This document shows, in pieces, positions 1 through 64,000 of a DNA stretch of 64,000 nucleotides; positions within the stretch are counted from its first letter, which is position 1, and every line of letters starts with the position of its first letter. The notes beneath the pieces are model-generated. The model saw only the letters and a list, made by a program, of their open reading frames with translations. It was not told where the DNA came from and did no database searches. Origin of the DNA: Demequina sp. GTDB lineage: Bacteria > Actinomycetota > Actinomycetes > Actinomycetales > Demequinaceae. The position numbers and the translations under genes are program-made. The DNA is taken from positions 1,116,001 to 1,180,000 of the forward strand of contig JANQAD010000001.1 in the NCBI GenBank assembly GCA_024707205.1, given 5' to 3'.

Positions 1-1100
1 GAGTCGTCGGTGTCGCGCTGGATGATCGTGTCGATCGCGATCTTGGAGCCCTGCACCGCGAATGACACGACAACCGCCGCAGACAGCAGTGCCCACGTGG
101 CCGTGGAGGCGGCAAGAAGTCCTTGGCCAACGGCACCGACGATCAGGCACCACACGATCCATCGGTGCCGGTCAATGCGCTCCCCGAAGATCGGCGTCAC
201 CACGGCGGCCACGCCAAATCCGACGGCCGCGAACCCCAGCACGATCGTGAAGTTCGCGAGCGCATCCGAACCGCCGGAGGACCCACCGAAGATGGACCGC
301 GACATGAGGATCGCGGCCACGAACATCATCCCGTAGAGCAGGCGCTGGGCGGCCATGACTCCCAGGGCATGCAGCGGCGTGCGCCGAGCGGCGAGGTGCC
401 GCACGCCGTCCATGAGCTCTGTCACGAGGGCGCGCGCCTGGGCAAAGAACTCGAGTTTCGCGAGCGGCACCACGGGCCCCAGGTCCGTACGACCAAGCCA
501 CGTGGTCAGCCACGACGACAGCCCAAACGCCACCGCAGCCCCAACCAGCGCCGCGAGCGCGATCGACGAGTCCGAAGAGGACGGCGCCACGAACGACATG
601 ATCGCCCCAAGCGCGCCGCCGAGCGCAGCGGACAGCGTCCCGAGCGTCGGGAGCACGGAGTTCGCGGCGAGCAGCTCGGAGGCCGGCACCACCTGGGGGA
701 TCCCGGCCGTGAGCGCCGCCAGCAGGAATCGGTTCACGGACAGGGCCAGCAGCGCGAGCGTGTACAGCGTCCACAGCGGCGCCCCGGCCGCGACACACGC
801 GATGATCGCCCCCACGAGCACCAGGCGCACCAGGTTCCCCACGAGCACGATCCGCTGCCGCTGCCAGCGATCGGTCAGCGGCCCAACGAACGGCCCCACG
901 ATTGTGAACGGCGCAAGCAAGGTCGCGAACCCGATGGCGATCGACCGCCCGGACGTCGCGTGCGTCGGGTCAAAGAAGAAGGCCGTCGCGATGCCGACCT
1001 GGAACATCCCGTCGCCGCCTTGCGACATCAGCCGCGCGTACGTCAGCCGCCGAAACCCTCTCGCGCGCCACAACACCCGCAGGTCGGAAGCGAGGGACAT
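1..1100 (-). CDS. MFS transporter, C-terminal end beyond window
   Basis: This frame is open from an ATG at 1100 to the window edge, about 366 residues, with no stop in the window. The protein is a major facilitator superfamily permease of the type related to EntS. It starts MSLASDLRVLWRARGFRRL, followed by alternating hydrophobic segments, the MFS loop motif near GPLTDRWQRQR (residues about 95-105), and a late repeat of that motif near FGERIDRHR. The last visible residues, DTIIQRDTDD, match the point in such permeases where the second half begins its last loops, so roughly 50 residues lie outside. It is divergent from the acyltransferase gene with only 37 bases between. Substrate cannot be told. 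Confidence 0.85.
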   Translation of the reverse strand, partial: MSLASDLRVLWRARGFRRLTYARLMSQGGDGMFQVGIATAFFFDPTHATSGRSIAIGFATLLAPFTIVGPFVGPLTDRWQRQRIVLVGNLVRLVLVGAIIACVAAGAPLWTLYTLALLALSVNRFLLAALTAGIPQVVPASELLAANSVLPTLGTLSAALGGALGAIMSFVAPSSSDSSIALAALVGAAVAFGLSSWLTTWLGRTDLGPVVPLAKLEFFAQARALVTELMDGVRHLAARRTPLHALGVMAAQRLLYGMMFVAAILMSRSIFGGSSGGSDALANFTIVLGFAAVGFGVAAVVTPIFGERIDRHRWIVWCLIVGAVGQGLLAASTATWALLSAAVVVSFAVQGSKIAIDTIIQRDTDD

Positions 1101-1137
1101 AGGCCAAGACTAGGGGCGGTCGCGTAGCATCCCGGCC

Positions 1138-2505
1138 ATGACCGTTGAAGGTTCCCCGGCCCGCGCCTCGCAGGCCGACGCCATCGTCGCCGCCACCCCT
1201 GCGAGCCGCGACCGCTTCGTCGACGCCGTCCGTGTGCTCGCCCTGGGTGGCGTCATCCTCGGCCACTACGTCATGGGCGTGGTGACGTGGGCGCCGGGTA
1301 CGCCGGTGAGTTTCACCAACATTCTGGAGCTGGTGCCGTGGACCCGCTGGCTCACGCTCGTGTTCCAGGTCATGCCGCTGTTCTTTGCGGTGGGCGGGTT
1401 CGCGCATGCGGTCGGGTGGCGTTCAGTTGCCCGACGGGGTGGCGGCTACGCGGACTTCGTCGCCTCTCGCGTCGGTCGCCTCATTCGGCCCGCGCTGGTC
1501 TACGTAACGTTCTGGATGCTGGCCGGCCTCATCATCGCGGCGCTGTGGCGCGACCAGACGGCGCCGATCCTGCAGATCCTGGGCCAGTTGCTGTGGTTCA
1601 TCGGCATCTACCTCATCGCGGCCGCGTTCGCGCCGGCCCTCCTCCGAGCGCACGAGCGATGGGGTGTCTGGGCGCTAGCGGCGCTCTTCGCGGCCGTGAT
1701 CGCGGTGGACGTGATTCGCCTCGCGGGGGGCGTCGACGGGATCAAGTGGCTCAACTTCGCGTTCGTGTGGCTCGCGATCCACCAGCTTGGCTTCTTCTAC
1801 GCGGACGGGTTGCACGAGCGCGTGGGCCCCCGCCGACTCGGCGCCGCGATGTTCGCCGCCGGCACCATCGCGTTCGTGCTACTCGTGACGCTGGGTCCCT
1901 ACGGCATCTCGATGGTGAGCTACAGCGGCGAGGAGCTGTCCAACCTGACGCCTCCGACGGTCGCGCTGCTCGCTTTCGGCGTCGCGCAGGTAGGAATCGC
2001 GCTGCTCGTCCGCGACTGGGCCACCCGCAAGCTTCAGGCGCCGCGAACGTGGAAGGCGGTCGTCGTCGCGGGCTCCATGGCCATGACCGCGTTCCTGTGG
2101 CACTTCACCGCGCTCGTTGGCGTCAACGCCCTGTGGTGGTGGCTAGGCCCGGCGACCGCGCCAGCCGGAGGTACGGCCGCCTGGTGGTGGTCGAAGCTCC
2201 TGCTGCTGGTGCCGTACCTCGCGCTGGTGATGGGATTGGTGCTGGTATTCCGCCGCTTTGAGCGCATGAAGACGCCCCCGGTCGCGGGGCCGAAGCTTTG
2301 GCGGACGCTCGTGGCGGCCGTTGGCGTCGCCTGCGGCATCGTCGGCATGCTCGGCTTCGCGGTGATCGGGTTCCGCGGGATAACCGAACTCACGACCGTC
2401 GCGGTTGTGGGAGTGCCTCTGAGCTCCGTGACCTCGTTCGTGCTCGTGTGCGCCTCGGCGCTTCTGACCACGCTCGCCGTCCGCCGCGCTAGCGTTGCCT
2501 CATGA
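1138..2505 (+). CDS. Acyltransferase 3 family membrane protein
   Basis: A 455-residue integral membrane acyltransferase (OafA/YrhL family). These enzymes transfer acyl groups to cell-surface sugars or other extracytoplasmic acceptors. The N-terminus has the family signature: RDRFVDAVRVLALGGVILGHY (the RxxxxD start and the membrane histidine), then MPLFFAVGGFAHA in the third segment, where the usual FF.SGF motif sits. About ten hydrophobic segments follow. ATG at 1138 is chosen because it gives a short cytoplasmic N-terminus ahead of the RDRFVD motif. Its stop overlaps the start of the next gene (ATGA at 2502), so the two are translationally coupled. The acceptor is unknown. Confidence 0.85.
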   Translation: MTVEGSPARASQADAIVAATPASRDRFVDAVRVLALGGVILGHYVMGVVTWAPGTPVSFTNILELVPWTRWLTLVFQVMPLFFAVGGFAHAVGWRSVARRGGGYADFVASRVGRLIRPALVYVTFWMLAGLIIAALWRDQTAPILQILGQLLWFIGIYLIAAAFAPALLRAHERWGVWALAALFAAVIAVDVIRLAGGVDGIKWLNFAFVWLAIHQLGFFYADGLHERVGPRRLGAAMFAAGTIAFVLLVTLGPYGISMVSYSGEELSNLTPPTVALLAFGVAQVGIALLVRDWATRKLQAPRTWKAVVVAGSMAMTAFLWHFTALVGVNALWWWLGPATAPAGGTAAWWWSKLLLLVPYLALVMGLVLVFRRFERMKTPPVAGPKLWRTLVAAVGVACGIVGMLGFAVIGFRGITELTTVAVVGVPLSSVTSFVLVCASALLTTLAVRRASVAS

Positions 2506-3134
2506 CGTTCGGACAGTCGATCAAGACGGTATTCGCCAACCTCACCAACTTTCAGGGTCGCGCCCGCCGCAGCGAGTTCTGGTGGTTCTACCTCTTCATC
2601 TTCCTGGTCAGCCTCCCCCTGAGTTTTCTGGCGATGATCCCGATGTTCGGGGGCATCTCGGCGCTCGTGGCCGCCACGAACCCGGACGGCACCGTCGATG
2701 ACGGCGCCTGGGGCGCCTACCTCGCCAGCCTCGCCGCCACGTTCGGCATCTCGCTCGTTCTTGGGCTCATCACCTTCCTGCTGACGCTCGCCGTGTGGGT
2801 TCGCCGCCTGCACGACGGTGGCTACAGCGGTCACCTGCTGTGGCTGAGTCTCATCGGGCTGAGCATCATCCCGCTCATCTTCGCGATTCTCGAGGGGAAC
2901 AACGGCCCCAACAAGTACGGCCCGGACCCCAAGGCGGTCGAGGGTGGCGTGTGGCCGCACTTGCAGCAGACGAGCCCCAACTACGCGCAGCCACCCGCGG
3001 CGTACGGTCAGCCGCCCGCCGCTCCGGCTCCCCCCGCATACCAACCGCCACCACTCGATCCGGGACCCGACATGATTCCCCCGACCACAGCGTCGGGCAA
3101 TACTGATGACCCGTTCGCGGCGCCGCCGCGCTGA
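2502..3134 (+). CDS. DUF805 membrane protein with Pro-rich tail
   Basis: A 210-residue DUF805 protein, a family of small inner-membrane proteins of unknown function (YhaH/YhaI-like). Family features are visible: the opening FGQSIKTVFANLTNFQGRARRSEFWWF (RxxRSEFW motif), three to four hydrophobic segments, the VRRLHDGGYSG motif and the NKYGPDPK box near residue 140. After that box comes a disordered tail of about 65 residues rich in Pro, Ala and Gln. Its ATG overlaps the stop of the acyltransferase gene. A second DUF805 gene follows 29 bases downstream, so this is a tandem pair. Confidence 0.85.
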   Translation: MTFGQSIKTVFANLTNFQGRARRSEFWWFYLFIFLVSLPLSFLAMIPMFGGISALVAATNPDGTVDDGAWGAYLASLAATFGISLVLGLITFLLTLAVWVRRLHDGGYSGHLLWLSLIGLSIIPLIFAILEGNNGPNKYGPDPKAVEGGVWPHLQQTSPNYAQPPAAYGQPPAAPAPPAYQPPPLDPGPDMIPPTTASGNTDDPFAAPPR

Positions 3135-3163
3135 CCCGCCTCACGGACAACAAGGAGCACAGC

Positions 3164-3580
3164 ATGCCCGGTGGTTACTTCTTCAAGGCACTCGGTCAGT
3201 GGACCGACTACTCCACTCGCGCGCGGCGCACGGAGTTCTGGCTCTACACGCTCGTCGCGTGGCTGATCGAGGTGTTCGCGCTGGCGATCACGGCGATGGT
3301 CGTGAACTCGGCGTTCGACTCGGACACGTTGAAGCTCGACGTGGGCGCGGTGACGCTCGTCGGCTGGATCTGCATCACGGTGACGTTCGCGATCGCGGTG
3401 TTCCTGTTCTTCCCGTTCCTCGCCGTGGCCGTTCGGCGCATGCATGACATAGGGCGCGGCAAGTGGTGGGTGCTGTTCTTCTTCCTTGGCCCGCTTGCAA
3501 TCATTGGCTGGATCCTGGCGCTCATCGACGGCCAGCCGATCACGAACAAGTACGGCCCCGACCCCAAGGGTCGCGGCTAA
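3164..3580 (+). CDS. DUF805 membrane protein
   Basis: A 138-residue paralogue of the preceding gene without the Pro-rich tail. It has the same landmarks: YSTRARRTEFW near residue 17, a VRRMHDIGRGKWW loop, hydrophobic segments on both sides and a C-terminal NKYGPDPKGRG. Its ATG has AAGGAG seven bases upstream (ggacaacaaggagcacagc). Function is unknown for the family. Confidence 0.85.
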   Translation: MPGGYFFKALGQWTDYSTRARRTEFWLYTLVAWLIEVFALAITAMVVNSAFDSDTLKLDVGAVTLVGWICITVTFAIAVFLFFPFLAVAVRRMHDIGRGKWWVLFFFLGPLAIIGWILALIDGQPITNKYGPDPKGRG

Positions 3581-3631
3581 CCCCCAACCGAACCGGCAAT
3601 GGCTCCGGTCTCACTGCATGGAGGGGCCGTG

Positions 3632-4180
3632 GTGAGCACCGCAGTGAAGTGGGACGAGGCGCTGAGCGTTCTCGCCAGCGAGCGCTATCCGCGACTGCTT
3701 GGCCGCGCCATGCTGCTGTGCGGGGACCGTGCAGCAGCGGAGGATCTGGTGCAGGAGGCGCTGGTCTCCGCGCTCAAGACCAGGCGCTCGTTCGAGTCGC
3801 TCAACCAGGCCGAGCAGTACGTGCGGCGAGCCATCGCCTCGCGCTACGTGGACGCGGTGCGTTCCGACTCCGCGGCGAGGCGGCGCGAGCGGTCGCTCCC
3901 CGGCGAGCCCAACGTTCCCGACCCCGCCGGTGCCGTCGACGCCGCCCTTGACGTGGCGTCGGGCCTGCGCAGCCTGCCGCCGCGGGAGCGTGCGTGCGTG
4001 GCGCTGCGCTACCTGGACGGGCTCAGCACTCGCGAGACCGCGGACGCGCTCGCGATCAGCGAGGGCGCGGTGAAGCGCTATCTCGCGGATGGGATCGCGG
4101 CGCTGAATGCCCTCCTCGGAACCAGCGACTCGGCCGAGGACTTCGGCCGCGTCGTGACCCCAAAGGGAGGTGCGCGATGA
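3632..4180 (+). CDS. ECF sigma factor, SigE-type (module 1)
   Basis: An extracytoplasmic-function sigma factor of about 182 residues that would direct RNA polymerase to a small stress or envelope regulon. Region 2 is seen as RYPRLLGRAMLLCGDRAAAEDLVQEALVSAL; region 4 as LPPRERACVALRYLDGLSTRETADALAISEGAVKRYLADG, with its helix-turn-helix. The frame is open from an ATG at 3599, but GTG at 3632 is preferred because GGAGGGG lies five bases before it. The stop overlaps the ATG of the downstream membrane gene (ATGA at 4177), which places the likely anti-sigma/partner in the same transcript. Two similar modules occur at 26.8 and 29.0 kb. Confidence 0.85.
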   Translation: MSTAVKWDEALSVLASERYPRLLGRAMLLCGDRAAAEDLVQEALVSALKTRRSFESLNQAEQYVRRAIASRYVDAVRSDSAARRRERSLPGEPNVPDPAGAVDAALDVASGLRSLPPRERACVALRYLDGLSTRETADALAISEGAVKRYLADGIAALNALLGTSDSAEDFGRVVTPKGGAR

Positions 4181-5490
4181 GCGGGCTTGGAGATCTGTTT
4201 GGCGGGGCCGAGGCCCGGGCGGTGGGGGCTGCCGAGGGGGCGCGGCTCGCTGGCTCGTCACTGGAGGATGTGCACGGTCGCGTGCGCCGGGCGCACGCGC
4301 GCAGGGCTGCGCTGCGGACTGGGCTCGCGGCGGTCGCCGTCGTCATCGTGGGTGCTGGGGTTGTGTACGGGCTGAGCCTGCGCGGGACCCCGCCGGTTGC
4401 GGACTCGCCTTCGAGTTCGGCGTCGCCGTCGGTTTCGTCGTCACCGTCGTCGTCGCCTTCACACTCTGGCATCGCATGGCCGGGTTTCACCGGAAGCCTC
4501 ACCACAGACCCGCACCTGCCCGACGCTGCCGTCATCACGCGCGATGTGTGGGCTTCAGCTGGGCCGGGTTGGGCACTGGTGTCATACCGCGAGGCGTGGA
4601 CAAAGGACGGGGTAGACGACATGGGCCCGCAAGTCATTTACCTGGTATCTCCCACCGGCGATCGCTACGAGCTGGTGAATGTGCCCGGCGACACGGTGAG
4701 CGTGCTGGCGTGGGCGGCGGGCTCCACGCTCGTTCCGGTCTCGGTGACCTTGCCGAGCGGCGAGCAGAACTACATGATGCTCGATCTGGTGACGGGTGGC
4801 ACCTACCAGGCGGGCGGATACGCGCCCTACCTGTGGTCGCTTGCGTTCCTCGACGCGGACGGCAACCCTGTGTGGCGCGGCGACGACGCGACGGCCGCGT
4901 TTGTGTCGATCGCGCCCGACGGGCTGCAATCGGACTACCAGATTCCGGCTGTGCTTGGCGCGGCAGAGCTGGCCGAGCAGGAGTTCGGTCCATCGACGTG
5001 CACCGTTGATGCACCCTTTGACGCCGAGTCTTCGCTGGTGCGCTGTGGGGGCAACGACTATCCCGATCTGGGCCCAAAGTACGTGGCGAGGGTCTCGACC
5101 TCGGCCGGGTCTGTTGACCTTCTCTATCAAACGGACGGCCAAAACGGTGTTGGAACTCCCTTCCGCGTAGCGACGCGGGTGGTGGCTCCCATAGGCGGTG
5201 TCGACTGCGTCCCGACGCTTGCAACTCTCGTGGACGGCGGCTACGCACCAATTCCGGGCGCGACAGATCAGCTACACCCGTACGAGTCGATCGCCCAGGC
5301 ATACGGTGCGACTGGGCCCGCGCTCGTCTGGGGCACGACCAGTGGCTGCTCCGGTGACGTCTCGCCGATCGTGGTGGTGCAGTCCAATCTCTCTACGGGC
5401 GAGTACGCCGTCCTCATGCCCTACCCGGATGGGCGCCCGGTCGGTGAGGAGCCGAACCAGAGCGTCACCGGGGTGGCCGTGGCGCGCTGA
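4177..5490 (+). CDS. Membrane-anchored partner of ECF sigma factor (module 1)
   Basis: A 437-residue protein of unknown family. Residues 1-45 are a cytoplasmic Ala/Arg-rich segment, residues about 48-70 one transmembrane helix (TGLAAVAVVIVGAGVVYGLSL), then a Ser/Pro linker and a large extracytoplasmic domain. Gene position, coupling to the sigma gene and topology fit an anti-sigma or sensor role, but no zinc-binding anti-sigma motif (HxxxCxxC) is visible, so this is inference. The N-terminal SSLEDVHGRVRRAHARRAA resembles the short cytoplasmic stretch of other SigE-partner proteins. The start is set by the gggagg Shine-Dalgarno site and the ATGA overlap. Confidence 0.7.
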   Translation: MSGLGDLFGGAEARAVGAAEGARLAGSSLEDVHGRVRRAHARRAALRTGLAAVAVVIVGAGVVYGLSLRGTPPVADSPSSSASPSVSSSPSSSPSHSGIAWPGFTGSLTTDPHLPDAAVITRDVWASAGPGWALVSYREAWTKDGVDDMGPQVIYLVSPTGDRYELVNVPGDTVSVLAWAAGSTLVPVSVTLPSGEQNYMMLDLVTGGTYQAGGYAPYLWSLAFLDADGNPVWRGDDATAAFVSIAPDGLQSDYQIPAVLGAAELAEQEFGPSTCTVDAPFDAESSLVRCGGNDYPDLGPKYVARVSTSAGSVDLLYQTDGQNGVGTPFRVATRVVAPIGGVDCVPTLATLVDGGYAPIPGATDQLHPYESIAQAYGATGPALVWGTTSGCSGDVSPIVVVQSNLSTGEYAVLMPYPDGRPVGEEPNQSVTGVAVAR

Positions 5491-5519
5491 GCCGGCCCCA
5501 GCGTCGGGCCGGGTGCCTG

Positions 5520-5573
5520 AAATGGATGCCTAGGTTCACGAAAACCGAATTTGGTGAACCTGAGAGCCCATTT
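5520..5573. repeat. Dispersed AATGG palindrome, copy 1
   Basis: The arms AGGTTCAC (5532-5539) and GTGAACCT (5554-5561) surround an AT-rich loop and are flanked by AAATGG on the left and CCATTT on the right. It lies between two convergent genes. Four further copies with the same plan lie near 21.3, 35.7, 50.1 and 63.3 kb. Confidence 0.8.
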
Positions 5574-5625
5574 GGGGGCTGCGGGAACGGCACAGAAGGC
5601 ACAGCACCGCCAGGCAAAGCAAAGA

Positions 5626-5656
5626 GGCCGGGTTCCCCCCTCAGAGGAACCCGGCC
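5626..5656 (-). terminator. Hairpin terminator of ino1
   Basis: GGCCGGGTTCC (5626-5636) pairs perfectly with GGAACCCGGCC (5646-5656). On the minus strand it is followed by a TCTTTGCTTTG stretch. It sits 35 bases after the ino1 stop. The same stem sequence recurs after rplI. Confidence 0.7.
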
Positions 5657-5690
5657 CCAGCCTTGCCGCGGGTCAAGCGGCGAGGAGCGC

Positions 5691-6784
5691 TTAGCGCTCG
5701 CGCGTGCCCGCGATGAACTCCTCCAGGTGCGTGCGCCCGAGGGTGTCCTCGGTCTGCACGGGCGGCGACTTCATGAAGTACGTCGCCGCTGAGAGGATGG
5801 GTCCGCCAACGCCACGGTCCTTCGCGATCTTCGCCGCGCGGATGGCGTCGATGATGATGCCGGCCGAGTTGGGGAGTCCCAGACCTCGAGCTTGTACTCG
5901 AGGCTCAGGGGCACCTCGCCGAAGGCCGAGCCCTCGAGGCGCACGTACGCCCACTTGCGGTCGTCAAGCCAGGCGACGTAGTCGGACGGGCCGATGTGCA
6001 CGTCGCGCGAGTCCTTGAGGCCGGCGAGCGGGCCGGAGTTCAGGTTGGACGTGACGGCCTGGGTCTTGGAGACCTTCTTGGACTCGAGGCGCTCGCGCTC
6101 GAGCATGTTCTTGAAGTCCATGTTGCCGCCCACGTTGAGCTGGTAGGTGCGGTCCAGGCGAACGCCGCGGTCCTCGAAGAGCTTCGCGAGCACGCGGTGC
6201 GTGATCGTGGCGCCCACCTGGGACTTGATGTCGTCGCCCACGATCGGCACGCCGGCCTCGGTGAACTTGGCAGCCCACTCGGGGTCGGAGGCGATGAACA
6301 CGGGAAGCGCGTTCACGAACGCGACCTTGGCGTCGAGCGCGCACTGCGCGTAGAACTTCGCCGCGTCCTCGGAGCCGACGGGGAGGTAGCAGACCATGAC
6401 GTCGGCCTCGGTCTCGCGCAGCACCTTGACCACGTCAACGGGCGTCTCGTCGGACTCGACGATGGTCTGGCGGTAGTACTTGCCGAGCCCGTCGTAGGTG
6501 TGGCCGCGAAGCACCTGGATGTCCGTCTTGGGGACGTCGCAGATCTTGATGGTGTTGTTCTCGGAGGACTGCGTGGCCTCAACGAGTTCCTTGCCAACCT
6601 TGAGCGAGTCCACGTCAAAGGCCGCCACGAACTCGATGTCCGAGATGTGGTAGTCCCCGAACTGGACGTGCATGAGGCCGGGCACGGTGTCTCCAGCGGT
6701 CGCGTTCTTGTAGAACTCGACGCCCTGGATGAGCGACGTGGCACAGTTGCCGACGCCGACAATGGCAACGCGCAGCTTCGCCAT
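5691..6784 (-). CDS. ino1: Inositol-3-phosphate synthase, frame broken near 3' end
   Basis: myo-Inositol-1-phosphate synthase converts glucose 6-phosphate to inositol 3-phosphate with NAD, feeding phosphatidylinositol and mycothiol in actinobacteria. It begins [21 protein letters not shown] (Rossmann fold GxGNCxxS) and contains the family blocks [34 protein letters not shown] and [11 protein letters not shown]. About 305 residues run normally to EVWDSP; the last 60 ([19 protein letters not shown] to the TAA at 5691) lie in another frame. Restoring one C, so that the G4 run at 5871-5874 becomes G5, rejoins the two, so this is a one-base deletion, probably a sequence error. Expected length is about 363 residues. 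The gene lies just after padR in the same direction, with AAGGAG before its ATG. Confidence 0.92.
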
Positions 6785-6794
6785 GGTTTTCTCC

Positions 6795-7377
6795 TTAGTT
6801 GTTGTCCGCAGCCGCGGACGGGGGGTGTTGGGCCGCTATTCGCGGATCGTTCGTTCTCGATGAGCTGATCCAGCCAGGCGACCTCGCGCTCCACCTGCTC
6901 CAGCCCGTGCCGCTGCAGTTCAGCGGTGTAGGCGTCGTAGCGGTCGCGCTGGCGGCGCGCCGCTGCAGACACCTCGTCGAGCCTCTCGGCCAGGCGGGTG
7001 CGGCGACCCTCGAGGATGCGCAGCCGCGTCGCCGAGTCGGTCTTGCCGAACATCGAGAAGCGGACGTCGAACGCATCGTCGTCCCACGAGTGGGCGCCGG
7101 CCGATGCGAGTTCCGCATCGAGCGCCGCCTTGCCTGCGGGCGTGAGGGCGTAGGCGATGCGGGAGCGGCGCGAGCCGCGACCGTCGCCATCGTCCTCGGC
7201 GAGGGTGATGAGGCCCTCTGCCTCCATGCGTCGAAGGCATGGGTACAGGGAGCCGTAGCTGAGGGCACGGAACGGGCCCAGTTCGGCACCAAGGAGCTTG
7301 CGCACTTGGTAGCCGTGCAGGGGCTGTTCCGCGAGCATGCCGAGGATCGCGAGGCTCAGAACGTCGGTCTTTGCCAT
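6795..7377 (-). CDS. PadR-family transcriptional regulator
   Basis: A winged-helix repressor of the PadR family with the C-terminal Vir_C-like helical domain. [27 protein letters not shown] is the classical PadR N-terminus; [18 protein letters not shown] is the recognition helix and following strand. ATG at 7377 is preceded by GAGGAGTGACC. The C-terminus is uncertain: the frame of the DNA-binding domain does not stop before ino1 but runs on to 6313, deep inside it. The neighbouring frame ends in TAA at 6795, exactly at the ino1 ribosome site, which suggests another one-base lesion near 6850. The gene probably controls itself and ino1 through the palindrome at 7411-7427. Confidence 0.85.
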
Positions 7378-7410
7378 GGTCACTCCTCTCGGCACGTTGT
7401 AACGCCTAGT

Positions 7411-7427
7411 TGTATCGCGTCGATACA
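7411..7427. promoter_or_regulatory. Probable PadR operator
   Basis: TGTATCG-CGT-CGATACA is a perfect 7-base inverted repeat with a 3-base spacer, 34 bases upstream of padR. It has the ATGT...ACAT outline typical of PadR sites. An autoregulatory operator is the simplest reading. Confidence 0.65.
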
Positions 7428-7604
7428 TCGAATAAGATAGAGGGTAGTTGGGGGGCGCGCAAATCGGGGGGAAGATTCCTCGCCCGCGCAGGCCCGACGC
7501 TGCGGCTGGCTGGCACTTTTCGCCCGCCTCGCGCGTTAGGCCACCAGACCTCCCCCGCACTGGCGCGGAACCATCCACACCACGAACATCGAGGGATCAC
7601 ACAC

Positions 7605-9800
7605 GTGAACGACCAGCCGAAGGCACCGCAGCGCGTTTCGACGCGCCCTGCAGCGACCGCCAAGCAGGCCTCAAACCCTGTGCGCACCTCGGTGAGGCCC
7701 GCGCCAAAGCCGGCCACCCCGTCGGGCAGCTTCACTACGGGTGGCGGCGGCAAGAAGCCCCCCACCAAGAACGGCAAGAAGCAGCCGGAGGGACCGCGCT
7801 GGAAGCGCGTCACCAAGCGCGTTGGTCTTGGCGTGCTCATCGCGGGATGCGCGGCGGTCATCCTGGGCTTCCTTGGCCTCGCGTTCCAGTACTCGCGGTT
7901 GAGCGTGCCGGAGCCCGCCGACTTCGCCAAGGCGCAGTCGTCGACCATCTATTACGCGGACGGCAAGACCCTCATGGGACGCCTCGGCGTTGCGGACCGC
8001 AAGATCGTGGACATCTCCACGCTTCCGGAGTACGTGCCCCAGGCGTTCGTCGCCTCGGAGGACAAGACCTTCTACACGAACCACGGCATCGACTTCATGG
8101 GCACGGCCCGCGCGCTGTTCAAGACCGTGGTGCTTGGCCACAAGCAGGGTGGATCCACGATCACCCAGCAGTACGTTGAGCGCTACTACGTTGGCGAGAC
8201 CACCACGTCCATCAAGGGCAAGATCAACGAGGCGCTGCTCGCGTACAAGATCGACAACCAGCAGGAGAAGAACGAGGTCCTCGGCAACTACATGAACACC
8301 ATCTACTTCGGTAGGGGTGCGTATGGCATCGAGGCCGCCGCGCGACAGTACTTTGGCGAGTCCGCCGCCCAGCTGACCGTTGACCAGGTGGCGATGCTCG
8401 TGGGGATCGTGCCCGCTCCGTCGGCCTGGGATCCTCGCCTCGACCCCGAGCGCGCCGAGGTCCGCTGGAACTACGTGCTGGACTCGATGCTGCAGGAGGG
8501 CTACATCACGCAGGCGCAGCGCACTGCGGCGGTGTTCCCTGAGACCATCGAGTACAAGAACAAGGACACCTACGCGGGCACGCAGGGCTACCTGCTGACC
8601 ACCGCGCTCGCCGAGGTGGCGGAAGAGACCGGCATCACCCAGGACCAGATCGAGTCCATGGGCTACACCGTCATCACCACCATCAACAAGAAGGATCAGG
8701 TGGCCACGGTCAAGGCTGTGAGCAAGATCCCCAAGGGTCACTCTCCCAACCTGCAGGTGGGTGCGGTGACTCTGGATCCCAAGACGGGCGCGATCCTGTC
8801 GATGTACGGCGGCCACGACTACCTGGAGCGCCAGCGCAACGCGGTGACCCAGGACATCGCGCAGGCGGGCTCCACGTTCAAGCCGTTCGCGCTGATCGCG
8901 GCGCTTGAGAACGACATCTCGCTCAAGAGCACGTACTCCGGCAAGAACCTCATGACCATCCCCGGCTTTGAGCGCAAGGTGCGCAACTTCAACAACGAGA
9001 GCTTCAGCAAGATCTCGCTCGCAGACGCGACCGCCTATTCGGTGAACACCGTCTACGCGCAGGTTGGGCAGCAGGTGGGGCCCGACGCTGTGATGGAGAC
9101 CGCGATCAAGGCCGGTTTGCCTGAGGACACCGCTGGTTTGACGGACAACGCCGCCAACGTGCTGGGCACTGCGTCTCCGCACGTGCTGGACATGGCGCGC
9201 GCCTACGCGACCATCGCCAACAACGGCGTGCGCACGGAGCCGTACATCGTCTCCGAGGTGATCGACGCCGACGGCAAGACCATCTACAAGCACGAGGTCG
9301 AGTCCACCCCGGTGTTCGCCTCCGACGTGATGGCGGACACCACGTACGCCATGACCCAGGTGGTCCAGAAGGGCTCCGGAACGTACGTGAAGGAACTCGG
9401 CCGCCCGATCGCCGGCAAGACCGGTACGTCGAACGACAACAAGTCGGCGTGGTTCGTTGGCTTCACCCCCTCCGTGGTTGGCGCCGTGGCGCTTTACCAG
9501 GTGGGCGAGGACGGGTCCGCTGAGAACATCACCAAGTTCGGCGGCTTCGACCAGATCACCGGTGGCACCATTCCCGCCCGCGTGTTCACGTGGATGATGG
9601 CGCCGATTCTCAAGGGCACGGACATCGAGAAGTTCCCGCCGCGCGCCAACATTGGCGTCGCCGCGTCGCCGACGCCGACCCCCAAGGTGACCGAGACGCC
9701 CAAGCCGACCAAGACGAGCGAGCCAGTGGTGACGCCGTCAGTGACGCCGACGCCGGATCCCGTGCCGACCGACGTGCCGACGGTGGCTCCGACGCCGTAA
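7605..9800 (+). CDS. Class A penicillin-binding protein
   Basis: A 731-residue bifunctional peptidoglycan synthase that polymerises lipid II (GT51 domain) and cross-links stems (transpeptidase). A basic, Pro-rich cytoplasmic stretch (1-70) leads to one transmembrane helix (about 73-97). The glycosyltransferase domain has EDKTFY (152-157) with the catalytic Glu, then GGSTITQQYVE. The transpeptidase has STFK (423-426), SVN (479-481) and KTGT (605-608), so all active-site motifs are present. A Pro/Thr tail with TPTPKVTETPKPTKT-type repeats follows. GTG at 7605 is chosen for its GAGGGA site; the frame is open from 7410, but that segment overlaps the divergent padR promoter. Confidence 0.93.
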   Translation: MNDQPKAPQRVSTRPAATAKQASNPVRTSVRPAPKPATPSGSFTTGGGGKKPPTKNGKKQPEGPRWKRVTKRVGLGVLIAGCAAVILGFLGLAFQYSRLSVPEPADFAKAQSSTIYYADGKTLMGRLGVADRKIVDISTLPEYVPQAFVASEDKTFYTNHGIDFMGTARALFKTVVLGHKQGGSTITQQYVERYYVGETTTSIKGKINEALLAYKIDNQQEKNEVLGNYMNTIYFGRGAYGIEAAARQYFGESAAQLTVDQVAMLVGIVPAPSAWDPRLDPERAEVRWNYVLDSMLQEGYITQAQRTAAVFPETIEYKNKDTYAGTQGYLLTTALAEVAEETGITQDQIESMGYTVITTINKKDQVATVKAVSKIPKGHSPNLQVGAVTLDPKTGAILSMYGGHDYLERQRNAVTQDIAQAGSTFKPFALIAALENDISLKSTYSGKNLMTIPGFERKVRNFNNESFSKISLADATAYSVNTVYAQVGQQVGPDAVMETAIKAGLPEDTAGLTDNAANVLGTASPHVLDMARAYATIANNGVRTEPYIVSEVIDADGKTIYKHEVESTPVFASDVMADTTYAMTQVVQKGSGTYVKELGRPIAGKTGTSNDNKSAWFVGFTPSVVGAVALYQVGEDGSAENITKFGGFDQITGGTIPARVFTWMMAPILKGTDIEKFPPRANIGVAASPTPTPKVTETPKPTKTSEPVVTPSVTPTPDPVPTDVPTVAPTP

Positions 9801-9948
9801 GGGCTCAACGTCATGCCGTGCGCAGGCGCGGCACCTGACACCGTGCGCGCAGTCGTCGGGTCCGGCGTTCCGTTTGCGTGCTTTGTCCCTTAGCGCTACG
9901 TTCGTCCCACCTTGCATCGCGGCCAGGGGGACTTTGGGTGGGGTTCAC

Positions 9949-12903
9949 GTGGCTGCTCGGCGTTTGTCGTTGGTGGTTTCGGGTGTGTGTGTTGGGGTCA
10001 TGCTCGCTGGGTTGGCTACGCCCGCGTCGGGGGTGTCGCCGTCGCCTGAGCCGAGCGTGAGTGCTTCGCCGGATCCTGGAGTTGAGCCTTCGGTGGAGCC
10101 GTCGCCTGGCCCTAGCCCGAGCACCGTTCCCTCGCCGAAACCGTCTGTTTCGCCGACACCGTCGCCGGAGGCGCCGGATCCGGTCCACAATGATATGCCT
10201 GGTATTTCGGCGACCGTGCAGCATCCGAGCCCTGCGGCGCCGTCTGGGGAGCAGCTGGTGGTGACCAGCCCAACGGTAGAACTTCCGGAAGCGTCCGTGT
10301 CGTCTGAGGTGGTGGCTCCGGAGGAGTCGGTGATGGCGCCGGACACCCCGGATGCGTTGGAGCCGGACGACGGGTTGGGGCTCACGGAGCCGGTCACCGC
10401 GGAACTCGTTCAGACCGCATTCGGTGATGAGCCGTGGGCGACCAACGCTGGGACGGGCCGCCCGGACTTGGCGCTCGCCACCGTCGACCCGGCAGACGAG
10501 GGCGACCACGTGTCGGTGCAGGTGATTCCGCGTGAGGGGGAGGAGTTCATTCCGGGTGCCGTGGTTGCGTACAGGTTGCGGGACTTCAGCGGCACCACCG
10601 GCGCCGACGGCGAGGTGCCGTCGTGGGCTGGGTTCACTGTCGACTACAGCACCTTTGGTGACGCGTATGGGGGTGACTACGGTGGCCGGCTGCAGCTCAT
10701 GGTGTTCCCTGAGTGTGCGCTCACGACCCCGGAGATCCCCGCCTGCGTCACCGGGCTTCCTCTCACGACCACGCACCATGACGACGAGCAGACCCTGTCC
10801 GCGATCGTCCCGTACGAGTCCCCTCAGGCTGCGGGTGAGGTTGGTTCGATCGGCTCCAGGGTCGCCGGCGGAGCCTCCAGCATCCGCGATCTCCTGTCTG
10901 GGCTTGGTGAGTCTGGGCTCGCAGCTGATGGGTCGTTCGGGGGTGGCAGCATCGTCGCGGCCGTGTCTGGTGCCTCGAGCGACACCGGGACATACACCGC
11001 GACGAAGATGGAGGCGGATGGTTCCTGGGGGGTGTCGGAGCAGTCCGGGGCTTTCACCTACTCGGTGCCGATCGACACGGTGCCCTCGTCGGCCGGTGCG
11101 GCACCGCAGCTGGCACTGACCTACAACTCGGGCGCTGTCGACGGCGCGAACTTGGAGACGAATTCGCAGTCGGGGTGGGCGGGGTCAGGGTGGTCGTTGC
11201 AGATGCCCTACATCGAACGGTTGTATCGCAATTGTGGGAAGGACGGGTTCACGGCGCACGCCACGGAACTGTGCTGGCAGTCGACGTATTCGGGAGATGA
11301 CGCGCATGCGGGGTATGTGATCTTCTTCAATGGTGTTACCCAGGAACTGATTTGGGATGCCGACTGGGACACGTACCGGTTGTCGGAGGATGACGGCACC
11401 AGGGTCACGGTCAAGACCACCGGCTCCAATGATGACAACAACAACGAGTACTTCTGGGTGCAGACCCCGGACGGGTCGATCTACATGTTCGGGTACGGGT
11501 TGGATGCACCGAACGGGAGTCCCACAAACTCGGTCGCCACGGTGCCGGTGTATGGGGATGATGCGGGTGAGCCGCGCTGTGGTGGGACCGCGCAGGGCGA
11601 TTACTGCAATCAGGGGTACCGGTGGATGCTTGACCGGGTCATTGATCCCAGCGAGAACGCGTCCGCGTACTACTACACCAGGGAGCAGAACCGGTACGCC
11701 CGGGCGGGGAACCCGTCGGCGACGGGGTACTACACGGCGGCGATCTACCCCAACCAGATCCGGTATGACTACACGAACGAAGCCGGTCCCACGACCGCGA
11801 ACGCGCGCGTGGTGTTCGACACGCAGGCGCGATGCATTGGCAGGGCGAAGGACACCATCAGCCCGTTCGCGACCACCCCCGTGCTCGGGTCGTGCCCAGA
11901 CCGCACGGTCGCGAACGCCGCCCAATACCCGGACACCCCATTGGATTTGTGGTGCCAGTCGACGTGCACGTCGGCGCAGAACACGCCCGCGTTTTTCACC
12001 ACCCAACGCCTGGACACCGTCACGACGCAATACATTGTGACCACCTCGGGGTCCAGGGCGTGGGCGACAGCTCAGACGTTCCAGCCGAGGTTCCTGCTTC
12101 CAGACCCCACGGATATCGCGCCCAGGATGTTGTGGCTGAAGGACGTCCAAACCAAAGCGTTCGGATCGCCCACCACCAGCAGTGACGACCAACTGAGTTT
12201 TGTGACCGCCTTCGACGCGATCTCCCTGAAGAACAGGGTCGACTGGGACAGTGACACGAAAGCCTTCCGGCACTTGAGGGTCTCGAGGGTCACGACCAGC
12301 CTTGGGGCGACCGTTGACGTGACCTACAAGGGGTCCGGCACACCGAACAAATGTCCCGAGACGGGCACGTCCTGGTCCGGCTGGGCTGCGTGGTTTGCCG
12401 ACATTGATGGGCATTGGGACACCAACACCAAAGAGTGCTACAAGGTCAAGTTCGACCCCGACGGGGCAGGGTCCCAACCCGCCGAATGGGGGATCTTCCA
12501 CAAGTACCTGGTCGAGAAGATCACCGTGGGCAACATCGGGGGCGGCGCACCCGCCAGGGTCACGACCTATGACTATGTGGGCACACCGGCGTGGGCGTAT
12601 CAGAACAGTTTCGTCTTCGCCCGCGGCACCGGGGAGCAGCACTGGAACTCGTGGCGCGGGTACGGGAAAGTGAAAGTCACCACCGGCACCGGCGCTGACC
12701 GCAGCATTACGACGAACCAGTATTTCCGGGGACTCAACGGCGACTACCGCCAAGTCGGTGACCCCGCTTCGGTGAGTATCACCCCCATGGTGGGTTCGAG
12801 CGCGACCGTGACGGACACGCCGGCCCTTCAAGGACAACTGCTTGCGTCGATCACGACCGGTGCGGACGGGTCCACCCAGTCCGGGGTGCGGAACTACTAC
12901 TGA
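9949..12903 (+). pseudogene. Secreted RHS/SpvB-type polymorphic toxin, N-terminal part, truncated by IS3
   Basis: About 984 residues of a large secreted RHS-family protein. A Sec signal (AARRLSLVVSGVCVGVMLAGLATPASG) precedes a Pro/Ser-rich linker with SPSPEPS-type repeats, then the SpvB-like opening SGAFTYSVPIDTVP and LALTYNSG typical of actinobacterial YD-repeat toxins. The protein stops at QSGVRNYY, exactly where the IS3 left end begins; the TGA is the first three bases of the IS. The YD-repeat shell and the RHS core box are missing, so the middle was lost, most likely by IS-mediated deletion. The start is uncertain (GTG 9949 or TTG 9934). Its nuclease tip survives past the IS. Confidence 0.85.
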
Positions 12904-12942
12904 CGTGTCCCCACTTTGGTGGAGTGGTTTCTTCTGTTGTGA

Positions 12943-13817
12943 TCATGCCGCTACCGCGGCTTGGTTGTGAAGGGCTTCGTATTGGTTTGGGCTGAGGTAG
13001 CCCAGGGACGAGTGGCGTCTGCGGGGGTTGTAGAACGCTTCGATCCATTCGAAGATCGCTTGTCCCAGTTCTGTCTTGGTGGTCCAGGAGCGGCGGTCCA
13101 GGAGTTCGAGTTGCATGGAGCCCCAGAACGATTCCATCAGCGCGTTGTCATACGCGGAGGCGACTTTGCCCATCGAGCCCATGAGACCCAGTTGGCGCAG
13201 CCTGGCTCGAACAGCCACGACGTGAATTGGGTGCCGCGGTCCGAGTGCACGATCGTGCCGTTCGGGTTGCGGCGCAGGCGGGCCATCTCGAGCGCGTCCA
13301 GCACCAGTTCGGTGCGCAGGTGGTTGGCGATGGACCAGCCCACGCAGCGCCGCGAGAACACGTCAACGACGGCCGCGCAATACACCCAGCCCTGACCGGT
13401 GGGATGCTGCGTGATGTCGGTGACCCACAACTGGTCAGGACGCTCCGCGCTGAAGCGGCGCTGCACGTGATCCTCGAACACGGCGGGCAGCCGATAGGGC
13501 TTGCCTCGCCGGTACTTGCGGTGGTGAACACCCTGGATACACGCGTTTCGCATGACCCGTTCGATCCGTTTGTGGTTCACGATGAGGTCATGACCCAGGC
13601 GCAGCTCCGCATGGACTCGGCGCACCCCATAGGTGCCCCGCGACGCCGCATGGATCGCCCGAACCACCGCCGTGAGCTCACGGTCAGCACGGTCACGCCT
13701 CGACGGTCCACGCGAGCGCCAAGCATGGAATCCCGACACCGACACACCCAACGTGCGGCAACTGACCGTAATGGGGATTCCCTGCCCGGCCAGTGTCTCC
13801 ACCAGCCGGAACATCAT
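12943..13817 (-). pseudogene. IS3 transposase OrfB (DDE integrase), frame broken
   Basis: The catalytic subunit of the IS3 transposase. The N-terminal HTH_21-like part (SRGTYGVRRVHAELR) precedes the rve integrase core with the first Asp in WVTDITQHPTGQG, the second in IVHSDRGTQFTSWLF, and the Glu in YDNALMESFWGSMQ. The last part, from ARLRQLGLMGSMGK to the end at 12943, is in a different frame. Restoring one G (gagccagg to gaggccagg, near 13204) joins them, so a single-base deletion either inactivates the element or is a sequence error. It overlaps orfA by four bases. Confidence 0.88.
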
Positions 13818-14107
13818 TTTGGGAGGACGTTCTCCTTCGCGAAGAACGCTGCCGCTTTCTTCAAGATCTCGTTCTCCATCTCCAGGCGGCGGATCTCTTT
13901 GCGCAACGCGACAACCTCGGCATGCTCTTGGCTGGTCACCCCCGGCGCCTCGCCCGCATCAATCGCGGCCTGCCGCGCCCAGTTGCCCAACGTGGTCGGT
14001 GACACCCCGACCTGGCGGGCAGCATTCTCAATCGACAGCCCACTCGAGCGATACAACTCCACTGCCCGGACCCTGAACTCCGTCGGATATGCCGGCACCT
14101 TCGCCAT
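13814..14107 (-). CDS. IS3 transposase OrfA (HTH_Tnp_1)
   Basis: A 97-residue DNA-binding subunit of the IS3 transposase. It has the HTH of the family (FRVRAVELYRSSGLSIENAARQVGVSPTTLGNW) and a C-terminal leucine-zipper coiled coil (VVALRKEIRRLEMENEILKKA). OrfA normally recognises the IS ends and is fused to OrfB by frameshifting; here the genes overlap by ATGA-type contact at 13814-13817. Confidence 0.9.
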   Translation of the reverse strand: MAKVPAYPTEFRVRAVELYRSSGLSIENAARQVGVSPTTLGNWARQAAIDAGEAPGVTSQEHAEVVALRKEIRRLEMENEILKKAAAFFAKENVLPK

Positions 14108-14169
14108 CAGGACTCCAATCCTCAGGCCTCAACCCGATGCTAGGACTCCACCCAACGGGGGACACGTCA

Positions 14170-14963
14170 GACTGAACCCCGGGTGTGTGGGGATGACGGG
14201 CCTTGCCGCGGATCGGTGCTGGTCCAGTTACGCGTCCGTGAACGCCACCGATCCGGAGACGAAGGCCGCGCACGCCCTAATCGTGCAGAACGCCAAGGGC
14301 ACGATCAACAAGCCCCAAGGCACTAACTGCTGGTACATGGGAACCACATGCCGCGCCATCGACATCTGGAACACCACCATGCCTTTCACGCACATCAATG
14401 TGGGCCAAGCAGTCGGTTACAACAGGCTCCTCGCTGTCCTCAACACCCCAGAGATCCACGTCGAGAGCGTGCTGGAAAGTGTTGGCGCGACCTTCGGCAT
14501 CACCGCCAACGAGTTCTTCTTCGGAGACATCGAACGATGCGTCGGAGGCGACCGCGGCTCCTGTGCATGGGCCGTGGTGGGCATCGCGCCAGGCGTTGGG
14601 AAGCTACCGAAACTGGGTAAGGCCGTTGAGGTAGCGACAGGTGCAAGCAAGTTTGGTGAACTCACCCACGCGGCGGAAGGAATTGCCCCGTACAGCACCC
14701 AGCGGCTTGTAACGGCTGGGCATGGTGGGGAGATTCAGGCACACCACCTTATTGAGAAGCGATTCGCTGATGTCATGGGGGGCAACACGTCGGATTGGGC
14801 AAGCATTGTCGTGACACGTTCCGAGCACCAGGCATTCACGAACGCGTGGCGTCAAGCCATACCGTACGGAACTCGAAACGTCACACCAGCTATGGTCAAC
14901 AATGCCGCGAGGGACATTTATGGCTACTATCCCGAGGTTGGACAAGCGTTGGGAGTCGGATGA
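14170..14963 (+). pseudogene. Orphaned C-terminal tip of RHS toxin, AHH-type nuclease
   Basis: About 264 residues remain in frame after the IS right end, with no start codon and signal of their own. The C-terminus has IQAHHLIEKRFADVMGG and, about 25 residues on, SEHQAFTNAWRQAIPYG, the pattern of AHH/HNH-superfamily nuclease tips found at the ends of polymorphic toxins. Upstream of it is a pre-toxin region with a hydrophobic stretch (CAWAVVGIAPGVGKLPKLGKAV). The stop overlaps the start of the next gene (ATGA), the usual toxin-immunity arrangement. The fold assignment is from motif only. As it stands the tip cannot be exported. Confidence 0.75.
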
Positions 14964-15580
14964 CCAAGTACGTTGAGATCACCCTCCGCCGCAATCGCGG
15001 GTGGCCATGGCCGGAAGACTCGTGGGGTCTCACTCCAATGTTCGGCGAGGACGGATGGTGCCATTCCTGCGGCGTGCCCAACCGACCACAAATAGGACCT
15101 CTTGTTCTCCAGCGCAAGGGACTCACATTCGAGGGTGCATGGGTTCCCAATTGGCGGTTTGACGTCTACTGTGCGGTGCAGTCCATCTCCGAAGACGCCC
15201 ATCGACGGTTTGGCATTGGACTACGGCCCGTAGTCTCGGTCCGTCGGGAGGTGCTCCCAGCCAGCCAGCTCATGATCGACTCATCGCATTCGTCGTGGTT
15301 TGATGCTTCGGAGGTCGGCCCGATCATTCACGCCATACACGGCGCCTCTGCCGAAACATGTGGCGAGTGCGGGGTCACCCGCTGGTTGCCGGTCGGAATG
15401 GACGCACTACCGGCCCCGCCCCCATCGATCTTCGAACTGAATCCTCCCGTTGTAGCCAGTCCTGAGTGGTTCGGTGCGGGGAAGCGTTCCTTTCATCAGA
15501 TCCTCTGGCGTACCGATGTCGCTGACTTCCTAGTGGCTAGCAGTCCGAAGGACTTCAGAATCCAAGACCTCACGAGGTGA
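14960..15580 (+). CDS. Probable immunity protein, double-CXXCG type
   Basis: A 206-residue soluble protein directly coupled to the toxin tip. Two CxxC pairs, WCHSCG (about residues 33-38) and TCGECG (about 132-137), suggest a zinc-bound fold; the spacing and the C-terminal GAGKRSFHQILWRTDVADFL resemble the double-CXXCG immunity family known from Myxococcus SitI6. Its role would be to neutralise the nuclease upstream. Start ATG 14960 overlaps the toxin stop. Base composition is lower in G+C than the neighbours, consistent with a transferred toxin-immunity cassette. It appears intact although the toxin is broken. Confidence 0.7.
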   Translation: MTKYVEITLRRNRGWPWPEDSWGLTPMFGEDGWCHSCGVPNRPQIGPLVLQRKGLTFEGAWVPNWRFDVYCAVQSISEDAHRRFGIGLRPVVSVRREVLPASQLMIDSSHSSWFDASEVGPIIHAIHGASAETCGECGVTRWLPVGMDALPAPPPSIFELNPPVVASPEWFGAGKRSFHQILWRTDVADFLVASSPKDFRIQDLTR

Positions 15581-15804
15581 CCAGGGTTCACGGACCATGT
15601 CGCGCTGACGCGTCTCTCCATTGGTGAGGTGGTCGAGGTTGCTAAGGCTGCGAGCTGGCCTCGTGATGCCTCGCTGGCCGGTCAGCTATAGCCGCTCTGA
15701 AGCGCGCTACACGCGGGCCCGAAGTGCAGGAATTGGCTCGCTGAATGCCGGGCCGGGGAGTAGTGCGATTGCCCGTCCCAGAGTGTGCCCCGCAATAATG
15801 CACT

Positions 15805-16929
15805 ATGACCAGCGCCACCCTCCGGGACTCGCTCGCCGCCCACACCGGCACCGGCGCCCGGGACTGGTTCCCGGTCTTCAAGGCCCGCTACGGCATGCTC
15901 GCGGTGTTCCGCGCGCTCGCAGCCGCCCGCCCCGACCGCGCCGACGTCGTCACCCAAACCCTCACCTGCTCCACCGCGGTTGACCCCATCCTGGTCGCCG
16001 GCCTCACCCCGGATTACGCGGAGATCGATCCGGCAACCTTCGCCATCGACCCCGCTCACCTCCTCCTGCCCGACGCTGCCGCCGCCCTGGTCATCCAGCA
16101 CACCCTTGGCTTGATTGACCCTGGTGCCTCGCAAGCACTCGCGGAGGCCGCCCGAGCGGGCGGCGCCGTGGTTGTCGAGGACTCGGCCCACAGCGTGGCG
16201 CGCATGGCTCGCGACCCACAGGGTGAGCCGCTCGCGGACGTCTCCATCCACTCCTTTGGAGCGGAGAAGATGCTCCCCACCAAGTTCGGCGGGGCGGTGT
16301 GGGTGAACCCCGCGTTGGACGCCGGAATCCGGGAAGCGATCGTCGCCGAACTCAGAGCCCTCCCCGCACCCGGCCCGCGTCTCGCGCTCGCGGCGCGCTC
16401 GTATCGCTGGACCCGCAGGGTGGTGAGCCGAGTGCCCGGGGGAGACAGCGTCGGGCGGGGGCTGGAGAAGGCAAGGCTGTATTCGCCCCCCGTTGCCCAG
16501 TCCGAGCGCGAGGGGCGCCTGGCCCACAACGCCGTGGGTGCCACCAACTGGATTGCAGCGCAGGCAGCGGGAGCGCTCGCGACCCTGCCCGTAGTCGAGG
16601 CCCAGCGAAGGGCGGCCACCGATGCCTACGCGGATGCGCTCGGGGGCGGCCCGCAGGGCCAGCCGCTGCTGCGCTACCCCGTGCTCGTTCCGCCTGGTGC
16701 GGACGCCATGCACGTCTTCACAGAGCTCAGGGCGCAGGGCATCTACGCGGGCCACTGGTACCGGCCGGCCCTCTTCCCTGGCGTCGATGACCCGGCTGCC
16801 TACGGCTACGAGCCAGGCACGCTGCCGATCACCGAGGACGTCATCGCCCGGATCGTGAACCTGCCGACCGACGTGAGCCCGGAGCGCGCCCGCGAGATCG
16901 CCGGCGCGTACCGGTCACTTACGAGTTGA
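15805..16929 (+). CDS. DegT/DnrJ/EryC1-type PLP aminotransferase
   Basis: A 374-residue fold-type I PLP enzyme of the sugar-aminotransferase family. Landmarks are TLTCSTAVDPILVAGLTPDY (entry loop), the PLP-binding VVVEDSAHS, and HSFGAEKMLPTKFGGAV, where the Lys of EKMLPTK is in the position of the Schiff-base lysine. Such enzymes aminate keto-sugars for surface polysaccharides. It converges with the ATP-grasp gene (11-base overlap of stops) and sits beside FemAB, so a cell-envelope role is likely. The substrate cannot be assigned. Confidence 0.75.
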   Translation: MTSATLRDSLAAHTGTGARDWFPVFKARYGMLAVFRALAAARPDRADVVTQTLTCSTAVDPILVAGLTPDYAEIDPATFAIDPAHLLLPDAAAALVIQHTLGLIDPGASQALAEAARAGGAVVVEDSAHSVARMARDPQGEPLADVSIHSFGAEKMLPTKFGGAVWVNPALDAGIREAIVAELRALPAPGPRLALAARSYRWTRRVVSRVPGGDSVGRGLEKARLYSPPVAQSEREGRLAHNAVGATNWIAAQAAGALATLPVVEAQRRAATDAYADALGGGPQGQPLLRYPVLVPPGADAMHVFTELRAQGIYAGHWYRPALFPGVDDPAAYGYEPGTLPITEDVIARIVNLPTDVSPERAREIAGAYRSLTS

Positions 16930-18148
16930 GCGCTTTGCGCTGGTACTTGATCGTCGAGAGCGCGTAGCGAAGGTCAACGCGCAGCACGTTGAGGATGCGC
17001 CGCAGAGACATGTCCGGCCGGTACCACAGCGTGTGCTTCCACCCGGCCTTGGCGGCGGCGCGCACGCGGCCCTTGAGAGACGGGGGCGCGTACCACCGCG
17101 CCAAGGGCAGCGGCAGGTTGATCCAGAGGCGCTCTTCCGTCGTGACCGTGTACTCGGGCTCCTCGCCGTGGATCCAGTCGGTGACGAAGCACTCCACGAT
17201 GTTCCCGCCGGCCGCGCGCACGTAGAAGCTGGTGGCGCCCTGGCGGAGGTTGAGCTCGAGCACCCGCCCAATCCCCTCCGAGTCCACCATCACGTCGAAG
17301 TTGGCCGTGCCCACATACCCAACCGCGTCCAGAAGGTGACGGAGAGACTCGGCGAGCTGGCCGTCGTCCACCGAGAGGATGGCGTTGTTGTTGCCCACCA
17401 TGGTGGGGTCGTGATCGGCGAGCACCACCTGGCCAACGGACGCGAAGCGCATGCGGCCGTTGCGGTCCGAGTACGTGTTGGCCACACGCATGACCTCCTC
17501 GCCGCCGTCGATGTACTCCTGGATTATGAGGTCGTCGTCGTAGCCAGCTCCAAAGATGCGAGCGGCGACGTTCCGGACCTCCGCCGCCGTGTCCAGCAGG
17601 TAGACCTTCTGCTTTCCCGCGAAGCTCAGGCGCGGGTAGATGTCCGTGTTGGACGGCTTGAGGATCACGGGGAACGCGAAGGGGAGGTCGTCACCCCAGA
17701 TCGCGTCGCCAGCGTCGGCGGGGGTCATGACGCGCGTGACCGGGTGCGGCACGCCCAGCTGCTCGCACGTCCGGTAGAAGTCGGTCTTGTTGATGAGGCG
17801 GTCCGCGAGCGCGCGGTCAACGAGCGGCACGATGAACCGGGCATCCAACTGCGAACGGTGATCTATCAGGACGTTCGTGTAGAACTCGATGGTCGCGAAC
17901 AGCAGCAGCTTGGGCTGCGGCAGCTCGGCGGCGAGCTCGTTGAGGATGCGGACGATGCCCTCGGGGTCGTTGAACTCGCGATACGCGCGGACGTCGAGGA
18001 TGCGCGAGTGCGACGTCTCCCGTAGCGCCACCCGGCCCAGCGCGAGCGACCGGATCCCGTGCACCTCGTGCAGGCAGCGCGCGATGTTGTACGCGTTGAC
18101 GCCCGTGCCCAGCAGGATCGGCGCGAACTCATCGTTCCCGTACTTCAT
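16919..18148 (-). CDS. ATP-grasp carboxylate-amine ligase, D-aspartate-ligase-like
   Basis: A 409-residue ATP-grasp ligase. The N-terminus APILLGTGVNAYNIARCLHE is the pre-ATP-grasp nucleotide-fold start; FPVILKPSNTDIYPRLSF holds the ATP-binding Lys; VLELNLRQGATSFY holds the metal-binding Glu-Asn pair. This outline is shared with ligases that add D-Asp (or D-Glu) to the peptidoglycan stem lysine or ornithine. The adjacent FemAB gene, divergent across 41 bases, supports an interpeptide-bridge function. The assignment of the amino acid is inference. ATG 18148 is chosen because the upstream in-frame extension runs into the FemAB promoter. Confidence 0.75.
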   Translation of the reverse strand: MKYGNDEFAPILLGTGVNAYNIARCLHEVHGIRSLALGRVALRETSHSRILDVRAYREFNDPEGIVRILNELAAELPQPKLLLFATIEFYTNVLIDHRSQLDARFIVPLVDRALADRLINKTDFYRTCEQLGVPHPVTRVMTPADAGDAIWGDDLPFAFPVILKPSNTDIYPRLSFAGKQKVYLLDTAAEVRNVAARIFGAGYDDDLIIQEYIDGGEEVMRVANTYSDRNGRMRFASVGQVVLADHDPTMVGNNNAILSVDDGQLAESLRHLLDAVGYVGTANFDVMVDSEGIGRVLELNLRQGATSFYVRAAGGNIVECFVTDWIHGEEPEYTVTTEERLWINLPLPLARWYAPPSLKGRVRAAAKAGWKHTLWYRPDMSLRRILNVLRVDLRYALSTIKYQRKALNS

Positions 18149-18189
18149 GGCCCGAAGTCTACGGAGCGCCGCCGGATAGACTCGCCCCG

Positions 18190-19116
18190 ATGGAAACCTC
18201 CGCCGTCCCAATCCTCCAATCGCCCGCCTGGGCCGCGGTCCAGCGCGCCCTCGGCCGCACCGTGTACGAGCGCTCCGGCGACGGCTGGCAGTACCTCGCT
18301 GTTGTTGAACGTGGGCGGCTCGGTTCGCGTCTGTACACGCCGCTTGGGCCCGCGGTCTCGTCTCTTGGGGCGTTGGCCGACGCCGTAGCAGACCTTCGTG
18401 CCCTCGCGGCCGACGCTGGGGTTGACTTTGTGCGCATCGAGCCGACGGCTCCCGTGACGGCTGGGGATATGCCCGGGTTGGGTGCGCGGCTGGCCTCGCG
18501 TACGGTGCAGCCGGACTGCACCGTTCTCAATGATGTGACCCTCTCCGAGGACGACATCGTTGCCGCGTTTGGCTCCTCTGCCAGGCGTAACTGGCGCAAC
18601 GGGCTCAAGAAGGGGCTCGAGGTGGAGCACACCACAGACCCCGCCGCAATCGAGATCCTGCTGAGCCACCTCAACGAGGTGGCCGCCCGCACGGGAATGA
18701 AGCCCCACAGCGACGACTACTTGCGGACCGTGTCCCGCGTGTTGCTCGAGGAGGGCGCCGCCGGGTTCATCATCGTGCGGCACGAGGGCGAGCCGGTTGG
18801 GTCCTTGCTGTACTACCAGGGCAATGAGCAGATGATGTTCGCGCACTCGGCGTCGCTGACGTCCGCGAGGGCGCTCAACCCCACGTACACGCTCGCGTCC
18901 GAGGCGCTGCTGCTTGCTCACCGGTTGGGTGACAAGTGGTTCGACTTCTGCGGTGCTGCCCCGGAAGGCGCGCCTGAGACGCACCCGTGGTTCGGGTTCA
19001 CCGACTTCAAACTGCGATTCGGCGGCGAGCGCGTCGAGCGCGCGGGCACGTGGGAGATCCCGGTCCGCGGGCTTCGCTACCGGGCGTACCGGCTCGCGCT
19101 ACGCGTAGCCGGCTGA
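18190..19116 (+). CDS. FemAB/FemX-type peptidoglycan bridge transferase (GNAT fold)
   Basis: A 308-residue member of the FemABX/GNAT-like family, which uses aminoacyl-tRNA to add L-amino acids to lipid II in the cytoplasm. PILQSPAWAAVQRALG is the typical N-terminus (SP.W...Q...G). Middle landmarks are SSARRNWRNGLKKGLEVE and the late HPWFGFTDFKLRFGGE, matching the G..FK..FGG end of FemX proteins. With the divergent ATP-grasp ligase it could build a bridge such as L-Ser followed by D-Asp or D-Glu, as in A4-type peptidoglycan; which residue this enzyme adds is not visible. Confidence 0.8.
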   Translation: METSAVPILQSPAWAAVQRALGRTVYERSGDGWQYLAVVERGRLGSRLYTPLGPAVSSLGALADAVADLRALAADAGVDFVRIEPTAPVTAGDMPGLGARLASRTVQPDCTVLNDVTLSEDDIVAAFGSSARRNWRNGLKKGLEVEHTTDPAAIEILLSHLNEVAARTGMKPHSDDYLRTVSRVLLEEGAAGFIIVRHEGEPVGSLLYYQGNEQMMFAHSASLTSARALNPTYTLASEALLLAHRLGDKWFDFCGAAPEGAPETHPWFGFTDFKLRFGGERVERAGTWEIPVRGLRYRAYRLALRVAG

Positions 19117-19142
19117 CTGCCCCCTTCCAACACGCCCCCAGT

Positions 19143-19342
19143 GGTTTAGGCACGTCACGCATACCGATCGGGCGCTTTGAGCCCGGTTTAGGCAGCTCAC
19201 GCGTACTTTGCGCGACCGGCGTTGCCGCCTCGCCCACGCCGCGCTACGCCGCGCCACGCCGCCGCCACCGCGTGCAAGGTATGCGTGAGCTGCCTAAACC
19301 CGGCGGGGATTCGCGATTCGGTATGCGTGGGCTGCCTAAACC
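19143..19342. repeat. GGTTTAGGCA repeat cluster A (4 copies)
   Basis: Copies at 19143-19165 and 19184-19206 read GGTTTAGGCA then CGTCACGCATACC or GCTCACGCGTAC; copies at 19278-19300 and 19319-19342 are the reverse complement (GGTATGCGTGAGCTGCCTAAACC type). Two pointing right and two pointing left bracket a 70-base spacer of GCCGCGCTACGCC-like repeats. The rest of the 420-base gap (19117-19536) holds a perfect DnaA-box match (TTGTCCACA, 19398-19406) and the rpsF leader. Confidence 0.8.
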
Positions 19343-19460
19343 AGCGGGAGTGGGTCAGAGAGCCAACCCGCGTCCCCAGGCGAGGCTCGTGCGGGAGTTG
19401 TCCACAGCGTCGGGCCTGCGCCATTCGCTTATGTCGCCGCCGCCCGGTACCCTTGTTCGG

Positions 19461-19507
19461 TGGCAATTGCCACATGACGACACCCTCCTGCCACGGAAAG
19501 TCCGTGG
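19461..19507 (+). promoter_or_regulatory. rpsF leader: palindrome and hairpin
   Basis: TGGCAATTGCCA (19461-19472) is a perfect 12-base palindrome, and CCACGGA-AAG-TCCGTGG (19491-19507) a 7-base-pair hairpin, 30 bases before rpsF. In many bacteria the rpsF leader is bound by the S6-S18 complex; whether this hairpin serves that is inference. Confidence 0.45.
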
Positions 19508-19536
19508 CCGCTTGAGTCCAGAGGAGGTGGGTATCA

Positions 19537-19827
19537 ATGCGTCAGTACGAAATGATGGTCATTCTTGACCCTGAGGTAGAGGAGCGCACGGTTCAGCCGT
19601 CGCTCGAGAAGTACCTGACGGTGGTCACGGGGGACAGCGGCACTGTCGACAAGCTCGACATTTGGGGCCGCCGCCGCCTCGCCTACCCGATCAAGAAGAA
19701 GGCAGACGGCATCTACGCGGTGATCAACTTCACCTCGGAGTCCGCCACGGCCAAGGAGCTCGAGCGTCAGCTGGGGCTCAATGAGTCGATTCTTCGCACC
19801 AAGCTGCTGCGTCCGGACGCTCACTAA
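19537..19827 (+). CDS. rpsF: Ribosomal protein bS6
   Basis: A 96-residue small-subunit protein that pairs with bS18 on the platform. [18 protein letters not shown] at the start and the [20 protein letters not shown] block are characteristic. GAGGAGG stands 10 bases before the ATG. It is the first gene of the rpsF-ssb-rpsR-rplI operon. Confidence 0.97.
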
Positions 19828-19862
19828 GTCCGGTCTCAACCCACAACCGACAGGGAACTCAC

Positions 19863-20348
19863 ATGGCAGGCGACACTCAGATCACCGTGGTTGGCAACCT
19901 CACGGGCGACCCCGAACTGCGATTCATCCAGTCCGGTGCGGCCGTGGTGAACTTCACGGTGGCGTCCACTCCGCGCACGTTCGACCGTCAGTCGAACGAG
20001 TGGAAGGACGGCGAGACGCTGTTCATGCGCTGCTCCCTGTGGCGCGAGGCCGCGGAGAACGTGGCCGAGTCGTTGACGAAGGGCATGCGCGTCATCGTGA
20101 CGGGCCGCCTGGTGTCGCGGTCGTGGGAGGCCAATGGTGAGAAGCGCACCGTTACCGAAATGCAGGTCGACGAGGTCGGTCCCTCGCTCCGTTACGCCAC
20201 CGCCAAGGTGAACCGTACGCAGCGATCTGGTGGGCCCGGCGGCGGAGACGGCGGCTTCGGTGGTGGTGGCTCCTCGCAGGCCCCAGCGGGTGGATCGGCG
20301 AACGACCCGTGGGCATCCGCCCCGGCGTCGGACGAGCCTCCGTTCTAA
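19863..20348 (+). CDS. ssb: Single-stranded DNA-binding protein
   Basis: A 161-residue SSB. The OB-fold covers residues 1-110 ([20 protein letters not shown], then [21 protein letters not shown]), followed by a Gly-rich linker ([16 protein letters not shown]) and the acidic tip DEPPF that binds partner proteins. It lies 35 bases after rpsF in the conserved replication/ribosome operon. Confidence 0.97.
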
Positions 20349-20383
20349 ATCTTTCTCTCTCATCTTCTTCAGGAGTTTTCAAC

Positions 20384-20620
20384 ATGGCTAAGAACGACAT
20401 TCGCAAGCCGCGCAAGAAGGTCAATCCTCTGAAGGCCGCCAAGGTCTCCACGATCGACTACAAGGACACCGCGCTGCTTCGCAAGTTCATCTCCGACCGC
20501 GGCAAGATCCGTTCTCGTCGCGTCACCGGTGTCTCCGTCCAGGAGCAGCGTGACATCGCACGTGCCATCAAGGTGGCGCGTGAGATGGCGCTTCTCCCCT
20601 ACGCCGGCTCCGGCCGCTGA
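20384..20620 (+). CDS. rpsR: Ribosomal protein bS18
   Basis: A 78-residue bS18: [20 protein letters not shown], then the family block [29 protein letters not shown] 20384 has AGGAG eight bases upstream; the longer in-frame extension is intergenic. No CxxC zinc pair is present, so it is the zinc-independent form. Confidence 0.96.
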
Positions 20621-20633
20621 TCGGGGGTTTGGC

Positions 20634-21080
20634 ATGGCTAAGGTCATTCTGACCCACGAGGTCAACGGTCTCGGTGCTGCCGGGGACGTCGTCGACGTCA
20701 AGGACGGTTACGCCCGCAACTACCTCGTCCCCCGCAAGCTGGCCACGCCGTGGTCTGCGGGTGCCGAGAAGTCCATCGAGGCGATGCGCAAGGCGCGCCG
20801 CGCTCGCGAGCTCGCCTCCATCGAGGACGCTCAGGCCGCGCGTGCCGCTCTGCAGAGCGCGCCCGTGGTGGTCTCCGCGAAGGCGGGCGACTCCGGTCGC
20901 CTCTTCGGCGCCGTCACCACCACGGACATCGCCTCGGCGATCGGTTCGCGTGCCGCGGTGGACAAGCGTCGCATCCAGATCGCCCAGCCCATCAAGGCGC
21001 TCGGCGACTACCAGGTCACGGTCTCGCTGCACGATGGTGTAGTCGCGACGGTTGACGTCCAGGTGGTCGCGGCCAAGTAG
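20634..21080 (+). CDS. rplI: Ribosomal protein bL9
   Basis: A 148-residue bL9 with the N-terminal signature MAKVILTHEVNGLGAAGDVVDVKDGYARNYLVP, the central helix with AMRKARRARELASIED, and the C-terminal RNA-binding domain (GRLFGAVTTTDIASAI). The ATG lies 13 bases after rpsR with a GGGGG site. It is the last gene before the hairpin at 21100. Confidence 0.97.
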   Translation: MAKVILTHEVNGLGAAGDVVDVKDGYARNYLVPRKLATPWSAGAEKSIEAMRKARRARELASIEDAQAARAALQSAPVVVSAKAGDSGRLFGAVTTTDIASAIGSRAAVDKRRIQIAQPIKALGDYQVTVSLHDGVVATVDVQVVAAK

Positions 21081-21099
21081 GGCTGACTGACTGCTGGCC

Positions 21100-21131
21100 G
21101 GGCCGGGTTCCCCGATAGGGGGACCCGGCCC
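21100..21131 (+). terminator. Hairpin terminator after rplI
   Basis: GGGCCGGGTTCCC (21100-21112) pairs with GGGGACCCGGCCC-like bases ending at 21131 across a GATA loop. There is no U-tract. The stem sequence is almost that of the ino1 terminator. Confidence 0.65.
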
Positions 21132-21955
21132 TGCTGCGTCTGGGTGTGGGCGTGTCCGGCTCAAGCCGGCCGCAGCGTCGGGCTCGCAGCGTTTAGGCAA
21201 CTCAGTCCTGCGTGCGAGCCCAAACACCGCCGGTCTAGGCAGCTCAGTCCTGTCCGCGCCGCCGCACCAGGACCGGTGCTGGCACCAGGAGCTCTGGAAT
21301 GGGTCGGAGGGTCACCAAACTTCACTTTCGTGACCCTCAAGACCCGAGCTACGCGCCCGCCCGACGCTACGGCGGGGTGGAGCGTGAGTTCCGGCTATTT
21401 CGCGGTGCCGGGTGCCAGTGGAGCATGCGTTCCGGGCACGACCGGGCGCTTGGAACTCAGACTCCACTGCGTTGGGCTCAGTCGCCCGGGACGGAACTGA
21501 GGCTCCACTTGGGCGCTGGGAGAGACCACCGCGCACGTAGCCCCCGGTCCCCTGCGCACCCAACCCCGGCCCCCAACCAGGGGCGATGCGCGCCACCATG
21601 GGCACGCACAATTCGCTCCCCGACGCAAGTCGCGACACGCCCGACGCGCGACACGCCGAGAACTTGCAACCCCAGGTTTATCCCCATGAAGGCGGTTCGC
21701 ATCATGCCTGGTAGATTCGCAAAAGACCAGTAATCCTCGAAGTAATTCACACGGGTTTCCACAGCGCCCACGGCGCCCCCCGCACAGTCATCCACGCGCT
21801 GTCCACGCCCTGTCCACGGGAAACAGTGAGTAACTCACAGGGCGGTAACCGGCCCGATTGTGAGCCGGTGCCGCAGCCGATAGCCTCGCGTGTCAGACCC
21901 CAGGGGCAGACTCGTGGCAGCGAGTAGCGAGAGCCCACGGGCTGAGGGAGAAACG
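21132..21955. other. Gene-free stretch between rplI and dnaB
   Basis: No reading frame with family features was found. It holds two GGTTTAGGCA-type repeats (21191-21210 and 21231-21252, both of the CTCAGTCCTG subtype), palindrome copy 2 (21296-21345), two GCCCGACGCT motifs (21174 and 21359), and three DnaA-box-like sites just ahead of dnaB (TCATCCACG at 21788, CTGTCCACG at 21799 and 21810). Confidence 0.7.
21296..21345. repeat. Dispersed AATGG palindrome, copy 2
   Basis: GAGGGTCAC (21307-21315) pairs with GTGACCCTC (21330-21338). GGAATGG precedes it; the right CCATT flank is lost. Otherwise as copy 4. Confidence 0.7.
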
Positions 21956-23341
21956 ATGCGAAAGGGGTGGCCCATGTCGGTCGATGAGTTGGCTGCGGCC
22001 TATGGCAGCCGCCCAGCCACCTACGACCGTCTGCCCCCGCAGAATGTCGATGCGGAGCAGTCCGTCCTTGGCGCGATGATGCTGTCCAAGGACGCCATGG
22101 CCGACGTCGTCGAGGTGGTCCGCGGTGATGACTTCTACCGTCCGGCGCACGAGACCATCTTCGACACCGCGGTCAAGCTCTACAACTCTGGCGACCCAGT
22201 GGACGCCCTCACCGTTGGCGCCGAGCTGCAGAAGGCCGGCCAGATCTCGCGCATCGGCGGCGCCGAATATCTCCACACGCTCATCGCCGCGGTCCCGTCC
22301 GCCGCGTCGGCCGGTTACTACGCCCGGCTGGTGCGCGAGCAGTCCATCCTGCGCCGCCTGGTCGAGGCCGGCACCCGCATCGCCAACATGGGATATGACG
22401 CCGACGGCACCGAGGTTGACGACGTCGTCGACGGCGCCCAGGCCGAGATCTTCGCGGTCACCGAGCGCCGCAACTCCGAGGACTACCTCCCTGTGGGCGA
22501 TCTCATCGAGACCACCCTCAACGAGATCGACGCGGCCTCCAAGCACGATGGCAGCCTGCGCGGCGTGCCCACGGGCTTCCGCGAGCTCAACGACCTGACG
22601 GGAGGTCTGCAGGGTGGCCAGATGATCGTCATCGCGGCCCGTCCCGCAATCGGCAAGTCCACGCTCGGCCTGGACATCGCGCGCGCCGCGGCAATCGGAG
22701 CCGGCAAGGCGTCAGTGATCTTCTCGCTCGAGATGAGCCGCGAGGAGATCACCAAGCGCATGCTCTCGGCCGAGTCCAAGGTGAAGCTCACCAAGCTCAC
22801 CAAGGGACCCATGGGCCCCAGCGATTGGGGGGCGCTCGCGGAGACGGCGGCGCGCGTGGCGAAGGCCCCGCTGTTCATCGACGACAGCCCCAACATGTCG
22901 CTCATGGAGATCCGCGCCAAGTGCCGCCGCCTCAAGCAGCAGCACGACCTTCAACTGGTGGTCATCGACTACCTGCAGCTCATGAGCTCCGGCAAGAAGG
23001 TCGAGTCCCGCCAGCAGGAGGTCAGCGAGTTCTCGCGCGCCCTCAAGCTGTTGGCCAAAGAGATCAACGTGCCCGTCATCGCGATCTCACAGCTCAACCG
23101 CGGCCCCGAGCAGCGCGGCGACAAGCGCCCCATGCTCTCCGACATGCGCGAGTCCGGCTCCATCGAGCAGGACGCGGACATAGTGATCCTCCTCCACCGC
23201 GAGGACGCCTACGACTACGAGGCGCGCCCCGGCGAGGCCGACTTCATCATCGCCAAGCACCGCGGCGGCCCCACAGCGACCATCGCGGTCGCCTTCCGCA
23301 AGGATGTGGCGCACTTCGCGGACATGGCGCCGGATCTGTAG
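21956..23341 (+). CDS. dnaB: Replicative DNA helicase DnaB
   Basis: A 461-residue hexameric helicase that unwinds DNA ahead of the replisome. The N-terminal DnaB domain begins PPQNVDAEQSVLGAMMLSKDA; the RecA-type motor has ARPAIGKSTLGLDIAR (Walker A), VVIDYLQLM (Walker B) and AISQLNRGPEQRGDKRPMLSDMRESGSIEQDAD. No intein is present. ATG 21956 is chosen for the GAGGGAGA site; ATG 21974 is also possible. Three DnaA-box-like sites lie upstream. Confidence 0.96.
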   Translation: MRKGWPMSVDELAAAYGSRPATYDRLPPQNVDAEQSVLGAMMLSKDAMADVVEVVRGDDFYRPAHETIFDTAVKLYNSGDPVDALTVGAELQKAGQISRIGGAEYLHTLIAAVPSAASAGYYARLVREQSILRRLVEAGTRIANMGYDADGTEVDDVVDGAQAEIFAVTERRNSEDYLPVGDLIETTLNEIDAASKHDGSLRGVPTGFRELNDLTGGLQGGQMIVIAARPAIGKSTLGLDIARAAAIGAGKASVIFSLEMSREEITKRMLSAESKVKLTKLTKGPMGPSDWGALAETAARVAKAPLFIDDSPNMSLMEIRAKCRRLKQQHDLQLVVIDYLQLMSSGKKVESRQQEVSEFSRALKLLAKEINVPVIAISQLNRGPEQRGDKRPMLSDMRESGSIEQDADIVILLHREDAYDYEARPGEADFIIAKHRGGPTATIAVAFRKDVAHFADMAPDL

Positions 23342-23380
23342 TCACCCAGGCAGCGGCCCGACGCTGTGGTTGGGTCTCGC

Positions 23381-25882
23381 CTACACGTCGCCCTTGCGCT
23401 CCAGGAACTTCATGGCGCCAAAGCCGAGCGGGATGTTCATGAAGTGCGTGATGAACCGGTAGACGAGCACCGCGGACAGTGCCACGCCTCGGGGAACGCC
23501 GACGCTCGTGAGCGCCGCAGTCAGCGCCAGCTCGATAGGTCCAACGCCTCCCGGGGTGGGCACGATCGCCCCCACTGTGTTGCCGATGAAGAACACGATC
23601 GCCAGATCCACGATGGCGATGGTCTGGCCGAACGCCTCAAGAGACGCCCAGAACGCCCCGATGTAGCCCACGGTCATGAGCAGGTTGCCGCCGAGGCCAA
23701 GACCAAGGCGCCACGGCTTGCTGAGCACCTGCGAGAGGCGGGGCCATGACTGGCGCATGACCGGCATCGCCTTCTGCACCGCGAACTTGCGCACGCGAGG
23801 CACCAAGAGCGCCAGCGCCAGCACGACGATCGAGACCCCAACGCCGATGAGGATGCCCGTGGACGGCAGGGCAGCGAGAGTGTCCTGAGAGCCAGTGGTC
23901 AGGGTCAGAGTCACAAGACCGGTGACGGTGACGACCACCGAGCTCACCTGAATGAGCGCCACCGTGGCCACGCCAAGGGGTGCGGAAACCCCACGCCGCG
24001 ACAGCATGCGCATGTTCAGCGCGGCAGGCCCCACCCCGGCCGGCGCCGCGATGGCCACGTAGGTCGCCGCCACCTGGGCGAGGAACGCGCGCATGAACGG
24101 CAGCTTCACCGGACTGAACGCCATGAGTGTCAGCGCGGCCCCCACATAGGTCAGGATGCTCCAGATCAGCGCGACGAGCAGCCACCAGTAGTTGGCTTCG
24201 CGTAGCGCGTTGACGAGCTCCTGCGTGTTGAAGCCCGCGATGACGATGATCGCGGCAATTGCAAGCACGGCGGTGATGATGGTGCGCCCGCCAAAACGGG
24301 TGATGTTCTGGGTCTCGACGTCGGCGTCGGGCAGCTTGGACAGGATGCCTTCGCGCAACACCTCCAACACCTTGACGGGCTTGGCGGCCTTCAGCTCGGC
24401 GCGCGTGGCGGGGGGCAGCGCCACCGACTGCAGCAGCGGCGCGAACTGCTCCACCTGCTCGTTGGTCAGGTTGCGAAACGCAGAGTCCAGGGCGCGCTCC
24501 GCGCCCACCTTGGCGGCGATCATCGTGAGCACCTGGGCGCGGTCGATGCGGATGGCGAGGTCCGACGCCGCCACCTCGCCCAGTTCCCACGTGGTCAACC
24601 AGACCCCGGGGTCCTCGCCGTCGGCAGCGTCGGCCACGAGGACGGTCTCTGCGGAGAGGTTTCGATGCGCGATGTTTGCGGCATGGGCGCGCTCCACGTC
24701 GGTCCAGAGGGCGTCCAGGAGCGCGTCGGTGATCGCCTCATCCGGAGCCTCGCCGAACGAGCCGACGGCAGGCGGCCGCTGGTAGATCGTGATGAACGTG
24801 TCGCGCGCCTGCGCCATCCCAAGCACGCGTGATGTGCGCACGCCCGCGGTGCGCGCCGCATGAGATACCAGGGCCGTCGCCTCGGCACCGTGCCTGAGAC
24901 TCACGTCCGCGCGGGTGTTGATGCCGCGCAGGCGCAGCGTGTTCCACAGCTTGGACAGGAAGCCGGCGGCATGCTGATCGCCGTCGATCGCCACGGCCAC
25001 GAGGTGGTGGTTCTCGCGCGTGGTGAGCGCGTAGACGCGAGCCGATCTCGTCCGTGCCAAAGCCTGTGTGACGCCGTCCAGGGCCTGCGGCTCGTAGTCG
25101 TGTGTAGCGTCGGCCCTCACCAGCCGGCGAGGCGTGAAGCCAGCCCGCGTAATCCCCTCGACGAGCGCGTCGCCATAGGCGCGGTCGGCGTTGGAGCCAA
25201 CCGCGTAGCGCACGGCGAGGCCCGCGAGGCGACCGATGAGGATCGTGAGAATCGCGGCCGGCGCGGTCACGATCCCGGTCACCACGCCCAGCGCCGCGCC
25301 CACCCACAGGAGCGTCCACGACAGCGACGTGGAGCGACTGCCCAGCCTGCTTCCGGACGCGGTCACCATGGCGGCCACCGCGGAGATATAGGCGGGCAGC
25401 TGCAGCGACGTGGTGCCGTCCGCGTTGGGGATCGAGAGCGACGCGAGCAGGTGATCGTGGCCAAAGGTGAGCAGCAGCAGCGCGGCGACGCCCGTGAGGA
25501 TGAACCCCACGACCGACGCGCCGATGACCTCGAGGATGCGGCGCGGCTCCTTGCGCACGGCGAGCGAAATAATGACGTAACCAGGGATGACGATCGTGAT
25601 GATGCCGCTCAGGATGTTGACCGGCGCCACAAGCAGCCGCTGCACGGCTTGCGAGATCCCCTGGATGTCCTCGGTGACGCCCGCCGCCGTCGCCTGCGCG
25701 TACGCGGAGATCAACAAGGTCAGCGCGATGCCGAGGGCGCAAGCGATCATCGAGATCAGATCGGTGAAACGGTGAATGCGCGTGAGCGGTGAGTCGATGA
25801 CCTGCACCGCCGGTTTCTCAGCCTGCATGCCCGACGCTGGGGTCGCCTCTGCGGGCGCAGTTGCGTCAGCGTCGGCGGCCAT
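23381..25882 (-). CDS. Flippase-like membrane protein with degenerate kinase domain (YbhN/LPG-synthase TM type)
   Basis: An 833-residue protein in three parts: an N-terminal multi-pass domain (about residues 45-235), a cytoplasmic domain (about 240-500), and a C-terminal domain with 7-8 helices like the transmembrane flippase part of MprF (UPF0104). The cytoplasmic part has THDYEPQALDG and IAHRNLSAETVLV, which look like a protein-kinase catalytic loop in which HRD has become HRN, so it is probably a pseudokinase. The C-terminal part carries GNTVGAIVPTPGGVGPIELAL, the hallmark of the family. Transport of a lipid or lipid-linked substrate is likely; there is no aminoacyl-transferase domain. ATG 25882 is 9 codons after the nearest upstream stop region. 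Confidence 0.75.
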   Translation of the reverse strand: MAADADATAPAEATPASGMQAEKPAVQVIDSPLTRIHRFTDLISMIACALGIALTLLISAYAQATAAGVTEDIQGISQAVQRLLVAPVNILSGIITIVIPGYVIISLAVRKEPRRILEVIGASVVGFILTGVAALLLLTFGHDHLLASLSIPNADGTTSLQLPAYISAVAAMVTASGSRLGSRSTSLSWTLLWVGAALGVVTGIVTAPAAILTILIGRLAGLAVRYAVGSNADRAYGDALVEGITRAGFTPRRLVRADATHDYEPQALDGVTQALARTRSARVYALTTRENHHLVAVAIDGDQHAAGFLSKLWNTLRLRGINTRADVSLRHGAEATALVSHAARTAGVRTSRVLGMAQARDTFITIYQRPPAVGSFGEAPDEAITDALLDALWTDVERAHAANIAHRNLSAETVLVADAADGEDPGVWLTTWELGEVAASDLAIRIDRAQVLTMIAAKVGAERALDSAFRNLTNEQVEQFAPLLQSVALPPATRAELKAAKPVKVLEVLREGILSKLPDADVETQNITRFGGRTIITAVLAIAAIIVIAGFNTQELVNALREANYWWLLVALIWSILTYVGAALTLMAFSPVKLPFMRAFLAQVAATYVAIAAPAGVGPAALNMRMLSRRGVSAPLGVATVALIQVSSVVVTVTGLVTLTLTTGSQDTLAALPSTGILIGVGVSIVVLALALLVPRVRKFAVQKAMPVMRQSWPRLSQVLSKPWRLGLGLGGNLLMTVGYIGAFWASLEAFGQTIAIVDLAIVFFIGNTVGAIVPTPGGVGPIELALTAALTSVGVPRGVALSAVLVYRFITHFMNIPLGFGAMKFLERKGDV

Positions 25883-25905
25883 GTGCCGAGTCTATGCGGC
25901 GGGCT

Positions 25906-26673
25906 CTAGGCCAGGCCGAGTGCCACGAGCCAGTCGTGGGGGATGACGGTGGGGCCTACGAAGCTCACGAAGTCGAGGAGGAAGTGCGCCACCATCAGCG
26001 GTAGCAGGCGCCGGCGCTTGATGAAGACGAACGCGAACACCAGTCCCATCACCACATTGCCGAGCGCCATGGGCCAGCCCTGGTACAGGTGGTACGAGCC
26101 CCTCAGAAGGGCAGACGCGATCAAGATGGCGGGGATGCCCCACTTGAGCTGCTCGAGCCGGGTCACGAGGTAGCCCACCACGATCGTTTCCTCGAGGATC
26201 GCGGCGGCGGCAGCGGCCGTGAGCAGCACGGTCGACGCCCACCAGGAGTCCGGCAGGCCGGAGGTGTCGATGTGGACGTTCTGGCCGATCGCGCGGCCGA
26301 AGTAGTACATGCCGAGCCCCGGGATGCCGATGCACGCGGCGAGGGTCGCGCCGAGGCCGATGTCCTTCCACCACGCCCGCGCGGGACCGACGAGGCCGAG
26401 GATGCGTTTGGCGGAGTTGCCGTTGGAGCTCAGCAGATACAGCGCGAGCGCTACGGGAACAAGCGCGAAGGTGATGGAAAGGACCTGGTAGATCAGGTCA
26501 AAGATGTCGATCGAGGACTGTGAAGGGTTGATGGTGGTGCCCTGATCCTTGACCGGGGTCTCGGCCGCGTAGCGCTCCGCGAGCTTCACGATCGCGTAGA
26601 TGCCGCTCTTGCCAAGCGACAGGCCAAGCACGATGAGGATCTCCGCGCGCAGGCGGCGACGGCTCGGCAGCAC
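25906..26673 (-). CDS. CPBP-family intramembrane protease-like protein
   Basis: A 255-residue multi-pass protein of the CAAX-protease/bacteriocin-processing (Abi) family. Motifs are EETIVVGYL (the EE pair of motif 1, but the usual Arg is absent), LLRGSYHLYQGW (His of motif 2) and HFLLDFVSF (motif 3). GTG at 26673 is the longest start in frame. An ATG at 26699 opens MDTAVEAPK in another frame; inserting one G at the AAG-TG junction would join it to the protein, so the true N-terminus may be nine residues longer and this may be one more single-base lesion. Confidence 0.75.
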   Translation of the reverse strand: MLPSRRRLRAEILIVLGLSLGKSGIYAIVKLAERYAAETPVKDQGTTINPSQSSIDIFDLIYQVLSITFALVPVALALYLLSSNGNSAKRILGLVGPARAWWKDIGLGATLAACIGIPGLGMYYFGRAIGQNVHIDTSGLPDSWWASTVLLTAAAAAAILEETIVVGYLVTRLEQLKWGIPAILIASALLRGSYHLYQGWPMALGNVVMGLVFAFVFIKRRRLLPLMVAHFLLDFVSFVGPTVIPHDWLVALGLA

Positions 26674-26825
26674 TTGGGGGCTTCGACGGCGGTGTCCATG
26701 GTCACGGACACACTAACGACTGAGTGACTGGTCTTGTCGCCGCGGGGCGCAACTAGGCCCCCGACCCAACGTTTCGCCGCATCCGCTGCGTTCTTCAATC
26801 ACACTGATGTGAATGTGGAGGGTGG

Positions 26826-27380
26826 ATGTCGCGCTGGGAGCCGGTGCTCGATGAGGTGATGCGTGAGCGTGCGCCGCGCCTGCTCGCCTACGCGGCCCTC
26901 CTCACGGGCGACAGTGCCGAGGCCCAGGACGTGCTGCAAGACGCCCTTGTCCGCACCTTCTCCCGCGGAAGGGCGTTCGACAACGCGAATCTCGCCGAGT
27001 CCTACGTGCGCCGCGCAATACCTAGCGTGTTCATCGACCGGCTGCGCAAGCGTCGGGCCGCGGAACGCGCGCATGAACGGGACGTCGCGATCGGGGGGCG
27101 CGACGTACCGACTACGGACCGTGACGTCGTCATGGATGTCCGCGCCGCGCTTGCCGCCCTGCCGCCACAGGAGCGGGCTTGCGTCGTGCTGCGCTTCTAT
27201 GACGACCTCACGGTGCCGCAGATTTCCGCCCAACTCGGCATCGCCGAGGGGACGGTCAAGCGCTACTTGAGCGACGCGTCGGGCCGCCTGGCCGCGATGT
27301 TGGGAGAAGACGTCGACGCCTCAGCCGAGGCGGAGGGGGTGCCGGTCATCACGCCGGCGATGAAGGGAGCAGGGCCATGA
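26826..27380 (+). CDS. ECF sigma factor, SigE-type (module 2)
   Basis: A 184-residue ECF sigma factor. Region 2: MRERAPRLLAYAALLTGDSAEAQDVLQDALVRTF; region 4: LPPQERACVVLRFYDDLTVPQISAQLGIAEGTVKRYL. It is closely related to the sigma factor 2.2 kb downstream (same opening, WEP-LDEVMRERAPRLLAYA), so the two modules are tandem duplicates. The ATG has GGAGGG upstream. Its stop overlaps the ATG of the partner gene by the usual ATGA. Confidence 0.87.
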   Translation: MSRWEPVLDEVMRERAPRLLAYAALLTGDSAEAQDVLQDALVRTFSRGRAFDNANLAESYVRRAIPSVFIDRLRKRRAAERAHERDVAIGGRDVPTTDRDVVMDVRAALAALPPQERACVVLRFYDDLTVPQISAQLGIAEGTVKRYLSDASGRLAAMLGEDVDASAEAEGVPVITPAMKGAGP

Positions 27381-28969
27381 ATGCACTGCAGGAGCGGCTT
27401 GGTGCCGCGGTAGAGATGGACGCGCTTGACTACGACGGGGCCGTGTTCGCCCGGGACCGATACGGTGCCGTTCGCGGGCGCATTGCCCGACGCCGTGCCG
27501 CCCGATCCGCCGGCATCGGTGGCGCGTCGGTGTTGGGCGTGGGGGCCGTCGCCTTCGGCGCGGGCCAGGTGCCGTGGAGCGGGTTCGTGCTGGGCGCCAC
27601 TCCCGCCGGGTCGGGTTCGGTGGTGTGTACCACCAGCGGGCCCGACGCTGTGGCCGGCTCTGATGAGGACGCACCTGACTTCGCGGTTGCCTGGGCAACG
27701 GTGGGCGGAGCATCGCTGTGGACGTTCGCAGGGAAGGACGGCGACACCCTGGCGACCGCGCACTTGGAGGGCGACGTTCTGCGGGTCACCGACTTCGACG
27801 GCACGTCCTCGGACGTGGAGGCTGGCGCGGATGGCGCGTACACGTTCACCGTTGGCGGGTACCAGGTGTCGTCCACGTTCGCGGAGGGCGAGGACGCCAA
27901 GGTGACGATCACCAAACTCTCAGGTGACTCGAGGCCGGAGGCGCCGGACATCGAGGTCTTGGCTGGTGCGCCAGACAACGCGGTATTCGTGGTCCTCGAC
28001 AAGGAGAGTGGGGCCAGCTACTTCGTGGGTGCGTCATACGTCGACACGAACGATCCGTCGACGGGAACGCCGTTGGCATGGAACGTTGACGGCTCGGAGG
28101 TGCAGATGACCGCAGTCGATGCCCACATTGGGACGCTCACCCTTCCGTCGGGCGCGACCGTCGAAGTAAACACGCTGACGGGCGGAGTGACCCCGTCGGA
28201 TCCTGACGCTGTCCTGATCACTCCTGCGAAGGACTACCAAGGCACCGAAGCATCGCCTTCGCCGTCGGTCACCTGCATGACGGTGACCCTGGAGCCAACC
28301 GCAAGTGCCTCGCCGAGTGCGTCGCCGAGCCCCTCGGTGAGCGCTTCACCAAGCATCTCGGCCACGCCGACCTCCGAACCAGCCGCAGCACTTGACTCGC
28401 CGTTCTACTGCGGCTTCCCCATTTCCGGCAAGGAGTACGGCTCATACGACTTCGGGATCTTTGACATCACCACGGTTCCCGCGGACGAGATCAACGCGAC
28501 GCTCGATCGTCAGGTCGAGATCATCGGGGAGGAGTGGTGGGATCGCGGTACCGGCGATGTACTGAGGGTCTCGCTCAACACCACCGACCAGCCCGCGCAC
28601 GGCGGGCTCTCGGGGGCCGGCAGCACCATTGCGGGTGATCCATCGGAGATTGTGAAGGCCGGCTACCTTGACCTGTCCGGCCAGGGCGCCGCCTTCGCAC
28701 GTGGCCTCAGTTTCGTGGCCGTGCGTGATGGAGTGGTCGTTGGCACGCTGCCGAATTCGCCTCAGTCCGACGGACACACCTACAACGACGGGGATGACCC
28801 CGATCCCTCGACGTACTTCCTCACGCCGGACGGAGCGTTCACCGCATGCCCAGGCGTCGAGCTGGGTGACGACTGGGATCTCTATGCCGTTGGCGGCGAG
28901 ACCTTCGTGTACGCAGATGGCACCACGGACCCCACCCACTACACCTGGAAGAAGGTCGAGCTTCCGTAG
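27377..28969 (+). CDS. Membrane-anchored partner of ECF sigma factor (module 2)
   Basis: A 530-residue protein: a cytoplasmic head of about 50 residues with basic repeats (RRRAARSAG), one transmembrane helix (about 55-80), an extracytoplasmic domain starting VVCTTSGPDAVAGS, a Ser/Pro linker (ASPSASPSPSVSASPS, about 315-340) and a second domain (SPFYCGFPISG onward). It is a paralogue of the gene at 29588: both show the VCTT..PDAVAGS start, the PSVTC linker entry and the CGF entry of the second domain. An anti-sigma/sensor role is inferred from gene order only. Confidence 0.7.
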   Translation: MNALQERLGAAVEMDALDYDGAVFARDRYGAVRGRIARRRAARSAGIGGASVLGVGAVAFGAGQVPWSGFVLGATPAGSGSVVCTTSGPDAVAGSDEDAPDFAVAWATVGGASLWTFAGKDGDTLATAHLEGDVLRVTDFDGTSSDVEAGADGAYTFTVGGYQVSSTFAEGEDAKVTITKLSGDSRPEAPDIEVLAGAPDNAVFVVLDKESGASYFVGASYVDTNDPSTGTPLAWNVDGSEVQMTAVDAHIGTLTLPSGATVEVNTLTGGVTPSDPDAVLITPAKDYQGTEASPSPSVTCMTVTLEPTASASPSASPSPSVSASPSISATPTSEPAAALDSPFYCGFPISGKEYGSYDFGIFDITTVPADEINATLDRQVEIIGEEWWDRGTGDVLRVSLNTTDQPAHGGLSGAGSTIAGDPSEIVKAGYLDLSGQGAAFARGLSFVAVRDGVVVGTLPNSPQSDGHTYNDGDDPDPSTYFLTPDGAFTACPGVELGDDWDLYAVGGETFVYADGTTDPTHYTWKKVELP

Positions 28970-29043
28970 CCCCAACCATTTGGCCCCCCAGCTCGCGTTG
29001 TCTGGATGAGATGCTCAACTAGCAACGGTGAGATGGGGGCCGA

Positions 29044-29586
29044 GTGGCGCATTGGGAGCCGATCCTCGACGAGGTGATGCGGGAGCGCGCGCCGCGCCTA
29101 CTTGCCTACGCCGCGATGGTGACCGGCGACGACGCCGAAGCCCACGACGTGCTCCAGGAGGCGCTCGTACGGAGCTTCTCCAAGCGTCGGGCCTTCACGC
29201 ACGTGAACGCCGCCGAGGCCTACGTGCGCCGCGCGATCCCCACGGTGTACCTCGACGGGTTGCGCAAGCGCCGCAGCCGCGAGCGCAGCCACACGCGGGC
29301 GTTTGCGCGGGACATCGCCGCGGCGCCGGACGTCGATGCGCAGGTGGACGTGCAGCGCGCGCTCGCGACCCTGTCCCCGCGCGAGCGCGCGTGCGTGGTG
29401 CTGCGTTACTTCGACGACTGCACGGTCCAACAGGCCGCCGCGCAACTGGGGATCGCGGAGGGAACGGTGAAGCGGTATCTCGCGGACGCGTCGGCGAAGC
29501 TCGCCGTGCAGTTGCGGACCGCGGAGGGTGAAGCGACGGAGGCCGACATCGTGCCGGTGCTCCCTACAGGAAAGGCGGGTCTGTGA
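29044..29586 (+). CDS. ECF sigma factor, SigE-type (module 3)
   Basis: A 180-residue ECF sigma factor, paralogue of module 2. Region 2: MRERAPRLLAYAAMVTGDDAEAHDVLQEALVRSF; region 4: LSPRERACVVLRYFDDCTVQQAAAQLGIAEGTVKRYL. It starts with GTG at 29044, preceded by GAGATGGGGG. The partner gene begins one base after its stop. Confidence 0.87.
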   Translation: MAHWEPILDEVMRERAPRLLAYAAMVTGDDAEAHDVLQEALVRSFSKRRAFTHVNAAEAYVRRAIPTVYLDGLRKRRSRERSHTRAFARDIAAAPDVDAQVDVQRALATLSPRERACVVLRYFDDCTVQQAAAQLGIAEGTVKRYLADASAKLAVQLRTAEGEATEADIVPVLPTGKAGL

Positions 29587-29587
29587 C

Positions 29588-31069
29588 ATGACCGGCGAAC
29601 TGAAGGACGTGCTGCTGGGCGGCATGGAGGCCAAGCGGAAGTTGTTCGCGAGCGAGGACTTCGCGGCGGGGTACGGCGGACGCGTGGTGGGCCGCGTGAA
29701 GCGCCGCCGCGCGGTCTCGGCGACCGCAGTGGGCGGCGGCACGGTGGTGGCGGTCGGGGCCGTGGCCGTCGGGGCCTGGCAGCTGCCATGGGGAGGGATG
29801 GTCTTTGGCGGGCCCGGATCGTCGCCGTCGGTGGTGTGCACCACAACTACGCCCGACGCTGTGGCCGGGTCGGAGCCGTTCGCCAATTTTGCCTACGAAT
29901 GGACCGAGGAACCGGGCGCGCCGAAGTGGCAGTTTTACTCAAAGGACCACACGGACACGATCGGGTTCGCCGCGTGGGACGGCAACACTCTCGTTGTGAC
30001 GCCCGCGTACGGCGAAGTGCAGCGAGTCGACCCCGACGAGAACGGCATCTACACATTCGTGCTCGGCGGCGACATCACGGTCACGTCGGACTTCGCGGAC
30101 GGGCCTGATTCGGTGATGACCGCGACGATCGCGGTGGACCCGAATCTCGATGTAACGGCGTCCAGCGTCAACGTGATCGCCGAAGACGGCACCGTGCTCG
30201 GACAGGCCGTCCACATGTCGGATGGAACGCTCGCACTCGTTGTGGACAACCGGTTCTACCCGCTTGTCGATCCCGGCGGCATGACCTACACCTACGTCGA
30301 TGACGCGGGACAGCGCAACAAGGTCACGCTCATTGACTTCAACCCCTCCGTCGGCACCGCCCAGCCCGCGCCTTCGCCGTCGCCGTCGGTGACGTGCGTG
30401 ACGAGCACGCCAGAGCCAAGCGCGAGCACGTCGCCCAGCGCGACTTTGGCCCCAACGCCGGGTCCGTCGTGGTCCACGTGGCCTCCCGCCGATTTCGCAG
30501 CGTCGCCCTTCCAATGCGGCTTTGAGTTCACGAGTGACAGCTCGGGAAACTCGAGCGTGTCGATCCCGGACTTGACATGGATGTCTTCCGCCGAGGCCGA
30601 GGCAACGATTTCGGAACTGTTCTCAAACGCGTCGAACGTGGACTTTGATTACAGCGGCTCGGACGTGCCGGCGGCGCAGATCATGTTTGATCCGTCGCTC
30701 ATCGTGACCGCTGGAGGCAGCAACACCACGGGTCCTGCGACCCAAGAATTCACCACCACAGGCAACGCGGAAGAGGGAAGTGGCTTCATCATCGGTGCGC
30801 AGTACGTGGTGGTTGCCGATGGCGAGGTGGTGGCGACGATGAAGTCCGGGACCATCGCCGCCGCCCCCTTCTACTGGGACGCGCTGAGCTCTGACTTCAG
30901 CCCGCTCTACCTGCTCAACGCCGGAACGGCGTTCGATGCATGCGACGGCGTCAATCAGAGCACCATCGCGGAGGGAGCGCTCTACGCCGTCGCCGGGATC
31001 AAGACACTCAACAACGGTGACCTGTTTGGGCCCGTGTACGCGTGGAAGAAGATCCAGCCGGAGGGGTGA
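29588..31069 (+). CDS. Membrane-anchored partner of ECF sigma factor (module 3)
   Basis: A 493-residue paralogue of the module 2 partner: basic cytoplasmic head (GRVKRRRAVSATA), a transmembrane helix (about 45-70), an outer domain from VVCTTTTPDAVAGSEP, a Pro/Ser linker (about 255-305) and a second outer domain starting SPFQCGFEF. The outer domains have diverged more than the head, as expected if each senses a different signal. It converges on purB with four bases between the stops. Confidence 0.7.
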   Translation: MTGELKDVLLGGMEAKRKLFASEDFAAGYGGRVVGRVKRRRAVSATAVGGGTVVAVGAVAVGAWQLPWGGMVFGGPGSSPSVVCTTTTPDAVAGSEPFANFAYEWTEEPGAPKWQFYSKDHTDTIGFAAWDGNTLVVTPAYGEVQRVDPDENGIYTFVLGGDITVTSDFADGPDSVMTATIAVDPNLDVTASSVNVIAEDGTVLGQAVHMSDGTLALVVDNRFYPLVDPGGMTYTYVDDAGQRNKVTLIDFNPSVGTAQPAPSPSPSVTCVTSTPEPSASTSPSATLAPTPGPSWSTWPPADFAASPFQCGFEFTSDSSGNSSVSIPDLTWMSSAEAEATISELFSNASNVDFDYSGSDVPAAQIMFDPSLIVTAGGSNTTGPATQEFTTTGNAEEGSGFIIGAQYVVVADGEVVATMKSGTIAAAPFYWDALSSDFSPLYLLNAGTAFDACDGVNQSTIAEGALYAVAGIKTLNNGDLFGPVYAWKKIQPEG

Positions 31070-32479
31070 TTAGTCGAGGTAGTCCTCGACCAGCTTCTGC
31101 GCCAAACCCACGTACGTGCCGGGGGTGAGGTTGGAGAGCCGCTCGGCCACAGCGTCGGGCAGGCCGAGGGTGGCGACGAACGCGCGGATCGAGGCCGAGT
31201 CAATCGCCTGGCCGCGCGTGAGTTCCTTGAGCCGCTCGTAAGGGTTCTCCATCCCGGCGACGCCCGCGATGGAGGCGGCGCGCATGGCTGACTGGATGGG
31301 CTCGGCGAGCACCTCCCAGCTCGCGTCGAGGTCAGCGGCGAGCGCGGCCTCGTTCACGGACAGGGTCTTCAGTCCGCGCGCGACGTTGTCGATCGCGAGC
31401 AGCGAGTGGCCGAACGCGACGCCGATGTTGCGCTGCGTGGTCGAGTCGGTGAGGTCGCGCTGGAGGCGCGAGGTCACCAGCGTGGAGCCGAGCGAATCGA
31501 GCAGCGCGGCGCTGATCTCGAGGTTCGCCTCGGCGTTCTCGAAGCGGATGGGGTTGATCTTGTGCGGCATCGCGGACGACCCAATGGACCCAGGTGCCGC
31601 CGCCTGCGCAAAGTAGCCGAGCGAGATGTAGGTCCACACGTCCGTGGCGAGGTTGTGCAGGATGCGGCCAAAGCGCGCGACGTCCGCGTACAGCTCGGCC
31701 TGCCAGTCGTGGCTCTCGATCTGCGTGGTCAGCGGGTTCCACGTGAGGCCAAGGCCCTCGACGAACGTGCGCGACACGGCGATCCAGTCCGTGCCTGGCA
31801 CCGCCGCGGTGTGGGCCCCGAACGTGCCCGTGGCGCCGTTGATCTTGCCCAGGTACTCGGCGCCGTCGACGCGGCGCAGCTGGCGGCGCAGCCGGTGCGC
31901 TAGCACCGCGAGCTCCTTGCCCAGCGTGGTGGGCGTCGCCGTTTGCCCATGCGTGCGCGAGAGCATCGGCACACCGGCCGACGCTGTTGCCAGGTCCGCG
32001 ATCTGCGTCGCCAGGTCTGTGGCCGCGGGGAGCCACACCTCGGTCACGGCGCCCTTGACCATGAGCGCGTAGGAGAGGTTGTTGATGTCCTCGCTCGTGC
32101 AGGCAAAGTGAGTTAACTCACTCAACCCTTCAAGGGACGTGCCGGTGAGGCGGCGCTTAATGAAGTACTCGATCGCCTTGACGTCGTGAATGGTCTCGCG
32201 CTCGATCTCGGCGTGCTCGGCAATGCCGTCCGCGTCAAAGTCAGCGGGGATCGCGCGCAGCAGCGCCACCTCGTCTGCGGTGAGCGCGCGCGTGCCGGGG
32301 ACAGCATTCGTGGCGCACAGGTGGATGAACCACTCGACCTCCACATGGAGGCGCTGACGGTTGAGCGCGGGCTCGCTCAGGTAGTCGACGAGGGGCGCGA
32401 CGGTGCGACGGTACCGGCCGTCGAGCGGGCCCAGAGCGATGGGCGGGGAGATCTCGGCGAGCGGCGTCCAGTCAGTCAC
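31070..32479 (-). CDS. purB: Adenylosuccinate lyase
   Basis: PurB splits SAICAR and adenylosuccinate to give fumarate in purine synthesis. The 469-residue protein has the signature GSSAMPHKINPIRFENAEAN (its flexible catalytic loop with the active Ser), SRTHGQTATPTTLGKE and TSEDINNLSYALMVKG. The start is GTG 32479 (VTDWTPLAEISPPIALGPLDGRY); no in-frame ATG lies close, and the longer frame upstream overlaps the divergent genes. Confidence 0.95.
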   Translation of the reverse strand: MTDWTPLAEISPPIALGPLDGRYRRTVAPLVDYLSEPALNRQRLHVEVEWFIHLCATNAVPGTRALTADEVALLRAIPADFDADGIAEHAEIERETIHDVKAIEYFIKRRLTGTSLEGLSELTHFACTSEDINNLSYALMVKGAVTEVWLPAATDLATQIADLATASAGVPMLSRTHGQTATPTTLGKELAVLAHRLRRQLRRVDGAEYLGKINGATGTFGAHTAAVPGTDWIAVSRTFVEGLGLTWNPLTTQIESHDWQAELYADVARFGRILHNLATDVWTYISLGYFAQAAAPGSIGSSAMPHKINPIRFENAEANLEISAALLDSLGSTLVTSRLQRDLTDSTTQRNIGVAFGHSLLAIDNVARGLKTLSVNEAALAADLDASWEVLAEPIQSAMRAASIAGVAGMENPYERLKELTRGQAIDSASIRAFVATLGLPDAVAERLSNLTPGTYVGLAQKLVEDYLD

Positions 32480-32568
32480 GTCCCCATTCTTCCATGTGGC
32501 GCCATTTCTCCACAGGCGCCCCCGGGTGGCCACTCTGGTGCGGCCGCCGCGCTCGTAAGTTGCCTTGC

Positions 32569-32772
32569 ATGGATGACGCAGCGGCAGTGCGAGCGGCGCT
32601 CGAGCGCGCCTTCGACGACGTGCAGCGCGCAGTGCTGAGGATTCGGGCCGCGCAAGGAGTGGATTGGGTGTCCGTTTTCGCCTCGCGCTATCGCGAGGAG
32701 CTGTACCGAACCATCCGAGAACTCGCTGCACTCGGCGAGCGGCTCGACGACGCACGAAGGGCGGCGCTGTGA
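32569..32772 (+). CDS. Small helical protein coupled to lipase gene
   Basis: A 67-residue, entirely helical, charged protein (ALERAFDDVQRAVLRIR, then YREELYRTIRELAALGERL). No family is recognised. Size and helical-hairpin look are those of WXG100-like or chaperone-like small partners. It overlaps the lipase start as GTGA, so the two are made together; divergent purB starts 89 bases away. Confidence 0.6.
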   Translation: MDDAAAVRAALERAFDDVQRAVLRIRAAQGVDWVSVFASRYREELYRTIRELAALGERLDDARRAAL

Positions 32773-34103
32773 GCGAGCCGATCTGGTCCACGGGAGGAAC
32801 CGGTGGCGAGCGGGCCATCGTCGAGGATCTCGAGTGGGCGGTTGGGGCGCTGCGCGCCGCGGCCGATGACGTTGGCACTGCTCAACGGGAGCTCGCGAGA
32901 ACGCGAGCCGCGCTGGAACTTGGCGGCAGCGTCGGGCATAGCGGCGGCCTTGCCACGCTGAGCTACGCGGCGCGAAATGCCGAGGAGGACGTCAGCGACA
33001 CGGCCCGGCGGCTTGCCGCGGTCGCCGAGGCGTACCTCGAGGCCGAGAGAGCGGCGCGGCATCGAATGGGGCTGCTGGAGCGTGGACGCGAGGTCGTGGA
33101 GGACGACGCTGGCGCGCTCGTCTGGAGCGCTCGGCTCACGGCCTCCGCGGGTGCGTTGCTGACGCCGGTGGGGCTCGGGCTGTTGGCGACCGGACACGCG
33201 GACGAGGTCCTCGCCGGACTGCCCCACGACGCGCCCCCGACCACCGCGATACTCAACCGGGACTCCGTGGAGGGCGCTCTCGACACGCCCATCTATGAGG
33301 CGCTGGTCGCGATGATCAGCGCGCTGACCCTCATGCCGATCCTGTCGTTGCTGACCGGTTGGCGCGGGAGCCTCACCGCCGCGACGGTGGCGACCGAGCC
33401 GGCGCGATCGCTCGAGGACGTGATGCGGCGCCTGTACGACACCGAGCAGTCTGGAGGAGGGGCGGTGCGCATCGAGCGCTGGACCGGCGCCGACGGCGTC
33501 ACGCGGCGCGTGGTCTTCATCCCGGGAACCGAGGACTGGCTGGGCGTCACCGGCAACCCATTCAGCGCGCGGGCGGACCTCGAGGTGATGCTGGGAGAGA
33601 CGCCGGACGCGGCCCGGCTCGTGGCGGAGGCGCTCGCGGCCGATGGCGCGGCGCCCGGAGACCCGGTGATGCTCACCGGTCACTCGCTCGGCGGCATGGT
33701 GGCGACGGGACTCGCGGCGAACCCGCAGTTCACCAAGAGGTTCAACGTGACCGCCCTCGTCACGGCCGGCTCGCCGGTAGGCCGGATCGCGCTGCCTGCA
33801 ACTGTCAGCGCCCTCCACCTCGAGGGCACCCGCGACATCGTCCCTGGCCTGGATGGCGCCCCCAATCCGGACACCCCAACGCGGGTCACCGTGCACCATG
33901 ACGCGCGCGACTCGGGGCTGCCGGAGCTCGAGGGCGCCGCGCACAGCATCGGCTCGGCACACGAGCTGGACACCTACGCGCAGACGGCTCGACTTGTGGA
34001 CGAGGGCCTGGGTGCCTCGACCGACGCTTGGCTCAGCGACGCGAGTGGCTTCCTGGATCCTCAGGGAGCGGTGACGGTGACGGAGTATCGGCCGGGAGGC
34101 TAG
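32769..34103 (+). CDS. Alpha/beta-hydrolase (lipase-3-like) with helical N-terminus
   Basis: A 444-residue protein. Residues 1-110 form a helical hairpin (DLEWAVGALRAAADDVGTAQ and SYAARNAEEDVSDTARRLAAVAEAYLEAE) like the N-terminal parts of WXG/LXG-type exported proteins. Two hydrophobic stretches follow (about 120-140 and 180-200). The hydrolase domain has the nucleophile in LTGHSLGGMVA (Ser 306), an oxyanion region VVFIPGTEDWLG, and late Asp and His in EGTRDIVPG and GAAHSIGSAHELDTY. Substrate and export route are unknown. Translation is coupled to the 67-residue gene. Confidence 0.7.
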   Translation: MSEPIWSTGGTGGERAIVEDLEWAVGALRAAADDVGTAQRELARTRAALELGGSVGHSGGLATLSYAARNAEEDVSDTARRLAAVAEAYLEAERAARHRMGLLERGREVVEDDAGALVWSARLTASAGALLTPVGLGLLATGHADEVLAGLPHDAPPTTAILNRDSVEGALDTPIYEALVAMISALTLMPILSLLTGWRGSLTAATVATEPARSLEDVMRRLYDTEQSGGGAVRIERWTGADGVTRRVVFIPGTEDWLGVTGNPFSARADLEVMLGETPDAARLVAEALAADGAAPGDPVMLTGHSLGGMVATGLAANPQFTKRFNVTALVTAGSPVGRIALPATVSALHLEGTRDIVPGLDGAPNPDTPTRVTVHHDARDSGLPELEGAAHSIGSAHELDTYAQTARLVDEGLGASTDAWLSDASGFLDPQGAVTVTEYRPGG

Positions 34104-34507
34104 ATGCCGTCCGTCTGGCCGCGTCCGGCGCCCGGAACGATCGCCTGCAGGATCGCGGTGGTAATCGCGAGCACGAGCGCGGCCCAGAACGTGTCCCAGA
34201 AGCTGCCGAGCTCGAGCGTGATGCCGCCGTTCACCCACGTCGTGATCCAGTGCGCGAGCCACAGGATCGCCCACGAGATCACCAGTGAGAACAGCCCAAG
34301 GGTGAGGATCAAGCACGGCAGCGCCAGGAACGAGAGCACGGGCCTGACGATCGCGTTGAGCCCGGCGATCAGCGCGCCGATGAGCACGAAGACCAGGATC
34401 CTCAGCCACCATTCGGACTCCCCGCCCTCGACCGCGACGTCGAAGGGCAGGATCGTCACGAACCACACGGCCACGGCGGTCACGATAGAATTGAGCAGGA
34501 AGCGCAT
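34100..34507 (-). CDS. Phage holin family 4 (YvlD-like) membrane protein
   Basis: A 135-residue four-helix membrane protein of the YvlD/DUF360 family, common and of unknown function in bacteria. Typical elements are MRFLLNSIVTAVAVWFV, ALIAGLNAIVRPVLSFLALP and TLGLFSLVISWAILWLA. ATG 34507 is preferred over 34516. The gene converges with the lipase, the stops overlapping by four bases. Confidence 0.85.
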   Translation of the reverse strand: MRFLLNSIVTAVAVWFVTILPFDVAVEGGESEWWLRILVFVLIGALIAGLNAIVRPVLSFLALPCLILTLGLFSLVISWAILWLAHWITTWVNGGITLELGSFWDTFWAALVLAITTAILQAIVPGAGRGQTDGI

Positions 34508-34550
34508 GCCTCGCATTCTGTCACGCGCCCGCGCCTGAGACACTGAGCGC

Positions 34551-35623
34551 ATGACTCACCCCGCCCCACGCCCGGCCGTCGCCGCGCTGCCCGCCTACGT
34601 TCCTGGCGCGCGCGGTGGAGACGGCCCCGCGCCCATCAAGCTGTCCTCGAACGAGAGCCCATACGGCCCGCTGCCGTCGGTCCTCGCCGCGATTGCAGAC
34701 GGGGCCGCGGCGCCCCACCGCTACCCCGACATGGCTGCCACCGCGCTCCACGCCCGCTTGGCGGAGGTATGCGGCACTACGCCCGACGGCGTGGTTGCGG
34801 GGGCGGCTCCGTCGCCGTCCTCGCGCACATCCTGCACGCGTACGCGGGAGCGGGCGACGAGGTCATCTTCGCGTGGCGCAGCTTCGAGGCGTACCCGATC
34901 CTCTCGGCGATCGCCGGCGCGCAAGCGGTGAGGGTGCCGCTCGATGCCGACGCGCGTCACGACCTCGACGCCATGGCCGCCGCGGTCACCGACCGCACCA
35001 AGGTCATTCTTGTGTGTTCGCCGAACAACCCCACGGGGCCCGCGGTTCACACCGGCGAGTTCGCGGACTTCATGTCACGCGTTCCGTCCCACGTGGTCGT
35101 GGTGCTCGACGAGGCGTACGGCGAGTACTCGCGGGACCCCCAGGCTGTCCGCGGCGCGGAGCTGCTGGCGCAGCACCCCAACCTGCTCGTGCTCCGCACG
35201 TTCTCCAAGGCCTACGGCCTCGCGGGGATGCGCGTGGGATACGCGGTCGGCGCGCCCGCGTTGCTGGCGCCGATCCGTGCCGTCGTCACGCCGTTCTCGA
35301 TCACTGAGCCCGCGCAGTCCGCCGCGATCGCCTCGCTCGACGCGGTGGACGAACTGCTCGACCGGGTGGACGTCACCGCGCGCGAGCGGGAGCGGGTGCT
35401 CGCGGGCGTGCGGGAGTTGGGGTGGCGCGCGCCAGACAGCGACGGCAATTTCGTGTGGCTCCCTGCCGGCGATCAGACGGCCGACGTTGTGGCCGCCTTG
35501 GGCGCGCTGTCCACGCCGATCCTCGTGCGGCCCTTCGTGGGGGAGGGCGTGCGGATCACGATCGGCACACCGGACGAGAACGGCGCCCTGCTCGCAGCGC
35601 TGCCAAAGCCAGCCGACGCCTAA
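34551..35623 (+). CDS. hisC: Histidinol-phosphate / aromatic aminotransferase, frame broken
   Basis: A class II PLP aminotransferase (HisC/Pat) of about 357 residues. The N-terminal 80 residues (IKLSSNESPYGPLPSV, RYPDMAATALHARLAE) are in one frame; from GGSVAVLAHILHAYAG onward, including NNPTGPAVHTGEF, VVVLDEAYGEY, and the PLP lysine in LRTFSKAYGLAGMRVGY, they are in the next. One G missing in the G-run at 34799-34803 (five, six expected) explains it. No other his gene is nearby, so a role in phenylalanine/tyrosine transamination is equally possible. Confidence 0.87.
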
Positions 35624-35668
35624 CCGCCTCGTGGTCGCCTGACTGAAGGCGCCGTCGGGCCCCTGTGC

Positions 35669-35728
35669 CTGAAATGGTGTGTGGGTATCGCCAGACTGCG
35701 ATTTGGCGACACTGAGACCCCATTTCAG
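35669..35728. repeat. Dispersed AATGG palindrome, copy 3
   Basis: The outer arms CTGAAATGG (35669-35677) and CCATTTCAG (35720-35728) are perfect; the inner arms are TCGCCA (35688-35693) and TGGCGA (35704-35709). It follows hisC. Confidence 0.8.
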
Positions 35729-35783
35729 ACGGGGATGGGGCGGTTACGCACACGGCCCGCGGCACGCCGTCGAGCACCTGCGC

Positions 35784-35818
35784 TTGCAACCTACGGTTCC
35801 GTAGCCTACGCTTGCGTA
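35784..35818 (+). promoter_or_regulatory. Promoter with tandem palindromic operators before 2-oxoacid dehydrogenase operon
   Basis: CTACGGTTCCGTAG (35791-35804) and TACGCTTGCGTA (35807-35818) are two neighbouring palindromes of the form TACGsTTsCGTA. They overlap a promoter-like pair, TTGCAA (35784-35789) and TACGCT (35807-35812), with 17 bases between. A TetR-type repressor site is the likely reading. Confidence 0.55.
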
Positions 35819-35859
35819 AGTTAGCAATCCCGGGGCTACTCCCCCTCAAGGAGGAATCC

Positions 35860-36981
35860 ATGGACGCAGTTGGTCCGCTCTCAGATGATGGCCTCGTTCG
35901 CCTGCTGAACCACGCCGGCGAGCGCGAGGAACACGACTTCTTCTCGCCGTACGCCGCCGACCTCACCCCCCAGAGGCTGCGCGAGTTCTATCGCACCATG
36001 ACGCTCACGCGCGCCTTCGACATGGAGGCCACGAGCCTGCAGCGTCAGGGCGAGCTGGGCCTGTGGGTGCAGTCGTGGGGCCAGGAGGCCGCGCAGGTGG
36101 GCTCGGGCGCGGTGGTGCGCGGCGACGACTACGTCTTCCCCAGCTACCGCGAGCACGCGGTGGCCCTGCAGCGCGGCGTTGACCTGCCGCAGATGCTCAC
36201 GATCTTTCGAGGACTCAAGCACGGAGCGTGGAACCCCGCGGACCACAACTTCCACCTCTACACGCTTGTCATAGGCGCCCACACCCTCCATGCAACCGGC
36301 TATGCGATGGGTCTGGACAAGGACGGCCTCGTCGCCAGCGGCGACCCTGCTCGCGACGCGGCCGTCATCACCTACTTTGGCGACGGTGCCACCGCGCAGG
36401 GCGACGTCAACGAGGCGCTCGTGTTCGCGAGCGTCTACAACGCCCCGGTGGTGTTCTTCTGCCAGAACAACCAGTTCGCGATCTCGGAGCCGACGACGCG
36501 GCAGGCCCGCGTCCCGCTCGCCGACCGCGGCAAGGGCGTTGGCATCCCCTCTGTGAGGGTCGACGGCAACGACGTCATCGCGTCCTACGCGGTCACGAAC
36601 TGGGCCATGCAGTACGCGCGCTCGGGCGCCGGGCCCGTGTTCATCGAGGCGTTCACGTACCGCATGGGCGCCCACACCACCTCCGACGACCCCACCCGCT
36701 ACCGCTCCAAGGCCGACGAGGCGTACTGGGCGGAGCGCGACCCCATTTCGCGGCTCGCGGGATACCTGCAGTCGATCGGTGAGCTCCCAGACGAGTTCGT
36801 CGACGAGGTCGCGGCCGAGGGCAAGGAGCTCGCCCGCCGCACCCGCGAGACCGTGCGGTCGTGGGAACCCGGCCCCACCGTCGGGATCTTCGAGAACGTC
36901 TATGCCGCCCCCCACGCCACCGTGGAGGCGGAACGTGCCTGGTACGAGCGCTTTGAGCGCTCGTTCGTTGAGGTTCACTGA
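35860..36981 (+). CDS. 2-oxoacid (branched-chain) dehydrogenase E1 alpha subunit
   Basis: The thiamine-diphosphate subunit that decarboxylates branched-chain 2-oxoacids (or pyruvate). The 373-residue protein has the ThDP-binding GDGATAQGDVNEALVFASVYNAPVVFFCQNNQFAIS and the loop YRMGAHTTSDDPTRYR. AAGGAGG lies six bases before ATG 35860. Its TGA shares a base with the ATG of the beta gene. Similarity is closest to BkdA-type and actinobacterial PdhA subunits. Confidence 0.92.
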   Translation: MDAVGPLSDDGLVRLLNHAGEREEHDFFSPYAADLTPQRLREFYRTMTLTRAFDMEATSLQRQGELGLWVQSWGQEAAQVGSGAVVRGDDYVFPSYREHAVALQRGVDLPQMLTIFRGLKHGAWNPADHNFHLYTLVIGAHTLHATGYAMGLDKDGLVASGDPARDAAVITYFGDGATAQGDVNEALVFASVYNAPVVFFCQNNQFAISEPTTRQARVPLADRGKGVGIPSVRVDGNDVIASYAVTNWAMQYARSGAGPVFIEAFTYRMGAHTTSDDPTRYRSKADEAYWAERDPISRLAGYLQSIGELPDEFVDEVAAEGKELARRTRETVRSWEPGPTVGIFENVYAAPHATVEAERAWYERFERSFVEVH

Positions 36982-38016
36982 TGGCAGACACCGCCACCAC
37001 AACGGCGACGATGACGCTCGCCGGAGCCATCAACGCGGGCCTGCGCGCCGCCATGGAGCGCGACCCCAAGGTGCTGCTCATGGGCGAGGACATCGGCGCG
37101 CTCGGCGGCGTGTTCCGCGTGACTGACGGCCTGCACAAGGACTTCGGCGGCGACCGCGTCATGGACACGCCGCTCGCGGAGAGCGGGATCGTGGGCACGG
37201 CAATCGGCCTCGCGATGCGCGGCTACCGCCCCGTTGTCGAGATTCAGTTCGATGGCTTCATCTTCCCCGCCTACGACCAGATCACGACGTCGCTCGCGAA
37301 GCTCCACGCGCGCTCGGGCGGCCAGTTGACCGTGCCCGTCGTCATCCGCGTGCCGTACGCGGGCGGCATCGGCGCCATCGAGCACCACTCCGAGAGCCCC
37401 GAGGCACTCTTCGCCCACGTCCCCGGCCTGCGCGTCTGCACCCCCGCCACGCCCCAGGACGGCTTCGACATGATCCAGCAGGCCATCGCCTCGCCGGACC
37501 CCGTCCTCTTCTTTGAGCCCAAGGCCCGTTATTGGGACAAGGGCGAGGTGGGCGTCGAGCGCGTTGCGCGCCAGCTCGCCGAGCCCGACGGCGCGATCGC
37601 CGGCACCGTCGAGATGGGGCACGCGCGCGTGGCCCGCGAGGGCGCTGACGTCACCTTGGTCTCCTACGGCCCGACGGTGCGGCTGGCTCTGCAGGCCGCC
37701 GCACTTGCCGAGGAGTCGGGTGTTTCTGCCGAGGTGATCGACCTGCGGTCGCTCTCGCCCCTGGACTCCGACGCCGTGGTGCACTCCGCCAAGAAGACCG
37801 GCCGCGTGGTGGTAATTCACGAGGCGCCCACCGCATACGGGGCCGGCGCCGAGATCTCCGCGCGCGTATCCGAACAGGCTTTTTTTCCACCTGCACGCGC
37901 CCGTGCTCCGCGTTGGAGGCTTCCACGCCCCCTACCCTGGAGCCAAGTACGAACACGAGTACCTGCCGAACATCGACCGGGTGCTCGACGCCGTGGATCG
38001 CGTCATCGCTCACTAA
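36981..38016 (+). CDS. 2-oxoacid dehydrogenase E1 beta subunit, frame broken
   Basis: The beta subunit of the E1 heterotetramer, about 345 residues. MGEDIGALGGVFRVTDGL, DTPLAESGIVGTAIGLA and HHSESPEALFAHVPGL are family blocks. After EISARVSEQAFF the frame shifts: seven T at 37880-37886 where six are needed. The true end (HLHAPVLRVGGFHAPYPG to the TAA at 38014-38016) lies in the next frame. Without correction the frame runs straight into the E2 gene and gives a false 838-residue fusion. Confidence 0.9.
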
Positions 38017-38027
38017 GGAGGCTGGGG

Positions 38028-39497
38028 ATGCCCAAGTCCGAGATCTTCAACCTCCCAGATGCAGGCGAAGGCCTCACCGAGGCCGACATCATCACGTGGC
38101 TCGTCAAGGCCGGCGACACCGTTGAGGTCAACCAGCCCATCTGCGAGATCGAGACCGCGAAGTCCCTCGTAGAGCTGCCTTCGCCGTACGACGGTGTGGT
38201 GGCGGAGTTGCTCGTGGCCGAGGGCGAGACCGTTGACGTTGGCGCGCCGATCGTGCGGTTTGAGGTTGAGGGCGAGGACGTGGCTCCGGCGACCGACAGC
38301 GAAGTATCCGTTTCGGTCCAGTCTGCTCCCTCCGCCTCCGGCTTCGGTCGCGAGGACCTCACAGACACTTCGCTGTCTGTCGCCTCTACCTCCGCCGCAC
38401 CGGCGAGCGAAAGCCCGGCGCCCGCCGTCGGGGCTTCTGCTGAGCCAGCCACTTCCCCAGCGGCGCCTGCGAGCGAAGGCGAGTCAGCGTCGGGCGCCGT
38501 GCTTGTTGGCTACGGAGTGAAGCCCGGGAGCGCAAAGCGGCGCGAGCGCGTCGCTGGGTTGCTCGAGCCGATCGGGGGCGAGGACGACGCGTTCCCCGTG
38601 CTCGCGAAGCCGCCCGTGCGCAAGCTCGCCGCCGATCTCGGCGTGGAGCTGACGACCGTGACGCCGTCGGGGCCCGGCGGGCTCGTGACGCGCGAGGACG
38701 TGGAGCAGCAGGCGAAGGCCTCGAGCGCGAAGTCGCTCGCGACGTATCCGGCGGACGACCAGCCGTGGCTCGAGTCCGGCTACGACGCGCCAGACGGCAG
38801 GTCCACGCGCGTGCCCGTGAAGTCGGTGCGCAAGCGCACGGCGGAGGCGATGGTGAACTCGGCGTTCACGGCGCCTCACGTCACCGAGTTCCTCACGGTG
38901 GACGTGACAGAGACCATGAACCTGGTCGCGAAGCTCAAGAGCGACCGCGACTTCGCGGATGTGCGCGTCACGCCGCTGCTGGTGGTGGCGAAGGCGCTGC
39001 TGCTCTCGGTGCGTCGCCACCCCGAGGTCAACGCCTCCTGGGATGAGGAAGCGCAGGAGATCGTCTACAAGCACTACGTGAATCTCGGCATCGCGGCGTC
39101 GACCCCGCGCGGCCTGGTGGTGCCGAACATCAAGGACGCGCACCGGCTTCCGCTGCACCAGCTGGCCATTGAGCTGCAGACGCTCACGAACGAGGCGCGG
39201 TCTGGCAAGGTCACCCCGCGCGCGATGGCCGACGGCACGATCACCATCACCAACGTCGGCGCCTTGGGCATCGACACGGGTACGCCTATCCTCAACCCGG
39301 GTGAGGCGGCGATTCTCGCCTTTGGCGCGATCCGGCAGCAGCCGTGGGTGCACGAGGGCGCGATTCAGATCCGCCACGTGACTCAGCTGGCGCTGTCCTT
39401 TGACCACCGGCTCGTTGACGGCGAGTTGGGCGCGCGCGTGCTTGCCGACGTTGGCCGCGTCATGAACGACCCCGGGCAGGGGCTGGTCTGGGGCTAG
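38028..39497 (+). CDS. 2-oxoacid dehydrogenase E2 (dihydrolipoyl acyltransferase)
   Basis: A 489-residue E2 core protein. The lipoyl domain is residues 1-80 with the lipoylated Lys in EIETAKSLVELPSPY; an Ala/Ser/Pro linker follows. The E1/E3-binding domain is around APPVRKLAADLG (KPPVRKLAADLGVELTTV), and the catalytic domain holds LSFDHRLVDGELGARVL with the active His and Asp. Only one lipoyl domain is present. The start is ATG 38028 with AAGGAGG upstream, 11 bases after the E1 beta stop. No E3 gene is in this operon. Confidence 0.93.
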   Translation: MPKSEIFNLPDAGEGLTEADIITWLVKAGDTVEVNQPICEIETAKSLVELPSPYDGVVAELLVAEGETVDVGAPIVRFEVEGEDVAPATDSEVSVSVQSAPSASGFGREDLTDTSLSVASTSAAPASESPAPAVGASAEPATSPAAPASEGESASGAVLVGYGVKPGSAKRRERVAGLLEPIGGEDDAFPVLAKPPVRKLAADLGVELTTVTPSGPGGLVTREDVEQQAKASSAKSLATYPADDQPWLESGYDAPDGRSTRVPVKSVRKRTAEAMVNSAFTAPHVTEFLTVDVTETMNLVAKLKSDRDFADVRVTPLLVVAKALLLSVRRHPEVNASWDEEAQEIVYKHYVNLGIAASTPRGLVVPNIKDAHRLPLHQLAIELQTLTNEARSGKVTPRAMADGTITITNVGALGIDTGTPILNPGEAAILAFGAIRQQPWVHEGAIQIRHVTQLALSFDHRLVDGELGARVLADVGRVMNDPGQGLVWG

Positions 39498-39527
39498 GTG
39501 CCCGCGGCCGTTGCCGCTAGGCAGCCG

Positions 39528-41953
39528 CTACGGAACCGAGCTCTTCACCTCGCAGGAACTGGCTTTGTCTGTGCCGGTGCCGCCGTAGCAGGTGTCCTTC
39601 CCCGTGCCGCCGGTGATGGTGTCGTTGCCCGCATCGCCGTACAGCTTGTCGTTGCCCGCGTCACCGTAGAGCTTGTCGTTGCCGGAGGCACCCTTGATGG
39701 TGTCGTTTCCGGACCCGCCGCGCAGCACGTTCACGCCCGACGTCCCGTAGATCGTGTCCGCGCCGCTTCCGCCCGTGGCATTCTCGATGGACATCAGGGC
39801 GTCGCTGCCCGCGCCGCCGGTCACCTTTTTCTTGGCGAGGTCGATCTTCACGGCCTTGGTGAACCCCACGTAGGACACGGTGTCCGTGCCCGAGCCGCCG
39901 TTCAGCACGTTCGCGCCGGACGTGCCGACGAGCGTGTCGGGGCCGCTGCCGCCCGTCGCGTTCTCGAAGCCGATCAGCGTGTCCGTGCCACCACCACCGG
40001 TTGCCTTCCCTGTCTTCAGGTTCACCGTCACGGCCTTGGTGACGCCCGCGTACGAGACGGTGTCCACGCCCGCACCAGCTTCCACGCGGTCGTTGCCAAG
40101 GCCGGGGCGAATGGTGTTGTCGCGGGCGTCGCCCAAGATCAGGTCGGCGTACTTGGAGCCGATGATGTTCTGTGGGGGCAGAACCGGGCTGCTGCCGGTG
40201 AGGCCCAGTCCCAGGAGGTCCATGCCCGCCTGGGCGCCGCTGCCGAACGAGGCCCGCATGGAGCCGCCGCTGTCGAGCAGCTCGAACTTCACGCCCTTGT
40301 AGGTGGCGTCCGCGGACTGGGTGTTGAGCCACGAGTAGTCGATCGTGTCCGCGCCGCCGTTGCCGTTGATGTAGTTGGTGCCGCCGAGCCCCCGGAACGT
40401 GTTGGCGCCGGTGGTCCCCTTGAGGGTGTCGTTCCACTGCGAGCCCACCACGCTCTCCACGTTGGTGATGGTGTCCCTGCCCGCGTTGGCCGTGTTCTGC
40501 TGGGTGGTGACGCTGAGGTCCACGAGCACGCCGATGCCGGAGCCGTCGTCCTGACCCTGGGCCGCGTAGCTCACGGTGTCCGTGCCGGCGCCGCCATCCA
40601 CGATGTCGTTCCCGTAGGTGGTGCCGCCCACCCTCCAGCTGGATTGAGGTTCCGAGGCCTCGAGGGTGTCGTTCCCATCGCCGCCAAAGAGCTGGTCGCT
40701 GCCGGCGCCCCCGATGAGCCGGTCGTTGCCGCCGAGCCCGCAGATAATGTCGTTTCCGCCAAGGCCGTCGATGATGTCGTCGCCCGGCGTTCCGAGGATG
40801 ACGTCGTCGCCGGGGGTCGCCACCTCGCCAGCCGCGAGCGACACGGTTACCCCTTGGCCGCCGCACGTGGCGGCGTACAGGCCGGTGAAGGTCTGCACCG
40901 AGCCCCAGATGACGGCCGACGCTCCCGTGGGTTTGAAGCCGATCTTCCAGTAGTACTTCTGGCGGCTTTGATCGCCGAGTAGGCGGCCACGTCCCAGTCG
41001 GTGGCGAACGTGAGCGCGTCGGAGCCCGACGGCAGGGCGCCCGTGGACTGTTGGTACGCGCCGCTGGTGTCCAGACCGGCCGACGTCGTGGCTCGCCTCA
41101 CGTAGTACGTGCCGGCGCTGCCGTTCGTGTACAGATAGGCGAGCGACAGCAGGCCGTACTTGGCGGTGTACGTATCGCCGAACCACTCGAACTGGTCCAC
41201 GGCCGTGGTGGACGGCTGCGGGTAGCCCACGCGGTACGCGTTGGGAGAGTTGGCGCCCGTGTTCGTGGGGGTGGAGCCGTTGCCCACGTTGGACGCGGTG
41301 CCGAACACGTTGATGGGCGCCCACGGCTTGAGCAGGTACGTCCCCGATCCGGATGCCACCTGGATCCACGCCTCGAACTTGGTCATGTTCTGAGGGGTGG
41401 TGGCCTTGAGCGGGATGAGCCACTCCCACTTGTTGCCGCTCACGGCGGACCACAGCGGCGCGTCGACGGTGTTGGAGGCGATGCAGTAGACCCCGGTGGT
41501 GCCCGCGCAATTCTGCTGGACGTAGCTCGCGGCCAGTGGCGTGCCGTTGACCGCTAGCGGGGTCGACGCCGTGATGCTGAGTTCTACGCCGGCGGGGAGC
41601 TTGAAGCCCGGCACCACTCCTTGGCCCCCGCATGGCATCGCGGCGGCGCCAACGGAGATCGAGGCGTAGAACGTGTCGCCCTGAGCGGGCTTGGACGCCG
41701 CCATGTCCACCTCGATGCTCGTGTACGCCATGACCGCGGGGCCGATGTAGGGGCTGCCCCAGATCACACTGGAGCAGTCGATCTCTCGCGTGTTCTGCAT
41801 GGCGCCCGAGTACCACGAGCCGTTGGCGAGCGTGACGGTGGCAGCGTCGGCCGTCGGGGCCTGCACCACGGCGATCGCGCCTCCGAGCATGAGCGCTGCC
41901 GCGATTCCGGCGACAATAGCGCGAATACGAGGCCTGATATCAAGAATGGACAT
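39528..41953 (-). CDS. Secreted RTX-like calcium-repeat protein, frame broken
   Basis: A large exported protein (about 808 residues). A Sec signal (AIVAGIAAALMLGGAIAVVQAPTADA, residues about 11-36) is followed by a beta-rich domain with CGGQGV motifs, then a long run of RTX nonapeptides (GGNDIICGLGGNDRLIGGAGSD, GNDKLYGDAGND) that form calcium-bound beta-rolls, and a Cys-containing end. The N-terminal part and the repeats are in different frames, joined by restoring one base near 40972 (gcgatcaa to gcggatcaa). GGAGGTAG precedes ATG 41953. It is probably a surface or matrix protein; the Sec signal argues against type I secretion. Confidence 0.85.
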
Positions 41954-42288
41954 GGTTCTACCTCCCCAGCAGTGCTCGCACATTACTGCTTGGGGGTGCC
42001 TCAGCGCCGCCCGCGGAGAGGTATCTGAGACCAGGTTGAGACTCGCTGCTACGTGGCTTGGTCTCGTGTCTCCAGCCCTAACCAGCCTGGGCGAAGGTAT
42101 CCGCGCCCGAGCGTACCTTCGCCAAGCGCCACGGCCGCGACGTCGTCGAGCGCACAGCGAGTTCACGTTCGTCCAGGTCGGAGTCCTCAAACAACGTGTG
42201 TGTAACTCGCTTTGTATCGCTCATGATGTCGATTAATAAACAACATATGCGCATGCGGAGCTCGTTGGCTTGCCGTGTGGCTTGAGCC
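41954..42288. other. Gene-free upstream region of the RTX-like gene
   Basis: No convincing gene. It contains a 9-base inverted repeat GCGAAGGTA (42091-42099) / TACCTTCGC (42114-42122), about 140 bases before the RTX start, that could be an operator. An unsupported 48-codon frame (MSDTKRVTHTLFEDS...) on the minus strand ends at 42078 and has no ribosome site. Confidence 0.5.
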
Positions 42289-42570
42289 TCATCTGTGAGC
42301 CTCTTCCCAGTAGTCGAATGTGACGTCGTCATCGGGAAGCGCCTCGCGAAGGGCCGCGAGCAACCGCTCGCCCTCGGCTCGGTGGGCGCGTTCCATCGCC
42401 GCCGACGGCCAGCCCTCCTCCCAACTGAAGTGGGCGTTGAAGTTTGTGGCCCATGCGCGCAGAGCGGCCTCGAGTTCGTCCGGGAGAGGTGGCTGGCCAT
42501 CGTCGGCGAGCCCTTCCTCGTTCCACAGCGGGCGGGCCGCGCCGTAATCGTTCATCAGGCGGATGGGCAT
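42289..42570 (-). CDS. Small conserved-looking hypothetical protein
   Basis: A 93-residue acidic protein, starting MPIRLMNDYGAARPLWNEEGL and Trp-rich (LRAWATNFNAHFSWEEGW). No family is named. AAGGAAC precedes the ATG and codon use matches the neighbours. It looks like a soluble cytoplasmic helical protein. Confidence 0.65.
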   Translation of the reverse strand: MPIRLMNDYGAARPLWNEEGLADDGQPPLPDELEAALRAWATNFNAHFSWEEGWPSAAMERAHRAEGERLLAALREALPDDDVTFDYWEEAHR

Positions 42571-42666
42571 CAGTGTTCCTTGGTGGGTGCCGGCGCAGAG
42601 CTTGTGTCGCTGCGGACTACGCTAACGAGGTTGTTGCCGAGCGGGGGGCGCGATTTGTGAACCAGT

Positions 42667-43770
42667 TCAGTTCCACGCCACCCGCGCCTCCCGCCCCACG
42701 AACCTCGCGTACGTCGCGAACTCGCGCTCGAACGCCTTTCTGTCCGACGCTGTGGTCGCCGTGAACTCGGTGGTCACCACATCTACGGTCTTGGGTTTGA
42801 GCGTGCGCTTCCAGATGCCCACGGCTTGCCCGTCCTTCACGAGCGTCGACTGGAAGACCCCGTTGTTGCCAGGCACGACGGCGCCGAAGTGCGCCGGGTC
42901 GACCAACAGCGAGCGGTCCGCGTAGCCCAGCATGAACTCGTCGAAGCCGGGCAGCACCACGTGCCGCCGTGTCGCCTCGTCCGAGTCCAGCACGGCCCCC
43001 GCCGCGAGCATCGGCCCGCCGCTCGTTTCCACCTTCACCAGTTCGTCGCCGATCCCGGCGATCCCCTCGCGGCACTCCCGCAGCCCCATCCCGGTCCACC
43101 GCGCAAAGTCCTTCTCCGAGGCCGGCCCATGCGACTGGAAGTACCGTCTCGCCATGATCGCGAGCCCCTCCTCGCGCGACGGTGTGTTCGGCGTCGGCAC
43201 CCACTCGCTGAGAAGCACGAACGTGTGGTCCTTGCCCCGCGGCGGCCCCTGCGCCAGCACGCCCAGTTGGCACGCGTACCAGAGCCAGTGGTAACTCCGC
43301 TGGCCTTCGGTCGGCAGGCCGTCGGCCGCAAGGACGGCCACGCATTCGTCGCGAGTCAGCACGCGGCCGCCGGCCAGAGCGTCGGCCAACACCACCACCG
43401 CCCGATCCACTTGCGCCAGCGTGATCCCCAGGTACTCGCGCCGCGCGGCCCCTCCCGCGAGCGGCTTCTTGTCCATGAGCGCCACCATCCACGCGGCGTC
43501 GCGAGCCGGTACAAAATGCACGGTGCCGCGCATGGGCCATGTGCGGAGCACCTCGCGATTCTCTTGAGCGGCCTGCACGTCCGCCTCGGAGAGCCCTGGA
43601 ACCCGAGCGCCAAACGACCACGCCCCACTCGCCAGGTCCTGCGCCTGCATCGCGCCGAACCATTCCGCGACGTCCAACACGGAGCGTTGCCCACCCGACG
43701 CCAGCAGAAGCGAGCGCAACCGCGCCCTGCGCACGTCAGCGTCGGACAACAAAGCGGTGCCACTTGCCAT
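42667..43770 (-). CDS. Winged-helix DNA-binding protein, HTH_42 (AlkZ/YcaQ-like)
   Basis: A 367-residue protein of the HTH_42 superfamily, whose AlkX/AlkZ members are DNA glycosylases acting on alkylated or cross-linked bases. It has FGAMQAQDLASGAW (the QAQD motif that carries the catalytic or substrate residues in AlkZ relatives), TWPMRGTVHFVPARDAAWM and VLPGFDEFMLGYADRS. A repair role is suggested by the family; members of this branch are mostly untested. ATG 43770. Confidence 0.8.
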   Translation of the reverse strand: MASGTALLSDADVRRARLRSLLLASGGQRSVLDVAEWFGAMQAQDLASGAWSFGARVPGLSEADVQAAQENREVLRTWPMRGTVHFVPARDAAWMVALMDKKPLAGGAARREYLGITLAQVDRAVVVLADALAGGRVLTRDECVAVLAADGLPTEGQRSYHWLWYACQLGVLAQGPPRGKDHTFVLLSEWVPTPNTPSREEGLAIMARRYFQSHGPASEKDFARWTGMGLRECREGIAGIGDELVKVETSGGPMLAAGAVLDSDEATRRHVVLPGFDEFMLGYADRSLLVDPAHFGAVVPGNNGVFQSTLVKDGQAVGIWKRTLKPKTVDVVTTEFTATTASDRKAFEREFATYARFVGREARVAWN

Positions 43771-43816
43771 GCCCGCGACCCTACGCCGCGCCGCCCACAC
43801 GCAATAGCCTCACCCC

Positions 43817-44821
43817 ATGAGCGACTGGGCGCACTCGAGCGCGGACCGCGGCACGCGCGAAGGAGTCGTCGCCGAGATTCGCGGCTGGATGCGCGCGGCC
43901 ACGGACTCGCCGCTGTACTCGCGCCTGGCCGCGGAGATCACCGAGGACCCGGCGCTCCTCAACGTGGTCGTCCGCATCGACAACGTGCCGCCCATGAACC
44001 TGCTCTTCGGCGCGGTGCAGCTGCTGCGCGGCTGCCCGCTTCCGGATCTCCCCTTTCGCGACTTCCGGGCCTTCGTGCTCGCGCACCAAGAAGAGATCGT
44101 GGAGATCGGCTGCACCCGCCGCACCCAAACCAACGAGGCCCGACGCTGTGCCGTCATCCTCCCCTTCGTCGCCAAGGCGGTGGCCGGATTTGGCGACGGT
44201 GTGGTGCACGCGATCGACATCGGCACTTCGGCGGGGCTGAATCTGTGCCTGGATCGGTACGCGTACGACTACGGGGGTGGTGTGATCGGTTCCAGCGCGG
44301 TCACCCTCGCCTGCGAGAACCGCGGCGGCTTCTCGTTGCCCGCGCGGGTGCCCGAGTTCGCGACGCGGACCGGGCTTGACCTCGCGCCGGTGGACGTGGC
44401 GGATCCGGACGCTGTTGCATGGCTGGAGGCCTTGGTGTGGCCCGAACATGCGGAGCGGCTGGCGCGGTTGCGTGCCGCGATCGCGATTCGGCGCGAGACG
44501 CCGGTGACCATGGTCGCGGGCGATGCGCTGGAGACGCTGCCGGGCGTGGTGCGCTCCCTCCCGGCCGGCGAGCCTGTGCTGATCTTCCACACGATCGCGC
44601 TGTACCAACTCCCGCAGGACGCGCAGGACCGCTTGGACTCCATCGTGGTGGACCTCGCGCACGAGCGTCCGCTCGCGCGCATCTCCTTCGAGCCGCGGCC
44701 CGGCAGCGTCAGCCCGCTCGTTTACGTGGGTGCGCGGCCTTATGCGAACCCGCCCGTGGCGCAGGGCCATCACCATGGGGCATGGCTGGACCGTTTTCCA
44801 GCGTCGACCGCAGCGGTTTAG
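43817..44821 (+). CDS. DUF2332 family protein
   Basis: A 334-residue protein of the DUF2332 family (function unknown, methyltransferase-like fold). Landmarks are SPLYSRLAAEITEDPALL, QTNEARRCAVILPF, AIDIGTSAGLNLCLDRYAYDYG (the SAM-site-like glycine loop) and VLIFHTIALYQLP. It is divergent from the winged-helix gene. The first GGTTTAGGCA repeat of cluster C overlaps its stop. Confidence 0.85.
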   Translation: MSDWAHSSADRGTREGVVAEIRGWMRAATDSPLYSRLAAEITEDPALLNVVVRIDNVPPMNLLFGAVQLLRGCPLPDLPFRDFRAFVLAHQEEIVEIGCTRRTQTNEARRCAVILPFVAKAVAGFGDGVVHAIDIGTSAGLNLCLDRYAYDYGGGVIGSSAVTLACENRGGFSLPARVPEFATRTGLDLAPVDVADPDAVAWLEALVWPEHAERLARLRAAIAIRRETPVTMVAGDALETLPGVVRSLPAGEPVLIFHTIALYQLPQDAQDRLDSIVVDLAHERPLARISFEPRPGSVSPLVYVGARPYANPPVAQGHHHGAWLDRFPASTAAV

Positions 44822-45116
44822 GCAGCTCAGTCCTGGTTCCTCGGCGCTCGGCTCGAGGTTTAGGCAGCTCAGTCCTGTTTCCAAGGCGCAAGCCACATGG
44901 CCTGGGCAAGGTGCGCCCGAGACCTTCCTGGACCGAAACCAGGACTCAGGTGCCTAAACCGAGGCGATGGCGGGCAAACAGCAGGACTGGTGTGCCTAAA
45001 CCAGGGTGCGCGCGGGGGCAAGGTATGCGGGGGCAAGGTATGCGGGGGCAAGGTATGCGTGGTGTGCCTAAACCGGGGCGCGTCGCGCGCTTTGGTATGC
45101 GCAGTGTGCCTAAACC
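44815..45116. repeat. GGTTTAGGCA repeat cluster C (6 copies) with 15-bp tandem repeats
   Basis: Two right-pointing copies (44815, 44857; GGTTTAGGCAGCTCAGTCCTG) face four left-pointing ones ending at 44960, 45002, 45074 and 45116 (GACTCAGGTGCCTAAACC and GGTATGCG-type). Between them, from about 45013, GGGGGCAAGGTATGC is repeated three times in tandem. The stretch between DUF2332 and the MFS gene holds no other feature. Confidence 0.85.
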
Positions 45117-45144
45117 GTGGCGGGTGGAGGGGGATGGGCCCTTG

Positions 45145-46889
45145 CTAGAACCCAGGTTCGCTCACGGGCGCGCCGCGCGGGTCGGCATCGCGCTCGTCCG
45201 CGTCCGGGATGCCGTCGCCGACCTGGTCCTCGGGGGTGAGCTCGCGATCGTCGTCCCGCAGAGTCTCAAGCCCCGACTTCTCGCGCAGCGGTAGCTGCGG
45301 GACGAAGAACGACAGCACAAACGCGATGAGCGTGATCAGCGACGAGATGAAGATCACGCCCATGATCGCGTCCGCGAACCCCTCCTTGAACGGTGAGGCG
45401 AGCACGGGGTCCAGCTCGTTGATGAAGGAGGTGTCGTCGAGCGAGATGCCGGCGTCGCCCGCCGCATCGAGCGAGCCCGTCTTGATGACCTCGATCACCG
45501 CGGCGTTCGCCGGGTTCGCGAGCACGTCGGGATCCTGGACCGCCTGCTGGAACTCGGGCGTCGCGGCCGCGGTCTGGAACTGGTCGGCGATGGCGCCGGG
45601 GACTGCGGAGAACATGAGCGTCAGGAACACGGCGGTGCCGATGGAGCCGCCGATCTGCCGGAAGAACATGACGGAAGCAGAGCCGACGCCCATGTCTCGA
45701 GGCTCCACCGCGTTCTGCACCGCAAGCATGTTGGGCTGCATCACGCCGCCGAGGCCCATGCCGAAAGCCACCGCACCCAGACTCATGGCCCAAAGGGAAG
45801 ACGTGGCGGTCAGAGTGGACAGGTACAGCCCGGCCAGCACGAGCAGACCGGTGCCCACGATGGGGAAGATCTTGTACTTGCCCGTCTGGTGGATCACGCG
45901 CGCGGACAGCGTGGCCATCACCAGGATGCCCACCGTGAACGGGAGCATCGCGAGCCCGGCGGCCGTGGGCGACATGCCCTTCGCGATCTGGAGGTACAGG
46001 GGCAGGCCGGCGAGGCCGCCGAACATCGCGAACCCCATGACGAAGTTCAGGCCCGTGGATACCCCGACGGTGCGGTTGCGGAACATTCGGGGCGGCAGCA
46101 GGGCGTCGTCCCCGGCCTTGAGCTCGGACGCGATGAAGCCGACGACGCCGAGGAACGCGACGACGGAGAGCCCGATCACCTTGCCGGACGACCAGCCCCA
46201 CACGCGGCCTTGCTCCAGCACGATGAGCAGCGGGACGAGCGCCACGATGAGCGTCGCCACGCCCCACCAGTCGATCGCCACCTTCTTGTGCATCGCCGGC
46301 AGGTGCAGCACGCGCAGGATCACGATCAGGGTCGCCGCGCCAAAGGGGACGTTGATGAGGAAGGTCCAGCGCCACCCCGCGAGCCCCAGAATCTGGTCGG
46401 CGCCGGCGAAGAAGCCGCCGATCACGGGACCAAGCACGGAGGCGATGCCCCACACGCCAAAGAAGAGCGCCTGGTACTTGGTGCGCTCGCGGGGGCTGAG
46501 GATGTCGCCGAGGATGATCAGCGCGAGCGCCATCAGGCCGCCGGCGCCGAGTCCCTGGATGCCGCGGTAGGCCGCGAGCTGGTACATGTTCGTGGCCGTG
46601 CCGCACAGCAGCGAGCCCAGCACGAACGCCGAGATGGAGATCACGTACAGCGGCTTGCGCCCGTAGATATCGGAGAGCTTGCCGTACAGCGGAGTCGAGA
46701 TGGTGGCCGCGATGAGATAAGCCGTGGTGACCCACGCCTGGAGCGTGAGGCCGTTGAGGTCGTCGCCGATGGTGCGAATGGCGGTGGAGACCACCATCTG
46801 GTCCAGCGCGGACATGAACATGCCGATGAGCAGGCCGGTGACGATCAGGTTGATCTGGCGGCGCGCAAGAAGGGGGACTCGGTAGACAC
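45145..46889 (-). CDS. MFS drug/H+ antiporter, EmrB/QacA (DHA2) family
   Basis: A 14-helix transporter of about 580 residues. LIGMFMSALDQMVVSTAIRTI is motif D1 of DHA2 proteins, with LYGKLSDIYGRKPLY (motif A) and RGIQGLGAGGLMALALII after it; a C-terminal acidic tail follows. The N-terminus is unclear: no start codon lies in the frame between the first helix and an ATG inside the divergent gene. GTG 46889 (VSTESP) would fit if one C were added to the run complementary to 46872-46876, so another one-base lesion is suspected. Confidence 0.85.
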
Positions 46890-46943
46890 CAGGAGAGTCT
46901 AGGTCTGCCCGGTGACACGTGAAAGGGGCCGTACCCTTTTGGC

Positions 46944-48794
46944 ATGAGTGCCGACACGATCGTGGCCGTGTCAGGCGCAATTCGCGACCTGTCGATGGCA
47001 GGCGTCGTCGGCGCTTTGCTGCTCATCGCCACGAGCATCCCCAAAGACAGCAAGGCCGCCGACCGCGCCGCCCTGATCGGCCGCCTCGCGAGCATCGCAT
47101 GGGTCGCCTCCGCGCTCACCTACAGCCTCGCCACCTACGCGTACATCAGGGACTCCGGCGTCGACGTCAACCGCTTCCTGCAGGAGTGGTGGAGCTACTC
47201 CAACTCGGTGGAACTGCTCCAGGCGCACCGCCAGGTGATCGTGGGCGCGCTCGTCACGTCCATCATGATGGCCCTGGTACGCGGCCCGTTGCTCGCGGGC
47301 TGGAGCCTCATGCCGGTCGCGTGGGCGATCGCCTGGCTCGCGCAGACCGGCCACGCCGCCGGCTCCGCCGACCATCACCTCGCCACCAGCTCGATGTTCC
47401 TCCACCTCATGGGCGCGACCATCTGGGTGGGCGTCATCGGCGTGGTCGCCGCCCTGCGCAAGCCCCTGGGCGATCATGCCAAGGACGTCATGATCCGCGC
47501 CTCTCGCATCGCCATCTGGGGCGCGATCCTCGTCACGGTCTCCGGCGTCGCGAACGCCTGGCTGCGTCTCGACTCGCTGAGCGAGTTCTTCACCACCAGT
47601 TACGGCCGCGTCCTCGCGAGCAAGATCGCGCTGATGGCCCTCGCCATCGCGCTCGCGGCCTGGCATCGAGCACGCACCTTCCCGCGCCTCAGCAGGGCCG
47701 ACGTTGCGGCCAGGTTCTGGCGCGTCCTCTCCGTGGATGTGGTCGCCTTGGTCGCGATTATGGGGATCGCGGGCGTCCTCAGCACCATGGCCCCGCCATT
47801 GCAGGCGCTTCCCGTCATCGATCCCAGCCCCGCGTACTACCTGACGGGCTATGACCTGCCGCCCCAGCCGTCGGCCTGGAACTGGATTGGGCTGTGGCGG
47901 CTGGAGATCATCGCCGCCTTCGTGTTCGTGGTGGCCGGCGTGCAGTACCTGCGCTGGTCGGCGCGTCTCAGGCGGCGCGGCGACACGTGGCCGGTCTATC
48001 GCGATGTGCTGTGGGTCGTCGGCATCCTGTCGCTGCTGTGGGTGAGCCAGGGCGCGCCCGCCATCTACGGCATGACGATCTTCTCCGGCCACATGGTGGA
48101 GCACATGGTGCTCGTCACCGTCTCGCCGATCTTCCTCGCGCTCGCGGCGCCCGTCACGCTCGCGCTGCGCGCGCTGCCCGTGCGCCACGACCACTCCCGC
48201 GGCTCCCGCGAGTGGCTTCGCGGGCTCGTGGAGTCGCGCTTCATGAAGTTCGTCTCGCACCCTGTCATCGCCGCCGCGAGCTTCGCCTCGGCGCTGATCG
48301 TCTTCTACTACTCGCCGCTGTTCGAGTTCTCGCTCCGCAATCACGCGGGGCACCTGTGGATGCTGTTCCACTTCGCGATCGTCGGGTACCTCTTCGTCAA
48401 CGCGCTCATCGGCATCGACCCAGGCCCCAGCCGCCCGCGCTTCCCCATGCGCATCGTGCTGTTGTTCGCCACCATGGCGGCCCACGCGTTCTTCGGCGTC
48501 ACCATGACCTCGTCCATGGTGCTGCTCGCGCCAACCTGGTTTGGGCTCATGGGCCGCACCTGGGGGCCCGACGCTATTACCGACCAGCAATATGGCGGCC
48601 AGTTGGCATGGGGCATGGGTGAGCTGCCCGTGGTGCTGCTCGCGATCCTGGTGGTCACGGCGTGGCGCCAATCGGACGCCCGCGAGACGGTCCGCCTCGA
48701 CCGCAAGGCCGAGCGCGATCACGACGCCGACCTCACCGCCTATAACGAAATGCTTGCCAAGGTGGCCCAAGACGACCGCAACCGCGGCGCCTGA
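46944..48794 (+). CDS. CopD-CtaG fusion: copper import / cytochrome oxidase assembly membrane protein
   Basis: A 616-residue membrane protein joining a CopD-like copper-uptake domain (residues about 1-300; AGSADHHLATSSMFLHLMGATIWVG with its His and Met ligands) to a caa3-type CtaG domain (about 310-590; IFSGHMVEHMVLV, HPVIAAASF, NHAGHLWMLFHF, AHAFFGVTM). Such fusions deliver copper to cytochrome oxidase in actinobacteria. ATG 46944 follows AAAGGGG at a distance of 16, so leaderless translation is possible. Confidence 0.9.
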   Translation: MSADTIVAVSGAIRDLSMAGVVGALLLIATSIPKDSKAADRAALIGRLASIAWVASALTYSLATYAYIRDSGVDVNRFLQEWWSYSNSVELLQAHRQVIVGALVTSIMMALVRGPLLAGWSLMPVAWAIAWLAQTGHAAGSADHHLATSSMFLHLMGATIWVGVIGVVAALRKPLGDHAKDVMIRASRIAIWGAILVTVSGVANAWLRLDSLSEFFTTSYGRVLASKIALMALAIALAAWHRARTFPRLSRADVAARFWRVLSVDVVALVAIMGIAGVLSTMAPPLQALPVIDPSPAYYLTGYDLPPQPSAWNWIGLWRLEIIAAFVFVVAGVQYLRWSARLRRRGDTWPVYRDVLWVVGILSLLWVSQGAPAIYGMTIFSGHMVEHMVLVTVSPIFLALAAPVTLALRALPVRHDHSRGSREWLRGLVESRFMKFVSHPVIAAASFASALIVFYYSPLFEFSLRNHAGHLWMLFHFAIVGYLFVNALIGIDPGPSRPRFPMRIVLLFATMAAHAFFGVTMTSSMVLLAPTWFGLMGRTWGPDAITDQQYGGQLAWGMGELPVVLLAILVVTAWRQSDARETVRLDRKAERDHDADLTAYNEMLAKVAQDDRNRGA

Positions 48795-48849
48795 GCCGGC
48801 CCCAGCGTCGGGCCAAATGACGTGACGGACGCCACTCTCACCCGCCCTC

Positions 48850-48938
48850 TCATCCACAGATTTCGTCCACAGGCATGTGAACTTCTGGTGACGCGTGTGT
48901 GAATTCGGTGGACAACCGTGTGAGGAAAAAGTGGATGA
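48850..48938. other. Cluster of four DnaA-box-like sites
   Basis: TCATCCACA (48850-48858) and TCGTCCACA (48863-48871) on the + strand, then complements of TTGTCCACC (48907-48915) and TCATCCACT (48930-48938). Each is one or two bases from TTGTCCACA. An A-rich stretch follows (48923-48943). Confidence 0.45.
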
Positions 48939-48958
48939 AAAAAAGGGTCGATTTCGAG

Positions 48959-48988
48959 TTGCAAGTCCCGGATGGACGCGAGTAGACC
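48959..48988 (+). promoter_or_regulatory. Strong-looking promoter of candidate RNA gene
   Basis: TTGCAA (48959-48964) and TAGACC (48983-48988) are 18 bases apart. Upstream is an A-tract region (GGAAAAAGTGG, GAAAAAAAGG) like the UP elements of stable-RNA genes. Confidence 0.5.
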
Positions 48989-48994
48989 TATCCC

Positions 48995-49927
48995 CATCGA
49001 GAGGGACATTCACCAATCGATGAGGAACCGGAATTACCGGAACCGGCGGCCGCTAGGCAGCTGGGGAGGGTCACCGTGATCAGGGTCTTCGGACTCGGGT
49101 AACGGTCCTCACCAGGGGCTTTGAGGCAGTTGGGGAAGGTGCCGGAACCGAGGGCCGCAAGGTTGTCGGGGAAGGTTTTTTGGAGTTCTTGGAGGTCAGG
49201 GGCGCAAGCCACTGGTTCACCGAGACGACAATCCGCGGGAAGCGGCACCTTCGGGTGTTGCGGAAGGCGGGACGGCTCCTCAGGTCGCCACCTAGGAAGG
49301 CGGCCAAAGCCCACGCGAGGCTCGCGGGGTCCGGGTGACCGGGTCCGGCGGGTTGTTCCGGGTGACGGGAGACCGTGACCTGGAGCGGGCCAGGGTTCAG
49401 TGGGGTTTCCCACGGAGCTCGGCACTCGGGTGGTTCGGCGCGGGATGGCCGGAAGAGTGCGGCCCCTTCTGGGGGTTGCGATCGGATGGCGATCCCTCGG
49501 GATGCCGGAAGCCGTAGCCCTTCGGGGTTCGTGCGGATGGCGGACCGGTCGCTGTGAAGTTGCGGGGCTCGCGCCTTGCAGGTGATCGGCAGCCGAGCCG
49601 AGCGGGATCGACCGGGGCCCCTTTGGGGCCACGGCCGGATCTCGACCGGGTCTCAGGCTCTCCTTGTGAGGGCGCGGTGAATGATCTGATCGGACGCTTC
49701 GGACAACGTTGGTCCACTTCAAGGCGGCTGCTCGCAAGGCGGTCGACGCGAACTGTGGGTGACGGCACAGGGACTCACGGCCCGTAGCGTCGGCCAGGAG
49801 GTCACCCCCACGGGGGTGAAGCCGCATCGTCAATCGCGGCCGTCGCTTCTTGCGGGTCAAACCGCACGTGGGCGAGAACTCATTGGTCATGGCAAGGCCC
49901 CCCGGACTCCTATTCCGGGGGGCCTTC
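48995..49927 (+). ncRNA. Candidate large structured RNA, about 0.93 kb
   Basis: No protein frame here is supported: the open ones on either strand have no family features or ribosome sites. Instead the sequence is full of short stable hairpins. UUCG tetraloop stems occur at about 49085 (GTC-TTCG-GAC), 49245 (CACC-TTCG-GGTG) and 49517 (AGCCC-TTCG-GGGTT). Perfect arms occur at about 49802 (TCACCCC...GGGGTGA), and GGCCCCTTTGGGGCC lies near 49617. The stretch starts after a strong promoter and ends at a textbook terminator. It is not RNase P, tmRNA or SRP RNA by any motif I know. A giant ornate-type RNA, or an unknown one, is the inference. Confidence 0.5.
49894..49926 (+). terminator. Intrinsic terminator
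   Basis: AAGGCCCCCCGGA (49894-49906) pairs over 13 bases with TCCGGGGGGCCTT (49914-49926) around a seven-base loop, followed by CGCCTTGCC. It closes the candidate RNA gene and lies well before the galU end. Confidence 0.85.
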
Positions 49928-50050
49928 GCCTTGCCAGCTGGCTGTGAGAAAACTCCAAGCCGCTGATGCAACGCTAGGAGCGTCCGGGATGGTTCCCGCG
50001 GAGGCGCGCCGGGTGCGCCGGGGTTCCCGCGCAGGCGCGCCGCCCCTCCC

Positions 50051-50104
50051 GAATGGGCTCTGAGGGTCACGAAAACGCGATTTCGTGACCCTCAGAGGCC
50101 ATTC
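50051..50104. repeat. Dispersed AATGG palindrome, copy 4 (best)
   Basis: GAATGG / CCATTC at the ends, then CTCTGAGGGTCACGAAA matched without a mismatch by TTTCGTGACCCTCAGAG, a stem of over 20 pairs with a six-base loop. It lies just after galU. Confidence 0.9.
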
Positions 50105-50133
50105 CAGGGCGGCGGGGGTGCTGGGGTTGCCCG

Positions 50134-51516
50134 CTAACTGCCCAGGCGAGAACCGTCGGGCACGAGCTGAGGTGAGCCGGCGTCGGCCAGTGTGACCGCG
50201 CCAGTGACGGAGACGTCCGCGCCGAAGGTCCAGTCCCCGTTGACAGTGAGGCTCGTGGCCTCGCGCAGCGAGGGTGCTCCGTACGGGAAGCGCTCGTCGA
50301 ACTTCTGCACCGTCTTGAAGTGCTTCGAGTCGAGGTCAACGAGCGGGGCGGCGTCCACGGCGAGGCGCAGCGCGCCGTCGTCGGCGAGCTCGTAGGCGTC
50401 GCTGCGGAGCAGAAGCAGGTCGTTCGTGGTCTTCACGGGCAGGAAGCGGTCGCGGCCAACGACGATCGCGGTGGCACCCTCGAACACCTCGATCGCGGCG
50501 CCCATCGCGGTCTCGATCTGGAACACCTCGGGACTGCTGGAGTCCGTGGGATCCACGGTCTTGACGTTGCGAATGAGCGGCAGTCCAAGCACCGCGCCGC
50601 GCTCGGTGAGCGCCGCGTGTAGCTTCTCGAGGTCGAACCACAGGTTGTTCGTGTGGAAGAACGGGTGGCGGAACTCGTCGGTGAAGTAGTCCATCTCCTC
50701 CGGCGCGGTTTGGGCGGTGTCGCGGAGGATGAGCCGGCCGTCGGCCTTGCGAATGGCGAGGTGGCCGCCCTTCTTGTCCGCAAGGGTTCGCGGGCACAGT
50801 TCAGCCGCGTACGGGGCGCCCGACGCTGCAAACCAGCCGGCGATACGCGGGCTTGGCACGGCGCCCAGATTGTCCGAGTTGGACGCGGACGCGTACTTGA
50901 AGCCGGCGTCAAGGAGCTGCTGCAGAACGCCGGAACCGAGCAGCGCCGTGTAGATATCGCCGTGGCCCGGAGGGCACCACTCAAGCGTGGGATCCGCGGG
51001 CCAGCTCACGGGGGTGAGGTCGTCGACGCGGATCTTCGGCTCCGCATTCTGGAGGAAGTCGAGGGGCAGGCCTGGAACCGCGATGTCCGGATGCGCGGCG
51101 AGGGCTGCGAGGGAGTCGTCCCTGGTACGGAACGAGTTCATGAGCAGCAGCGGTAGCGGAGCACCCGTGGCTGCGCGGGCGTGGCGCACCTGCTCGACGA
51201 TGAGGTCGAGGAACGACTTGCCGTCGCGGACGGGCAGCAGCGACTTGGCGCGGTCCATGCCCATCGAGGTGCCGAGCCCGCCGTTGAGCTTGATGATGAC
51301 CGTCTTCGCGAAGGCATCATTGGCGTCGGCCTCGCTGATCTCCACGCCGGCCAATCTGTCCGGGTCCGTGAGGGGCTCGATCGAGTCCTCGAGGATAAGC
51401 CCGGTGGCGCCCGCCTCGAGCTGGCCGTAGTAGTGGGTGAAGACGTCGATCGCGGCCTGGCTCACGCCCGCTTGACGCATCTTTTCCTGTGCCTGAGTGA
51501 GTCCAGCTGCGCTCAT
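50134..51516 (-). CDS. UTP-glucose-1-phosphate uridylyltransferase (UDPGP family)
   Basis: A 460-residue enzyme of the eukaryote-like UDPGP family making UDP-glucose for polysaccharides and glycolipids. KLNGGLGTSMGMDRAKSLLPV is the nucleotide-binding loop; PPGHGDIYTALLGSG, ASNSDNLGA and ETAMGAAIEVFEG follow, with a C-terminal beta-helix (TSLTVNGDWTFGADVSVTG). It is divergent from the peptide array, with 240 bases between the starts. Confidence 0.93.
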   Translation of the reverse strand: MSAAGLTQAQEKMRQAGVSQAAIDVFTHYYGQLEAGATGLILEDSIEPLTDPDRLAGVEISEADANDAFAKTVIIKLNGGLGTSMGMDRAKSLLPVRDGKSFLDLIVEQVRHARAATGAPLPLLLMNSFRTRDDSLAALAAHPDIAVPGLPLDFLQNAEPKIRVDDLTPVSWPADPTLEWCPPGHGDIYTALLGSGVLQQLLDAGFKYASASNSDNLGAVPSPRIAGWFAASGAPYAAELCPRTLADKKGGHLAIRKADGRLILRDTAQTAPEEMDYFTDEFRHPFFHTNNLWFDLEKLHAALTERGAVLGLPLIRNVKTVDPTDSSSPEVFQIETAMGAAIEVFEGATAIVVGRDRFLPVKTTNDLLLLRSDAYELADDGALRLAVDAAPLVDLDSKHFKTVQKFDERFPYGAPSLREATSLTVNGDWTFGADVSVTGAVTLADAGSPQLVPDGSRLGS

Positions 51517-51672
51517 GGTGTCGAGCCTAGTGGCTCCGGTCCTGGGACCGGTCCCAGCCGCTTTGGGAGAAATGCCCCAAATATGGGTGGCACCGAGCGC
51601 GTTTGGGCGCGATGATTAGTCCAGGTTGCGCCCTGCATCCCAATACAAGTAGTTGACGATGGTTGCAGTTCA

Positions 51673-51755
51673 GTGATCTCGAGATCCCTCAGTTCGCGAG
51701 ATCACCGCAGGGGCGGCTTGCGTCAGTGCCATCGTCGCCACCGACAGGAGATCAC
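51673..51755 (+). promoter_or_regulatory. Bistable leader hairpin before the peptide array
   Basis: GTGATCTCG (51673-51681) pairs perfectly with CGAGATCAC (51697-51705). The same left arm GTGATCTC can instead pair with GAGATCAC at 51748-51755, which overlaps the AGGAG ribosome site of the first peptide gene. The two folds exclude one another, so the leader could switch translation of the array. The ligand or trigger is unknown. A GCCCGACGCT motif is not present here. Confidence 0.55.
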
Positions 51756-51756
51756 C

Positions 51757-51867
51757 GTGGACAAGTGGACCATCCTCACCAATTCCAAGACCGTTCGCGT
51801 CGCCGCATCGGCGACCACGCTCGTCGCCGTCGCGACGATCGCAGGCGCCGGCTGGAAGTGGAACTAG
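51757..51867 (+). CDS. GWKWN peptide 1 (long form)
   Basis: 36 residues; GTG start with CAGGAG six bases upstream. VDKWTILTNSK, then a hydrophobic stretch VRVAASATTLVAVATIAGAG (residues 13-32), then GWKWN. The stretch could be a membrane segment or signal. The frame extends upstream to 51673, but homology to the other units begins here. Confidence 0.8.
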   Translation: MDKWTILTNSKTVRVAASATTLVAVATIAGAGWKWN

Positions 51868-51949
51868 GCAGCAATCACCTCCGTGGGGGAACCGCCTGCT
51901 CGCTGCGGGCACCAACAACTCAACCTTTGAAAGAAATGGACTAACTCAA

Positions 51950-52060
51950 ATGGACAAGTGGACCGTTATCGCCAGCTCCAAAGTCGTGCGTGTCGCGGCC
52001 TCCGCCACCACCCTCGTCGCCGTCGCGACGATCGCAGGCGCCGGCTGGAAGTGGAACTAG
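51950..52060 (+). CDS. GWKWN peptide 2 (long form)
   Basis: 36 residues: MDKWTVIASSKV, then the same hydrophobic stretch as peptide 1 and GWKWN. The start has AAAGAAATGG upstream. Differences from peptide 1 are confined to residues 6-12. Confidence 0.8.
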   Translation: MDKWTVIASSKVVRVAASATTLVAVATIAGAGWKWN

Positions 52061-52120
52061 GCCTCGGCGCCTACTCCGAACCCCCTCATCAACTCTTCAA
52101 CTGACAAAGGACTGACTCTC

Positions 52121-52189
52121 ATGGACAAGTGGACTCTCAACAACGACAAGCTCTCGAACGTGGCTTCAACTGGCTGGAAGTGGAACTAG
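52121..52189 (+). CDS. GWKWN peptide 3 (short form)
   Basis: 22 residues. MDKWT, middle LNNDKLSNVAST, then GWKWN. The hydrophobic segment of the long form is absent. AAAGGA ribosome site nine bases before the ATG. Confidence 0.8.
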   Translation: MDKWTLNNDKLSNVASTGWKWN

Positions 52190-52247
52190 GCGAACGCCTG
52201 GTCCGAAACCCCTCATCAACTCTTCAACTGACAAAGGACTGACTCTC

Positions 52248-52316
52248 ATGGACAAGTGGACCCTCAACAACGACAAGCTCTCGAACGCGGCTTCAACTGG
52301 CTGGAAGTGGAACTAG
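52248..52316 (+). CDS. GWKWN peptide 4 (short form)
   Basis: 22 residues, as peptide 3 except Val-14 is Ala (LNNDKLSNAAST). Confidence 0.8.
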   Translation: MDKWTLNNDKLSNAASTGWKWN

Positions 52317-52374
52317 GCGAACGCCTGGTCCGAACCCCCTCATCAACTCTTCAACTGACAAAGGACTGACTCTC

Positions 52375-52446
52375 ATGGACAAGTGGACGATCACCTCGGA
52401 CAGCAAGCTCGCCAACGATGCCTCGACCGGCTGGAAGTGGAACTAG
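52375..52446 (+). CDS. GWKWN peptide 5 (short form, 23 aa)
   Basis: 23 residues: MDKWT, middle ITSDSKLANDAST, GWKWN. One residue longer than units 3 and 4; an Asp replaces Val before AST. Confidence 0.8.
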   Translation: MDKWTITSDSKLANDASTGWKWN

Positions 52447-52505
52447 GCCCCGGCGCCTGGACCACACCCCTCATCAACTCTTCAAATCACAAAGGACTAA
52501 CTCTC

Positions 52506-52574
52506 ATGGACAAGTGGACTCTCACCAACGACAAGCTCGCGAACGTTGCTTCGACTGGCTGGAAGTGGAACTAG
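52506..52574 (+). CDS. GWKWN peptide 6 (short form)
   Basis: 22 residues: MDKWT, middle LTNDKLANVAST, GWKWN. Confidence 0.8.
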   Translation: MDKWTLTNDKLANVASTGWKWN

Positions 52575-52633
52575 GCCTCAGCGCCTAGCCCAATCCCCTC
52601 ATCAACTCTTCTGAAGTCAAAGGACCAATTCTC

Positions 52634-52702
52634 ATGGACAAGTGGACTCTCACCAACGACAAGCTCGCGAACGTTGCTTCGACCGGCTGGAAGTGGAACT
52701 AG
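52634..52702 (+). CDS. GWKWN peptide 7 (short form)
   Basis: 22 residues, identical in protein sequence to peptide 6; the genes differ by a silent change (ACT to ACC). Confidence 0.8.
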   Translation: MDKWTLTNDKLANVASTGWKWN

Positions 52703-52761
52703 GCCTCAGCGCCTAGCCCAATCCCCTCATCAACTCTTCTGAACTCAAAGGACTGACTCTC

Positions 52762-52830
52762 ATGGACAAGTGGACTCTCACCAACGACAAGCTCTCGAAC
52801 GTTGCCTCGACTGGCTGGAAGTGGAACTAG
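52762..52830 (+). CDS. GWKWN peptide 8 (short form)
   Basis: 22 residues: MDKWT, middle LTNDKLSNVAST, GWKWN. Confidence 0.8.
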   Translation: MDKWTLTNDKLSNVASTGWKWN

Positions 52831-52888
52831 GCGAACGCCTGGTCCGAACCCCCTCATCAACTCTTCAACTGACAAAGGACTAACTCTC

Positions 52889-52960
52889 ATGGACAAGTGG
52901 ACGATCACCTCCGACAGCAAGCTCGCCAATGTTGCCTCGACCGGCTGGAAGTGGAACTGA
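52889..52960 (+). CDS. GWKWN peptide 9 (short form, 23 aa)
   Basis: 23 residues: MDKWT, middle ITSDSKLANVAST, GWKWN. It is the only unit ending in TGA; all others use TAG. Confidence 0.8.
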   Translation: MDKWTITSDSKLANVASTGWKWN

Positions 52961-53040
52961 GCACGAACCTGCCCGAAGTACCGCGCGGGTGAGCAATCTC
53001 ACGGCGCGCATCTGATCGCGACTACCCAATAGGACCCATC

Positions 53041-53151
53041 ATGGACAAGTGGACCATCCTGATCAGCAGCAGGCTCGTACGGATAACCTCCTCGGCGACG
53101 ACTCTCGTGGTGGCGGCCACGATCGCGGGCGCCGGGTGGAAGTGGAACTAG
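53041..53151 (+). CDS. GWKWN peptide 10 (long form)
   Basis: 36 residues: MDKWTILISSRL, hydrophobic VRITSSATTLVVAATIAGAG, GWKWN. It has diverged at many codons from peptides 1 and 2 yet keeps both ends and the hydrophobic centre. It lies 26 bases before the GGDEF-EAL start. Confidence 0.8.
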   Translation: MDKWTILISSRLVRITSSATTLVVAATIAGAGWKWN

Positions 53152-53177
53152 AACCCTCGACGCCTAGCGGCGGTGCG

Positions 53178-55199
53178 GTGCGGCGAGCACGCTCGTCATC
53201 CGCGCGACTCGACGCTTATGTCGCCGCGGTCATCACTCTCGGCGTAATCGCGCTCGCCTTCATCCTTCTGTCAACCGACTGGGATGAGCTCATCCACGGC
53301 ATCCCGGTATGGCCGACGCTGTTGCTGGCTTTCGCCGCGATCGCGGGTGAGGTGAAGCCGATCGTCCTTCCCCGGGCGGGCAGATCCGACCGCACCCTTT
53401 CGACCTCGGCCCCCTTCGTGCTCGCCCTCGTGGGCGTGGCTGGGTTGACCGTCGGCGTCGTTGTCCAGGTCCTCGCCAGTCTCACGGACGACGCGCTGCA
53501 GCACCGCGCACCCAAGAAGTCACTCTTCAACACCGCCCAGTACACGCTCAGTGTGGCCAGCGCGGGCCTCGTCTACGCGGCGCTGACCGGCTATTCGCCG
53601 CTGTCGGCGCCCATGGCCGTGGAACCCCGCGACATCCTCGCGCTCATGGCGGGCGGTCTAGTCATGTTCGCTGTGAACTGGGTGTTGGTAGCGGGGATCG
53701 TCTCGCGCGTCACTGATCAGCGTCTATTCGCCGTTCTGCGGAGCGACGTGCGTGACTTCTTTGTGAGCAACCTCGTCCTCCTCAGCATCGGCGGAATCGC
53801 GGCACTCATCGCCGCCGAGGGCGCATGGGCTCTGATTCTGCTCGCCGCCCCCGTCATCGCGGCGCACCTGTTCACGCAGTCCGCCGCGCGCCACGCGCAT
53901 GACGCCACCCACGACCAGCTCACGGGTCTTGGCAACAGAGCGCAACTGCACTACGAGATCGTCAAGGGACTCGCGAACGCGCAACGGTCCAAGACCGACG
54001 GCCCCGGCCTCGTCCTACTCGACCTTGACCACTTCAAGGACATCAACGACACGCTCGGCCACCCCTTCGGCGACCTCATCCTGCGCAAGGTCGCCGATGA
54101 GCTCACGGCGGCCGCGCCGGAGAACGCGACCGTCCACCGCCTCGGCGGCGACGAGTTCGCGGTCGTGGTGTTCGGCGACATGCTGGACACGGCAACCGCC
54201 GCGCGCAACCTCCTCGGCGCGCTTGACACTCCCGTCCACATCGAGGGGCTCGAACTGCTCGTGAGGGCGAGCGCGGGCGTCGCCGTCGCCCCACACCACG
54301 GTGACGACTCCGACACCCTCATGAAGAACGTGGACATCGCGCTGTATCACGCGAAGCTCGAGCGCGACCGCATCAGCCTGTACTCCTCGGAGTTCGACAT
54401 CAACACTCTTGAGCGGCTGCAGCTCCTCGCGGATCTCCGCACGGCCATTCACTCCAACGAACTGCACGTGGTCTACCAGCCACAGCTCGATCTCAGCGAC
54501 GGCAAGCTGGTGGGCGTTGAGGCGCTCGTGCGTTGGCGCCACCCGCGGCGCGGCGAGGTCACCGCCGAGGAGTTCATTGCCCTCGCGGAGAGTTCCGGCC
54601 TTGTGGTCCCGCTCACCGCCTACGTCATGAACGCGGCTCTCGCCGAACTCGCCGAGTGGCGCGCGCAGGGCCACGAGCTCCGCATGGCCGTGAACCTCTC
54701 CGCGCGCCTGCTCTCCGACCTCGCCCTCCCCGATCAGGTGCGTGATGCCCTGCTTCGCCACGACGTCCCGGCGAGCTCGTTGGTCCTCGAGGTGACGGAG
54801 ACCGGCATTCTGGCCGACGCCGTGCGCGCCGACACCGTGGTCCACGCTTTGCGCGGGCTTGGCGTGGCAATCGCGATCGATGACTACGGCACCGGCAACG
54901 CATCCCTCAATTACCTCAAGCGACTCGAGATCGACGAGCTCAAGATCGACCGCTCGTTCGTGAGCAATATCGGCACCGAGAACCACGACCTGATCATCGT
55001 CCGCTCGACGATCTCGCTGGCACGTGCCCTCGGCCTCAGGGTGGTCGCCGAAGGCATCGAGGACGAGGCGACCGCGGTCGCTTTGCGCGAACTCGGCTGC
55101 CCCATTGGCCAGGGCTTCCATCTGGGAATCCCCGTTCCAGCGTCGGAAATCTCGCCGTTCTTCAAGGGCGGCAGCCGCGCTGGCGCGCAACCCGCCTAG
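53178..55199 (+). CDS. Membrane GGDEF-EAL cyclic-di-GMP enzyme
   Basis: A 673-residue protein with an N-terminal membrane sensor of five to six helices (residues about 12-240; a MASE-like domain with LFNTAQYTLSVASAG), a diguanylate cyclase domain and a phosphodiesterase domain. GGDEF (323-327, RLGGDEFAVV) is intact; the EAL domain has EAL (448-450), NLSA, EVTET, IDDYGTG, LKIDRSF and AEGIED, so both activities are possible. GTG 53178 is chosen because it opens the membrane domain and leaves peptide 10 free; the frame is open further upstream. The N-terminal domain is the likely receiver of a signal, and the peptide array just before it is the obvious candidate source. Confidence 0.92.
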   Translation: MRRARSSSARLDAYVAAVITLGVIALAFILLSTDWDELIHGIPVWPTLLLAFAAIAGEVKPIVLPRAGRSDRTLSTSAPFVLALVGVAGLTVGVVVQVLASLTDDALQHRAPKKSLFNTAQYTLSVASAGLVYAALTGYSPLSAPMAVEPRDILALMAGGLVMFAVNWVLVAGIVSRVTDQRLFAVLRSDVRDFFVSNLVLLSIGGIAALIAAEGAWALILLAAPVIAAHLFTQSAARHAHDATHDQLTGLGNRAQLHYEIVKGLANAQRSKTDGPGLVLLDLDHFKDINDTLGHPFGDLILRKVADELTAAAPENATVHRLGGDEFAVVVFGDMLDTATAARNLLGALDTPVHIEGLELLVRASAGVAVAPHHGDDSDTLMKNVDIALYHAKLERDRISLYSSEFDINTLERLQLLADLRTAIHSNELHVVYQPQLDLSDGKLVGVEALVRWRHPRRGEVTAEEFIALAESSGLVVPLTAYVMNAALAELAEWRAQGHELRMAVNLSARLLSDLALPDQVRDALLRHDVPASSLVLEVTETGILADAVRADTVVHALRGLGVAIAIDDYGTGNASLNYLKRLEIDELKIDRSFVSNIGTENHDLIIVRSTISLARALGLRVVAEGIEDEATAVALRELGCPIGQGFHLGIPVPASEISPFFKGGSRAGAQPA

Positions 55200-55202
55200 C
55201 CG

Positions 55203-55751
55203 ATGCTTGTCCTCGCCGCCTGCGTGCTCGCGCTCGCGTCGCCTCTCGTCGCGGGGCGCTGGCCGGCCGGCCTGCTGCTGAACAAGTGGAAGTGGCCACT
55301 GCTGATCTGGGCCACGCTGATCTTCCAGACCGTGGTGCTCATGGTGGACATGCCCCACAACCTGGCGGCAGGACTGCACGTGGCCTCGTATGCGGCCGCG
55401 ATCGGCTTCCTGTGGCTCAACCGCCACTTCCCAGGCGTCTACTTCGTCGGCGCGGGAGCACTCTCGAACGGCGTCGCCATCGCGCTGAACGGCGGCACCC
55501 TGCCTGCCTCCGCGGATGCCGTGGCGCGGGCGGGACTCGATGAGACGGGCGGCTTCAACAACACCGCCGTGCTTGAGGACCCCAAGCTGCCATGGCTCGG
55601 GGACGTCTTCGCATGGCCCGCGCCCTTGCCGCTTGCCAACACCTTCAGCGTTGGCGATGTGCTCATCGTGATTGGCGCGTTCGTGGCGGCGTGGAGCGGC
55701 GCGCGTCGTATCGGCCAACCCGTGGAGGACGCGCAACCAGTGCCGGAGTGA
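55203..55751 (+). CDS. DUF5317 membrane protein
   Basis: A 182-residue protein with five to six membrane helices, of the actinobacterial DUF5317 family (function unknown). It starts MLVLAACVLALASPLVAGRWPAGLL, includes NGVAIALNGGTLPASADAV and ends with a short charged tail. It begins three bases after the GGDEF-EAL stop, so they are one operon. The loop LLNKWKWPLL contains KWKW, close to the WKWN end of the array peptides; whether this is meaningful is open. Confidence 0.85.
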   Translation: MLVLAACVLALASPLVAGRWPAGLLLNKWKWPLLIWATLIFQTVVLMVDMPHNLAAGLHVASYAAAIGFLWLNRHFPGVYFVGAGALSNGVAIALNGGTLPASADAVARAGLDETGGFNNTAVLEDPKLPWLGDVFAWPAPLPLANTFSVGDVLIVIGAFVAAWSGARRIGQPVEDAQPVPE

Positions 55752-55752
55752 G

Positions 55753-55823
55753 AGCGGGTGACGGGAATCGAACCCGCGCTATCAGCTTGGGAAGCTGAAG
55801 TTCTGCCATTGAACTACACCCGC
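55753..55823 (-). tRNA. tRNA-Gly (anticodon CCC)
   Basis: 71 nucleotides. The acceptor arms GCGGGTG and CACCCGC, a D-arm GTTC...GAAC, the anticodon stem TCAGC/GCTGA with loop TTCCCAA (anticodon CCC), and a GGGTTCGATTCCC T-arm all pair. CCA is not encoded. Confidence 0.95.
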
Positions 55824-57828
55824 GGTGTGGGCTCCATGATAGCCAAGTCCGCGCGGTGCCCAAGCCCCTCGAGCCAGCGCACCAGTTGCCGGTGCACGGT
55901 CTCGGCCCCTTCAAGCAGGCCCGACGCTCCACTTAGGGAAGCGTCTACGGTCCAGTCCGCGGGGTGCACCAGGAGCGGCCGAGTCTGCCAGCCGCCGAGC
56001 CCGCCGTGGCAGCCGACGAGCTCCTCGAACGCCGCCACCTCGCCGAGCGACGCGTCGTAGAGCGAGTTCACGTAGATGTCCGGTGCGGAGGCGAACGCGG
56101 ACACGCGCGCAAAGTCCGCCCTGGCCGCGGGGAACGCCTCGAGCGGATCCTCGCCCGTCACGGCTCCGGTCTCGAGGTGCATCGCGCCGTGTGCGCCTAC
56201 CGCTACCGGCCCCGTGGCTCCCTGCACCACCACGAACCCGACCGCCGGGTGCGTCGCGAGCGCCTCGATGAGGCCGGGATGCGCGGCCTCGAGCTGCGCA
56301 AGGGTGAGCCGCTCCTGAGAGTCCGTGAACCAGATCGCGCCCAGGTTGCCAGAGCCGACCACCGCGATGCCGGGCTCCGGTGCATCCCCGGCAGCAGCGT
56401 CGGGCACCGCAGTATTGGGCACGGCGCGGGAGATCACGCGAGCGGGAAGCGATTCGCCGAGCCCCTCGATGAGCGCACGAACGCGACCGCGCGCCTCGCC
56501 CTCCTCCTCGCCAACGGCCGCAGCACCCGCGGCATGCGAGGACACGAAGTCGGCGAGCGACTCGCCCGTCCGCTGCAGGAACGTGGCGCCCTGGGACTGG
56601 CCGTGGTCGCTCACGAGCACGATCCGGTAGCGCCGCGGCGCGGCCCCGGACCGCGCCAGCCTCTCGAGCGAGCCCACCACGCGATCGAGCCCGTAGAGGG
56701 ACGCGAGCGACTCGGGCCGGGTGACGCCGGCGTGGTGCGCGATCTCGTCGTAGTCGACGAAGTCCGCGTAGATGGCCTTGCGGCCGCTCAGCATCGCGTC
56801 CGCGACGAGCGCCACGTTGAGATCCCGCAGCAGCACATTGGTGACGCCGCGCAGCGCCACGTAGGCGCCCCCACGGTGTATGCGGGGCGTGACGTCGTGC
56901 CGCCGCTGCCGCCGCGCCTGGAACACCTCCTTGACCATCTCGCCAATGGTGAGGGTCACGCCTCGCGCAAGCCCGGTCGGGTGCGTGAGGAAGGCCGCAT
57001 AGCTGCCCGACGCCCCCAAGGCTTTGCCCTTGTTCTCCAGCGAGCTCATGGTCAGTTGGGCAGTGGCAGCGTCGCCGCTGAAGAGGTTGGAGATAGAGAC
57101 GCCGTCGTCCGCAAGCAGTCCCGCGCCGTCGCTGATCCTGGCTTCGATCACGGCGGCATCGGCAGGCTTGTTGGCGACGAGCATGCGTCCAAGCTCGCGG
57201 TCGTACCACCGGAAGGCGGCAGGTTCTCCGTTGTGCCGTGCAGGATCCCCGCCTGGCTCACGGGCGTGGTGGAGGGGACGCGGGCCGTCCACTCGGTCCA
57301 GGTGTGGGTGCCATCTCGCAGCCAGCGTGCGATGGTGGGGAGGTTCCCGGCCCGCACCTCATAGTCCAGCACCGGCGCAGGGACCCCATCCAGTTGGAGG
57401 AACAGCACGCCCTCGGCGTCGTCCACCTCCGGGGCCGGGCGCCGGCGCGCGAGCCGGATCGCGTAGTCGATGAGGTAGTCGTCGCCGCTCGCGCCGAACA
57501 GCCAGAACAGGATCGCCGCTACGGCGCCGTAGATCCACGACGCGAGCACGAGGTGCCACAGCGTGTCCATGTGCATGCCGGGCGTCAGCGCGAGCGCAAG
57601 CCCAAGCACCACCGCTTGGGCGAAGAGCGCGGTGAGTGCGGCGCCCGGCCAGCCAAAGCGTCGGGCACACCAGGCGAGCGCGGGCCGGAGCGCCCAGGAC
57701 ACCCCGGCCACAAGGACGGCCGCGATCACGAGGGACCACCAGTGGTCCGCGCTCACGCCCGGCGTCAGCCACACCGTGATGGCGATGGCGAGCAGTTGCG
57801 CGATCGCCTCTGCTATGCGGCGGCGCAT
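55814..57828 (-). CDS. Membrane-anchored alkaline-phosphatase-superfamily protein, frame broken
   Basis: About 670 residues once repaired. The N-terminal part (MRRRIAEAIAQLLAIAITVWLTPGVSADHWW...) has four membrane helices of the YvlD/holin-4 type; it leads to a phosphodiesterase/nucleotide-pyrophosphatase-like domain with EGVLFLQLDGVPAPVL, VSQAGILHGTTEN (the metal/nucleophile region), VDYDEIAHHAGVTRPES and VLVSDHGQSQGATF. The two parts are in different frames; adding one C near 57218 (ctgccgcc to ctgcccgcc) joins LPAFRWYDRELGRML. The product would be a membrane-bound hydrolase with its active site outside. Its 3' end overlaps the tRNA by ten bases. Confidence 0.82.
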
Positions 57829-57831
57829 GGC

Positions 57832-58746
57832 CTAGGCCAGCGGCCTGGCGACGAGGGAGAAGCTTGCCTCTACCGTTTGGCCCGGCTGCACCAGCAGCAG
57901 GTTCGCGGAGTGAATCCCCCGCTCTGCCAGGTTGAATGCGTCGTTGGCGTTGCTCACGGGCTCCACCGCGAAGAAGGGCTTTCCCTCGGGGATGTAGACG
58001 ACGGCGTGGCTCAGGAGGTCGTCTGCCTCCACGTCGAGGTCCAGAACGCCCGGCCACGTGATGGTGGCGAGCGTGGGGGAGGTGCGCGCCGTGTAGCAGT
58101 CGTCAACGAACGCCCCGCCGATCTCGCGAGAGGCCCGGAAGTCGGCGTCGGGCCGTATTGTGCCCGCCTCACCGAAGGGGATGCAGTCCTGGGCCTCGTA
58201 GGCGGCGTCGACGTTGAGCTGCAGGTGAGCCGTGCGCGATCCCGCGACCGAGCGCTCGAAGTATGGGTGATGGCCAAAGCCGGCGGGGAAGGTCTCGTGG
58301 TCCGAGTTGGTGATGCTGTACGTCCACGTGAAGCGGTCGCCATCGAGGCGATACGTGAACTGCGCCGTGAAGGTCCAGGGGAAGTTCACGCCGTAGACCT
58401 CGCGGGACTGGAACTCGAGCACGGCATGGGTGGCATCGGCCTCCACCACGGCCCACGGGTACTCCGACGCGGTGCCGTGGATCGCGGTGCCGTCGCCGTG
58501 GTTGACCCGAAGCTGATACGTCTTGCCCGCCCACCGCAGCTTGCCGCCAGCGATCCGATTGGACCACGGAACCAGGGGATAGGAGGCGGTGTCCGGCACG
58601 GAGGTCAGCACGGCGTCCGGCGTTGGCCGCAAGACGTCGTGCCAGGTACCGCCGATATTCACGCGGCCATAGGCGACGGAGCCGCCCGTGGTTGGGAGCA
58701 GGCCTACCTGCCAGTGCTCGTTGGCGAGTTCAAGGATCTGGGTCAT
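57832..58746 (-). CDS. Aldose 1-epimerase family protein
   Basis: A 304-residue galactose-mutarotase-like enzyme interconverting anomers of aldoses. Family blocks are YPLVPWSNRIAGGKLRW, NHGDGTAIHGTASEYPW (His), FGHHPYFERS (His) and FFAVEPVSN (catalytic Glu). It begins four bases from the stop of the phosphatase gene and converges with no other gene; ATG 58746. Confidence 0.9.
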   Translation of the reverse strand: MTQILELANEHWQVGLLPTTGGSVAYGRVNIGGTWHDVLRPTPDAVLTSVPDTASYPLVPWSNRIAGGKLRWAGKTYQLRVNHGDGTAIHGTASEYPWAVVEADATHAVLEFQSREVYGVNFPWTFTAQFTYRLDGDRFTWTYSITNSDHETFPAGFGHHPYFERSVAGSRTAHLQLNVDAAYEAQDCIPFGEAGTIRPDADFRASREIGGAFVDDCYTARTSPTLATITWPGVLDLDVEADDLLSHAVVYIPEGKPFFAVEPVSNANDAFNLAERGIHSANLLLVQPGQTVEASFSLVARPLA

Positions 58747-58804
58747 GCCGCCATTGTGTCGCACGTGATGCCGCGCGCGGGTGACGCGCGCGTAGCCTGG
58801 CGGC

Positions 58805-59671
58805 ATGAGCCGCTTGGGCGTGATTGCCGTCGCCTGCGCGGTGTTGCTCGCCGGCTGCACTGGCGCCGACGCTGGGGCGAGCCACTCCCCAAACCCGGCC
58901 GCAGCGTCGGGCAGGGTAACGGTGCCCGACGCCGTGGTTGAGTTCCCGCGCACGCTCCAGGCGGCGCGGATGGTCGAGGCGCTCGTCACCACCAACGGGG
59001 ACGCCGGCGCGCTCGTGACCTCCGCGCGGCTTGACTCGCCGCTGTTCGCGGACTCGCCGGCGCGCGACGGCGAGATCCGGCTGTTCCCGGACTGGACCAA
59101 CCACGTGCGCATGTTCCTCGGCACCGCCGTGTGCCCCGCGCCGGCCGGCCCCTCGCATGCAGTGCTGACGATGACGGTCGACGGCCGCGAGACCACCGAG
59201 ACGCTCACGGTGACCGACACGGCCCTGCGCGAGATCAACGCGGACGAGTGCGCGCAGAAGGCGATCCTTGACGTGGCGGCGCCTTCCTTCGGCGTCATCG
59301 AGACCCACACGGACGCCGAGCTGCTCACCTCGATCGTGCTGACCCGCGGCGGCTCGCGGCCGGAGGAGCCGGTGACGCTCACGTCGATGACGGGGAACAT
59401 CGTGTTCATCGTCTCGCTCGCGGACGAGCCGCGGACCCTCTTCACGGGCCAGGCCGGCGTGCAGGTGCCCGCCGTCATCAAGGTGGGGCGCTGCGACCCC
59501 CACGTGTTCGCGGACGGCAAGAAGAACTTCGTCTTTCCCCTGTACCTCGCGATCGGCGACGACGAGCCCGCGTACCTGGAGATCCAGCCGTACCCGGACA
59601 TGAAGGCGGCGCTGCAGAACCTGATGTCGAAGTGCGGGGATGTGCAGCGTGAGGACGGCGGCGCCGCGTAG
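58805..59671 (+). CDS. Lipoprotein of unknown function
   Basis: A 288-residue predicted lipoprotein: signal SRLGVIAVACAVLLAGC with a lipobox LAGC (Cys 18), then a Ser/Pro-rich linker and an immunoglobulin-like beta-domain. Four Cys after the lipobox could form two disulphides (for example, in AVCPAPAG and NADECAQK). No family is recognised. Two GCCCGACGCT-type motifs lie in the linker codons. Confidence 0.75.
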   Translation: MSRLGVIAVACAVLLAGCTGADAGASHSPNPAAASGRVTVPDAVVEFPRTLQAARMVEALVTTNGDAGALVTSARLDSPLFADSPARDGEIRLFPDWTNHVRMFLGTAVCPAPAGPSHAVLTMTVDGRETTETLTVTDTALREINADECAQKAILDVAAPSFGVIETHTDAELLTSIVLTRGGSRPEEPVTLTSMTGNIVFIVSLADEPRTLFTGQAGVQVPAVIKVGRCDPHVFADGKKNFVFPLYLAIGDDEPAYLEIQPYPDMKAALQNLMSKCGDVQREDGGAA

Positions 59672-59683
59672 GCGCCGGCGTGC

Positions 59684-60139
59684 TCAAGCGAGCGAGTCGA
59701 GCGCCTCGCCGAGCAGGCGCAGCAGGTCGGTGGTGCCCTCCTCGCGCCCCTCGGCCCCGTGCTCTCCGTCCAGGTAGATGCCATGTTCGGTGTGGGTGAG
59801 GAGGGTGCCGCCCTCGACCGGCTCCAGGGTGATCGAGGTGGCCGACGCCGAGAGCGGATCACCGTTCAGCGTCATCCGGTAGGTGAACACGATGCGCTCT
59901 CCGGGCACGATGTCCACATACTCGGCGTCGAACGTCGTGCTGAATCCGCCGGGGTGGTCGGACGCTGCGCTCTCCGTTCCGCCGATGCGGAAGTCGAAGG
60001 TTCCGAAGGACGACTCGAGGTCATCGTTCGCGCCGAACCAGAGCTGCTTCTTCTTGGGGTCCGCGAACATGTCGAAGACCTGCGCCGGCGAGTAGGCGTA
60101 CGTGCGGCTGATGGTGAAGTCGTGGTGGGCGATGGTCAT
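59684..60139 (-). CDS. SRPBCC (AHSA1-like) domain protein
   Basis: A 151-residue SRPBCC protein of the activator-of-Hsp90-homologue type: ISRTYAYSPAQVFDMFADPKKKQLWFG at the start and TLEPVEGGTLLTHTEHGIYL later. These bind hydrophobic ligands and are regularly paired, as here, with an ArsR-type regulator; the ATG is one base beyond the regulator's stop. Confidence 0.88.
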   Translation of the reverse strand: MTIAHHDFTISRTYAYSPAQVFDMFADPKKKQLWFGANDDLESSFGTFDFRIGGTESAASDHPGGFSTTFDAEYVDIVPGERIVFTYRMTLNGDPLSASATSITLEPVEGGTLLTHTEHGIYLDGEHGAEGREEGTTDLLRLLGEALDSLA

Positions 60140-60140
60140 G

Positions 60141-60473
60141 TCAGTTCTCCTTGGGGTAGATCAGGTCCATGGCCGCTCCCAGGCGGTCAAAGCGCGCGTG
60201 CCACGCGGCCTCGTGCGCCGCGACCCAGTCGCGAACGTCGCGCAACCCGTCGAGGGACGGCTCGACGATGCGCGTGCGCCCCTCCTTGCGGGTGGTTACC
60301 AGGCCCGTGTCCTCGAGGTAGTTCACGTGCTGCAGCACGGCGCTCAGGGTCATGTGGAGTGGTTCCGCGAGCTCGGAGACGGTTGCCGGGCCGACGCCGA
60401 GGCGGGTGAGCATCGCGCGTCGCCCTGGGTCGGCGAGGGCTAGGAAGGTGCGGTCTAGCTGGGAGGTGGGCAT
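60141..60473 (-). CDS. ArsR-family transcriptional regulator
   Basis: A 110-residue winged-helix regulator: LDRTFLALADPGRRAMLTRLGVGPATVSELAEPLHMTLSAVLQHVNYLEDTGLV, then a short helical tail. It has no metal-binding Cys. It forms an operon with the SRPBCC gene and probably regulates it. Confidence 0.9.
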   Translation of the reverse strand: MPTSQLDRTFLALADPGRRAMLTRLGVGPATVSELAEPLHMTLSAVLQHVNYLEDTGLVTTRKEGRTRIVEPSLDGLRDVRDWVAAHEAAWHARFDRLGAAMDLIYPKEN

Positions 60474-60531
60474 GCCGCCATCCTGTACCCAGCGTCGGGC
60501 AATAGTCAAGTGAAAACTTAAGTATTGAGTG

Positions 60532-60562
60532 TTGACCCTCCCCTTGCGGGAGACTGCACTGT
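60532..60562 (+). promoter_or_regulatory. MerR-type promoter/operator
   Basis: TTGACC (60532-60537), then 19 bases to CACTGT (60557-60562), with an inverted repeat CTCCC-CTTGC-GGGAG filling the long spacer. Such a spacing is the hallmark of promoters twisted by MerR proteins. The start point would fall at about 60569, so mRNA would start at or near ATG 60570, i.e. leaderless. Confidence 0.6.
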
Positions 60563-60569
60563 GGCTGCC

Positions 60570-61415
60570 ATGGACGAGGAAGAGCTCATCAGCATCGGCG
60601 AGTTCGCCGCGCTGACGCGGCTGTCGATCAAGGCCCTGCGCCTGTACGACGAGAACGGTCTGCTCACCCCCGCCCACGTTGACCCGGTGTCTGGTTACCG
60701 CTACTACCGGCCAAACCAGCGCAACCGGGCCATCCTCATCGGAGACCTGCGGCGCGTGGATGTGCCGCTGAATCTCATCGCCCAGATCCTCGACGGCGAC
60801 GCCGCGCTCGCGAGCTACCAGGACTGGTGGATCGCGCAAGAGGAGCGCCATGTGGAGCGCCGCGGACTGGGCCACTACATCAAGGCGCGACTGCGCAGAG
60901 AGGGGCAGCCCCCCATGGACATCAAGACCCGTTCAGTTCCCGAGCGGAAGCTCGCCGTCATCTCCAAGGAGCTGTTCCAGCCGCAGCTCACGGAGTTCAT
61001 CATGAGCTCGTTCCACGAACTGTTCTCGTGGGCCGAGCGCAACCCGGGGCTACGGTCTTTGAACACGACCCCGGAGGACCCCACGTACGTGATCTTCCAC
61101 GGCCCGGTGACGCCGGATGCGTCCGCCCTCGTCGAGGTCTGCATCATCATCGACGGGCCGGCAGAGCCGGAGGGCGCGATCGTGCTCAAGCGCGAGGCGG
61201 CGCACGAGGAGGCGTATACGACGCTGACGCGAGAGGGGATCGAGTTCCCCAACATCCTCGCCGCGTACGACGCGGTCGCCATGTGGGTGATCGAGAACGG
61301 TTCCATGATCGAGTCGCTGCCCTCGCGAGAGGTGTACTTCGCGGACGTGATTCAGATGCCGATGGACGCGCCCGTGTGCGACATCGCGTACCCGTATGCG
61401 CCAAAGTCCGCGTAG
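60570..61415 (+). CDS. MerR-family regulator with GyrI-like effector domain
   Basis: A 281-residue activator. The MerR DNA-binding domain is ISIGEFAALTRLSIKALRLYDENGLLTPAHVDPVSGYRYY; a coiled-coil and an effector domain of the GyrI-like/BmrR type (TRSVPERKLAVISKELF, TYVIFHGPVTPDASALVEVCI) follow, suggesting binding of a small drug-like molecule. The frame also allows GTG 60561. The operator just upstream indicates autoregulation. Confidence 0.87.
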   Translation: MDEEELISIGEFAALTRLSIKALRLYDENGLLTPAHVDPVSGYRYYRPNQRNRAILIGDLRRVDVPLNLIAQILDGDAALASYQDWWIAQEERHVERRGLGHYIKARLRREGQPPMDIKTRSVPERKLAVISKELFQPQLTEFIMSSFHELFSWAERNPGLRSLNTTPEDPTYVIFHGPVTPDASALVEVCIIIDGPAEPEGAIVLKREAAHEEAYTTLTREGIEFPNILAAYDAVAMWVIENGSMIESLPSREVYFADVIQMPMDAPVCDIAYPYAPKSA

Positions 61416-61591
61416 GCGTTAACCCGGCCCTAGCGTCGGGCCTGGTAGTTCGGTGACTTGCGTGGGAACCGGAATACCGCGGCCCGACGCTGGGGTTGCC
61501 TTCTCGACCGGCCGTTGCCTCTCCCGGGGGCACGCCCGCGCCACAGGCAAGGGTGCCCAAGGCCGGTGACAGTGGCTAGAAGGGAACCCTC

Positions 61592-61822
61592 ATGGCTCTC
61601 GGAGGCGGCATTTTCCTCATCGTCGTTGGCGCGATCCTCGCGTTCGCGGTCAAGGACTCCTGGGATGCGGTTGACCTGACGATGGTCGGCTACATCTGCC
61701 TCGCGGTCGGCGTGTTGGCGATCATCATCTCGCTGGTCGTGAACGCGCAGAACCGCAACACCAAGCACACCGAGGTGGTCGACCAGCACGTGGACGAGCG
61801 CCGGATCGACCCCACGGCGTAG
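61592..61822 (+). CDS. DUF6458-type small membrane protein
   Basis: A 76-residue protein with two helices (GGGIFLIVVGAILAFAV, MVGYICLAVGVLAIIISLVV) and a charged tail (HTEVVDQHVDERRID). This small actinobacterial family has no known function. AGAAGGG lies nine bases before the ATG. Confidence 0.8.
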   Translation: MALGGGIFLIVVGAILAFAVKDSWDAVDLTMVGYICLAVGVLAIIISLVVNAQNRNTKHTEVVDQHVDERRIDPTA

Positions 61823-61828
61823 CGCCTA

Positions 61829-63178
61829 CTAGCCCTGGCCGCGCGCGTTCTCCGCCTGCTGCTCGCTGATCTTGAGTTTGGCGTCCTCGCGCTGGGCCGC
61901 GTAGGCCTCGGAGGTGGTGCGGCCGTAGGCGACCCGCACGAAGGGCCGATGCATCGCGTAGCTGAGCTCGAGATTCCAGTAGCGCTTGGACCACCACGCC
62001 GCGGCCAGTGCCACGACGATCGCCGAGATCGCGCCAACGGCGATCGCCCAACGGGGGCCGATGGCCTCGCCGATCCACCCCACGACGGGCGATCCGATGG
62101 GCGTCGCGCCCATCAGCACCATCATGTAGAGGCTCATGACACGGCCGCGCATCGTGGGCGCCGTGGTCGTCTGCACCCACGCGTTGCACGTGGTGAGCAG
62201 CGTGATGGCGAAGAAGCCCGCGGGGATCGTGAGCAGCGCGTAGACGCCATAGGTGGGCGCGAGGGCCATGAGCCCCGTCGAGACGCCGAACAGCGCCGCG
62301 GCTCCGACGATGTAGCGAAGCCGCGGCCGACCGCGGCGGGCCGCGAGGAGCGCGCCGGCAAGCGAGCCGATCGCCATGATCGAGCCCAGGATCCCGTATT
62401 CGCCAGCGCCCTTGTCGAACTCCACGCGGGCCATGAGCGCGCTCGTCATTTGGAAGTTGAGGCCCAGCGCGCTGACCACAGCGACGATGATCATGATGAC
62501 GACGATGTCCGCCCGACGTCGCACGTAGCGCACGCCCTCGCGCACTTGGCCCTTGCGTCGGGCAACCCGCTCGTGGGGGATGAGCTCGCGGATGCGCATC
62601 GCCAGCAGCGCGATGATCGTGGCGGCGAAGGTGAGGCCGTTGATCATGAACACCCACCCGGTGCCCACCGCCGCGATGAGCACGCCGGCGATGCCGGGGC
62701 CGATGAGCCGCGCGGCGTTGAAGCTCGCGGAGTTGAGGCCCACCGCGTTCGGAAGGTTCGGCGCCTCGACCAGCTGGGTCACGAAGGTCTGGCGGGCGGG
62801 ATTGTCAAAGGCGGAGACCACGCCGAGCGCGAACGCGAACACGTACACGTGCCACAGCGCCACGGTGTCGGTGAGCACGAGCGTCCCGAGGCCGATGCCG
62901 AGCGCGCCAGCCACCCCCTGCGTGACCATGAGCAGCTTGCGGGAGTCGAAGCGGTCGACGATGACGCCCGCATACGGAGATAGGAGCAGGAACGGCAGGA
63001 ACTGCAGGCCCGTCACGATGCCAACGGCGGTGCCCGAGTCGTGCGTGAGCGCCGTGAGGACCAGCCAGTCCTGGGCGACGCGCTGCATCCACGTCCCGAT
63101 GTTCGACACCAGGCCGCCGGCGAGCCACAGGCGGAAGTTGAAGAACTTGAGGGAGGCGAAGGTCTGCATCCCTTCCAT
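61829..63178 (-). CDS. MFS transporter, EntS/MFS_3 type
   Basis: A 449-residue 12-helix permease. LKFFNFRLWLAGGLVSNIGTWMQRVAQDWLVL is the classic start; FDNPARQTFVTQLV, LNSASFNAARLIGPGIAGVLI and GRVMSLYMMV (loop with RGR) follow. Relatives export siderophores or drugs. The TetR gene upstream in the same direction is the likely regulator. The protein is also like the partial MFS gene at the other end of the window. Confidence 0.9.
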   Translation of the reverse strand: MEGMQTFASLKFFNFRLWLAGGLVSNIGTWMQRVAQDWLVLTALTHDSGTAVGIVTGLQFLPFLLLSPYAGVIVDRFDSRKLLMVTQGVAGALGIGLGTLVLTDTVALWHVYVFAFALGVVSAFDNPARQTFVTQLVEAPNLPNAVGLNSASFNAARLIGPGIAGVLIAAVGTGWVFMINGLTFAATIIALLAMRIRELIPHERVARRKGQVREGVRYVRRRADIVVIMIIVAVVSALGLNFQMTSALMARVEFDKGAGEYGILGSIMAIGSLAGALLAARRGRPRLRYIVGAAALFGVSTGLMALAPTYGVYALLTIPAGFFAITLLTTCNAWVQTTTAPTMRGRVMSLYMMVLMGATPIGSPVVGWIGEAIGPRWAIAVGAISAIVVALAAAWWSKRYWNLELSYAMHRPFVRVAYGRTTSEAYAAQREDAKLKISEQQAENARGQG

Positions 63179-63251
63179 TTTCTCCCCTTGTGGCGAGCCG
63201 CGTGACCACGGCGCCGGTTGCGGCGCCGGCCCGGCCCCGTCGAGTCCTCAA

Positions 63252-63301
63252 ATGGACGCTGAGGTCGTCCAACGCGCGAATTCGCGGTACTCAGCGTCCA
63301 T
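63252..63301. repeat. Dispersed AATGG palindrome, copy 5
   Basis: ATGGACGCTGAG (63252-63263) pairs with CTCAGCGTCCAT (63290-63301), both 12 bases, around GCGCGAATTCGCGG-type inner bases. It lies between the TetR and MFS genes. Confidence 0.8.
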
Positions 63302-63335
63302 CTGGGGGTGGGTCGCACGCGGCGGCTGTCCCCAG

Positions 63336-64000
63336 CTACACCGTGGGCGGATCGCTGGACGACGCGATGCCGGTGAGCAGCGCATCGACGCCCCACGCGA
63401 ACCGCGTGGTCTCGCTGCCCATGAACAGCACGTCCTGAACCGCGGCGAGGTTGGGGTACTTCTCGCCGTCGCCCACGGCCTCGCGGAACGCCCTGATGGT
63501 TTCCGACGGCGTGGCTGGGTCCTGCGCGTCGGCCGCGTGTTCTGCGGCCCCGCCCATGGTCCACAGCAGGAGCAGGTCCATCCCTAGCGCGCGGCGCGAG
63601 GGCGTGATTCCGCCCTCCTCGAGCAGGCCGATGAGATGGTCCGCGAAACGCAGCGTGTTCTCGCCGAACGGGCGCACCTCGAGCGCGGATCTCGCGAGGT
63701 CCGGGTACTCGAGCAGCTCCTGGGAGAGGTCTCGCAGCAGAAGGGTGACGCGCTCGCGCCAGGTGCCCTCGGCAACCGTCAGGTCGATCTCGCCGACGAT
63801 GCGATCGAGCATGTGTCCGTGCAGTTCTGCCATGGAACTGACGTGCGCATAGATGGACGCGGGTCCGGTGTTGAGATCGTGGGCGACCGCGCGCATCGTG
63901 ACCTTGTCCAGGCCCCTGCGCTGCATGATGCGCATCGCCGTGTCCACCACGGCCTCTCGGGACAGGTTGCCGCGAGGGCGCCCCGGTCCGCGGCGGGGAG
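63336..64000 (-). CDS. TetR-family regulator, start beyond window
   Basis: A TetR-type repressor; the frame is open to the window edge, where PRRGPGRPRGNLSREAVVDTAM leads into the HTH (LDKVTMRAVAHDLNTGPASIYAHVSS). About 221 codons are visible. A ligand-binding C-terminal domain of TetR_C (tetracycline repressor-like) type follows (RSALEVRPFGENTLRFADHLIGLLEEGG). It lies just upstream of the MFS gene on the same strand and likely controls it. Confidence 0.88.
   Translation of the reverse strand, partial: PRRGPGRPRGNLSREAVVDTAMRIMQRRGLDKVTMRAVAHDLNTGPASIYAHVSSMAELHGHMLDRIVGEIDLTVAEGTWRERVTLLLRDLSQELLEYPDLARSALEVRPFGENTLRFADHLIGLLEEGGITPSRRALGMDLLLLWTMGGAAEHAADAQDPATPSETIRAFREAVGDGEKYPNLAAVQDVLFMGSETTRFAWGVDALLTGIASSSDPPTV

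Follow-up and report, generated by a model that had tools for sequence, protein, structure and literature searches.

A candidate family of micropeptides ending in GxK[W/F], encoded with GGDEF-EAL sensors and DUF5317 proteins in Actinomycetota and amplified to ten genes in a Demequina genome

Ten small open reading frames (ORFs) at positions 51757-53151 of the stretch of Demequina sp. DNA analyzed here (64,000 nucleotides; hereinafter the window) are members of an undescribed family of micropeptides scattered across the phylum Actinomycetota, and their array is an extreme, amplified case of this GxKW family. The usual member is 28-37 aa long, has one probable membrane span and is the product of the first cistron of a sensor operon; in Demequina, the usual state is a single 36-aa, probably membrane-spanning peptide with the layout MxKW...core...GAGxKWx, encoded just before the GGDEF-EAL and DUF5317 genes. 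This single form had gone unnoticed in the original prediction, as had the missing hydrophobic core of the short units, the nested start of the GGDEF-EAL gene and the conservation of G-x-K-[W/F] beyond the genus. We propose that the peptide serves the c-di-GMP sensor as a small partner in the membrane or as a ligand and is made by coupled translation, a reading that we give about an even chance of being right.

The array, located where it was first described, consists of three plus-strand ORFs of 36 aa and seven of 22-23 aa, all of which open with (M/V)DKWT and close with GWKWN. In the ORF list, the long form is represented by unit 1 (51757..51867), unit 2 (51950..52060) and unit 10 (53041..53151, adjoining the GGDEF-EAL gene), and the core-deleted form by units 3 (52121..52189), 4 (52248..52316), 6 (52506..52574), 7 (52634..52702) and 8 (52762..52830), of 22 aa each, and units 5 (52375..52446) and 9 (52889..52960), of 23 aa. 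The first residue of unit 1 (VDKWT) is read as Met because its start codon is GTG; the stop codon is TAG in nine units and TGA in unit 9, so that both ends are indeed kept despite the GTG start and the differing stops, and in unit 10 as well. Tandem Repeats Finder detects a 128-base repeat in 7.1 copies at 52043-52958; the copy number of ten comes from one assembly. The units use all three frames and have their own starts and stops, and the possibility that they are spurious pieces of one long gene was rejected. A separate ribosome site had been claimed for every unit, which holds for eight of them (duplex energy -5.3 to -7.4), the sites of unit 2 (-3.0) and unit 10 (-3.9) being weak.

The seven short units are under purifying selection, in agreement with the earlier observation that the units differ mainly at silent positions: their pN/pS is 0.20 (pS 0.297, pN 0.058; 21 pairs, aligned after removal of one codon from each of the 23-aa units), and none of 300 neutral star-tree simulations gave a value as low. 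For the three long units, pN/pS is 0.26. The short units look like the long form minus the core, with the highest hydropathy over 16 residues between -0.74 and -0.04. Short units of this type occur in one of 44 genus genomes, and in 30 Demequina relatives, the 900 bases or less upstream of the GGDEF-EAL gene contain in every case a single ORF with a G.K[WF] end, a result by which a hidden array in these relatives was rejected. Together with the few differences among the 128-base units, this distribution would fit a functional family with a functionless array, in which units 3-9 would be degenerating or selfish repeats that recombination keeps alike. We consider this quite improbable given the low pN/pS and the simulations, the intact starts and ends in all seven short units and the independent recurrence of span-less partners in other families.

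The peptides have no match in Pfam or NCBIfam, and the 13 protein matches found carry only 'hypothetical protein' in their source names, consistent with the initial statement that no such family was described; literature searches, judged from the result entries, yielded no published account of the peptide. A known RNA element was rejected as an explanation, given that Rfam matches are sub-threshold only, both in the array region and in 10 relatives. In the alignment of 31 Demequina peptides, where the window is represented by unit 10, residues M1, K3, W4, T21, A31, G32, K34 and W35 are invariant and position 14 is Arg in 27 sequences; position 33 is W, F, Y, L or V (W in 11/31), and the residue after KW varies (N in 8/31). 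In this layout, a cationic head is followed by a hydrophobic stretch free of charges and then by GAGxKWx. When long peptides of every source are pooled (67 distinct sequences), none has a charge in the 14 residues preceding GxKW; their hydropathy over 16 residues averages 1.84, and Lys plus Arg are more numerous on the N side in 62. By the single criterion of hydropathy, one membrane span is predicted in the long forms and none in the short ones. Across the genus, pN/pS is 0.50 for 30 of the 31 peptides (L056 left out), a value computed from saturated, uncorrected distances.

The part that is constant in long and short forms alike is the C-terminal G-x-K-[W/F] followed by 0-4 residues, with the tail variants GAAN-KWW in L195, PGKW in L203 and L205, and PKKF in L128 and L129. 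This is an amino acid signature, as Trp is replaced by Phe (AAG TTC) in some members and because the Gly codons and the residue after KW vary. In a control sequence of 156,378 bases (the other strand plus the downstream coding part of the loci of 29 relatives), no ORF of 6-64 aa combines a G.K[WF] end plus 0-4 residues with a ribosome-site energy of -5 or better, a cut too strict for units 2 and 10 themselves. When loci L128 to L220 were scanned on both strands, every match was located before an operon of the type described. The tiny span-less forms are considered putative relatives by their C-terminal motif, ribosome site and position rather than by whole-length similarity. A span is not needed in every copy, given its absence from units 3-9 and from some of the second peptides in other loci.

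The short, Trp-rich tandem peptides and the hydrophobic span of the long form could also be taken for a modified natural product such as a cyclophane RiPP, as hinted at first, or for a bacteriocin-like or type I toxin-like peptide. We regard this as very improbable: a Pfam scan of 13 neighboring proteins (from 42.7-63.2 kb plus the operon, a selection of the ORFs there) detects no radical-SAM maturase or peptidase, as originally noted, and the presence of the peptide tracks one signaling module. In relatives, KW is followed by varying residues, so that conservation does not extend to WxN; the cyclophane RiPP was rejected as a candidate for the lack of a conserved WxN/WxW core and, among the neighbors scanned, of a radical-SAM gene.

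Among 44 genus genomes, which are not independent of each other, the peptide and DUF5317 are present in the same 38 and both missing in G005, G008, G018, G021, G036 and G065. In all 30 Demequina loci chosen by peptide match (L039-L068), a 36- or 37-aa ORF lies directly before the GGDEF-EAL gene, and DUF5317 comes next in 29, the contig ending in L039. When loci are fetched by the sensor domain instead of the peptide, the latter is found in 11/11 Cellulomonas/Actinotalea loci (13 were found; L100 and L108 were left out) and in 8/8 Demequina loci examined, so that the homologous small ORFs expected beside GGDEF-EAL/DUF5317 loci in related genomes do exist. Genetic linkage to one membrane partner is the pattern characteristic of small membrane regulators. 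In L039, L046, L049, L054 and L066, a membrane-protein-like ORF is located about 200-800 bases upstream of the peptide gene, where the window has the array. Additional GGDEF-EAL copies beside the cassette (L055, 5073-7055 and 7236-9182; L058, 7200-9176 and 12412-14382; L059, 6717-8735) have no peptide of the pattern searched.

Beyond Cellulomonas and Actinotalea, relatives of the peptide are present in other families of the class and the phylum, where tandem pairs recur, some including span-less partners of 9-27 aa. In the order-wide search, at most 19 candidates per genome were scored, so that a missing match outside the genus does not indicate that the peptide is absent. Among the weak order-wide matches that were fetched, L128-L133 are family members: L128 and L129 have 36- and 37-aa versions ending in GAPKKFG(G); L130 and L131 have a 30-aa version ending in GAGHKWW that precedes DUF5317 with no GGDEF between them; and L132 and L133 encode two consecutive peptides, and each following cistron starts within the Lys-Trp codons of the one before. 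In L134-L139 no match ends in GxKW, and a two-strand scan of L140 for GxKW-type ORFs gave no match.

A class-wide search with the sensor domain produces matches in 67 of 296 genomes, including the window's own. In the best 29 loci of these 67 genomes besides the window, sensors adjoining DUF5317 are accompanied by the peptide in 12/12 cases (L192-L195, L197-L201, L203, L205 and L210, the last with divergent DUF5317), and those not adjoining it in 0/16, 11 of which come from one family; in L196, the contig ends, and two tiny ORFs of 11 and 9 aa are present. Two peptides are encoded in 10 of the 13 peptide-bearing loci (L192-L201), either two long ones (L194, L198-L201) or a long one with a short or less hydrophobic one (L192, L193, L195, L197). 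Among 20 DUF5317 regions from other families, the peptide is found in 5 and not in 15, and all four regions with a same-strand GGDEF-EAL gene (recognized by motif) have it; hence, the strict link is to the sensor-DUF5317 pair and not to DUF5317 alone. Another 30 DUF5317 loci showed no peptide within 1.5-kb flanks, which are too short to span a GGDEF-EAL gene. In the phylum-wide search, nine of 395 other genomes reach an E-value of 0.001. Five of these (L221, L224, L226, L227, L229) contain ORFs of 29-32 aa that end in GAG[RKT]KW and up to two further residues and whose ribosome sites have energies of -16.7 to -18.0; a sensor-type GE..P motif is located downstream of the peptide in L224, L226 and L227, the last also with GGDEF and EAL. 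In the other four (L222/L231, L223, L225, L228), no GxKW ORF was found.

The presumed partner is a GGDEF-EAL membrane protein of 685 aa (53142..55199, plus strand) that is encoded from a GTG nested in unit 10 and is identified by Pfam with E-values of 1.6e-36 (GGDEF) and 4.8e-70 (EAL). Its N-terminal sensor domain reaches only 15.5 bits with MASE9 (PF20972), under the gathering threshold of 24.3; the structural model of this domain is predicted to adopt the fold of ECF S components, the best structural match being the transition-metal S component 4m5b/4m58, although Foldseek's own best E-value is 0.062. The Asp pair of the sensor (Asp116/Asp117) is confounded by phylogeny, considering the single family that contributes most of the peptide-less sensors. 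The next gene (55203..55751, plus strand) encodes a 182-aa membrane protein of the DUF5317 family (PF17248, 6.6e-28; 98.1 bits against a gathering threshold of 25), on which no paper was found in the literature searched; its model has no match among the 20 PDB chains compared, a set too small to show absence. Many DUF5317 proteins of the genus carry the motif [KR]W[KR]WP behind the first helix, an echo of the WKW of the peptide; it is NKWKWP in the window (55203-55300), and a like motif is present in L040, L045 and others.

The in-frame GTG start of the GGDEF-EAL gene is nested in the Lys-Trp codons of the peptide gene in 29 of 31 Demequina loci, in 9/11 Cellulomonas/Actinotalea loci (not L106 and L109) and in 7/8 further Demequina loci (not L114). 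In the two remaining loci of the 31, L052 and L063, a one-base difference after the peptide stop breaks the frame to the nested GTG; a sequencing error and a real change cannot be told apart here. The nested GTG has no ribosome site, with a median energy of -4.2 kcal/mol compared to -5.7 for shuffled upstream sequence and -8.4 for the peptide start. A hairpin begins about 13 bases past the peptide stop, within the first GGDEF-EAL codons, and is supported by covariation, 15 of its 16 consensus pairs including a sequence with both sides changed. The folding energy of 72 bases is -29 to -58 in relatives and -28.4 in the window, where the hairpin site (53161..53205, plus strand) is weaker and split into two stems. 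Gaps in the stretch after the peptide stop are multiples of three except in L052 and L063. Because residues 1-18 encoded there are disordered in the model, the RNA rather than the protein may be under selection in this stretch.

Upstream of unit 1 lies a 5' leader (51617..51756, plus strand; aligned with 29 relatives, L068 left out) with a hairpin, P1, and a long stem, P2 (arms 51655-51662 and 51729-51736). P1 is a 7-bp hairpin in which 7/7 pairs covary, long-range pairing is found in 27/31 leaders as against 40% of shuffles, and the P2 stem is present in the predicted fold of the window; the fold z-scores are modest (mean -1.2; 7/31 below -2). This structured leader, shared by the window and 30 relatives and lacking an Rfam match, is a possible regulatory RNA.

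Unit 10 and most relatives are placed like leader peptides, directly before the next cistron and coupled to it, and units 1-9 are not. A peptide that is itself jobless, its translation controlling GGDEF-EAL in cis through stalling or termination-reinitiation, would account for the nested GTG without a ribosome site, the covarying hairpin directly past the stop and the tiny 9- and 11-aa ORFs of L196. As the whole explanation this is unlikely, since loci without nesting of the next start (L192, L203, L210, L128-L130) retain GxK[W/F], the end also persists where Phe for Trp cannot give GTG (L128, L129, the second peptide of L193, L197), nine of the ten window copies do not adjoin GGDEF-EAL, and the spacing from the core to GAGxKW is kept in most families. 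For the same reasons, that is, the Phe versions and the operons without nesting, the nested GTG alone was rejected as the cause of the Lys-Trp conservation. A cis role in addition to the one in trans is likely for the copy adjoining GGDEF-EAL.

The hypothesis of a membrane partner or tethered ligand acting in trans accounts for the linkage, for the conservation of span and tail, for the selection and for a possible use of extra copies remote from the enzyme gene. Under this hypothesis, the long peptide would act in trans within the membrane, where, in the role of a small subunit or a tethered ligand, it would bind the sensor, DUF5317 or both through its helix and Gly-x-Lys-Trp tail and set the enzyme activity. 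In Demequina, ribosomes finishing the peptide might start again at the nested GTG with the aid of the hairpin that lies before them, so that peptide and enzyme would be made together. In the genome analyzed here, the gene would have been duplicated and seven copies would have lost the hydrophobic core and kept both ends, yielding soluble variants that might increase the amount of tail available or act as competitors of the membrane form. Several observations count against this scheme: the short units without a span, the DUF5317 regions outside the genus that have no peptide (15/20), the loci without GGDEF (L130/L131) or without a nested in-frame start (L052, L063, L114), the genus-wide pN/pS, the Foldseek E-value and the phylogenetic confounding of the Asp pair.

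The span-less 9-27-aa forms, which keep only the GxK[W/F] end, are also compatible with an exported or released signal, whereby the C-terminal piece would be sensed by the S-component-fold receptor of neighboring cells and the short forms, best of all those of 9-17 aa, would be direct precursors. Species differ in the residue that follows KW and in the x of G-x-K, as with signals, and S components bind small ligands; nevertheless, we hold an exported signal to be unlikely because no exporter or protease is encoded among the 13 neighbors scanned and the positive residues on the N side equally fit a retained N-in anchor. Returning to the membrane-partner hypothesis, it can be extended, as a tentative and rather speculative possibility, to an undescribed actinomycetal signaling module in which GxK[W/F] micropeptides of 9-37 aa, membrane-tethered and soluble, encoded by one to ten genes per operon, would be dedicated ligands of S-component-fold c-di-GMP receptors working with DUF5317. 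A vitamin-transporter-type binding domain would then have been turned into a peptide-controlled c-di-GMP switch, with the peptide dose tuned by tandem gene amplification.

Several known systems resemble parts of this arrangement. MgrB, SafA and KdpF are proteins of about 30-65 aa with one span, each tied to one membrane partner, and KdpF is a small subunit whose gene overlaps the next one. The GxKW peptides share the size, the single span, the single membrane partner and the KdpF-like gene overlap; they differ in having no Pfam or NCBIfam family in common with these proteins, in the G-x-K-[W/F] end, in the tandem and partly span-less copies and in the partner, which is a GGDEF-EAL/DUF5317 operon. 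In the ECF metal transporters NikM-NikN and CbiM-CbiN, there is a small extra membrane subunit, and the best structural match of the sensor, 4m5b/4m58, is presumably NikM, which works with such a subunit; however, the GxKW peptide is shorter, with one span, and its partner is an enzyme. SHP and ComS are small hydrophobic pheromone precursors that, similarly, are encoded by a tiny ORF beside the presumed receptor and are conserved in the C-terminal part, but the presumed receptor here is a membrane c-di-GMP enzyme. The erm leaders, TnaC and the MS2 lysis gene exemplify leader peptides and backward re-initiation, with a short ORF, fixed last residues, a regulated cistron behind, an overlapping start and structured RNA; unlike these, the GxK[W/F] end persists without overlap, and most window copies are remote from GGDEF-EAL. 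Finally, S-component-fold receptors of the 5TMR/LytS type joined to GGDEF/EAL are described in PMC11109136 and resemble the predicted S-component fold fused to GGDEF-EAL in the sensor discussed here; by term counts in the portion of that source consulted, a small peptide partner is not mentioned. Pfam gives no 5TMR for our sensor, only the sub-threshold MASE9.

A peptide encoded before, and often overlapping, the gene of one sensor family is a directly testable partner for that family; many c-di-GMP enzymes have no known input. Through the peptide-sensor operon, DUF5317 gains a functional link. The micropeptide family is missing from the libraries searched and is recognizable mainly by its last residues and its neighbors, and this naturally amplified array of ten copies, some without the core, sets the contribution of the tail apart from that of the membrane span.

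Two other repeats were observed in the window. On the minus strand, 27-base tandem repeats at 39577-40784, within the ORF 39528-41816, encode nonapeptides of the GGxGND type, by eye, as in RTX calcium-binding proteins. At 45012-45059, between a DUF2332 gene and an MFS gene, there is a perfect 15-base repeat in 3.2 copies.
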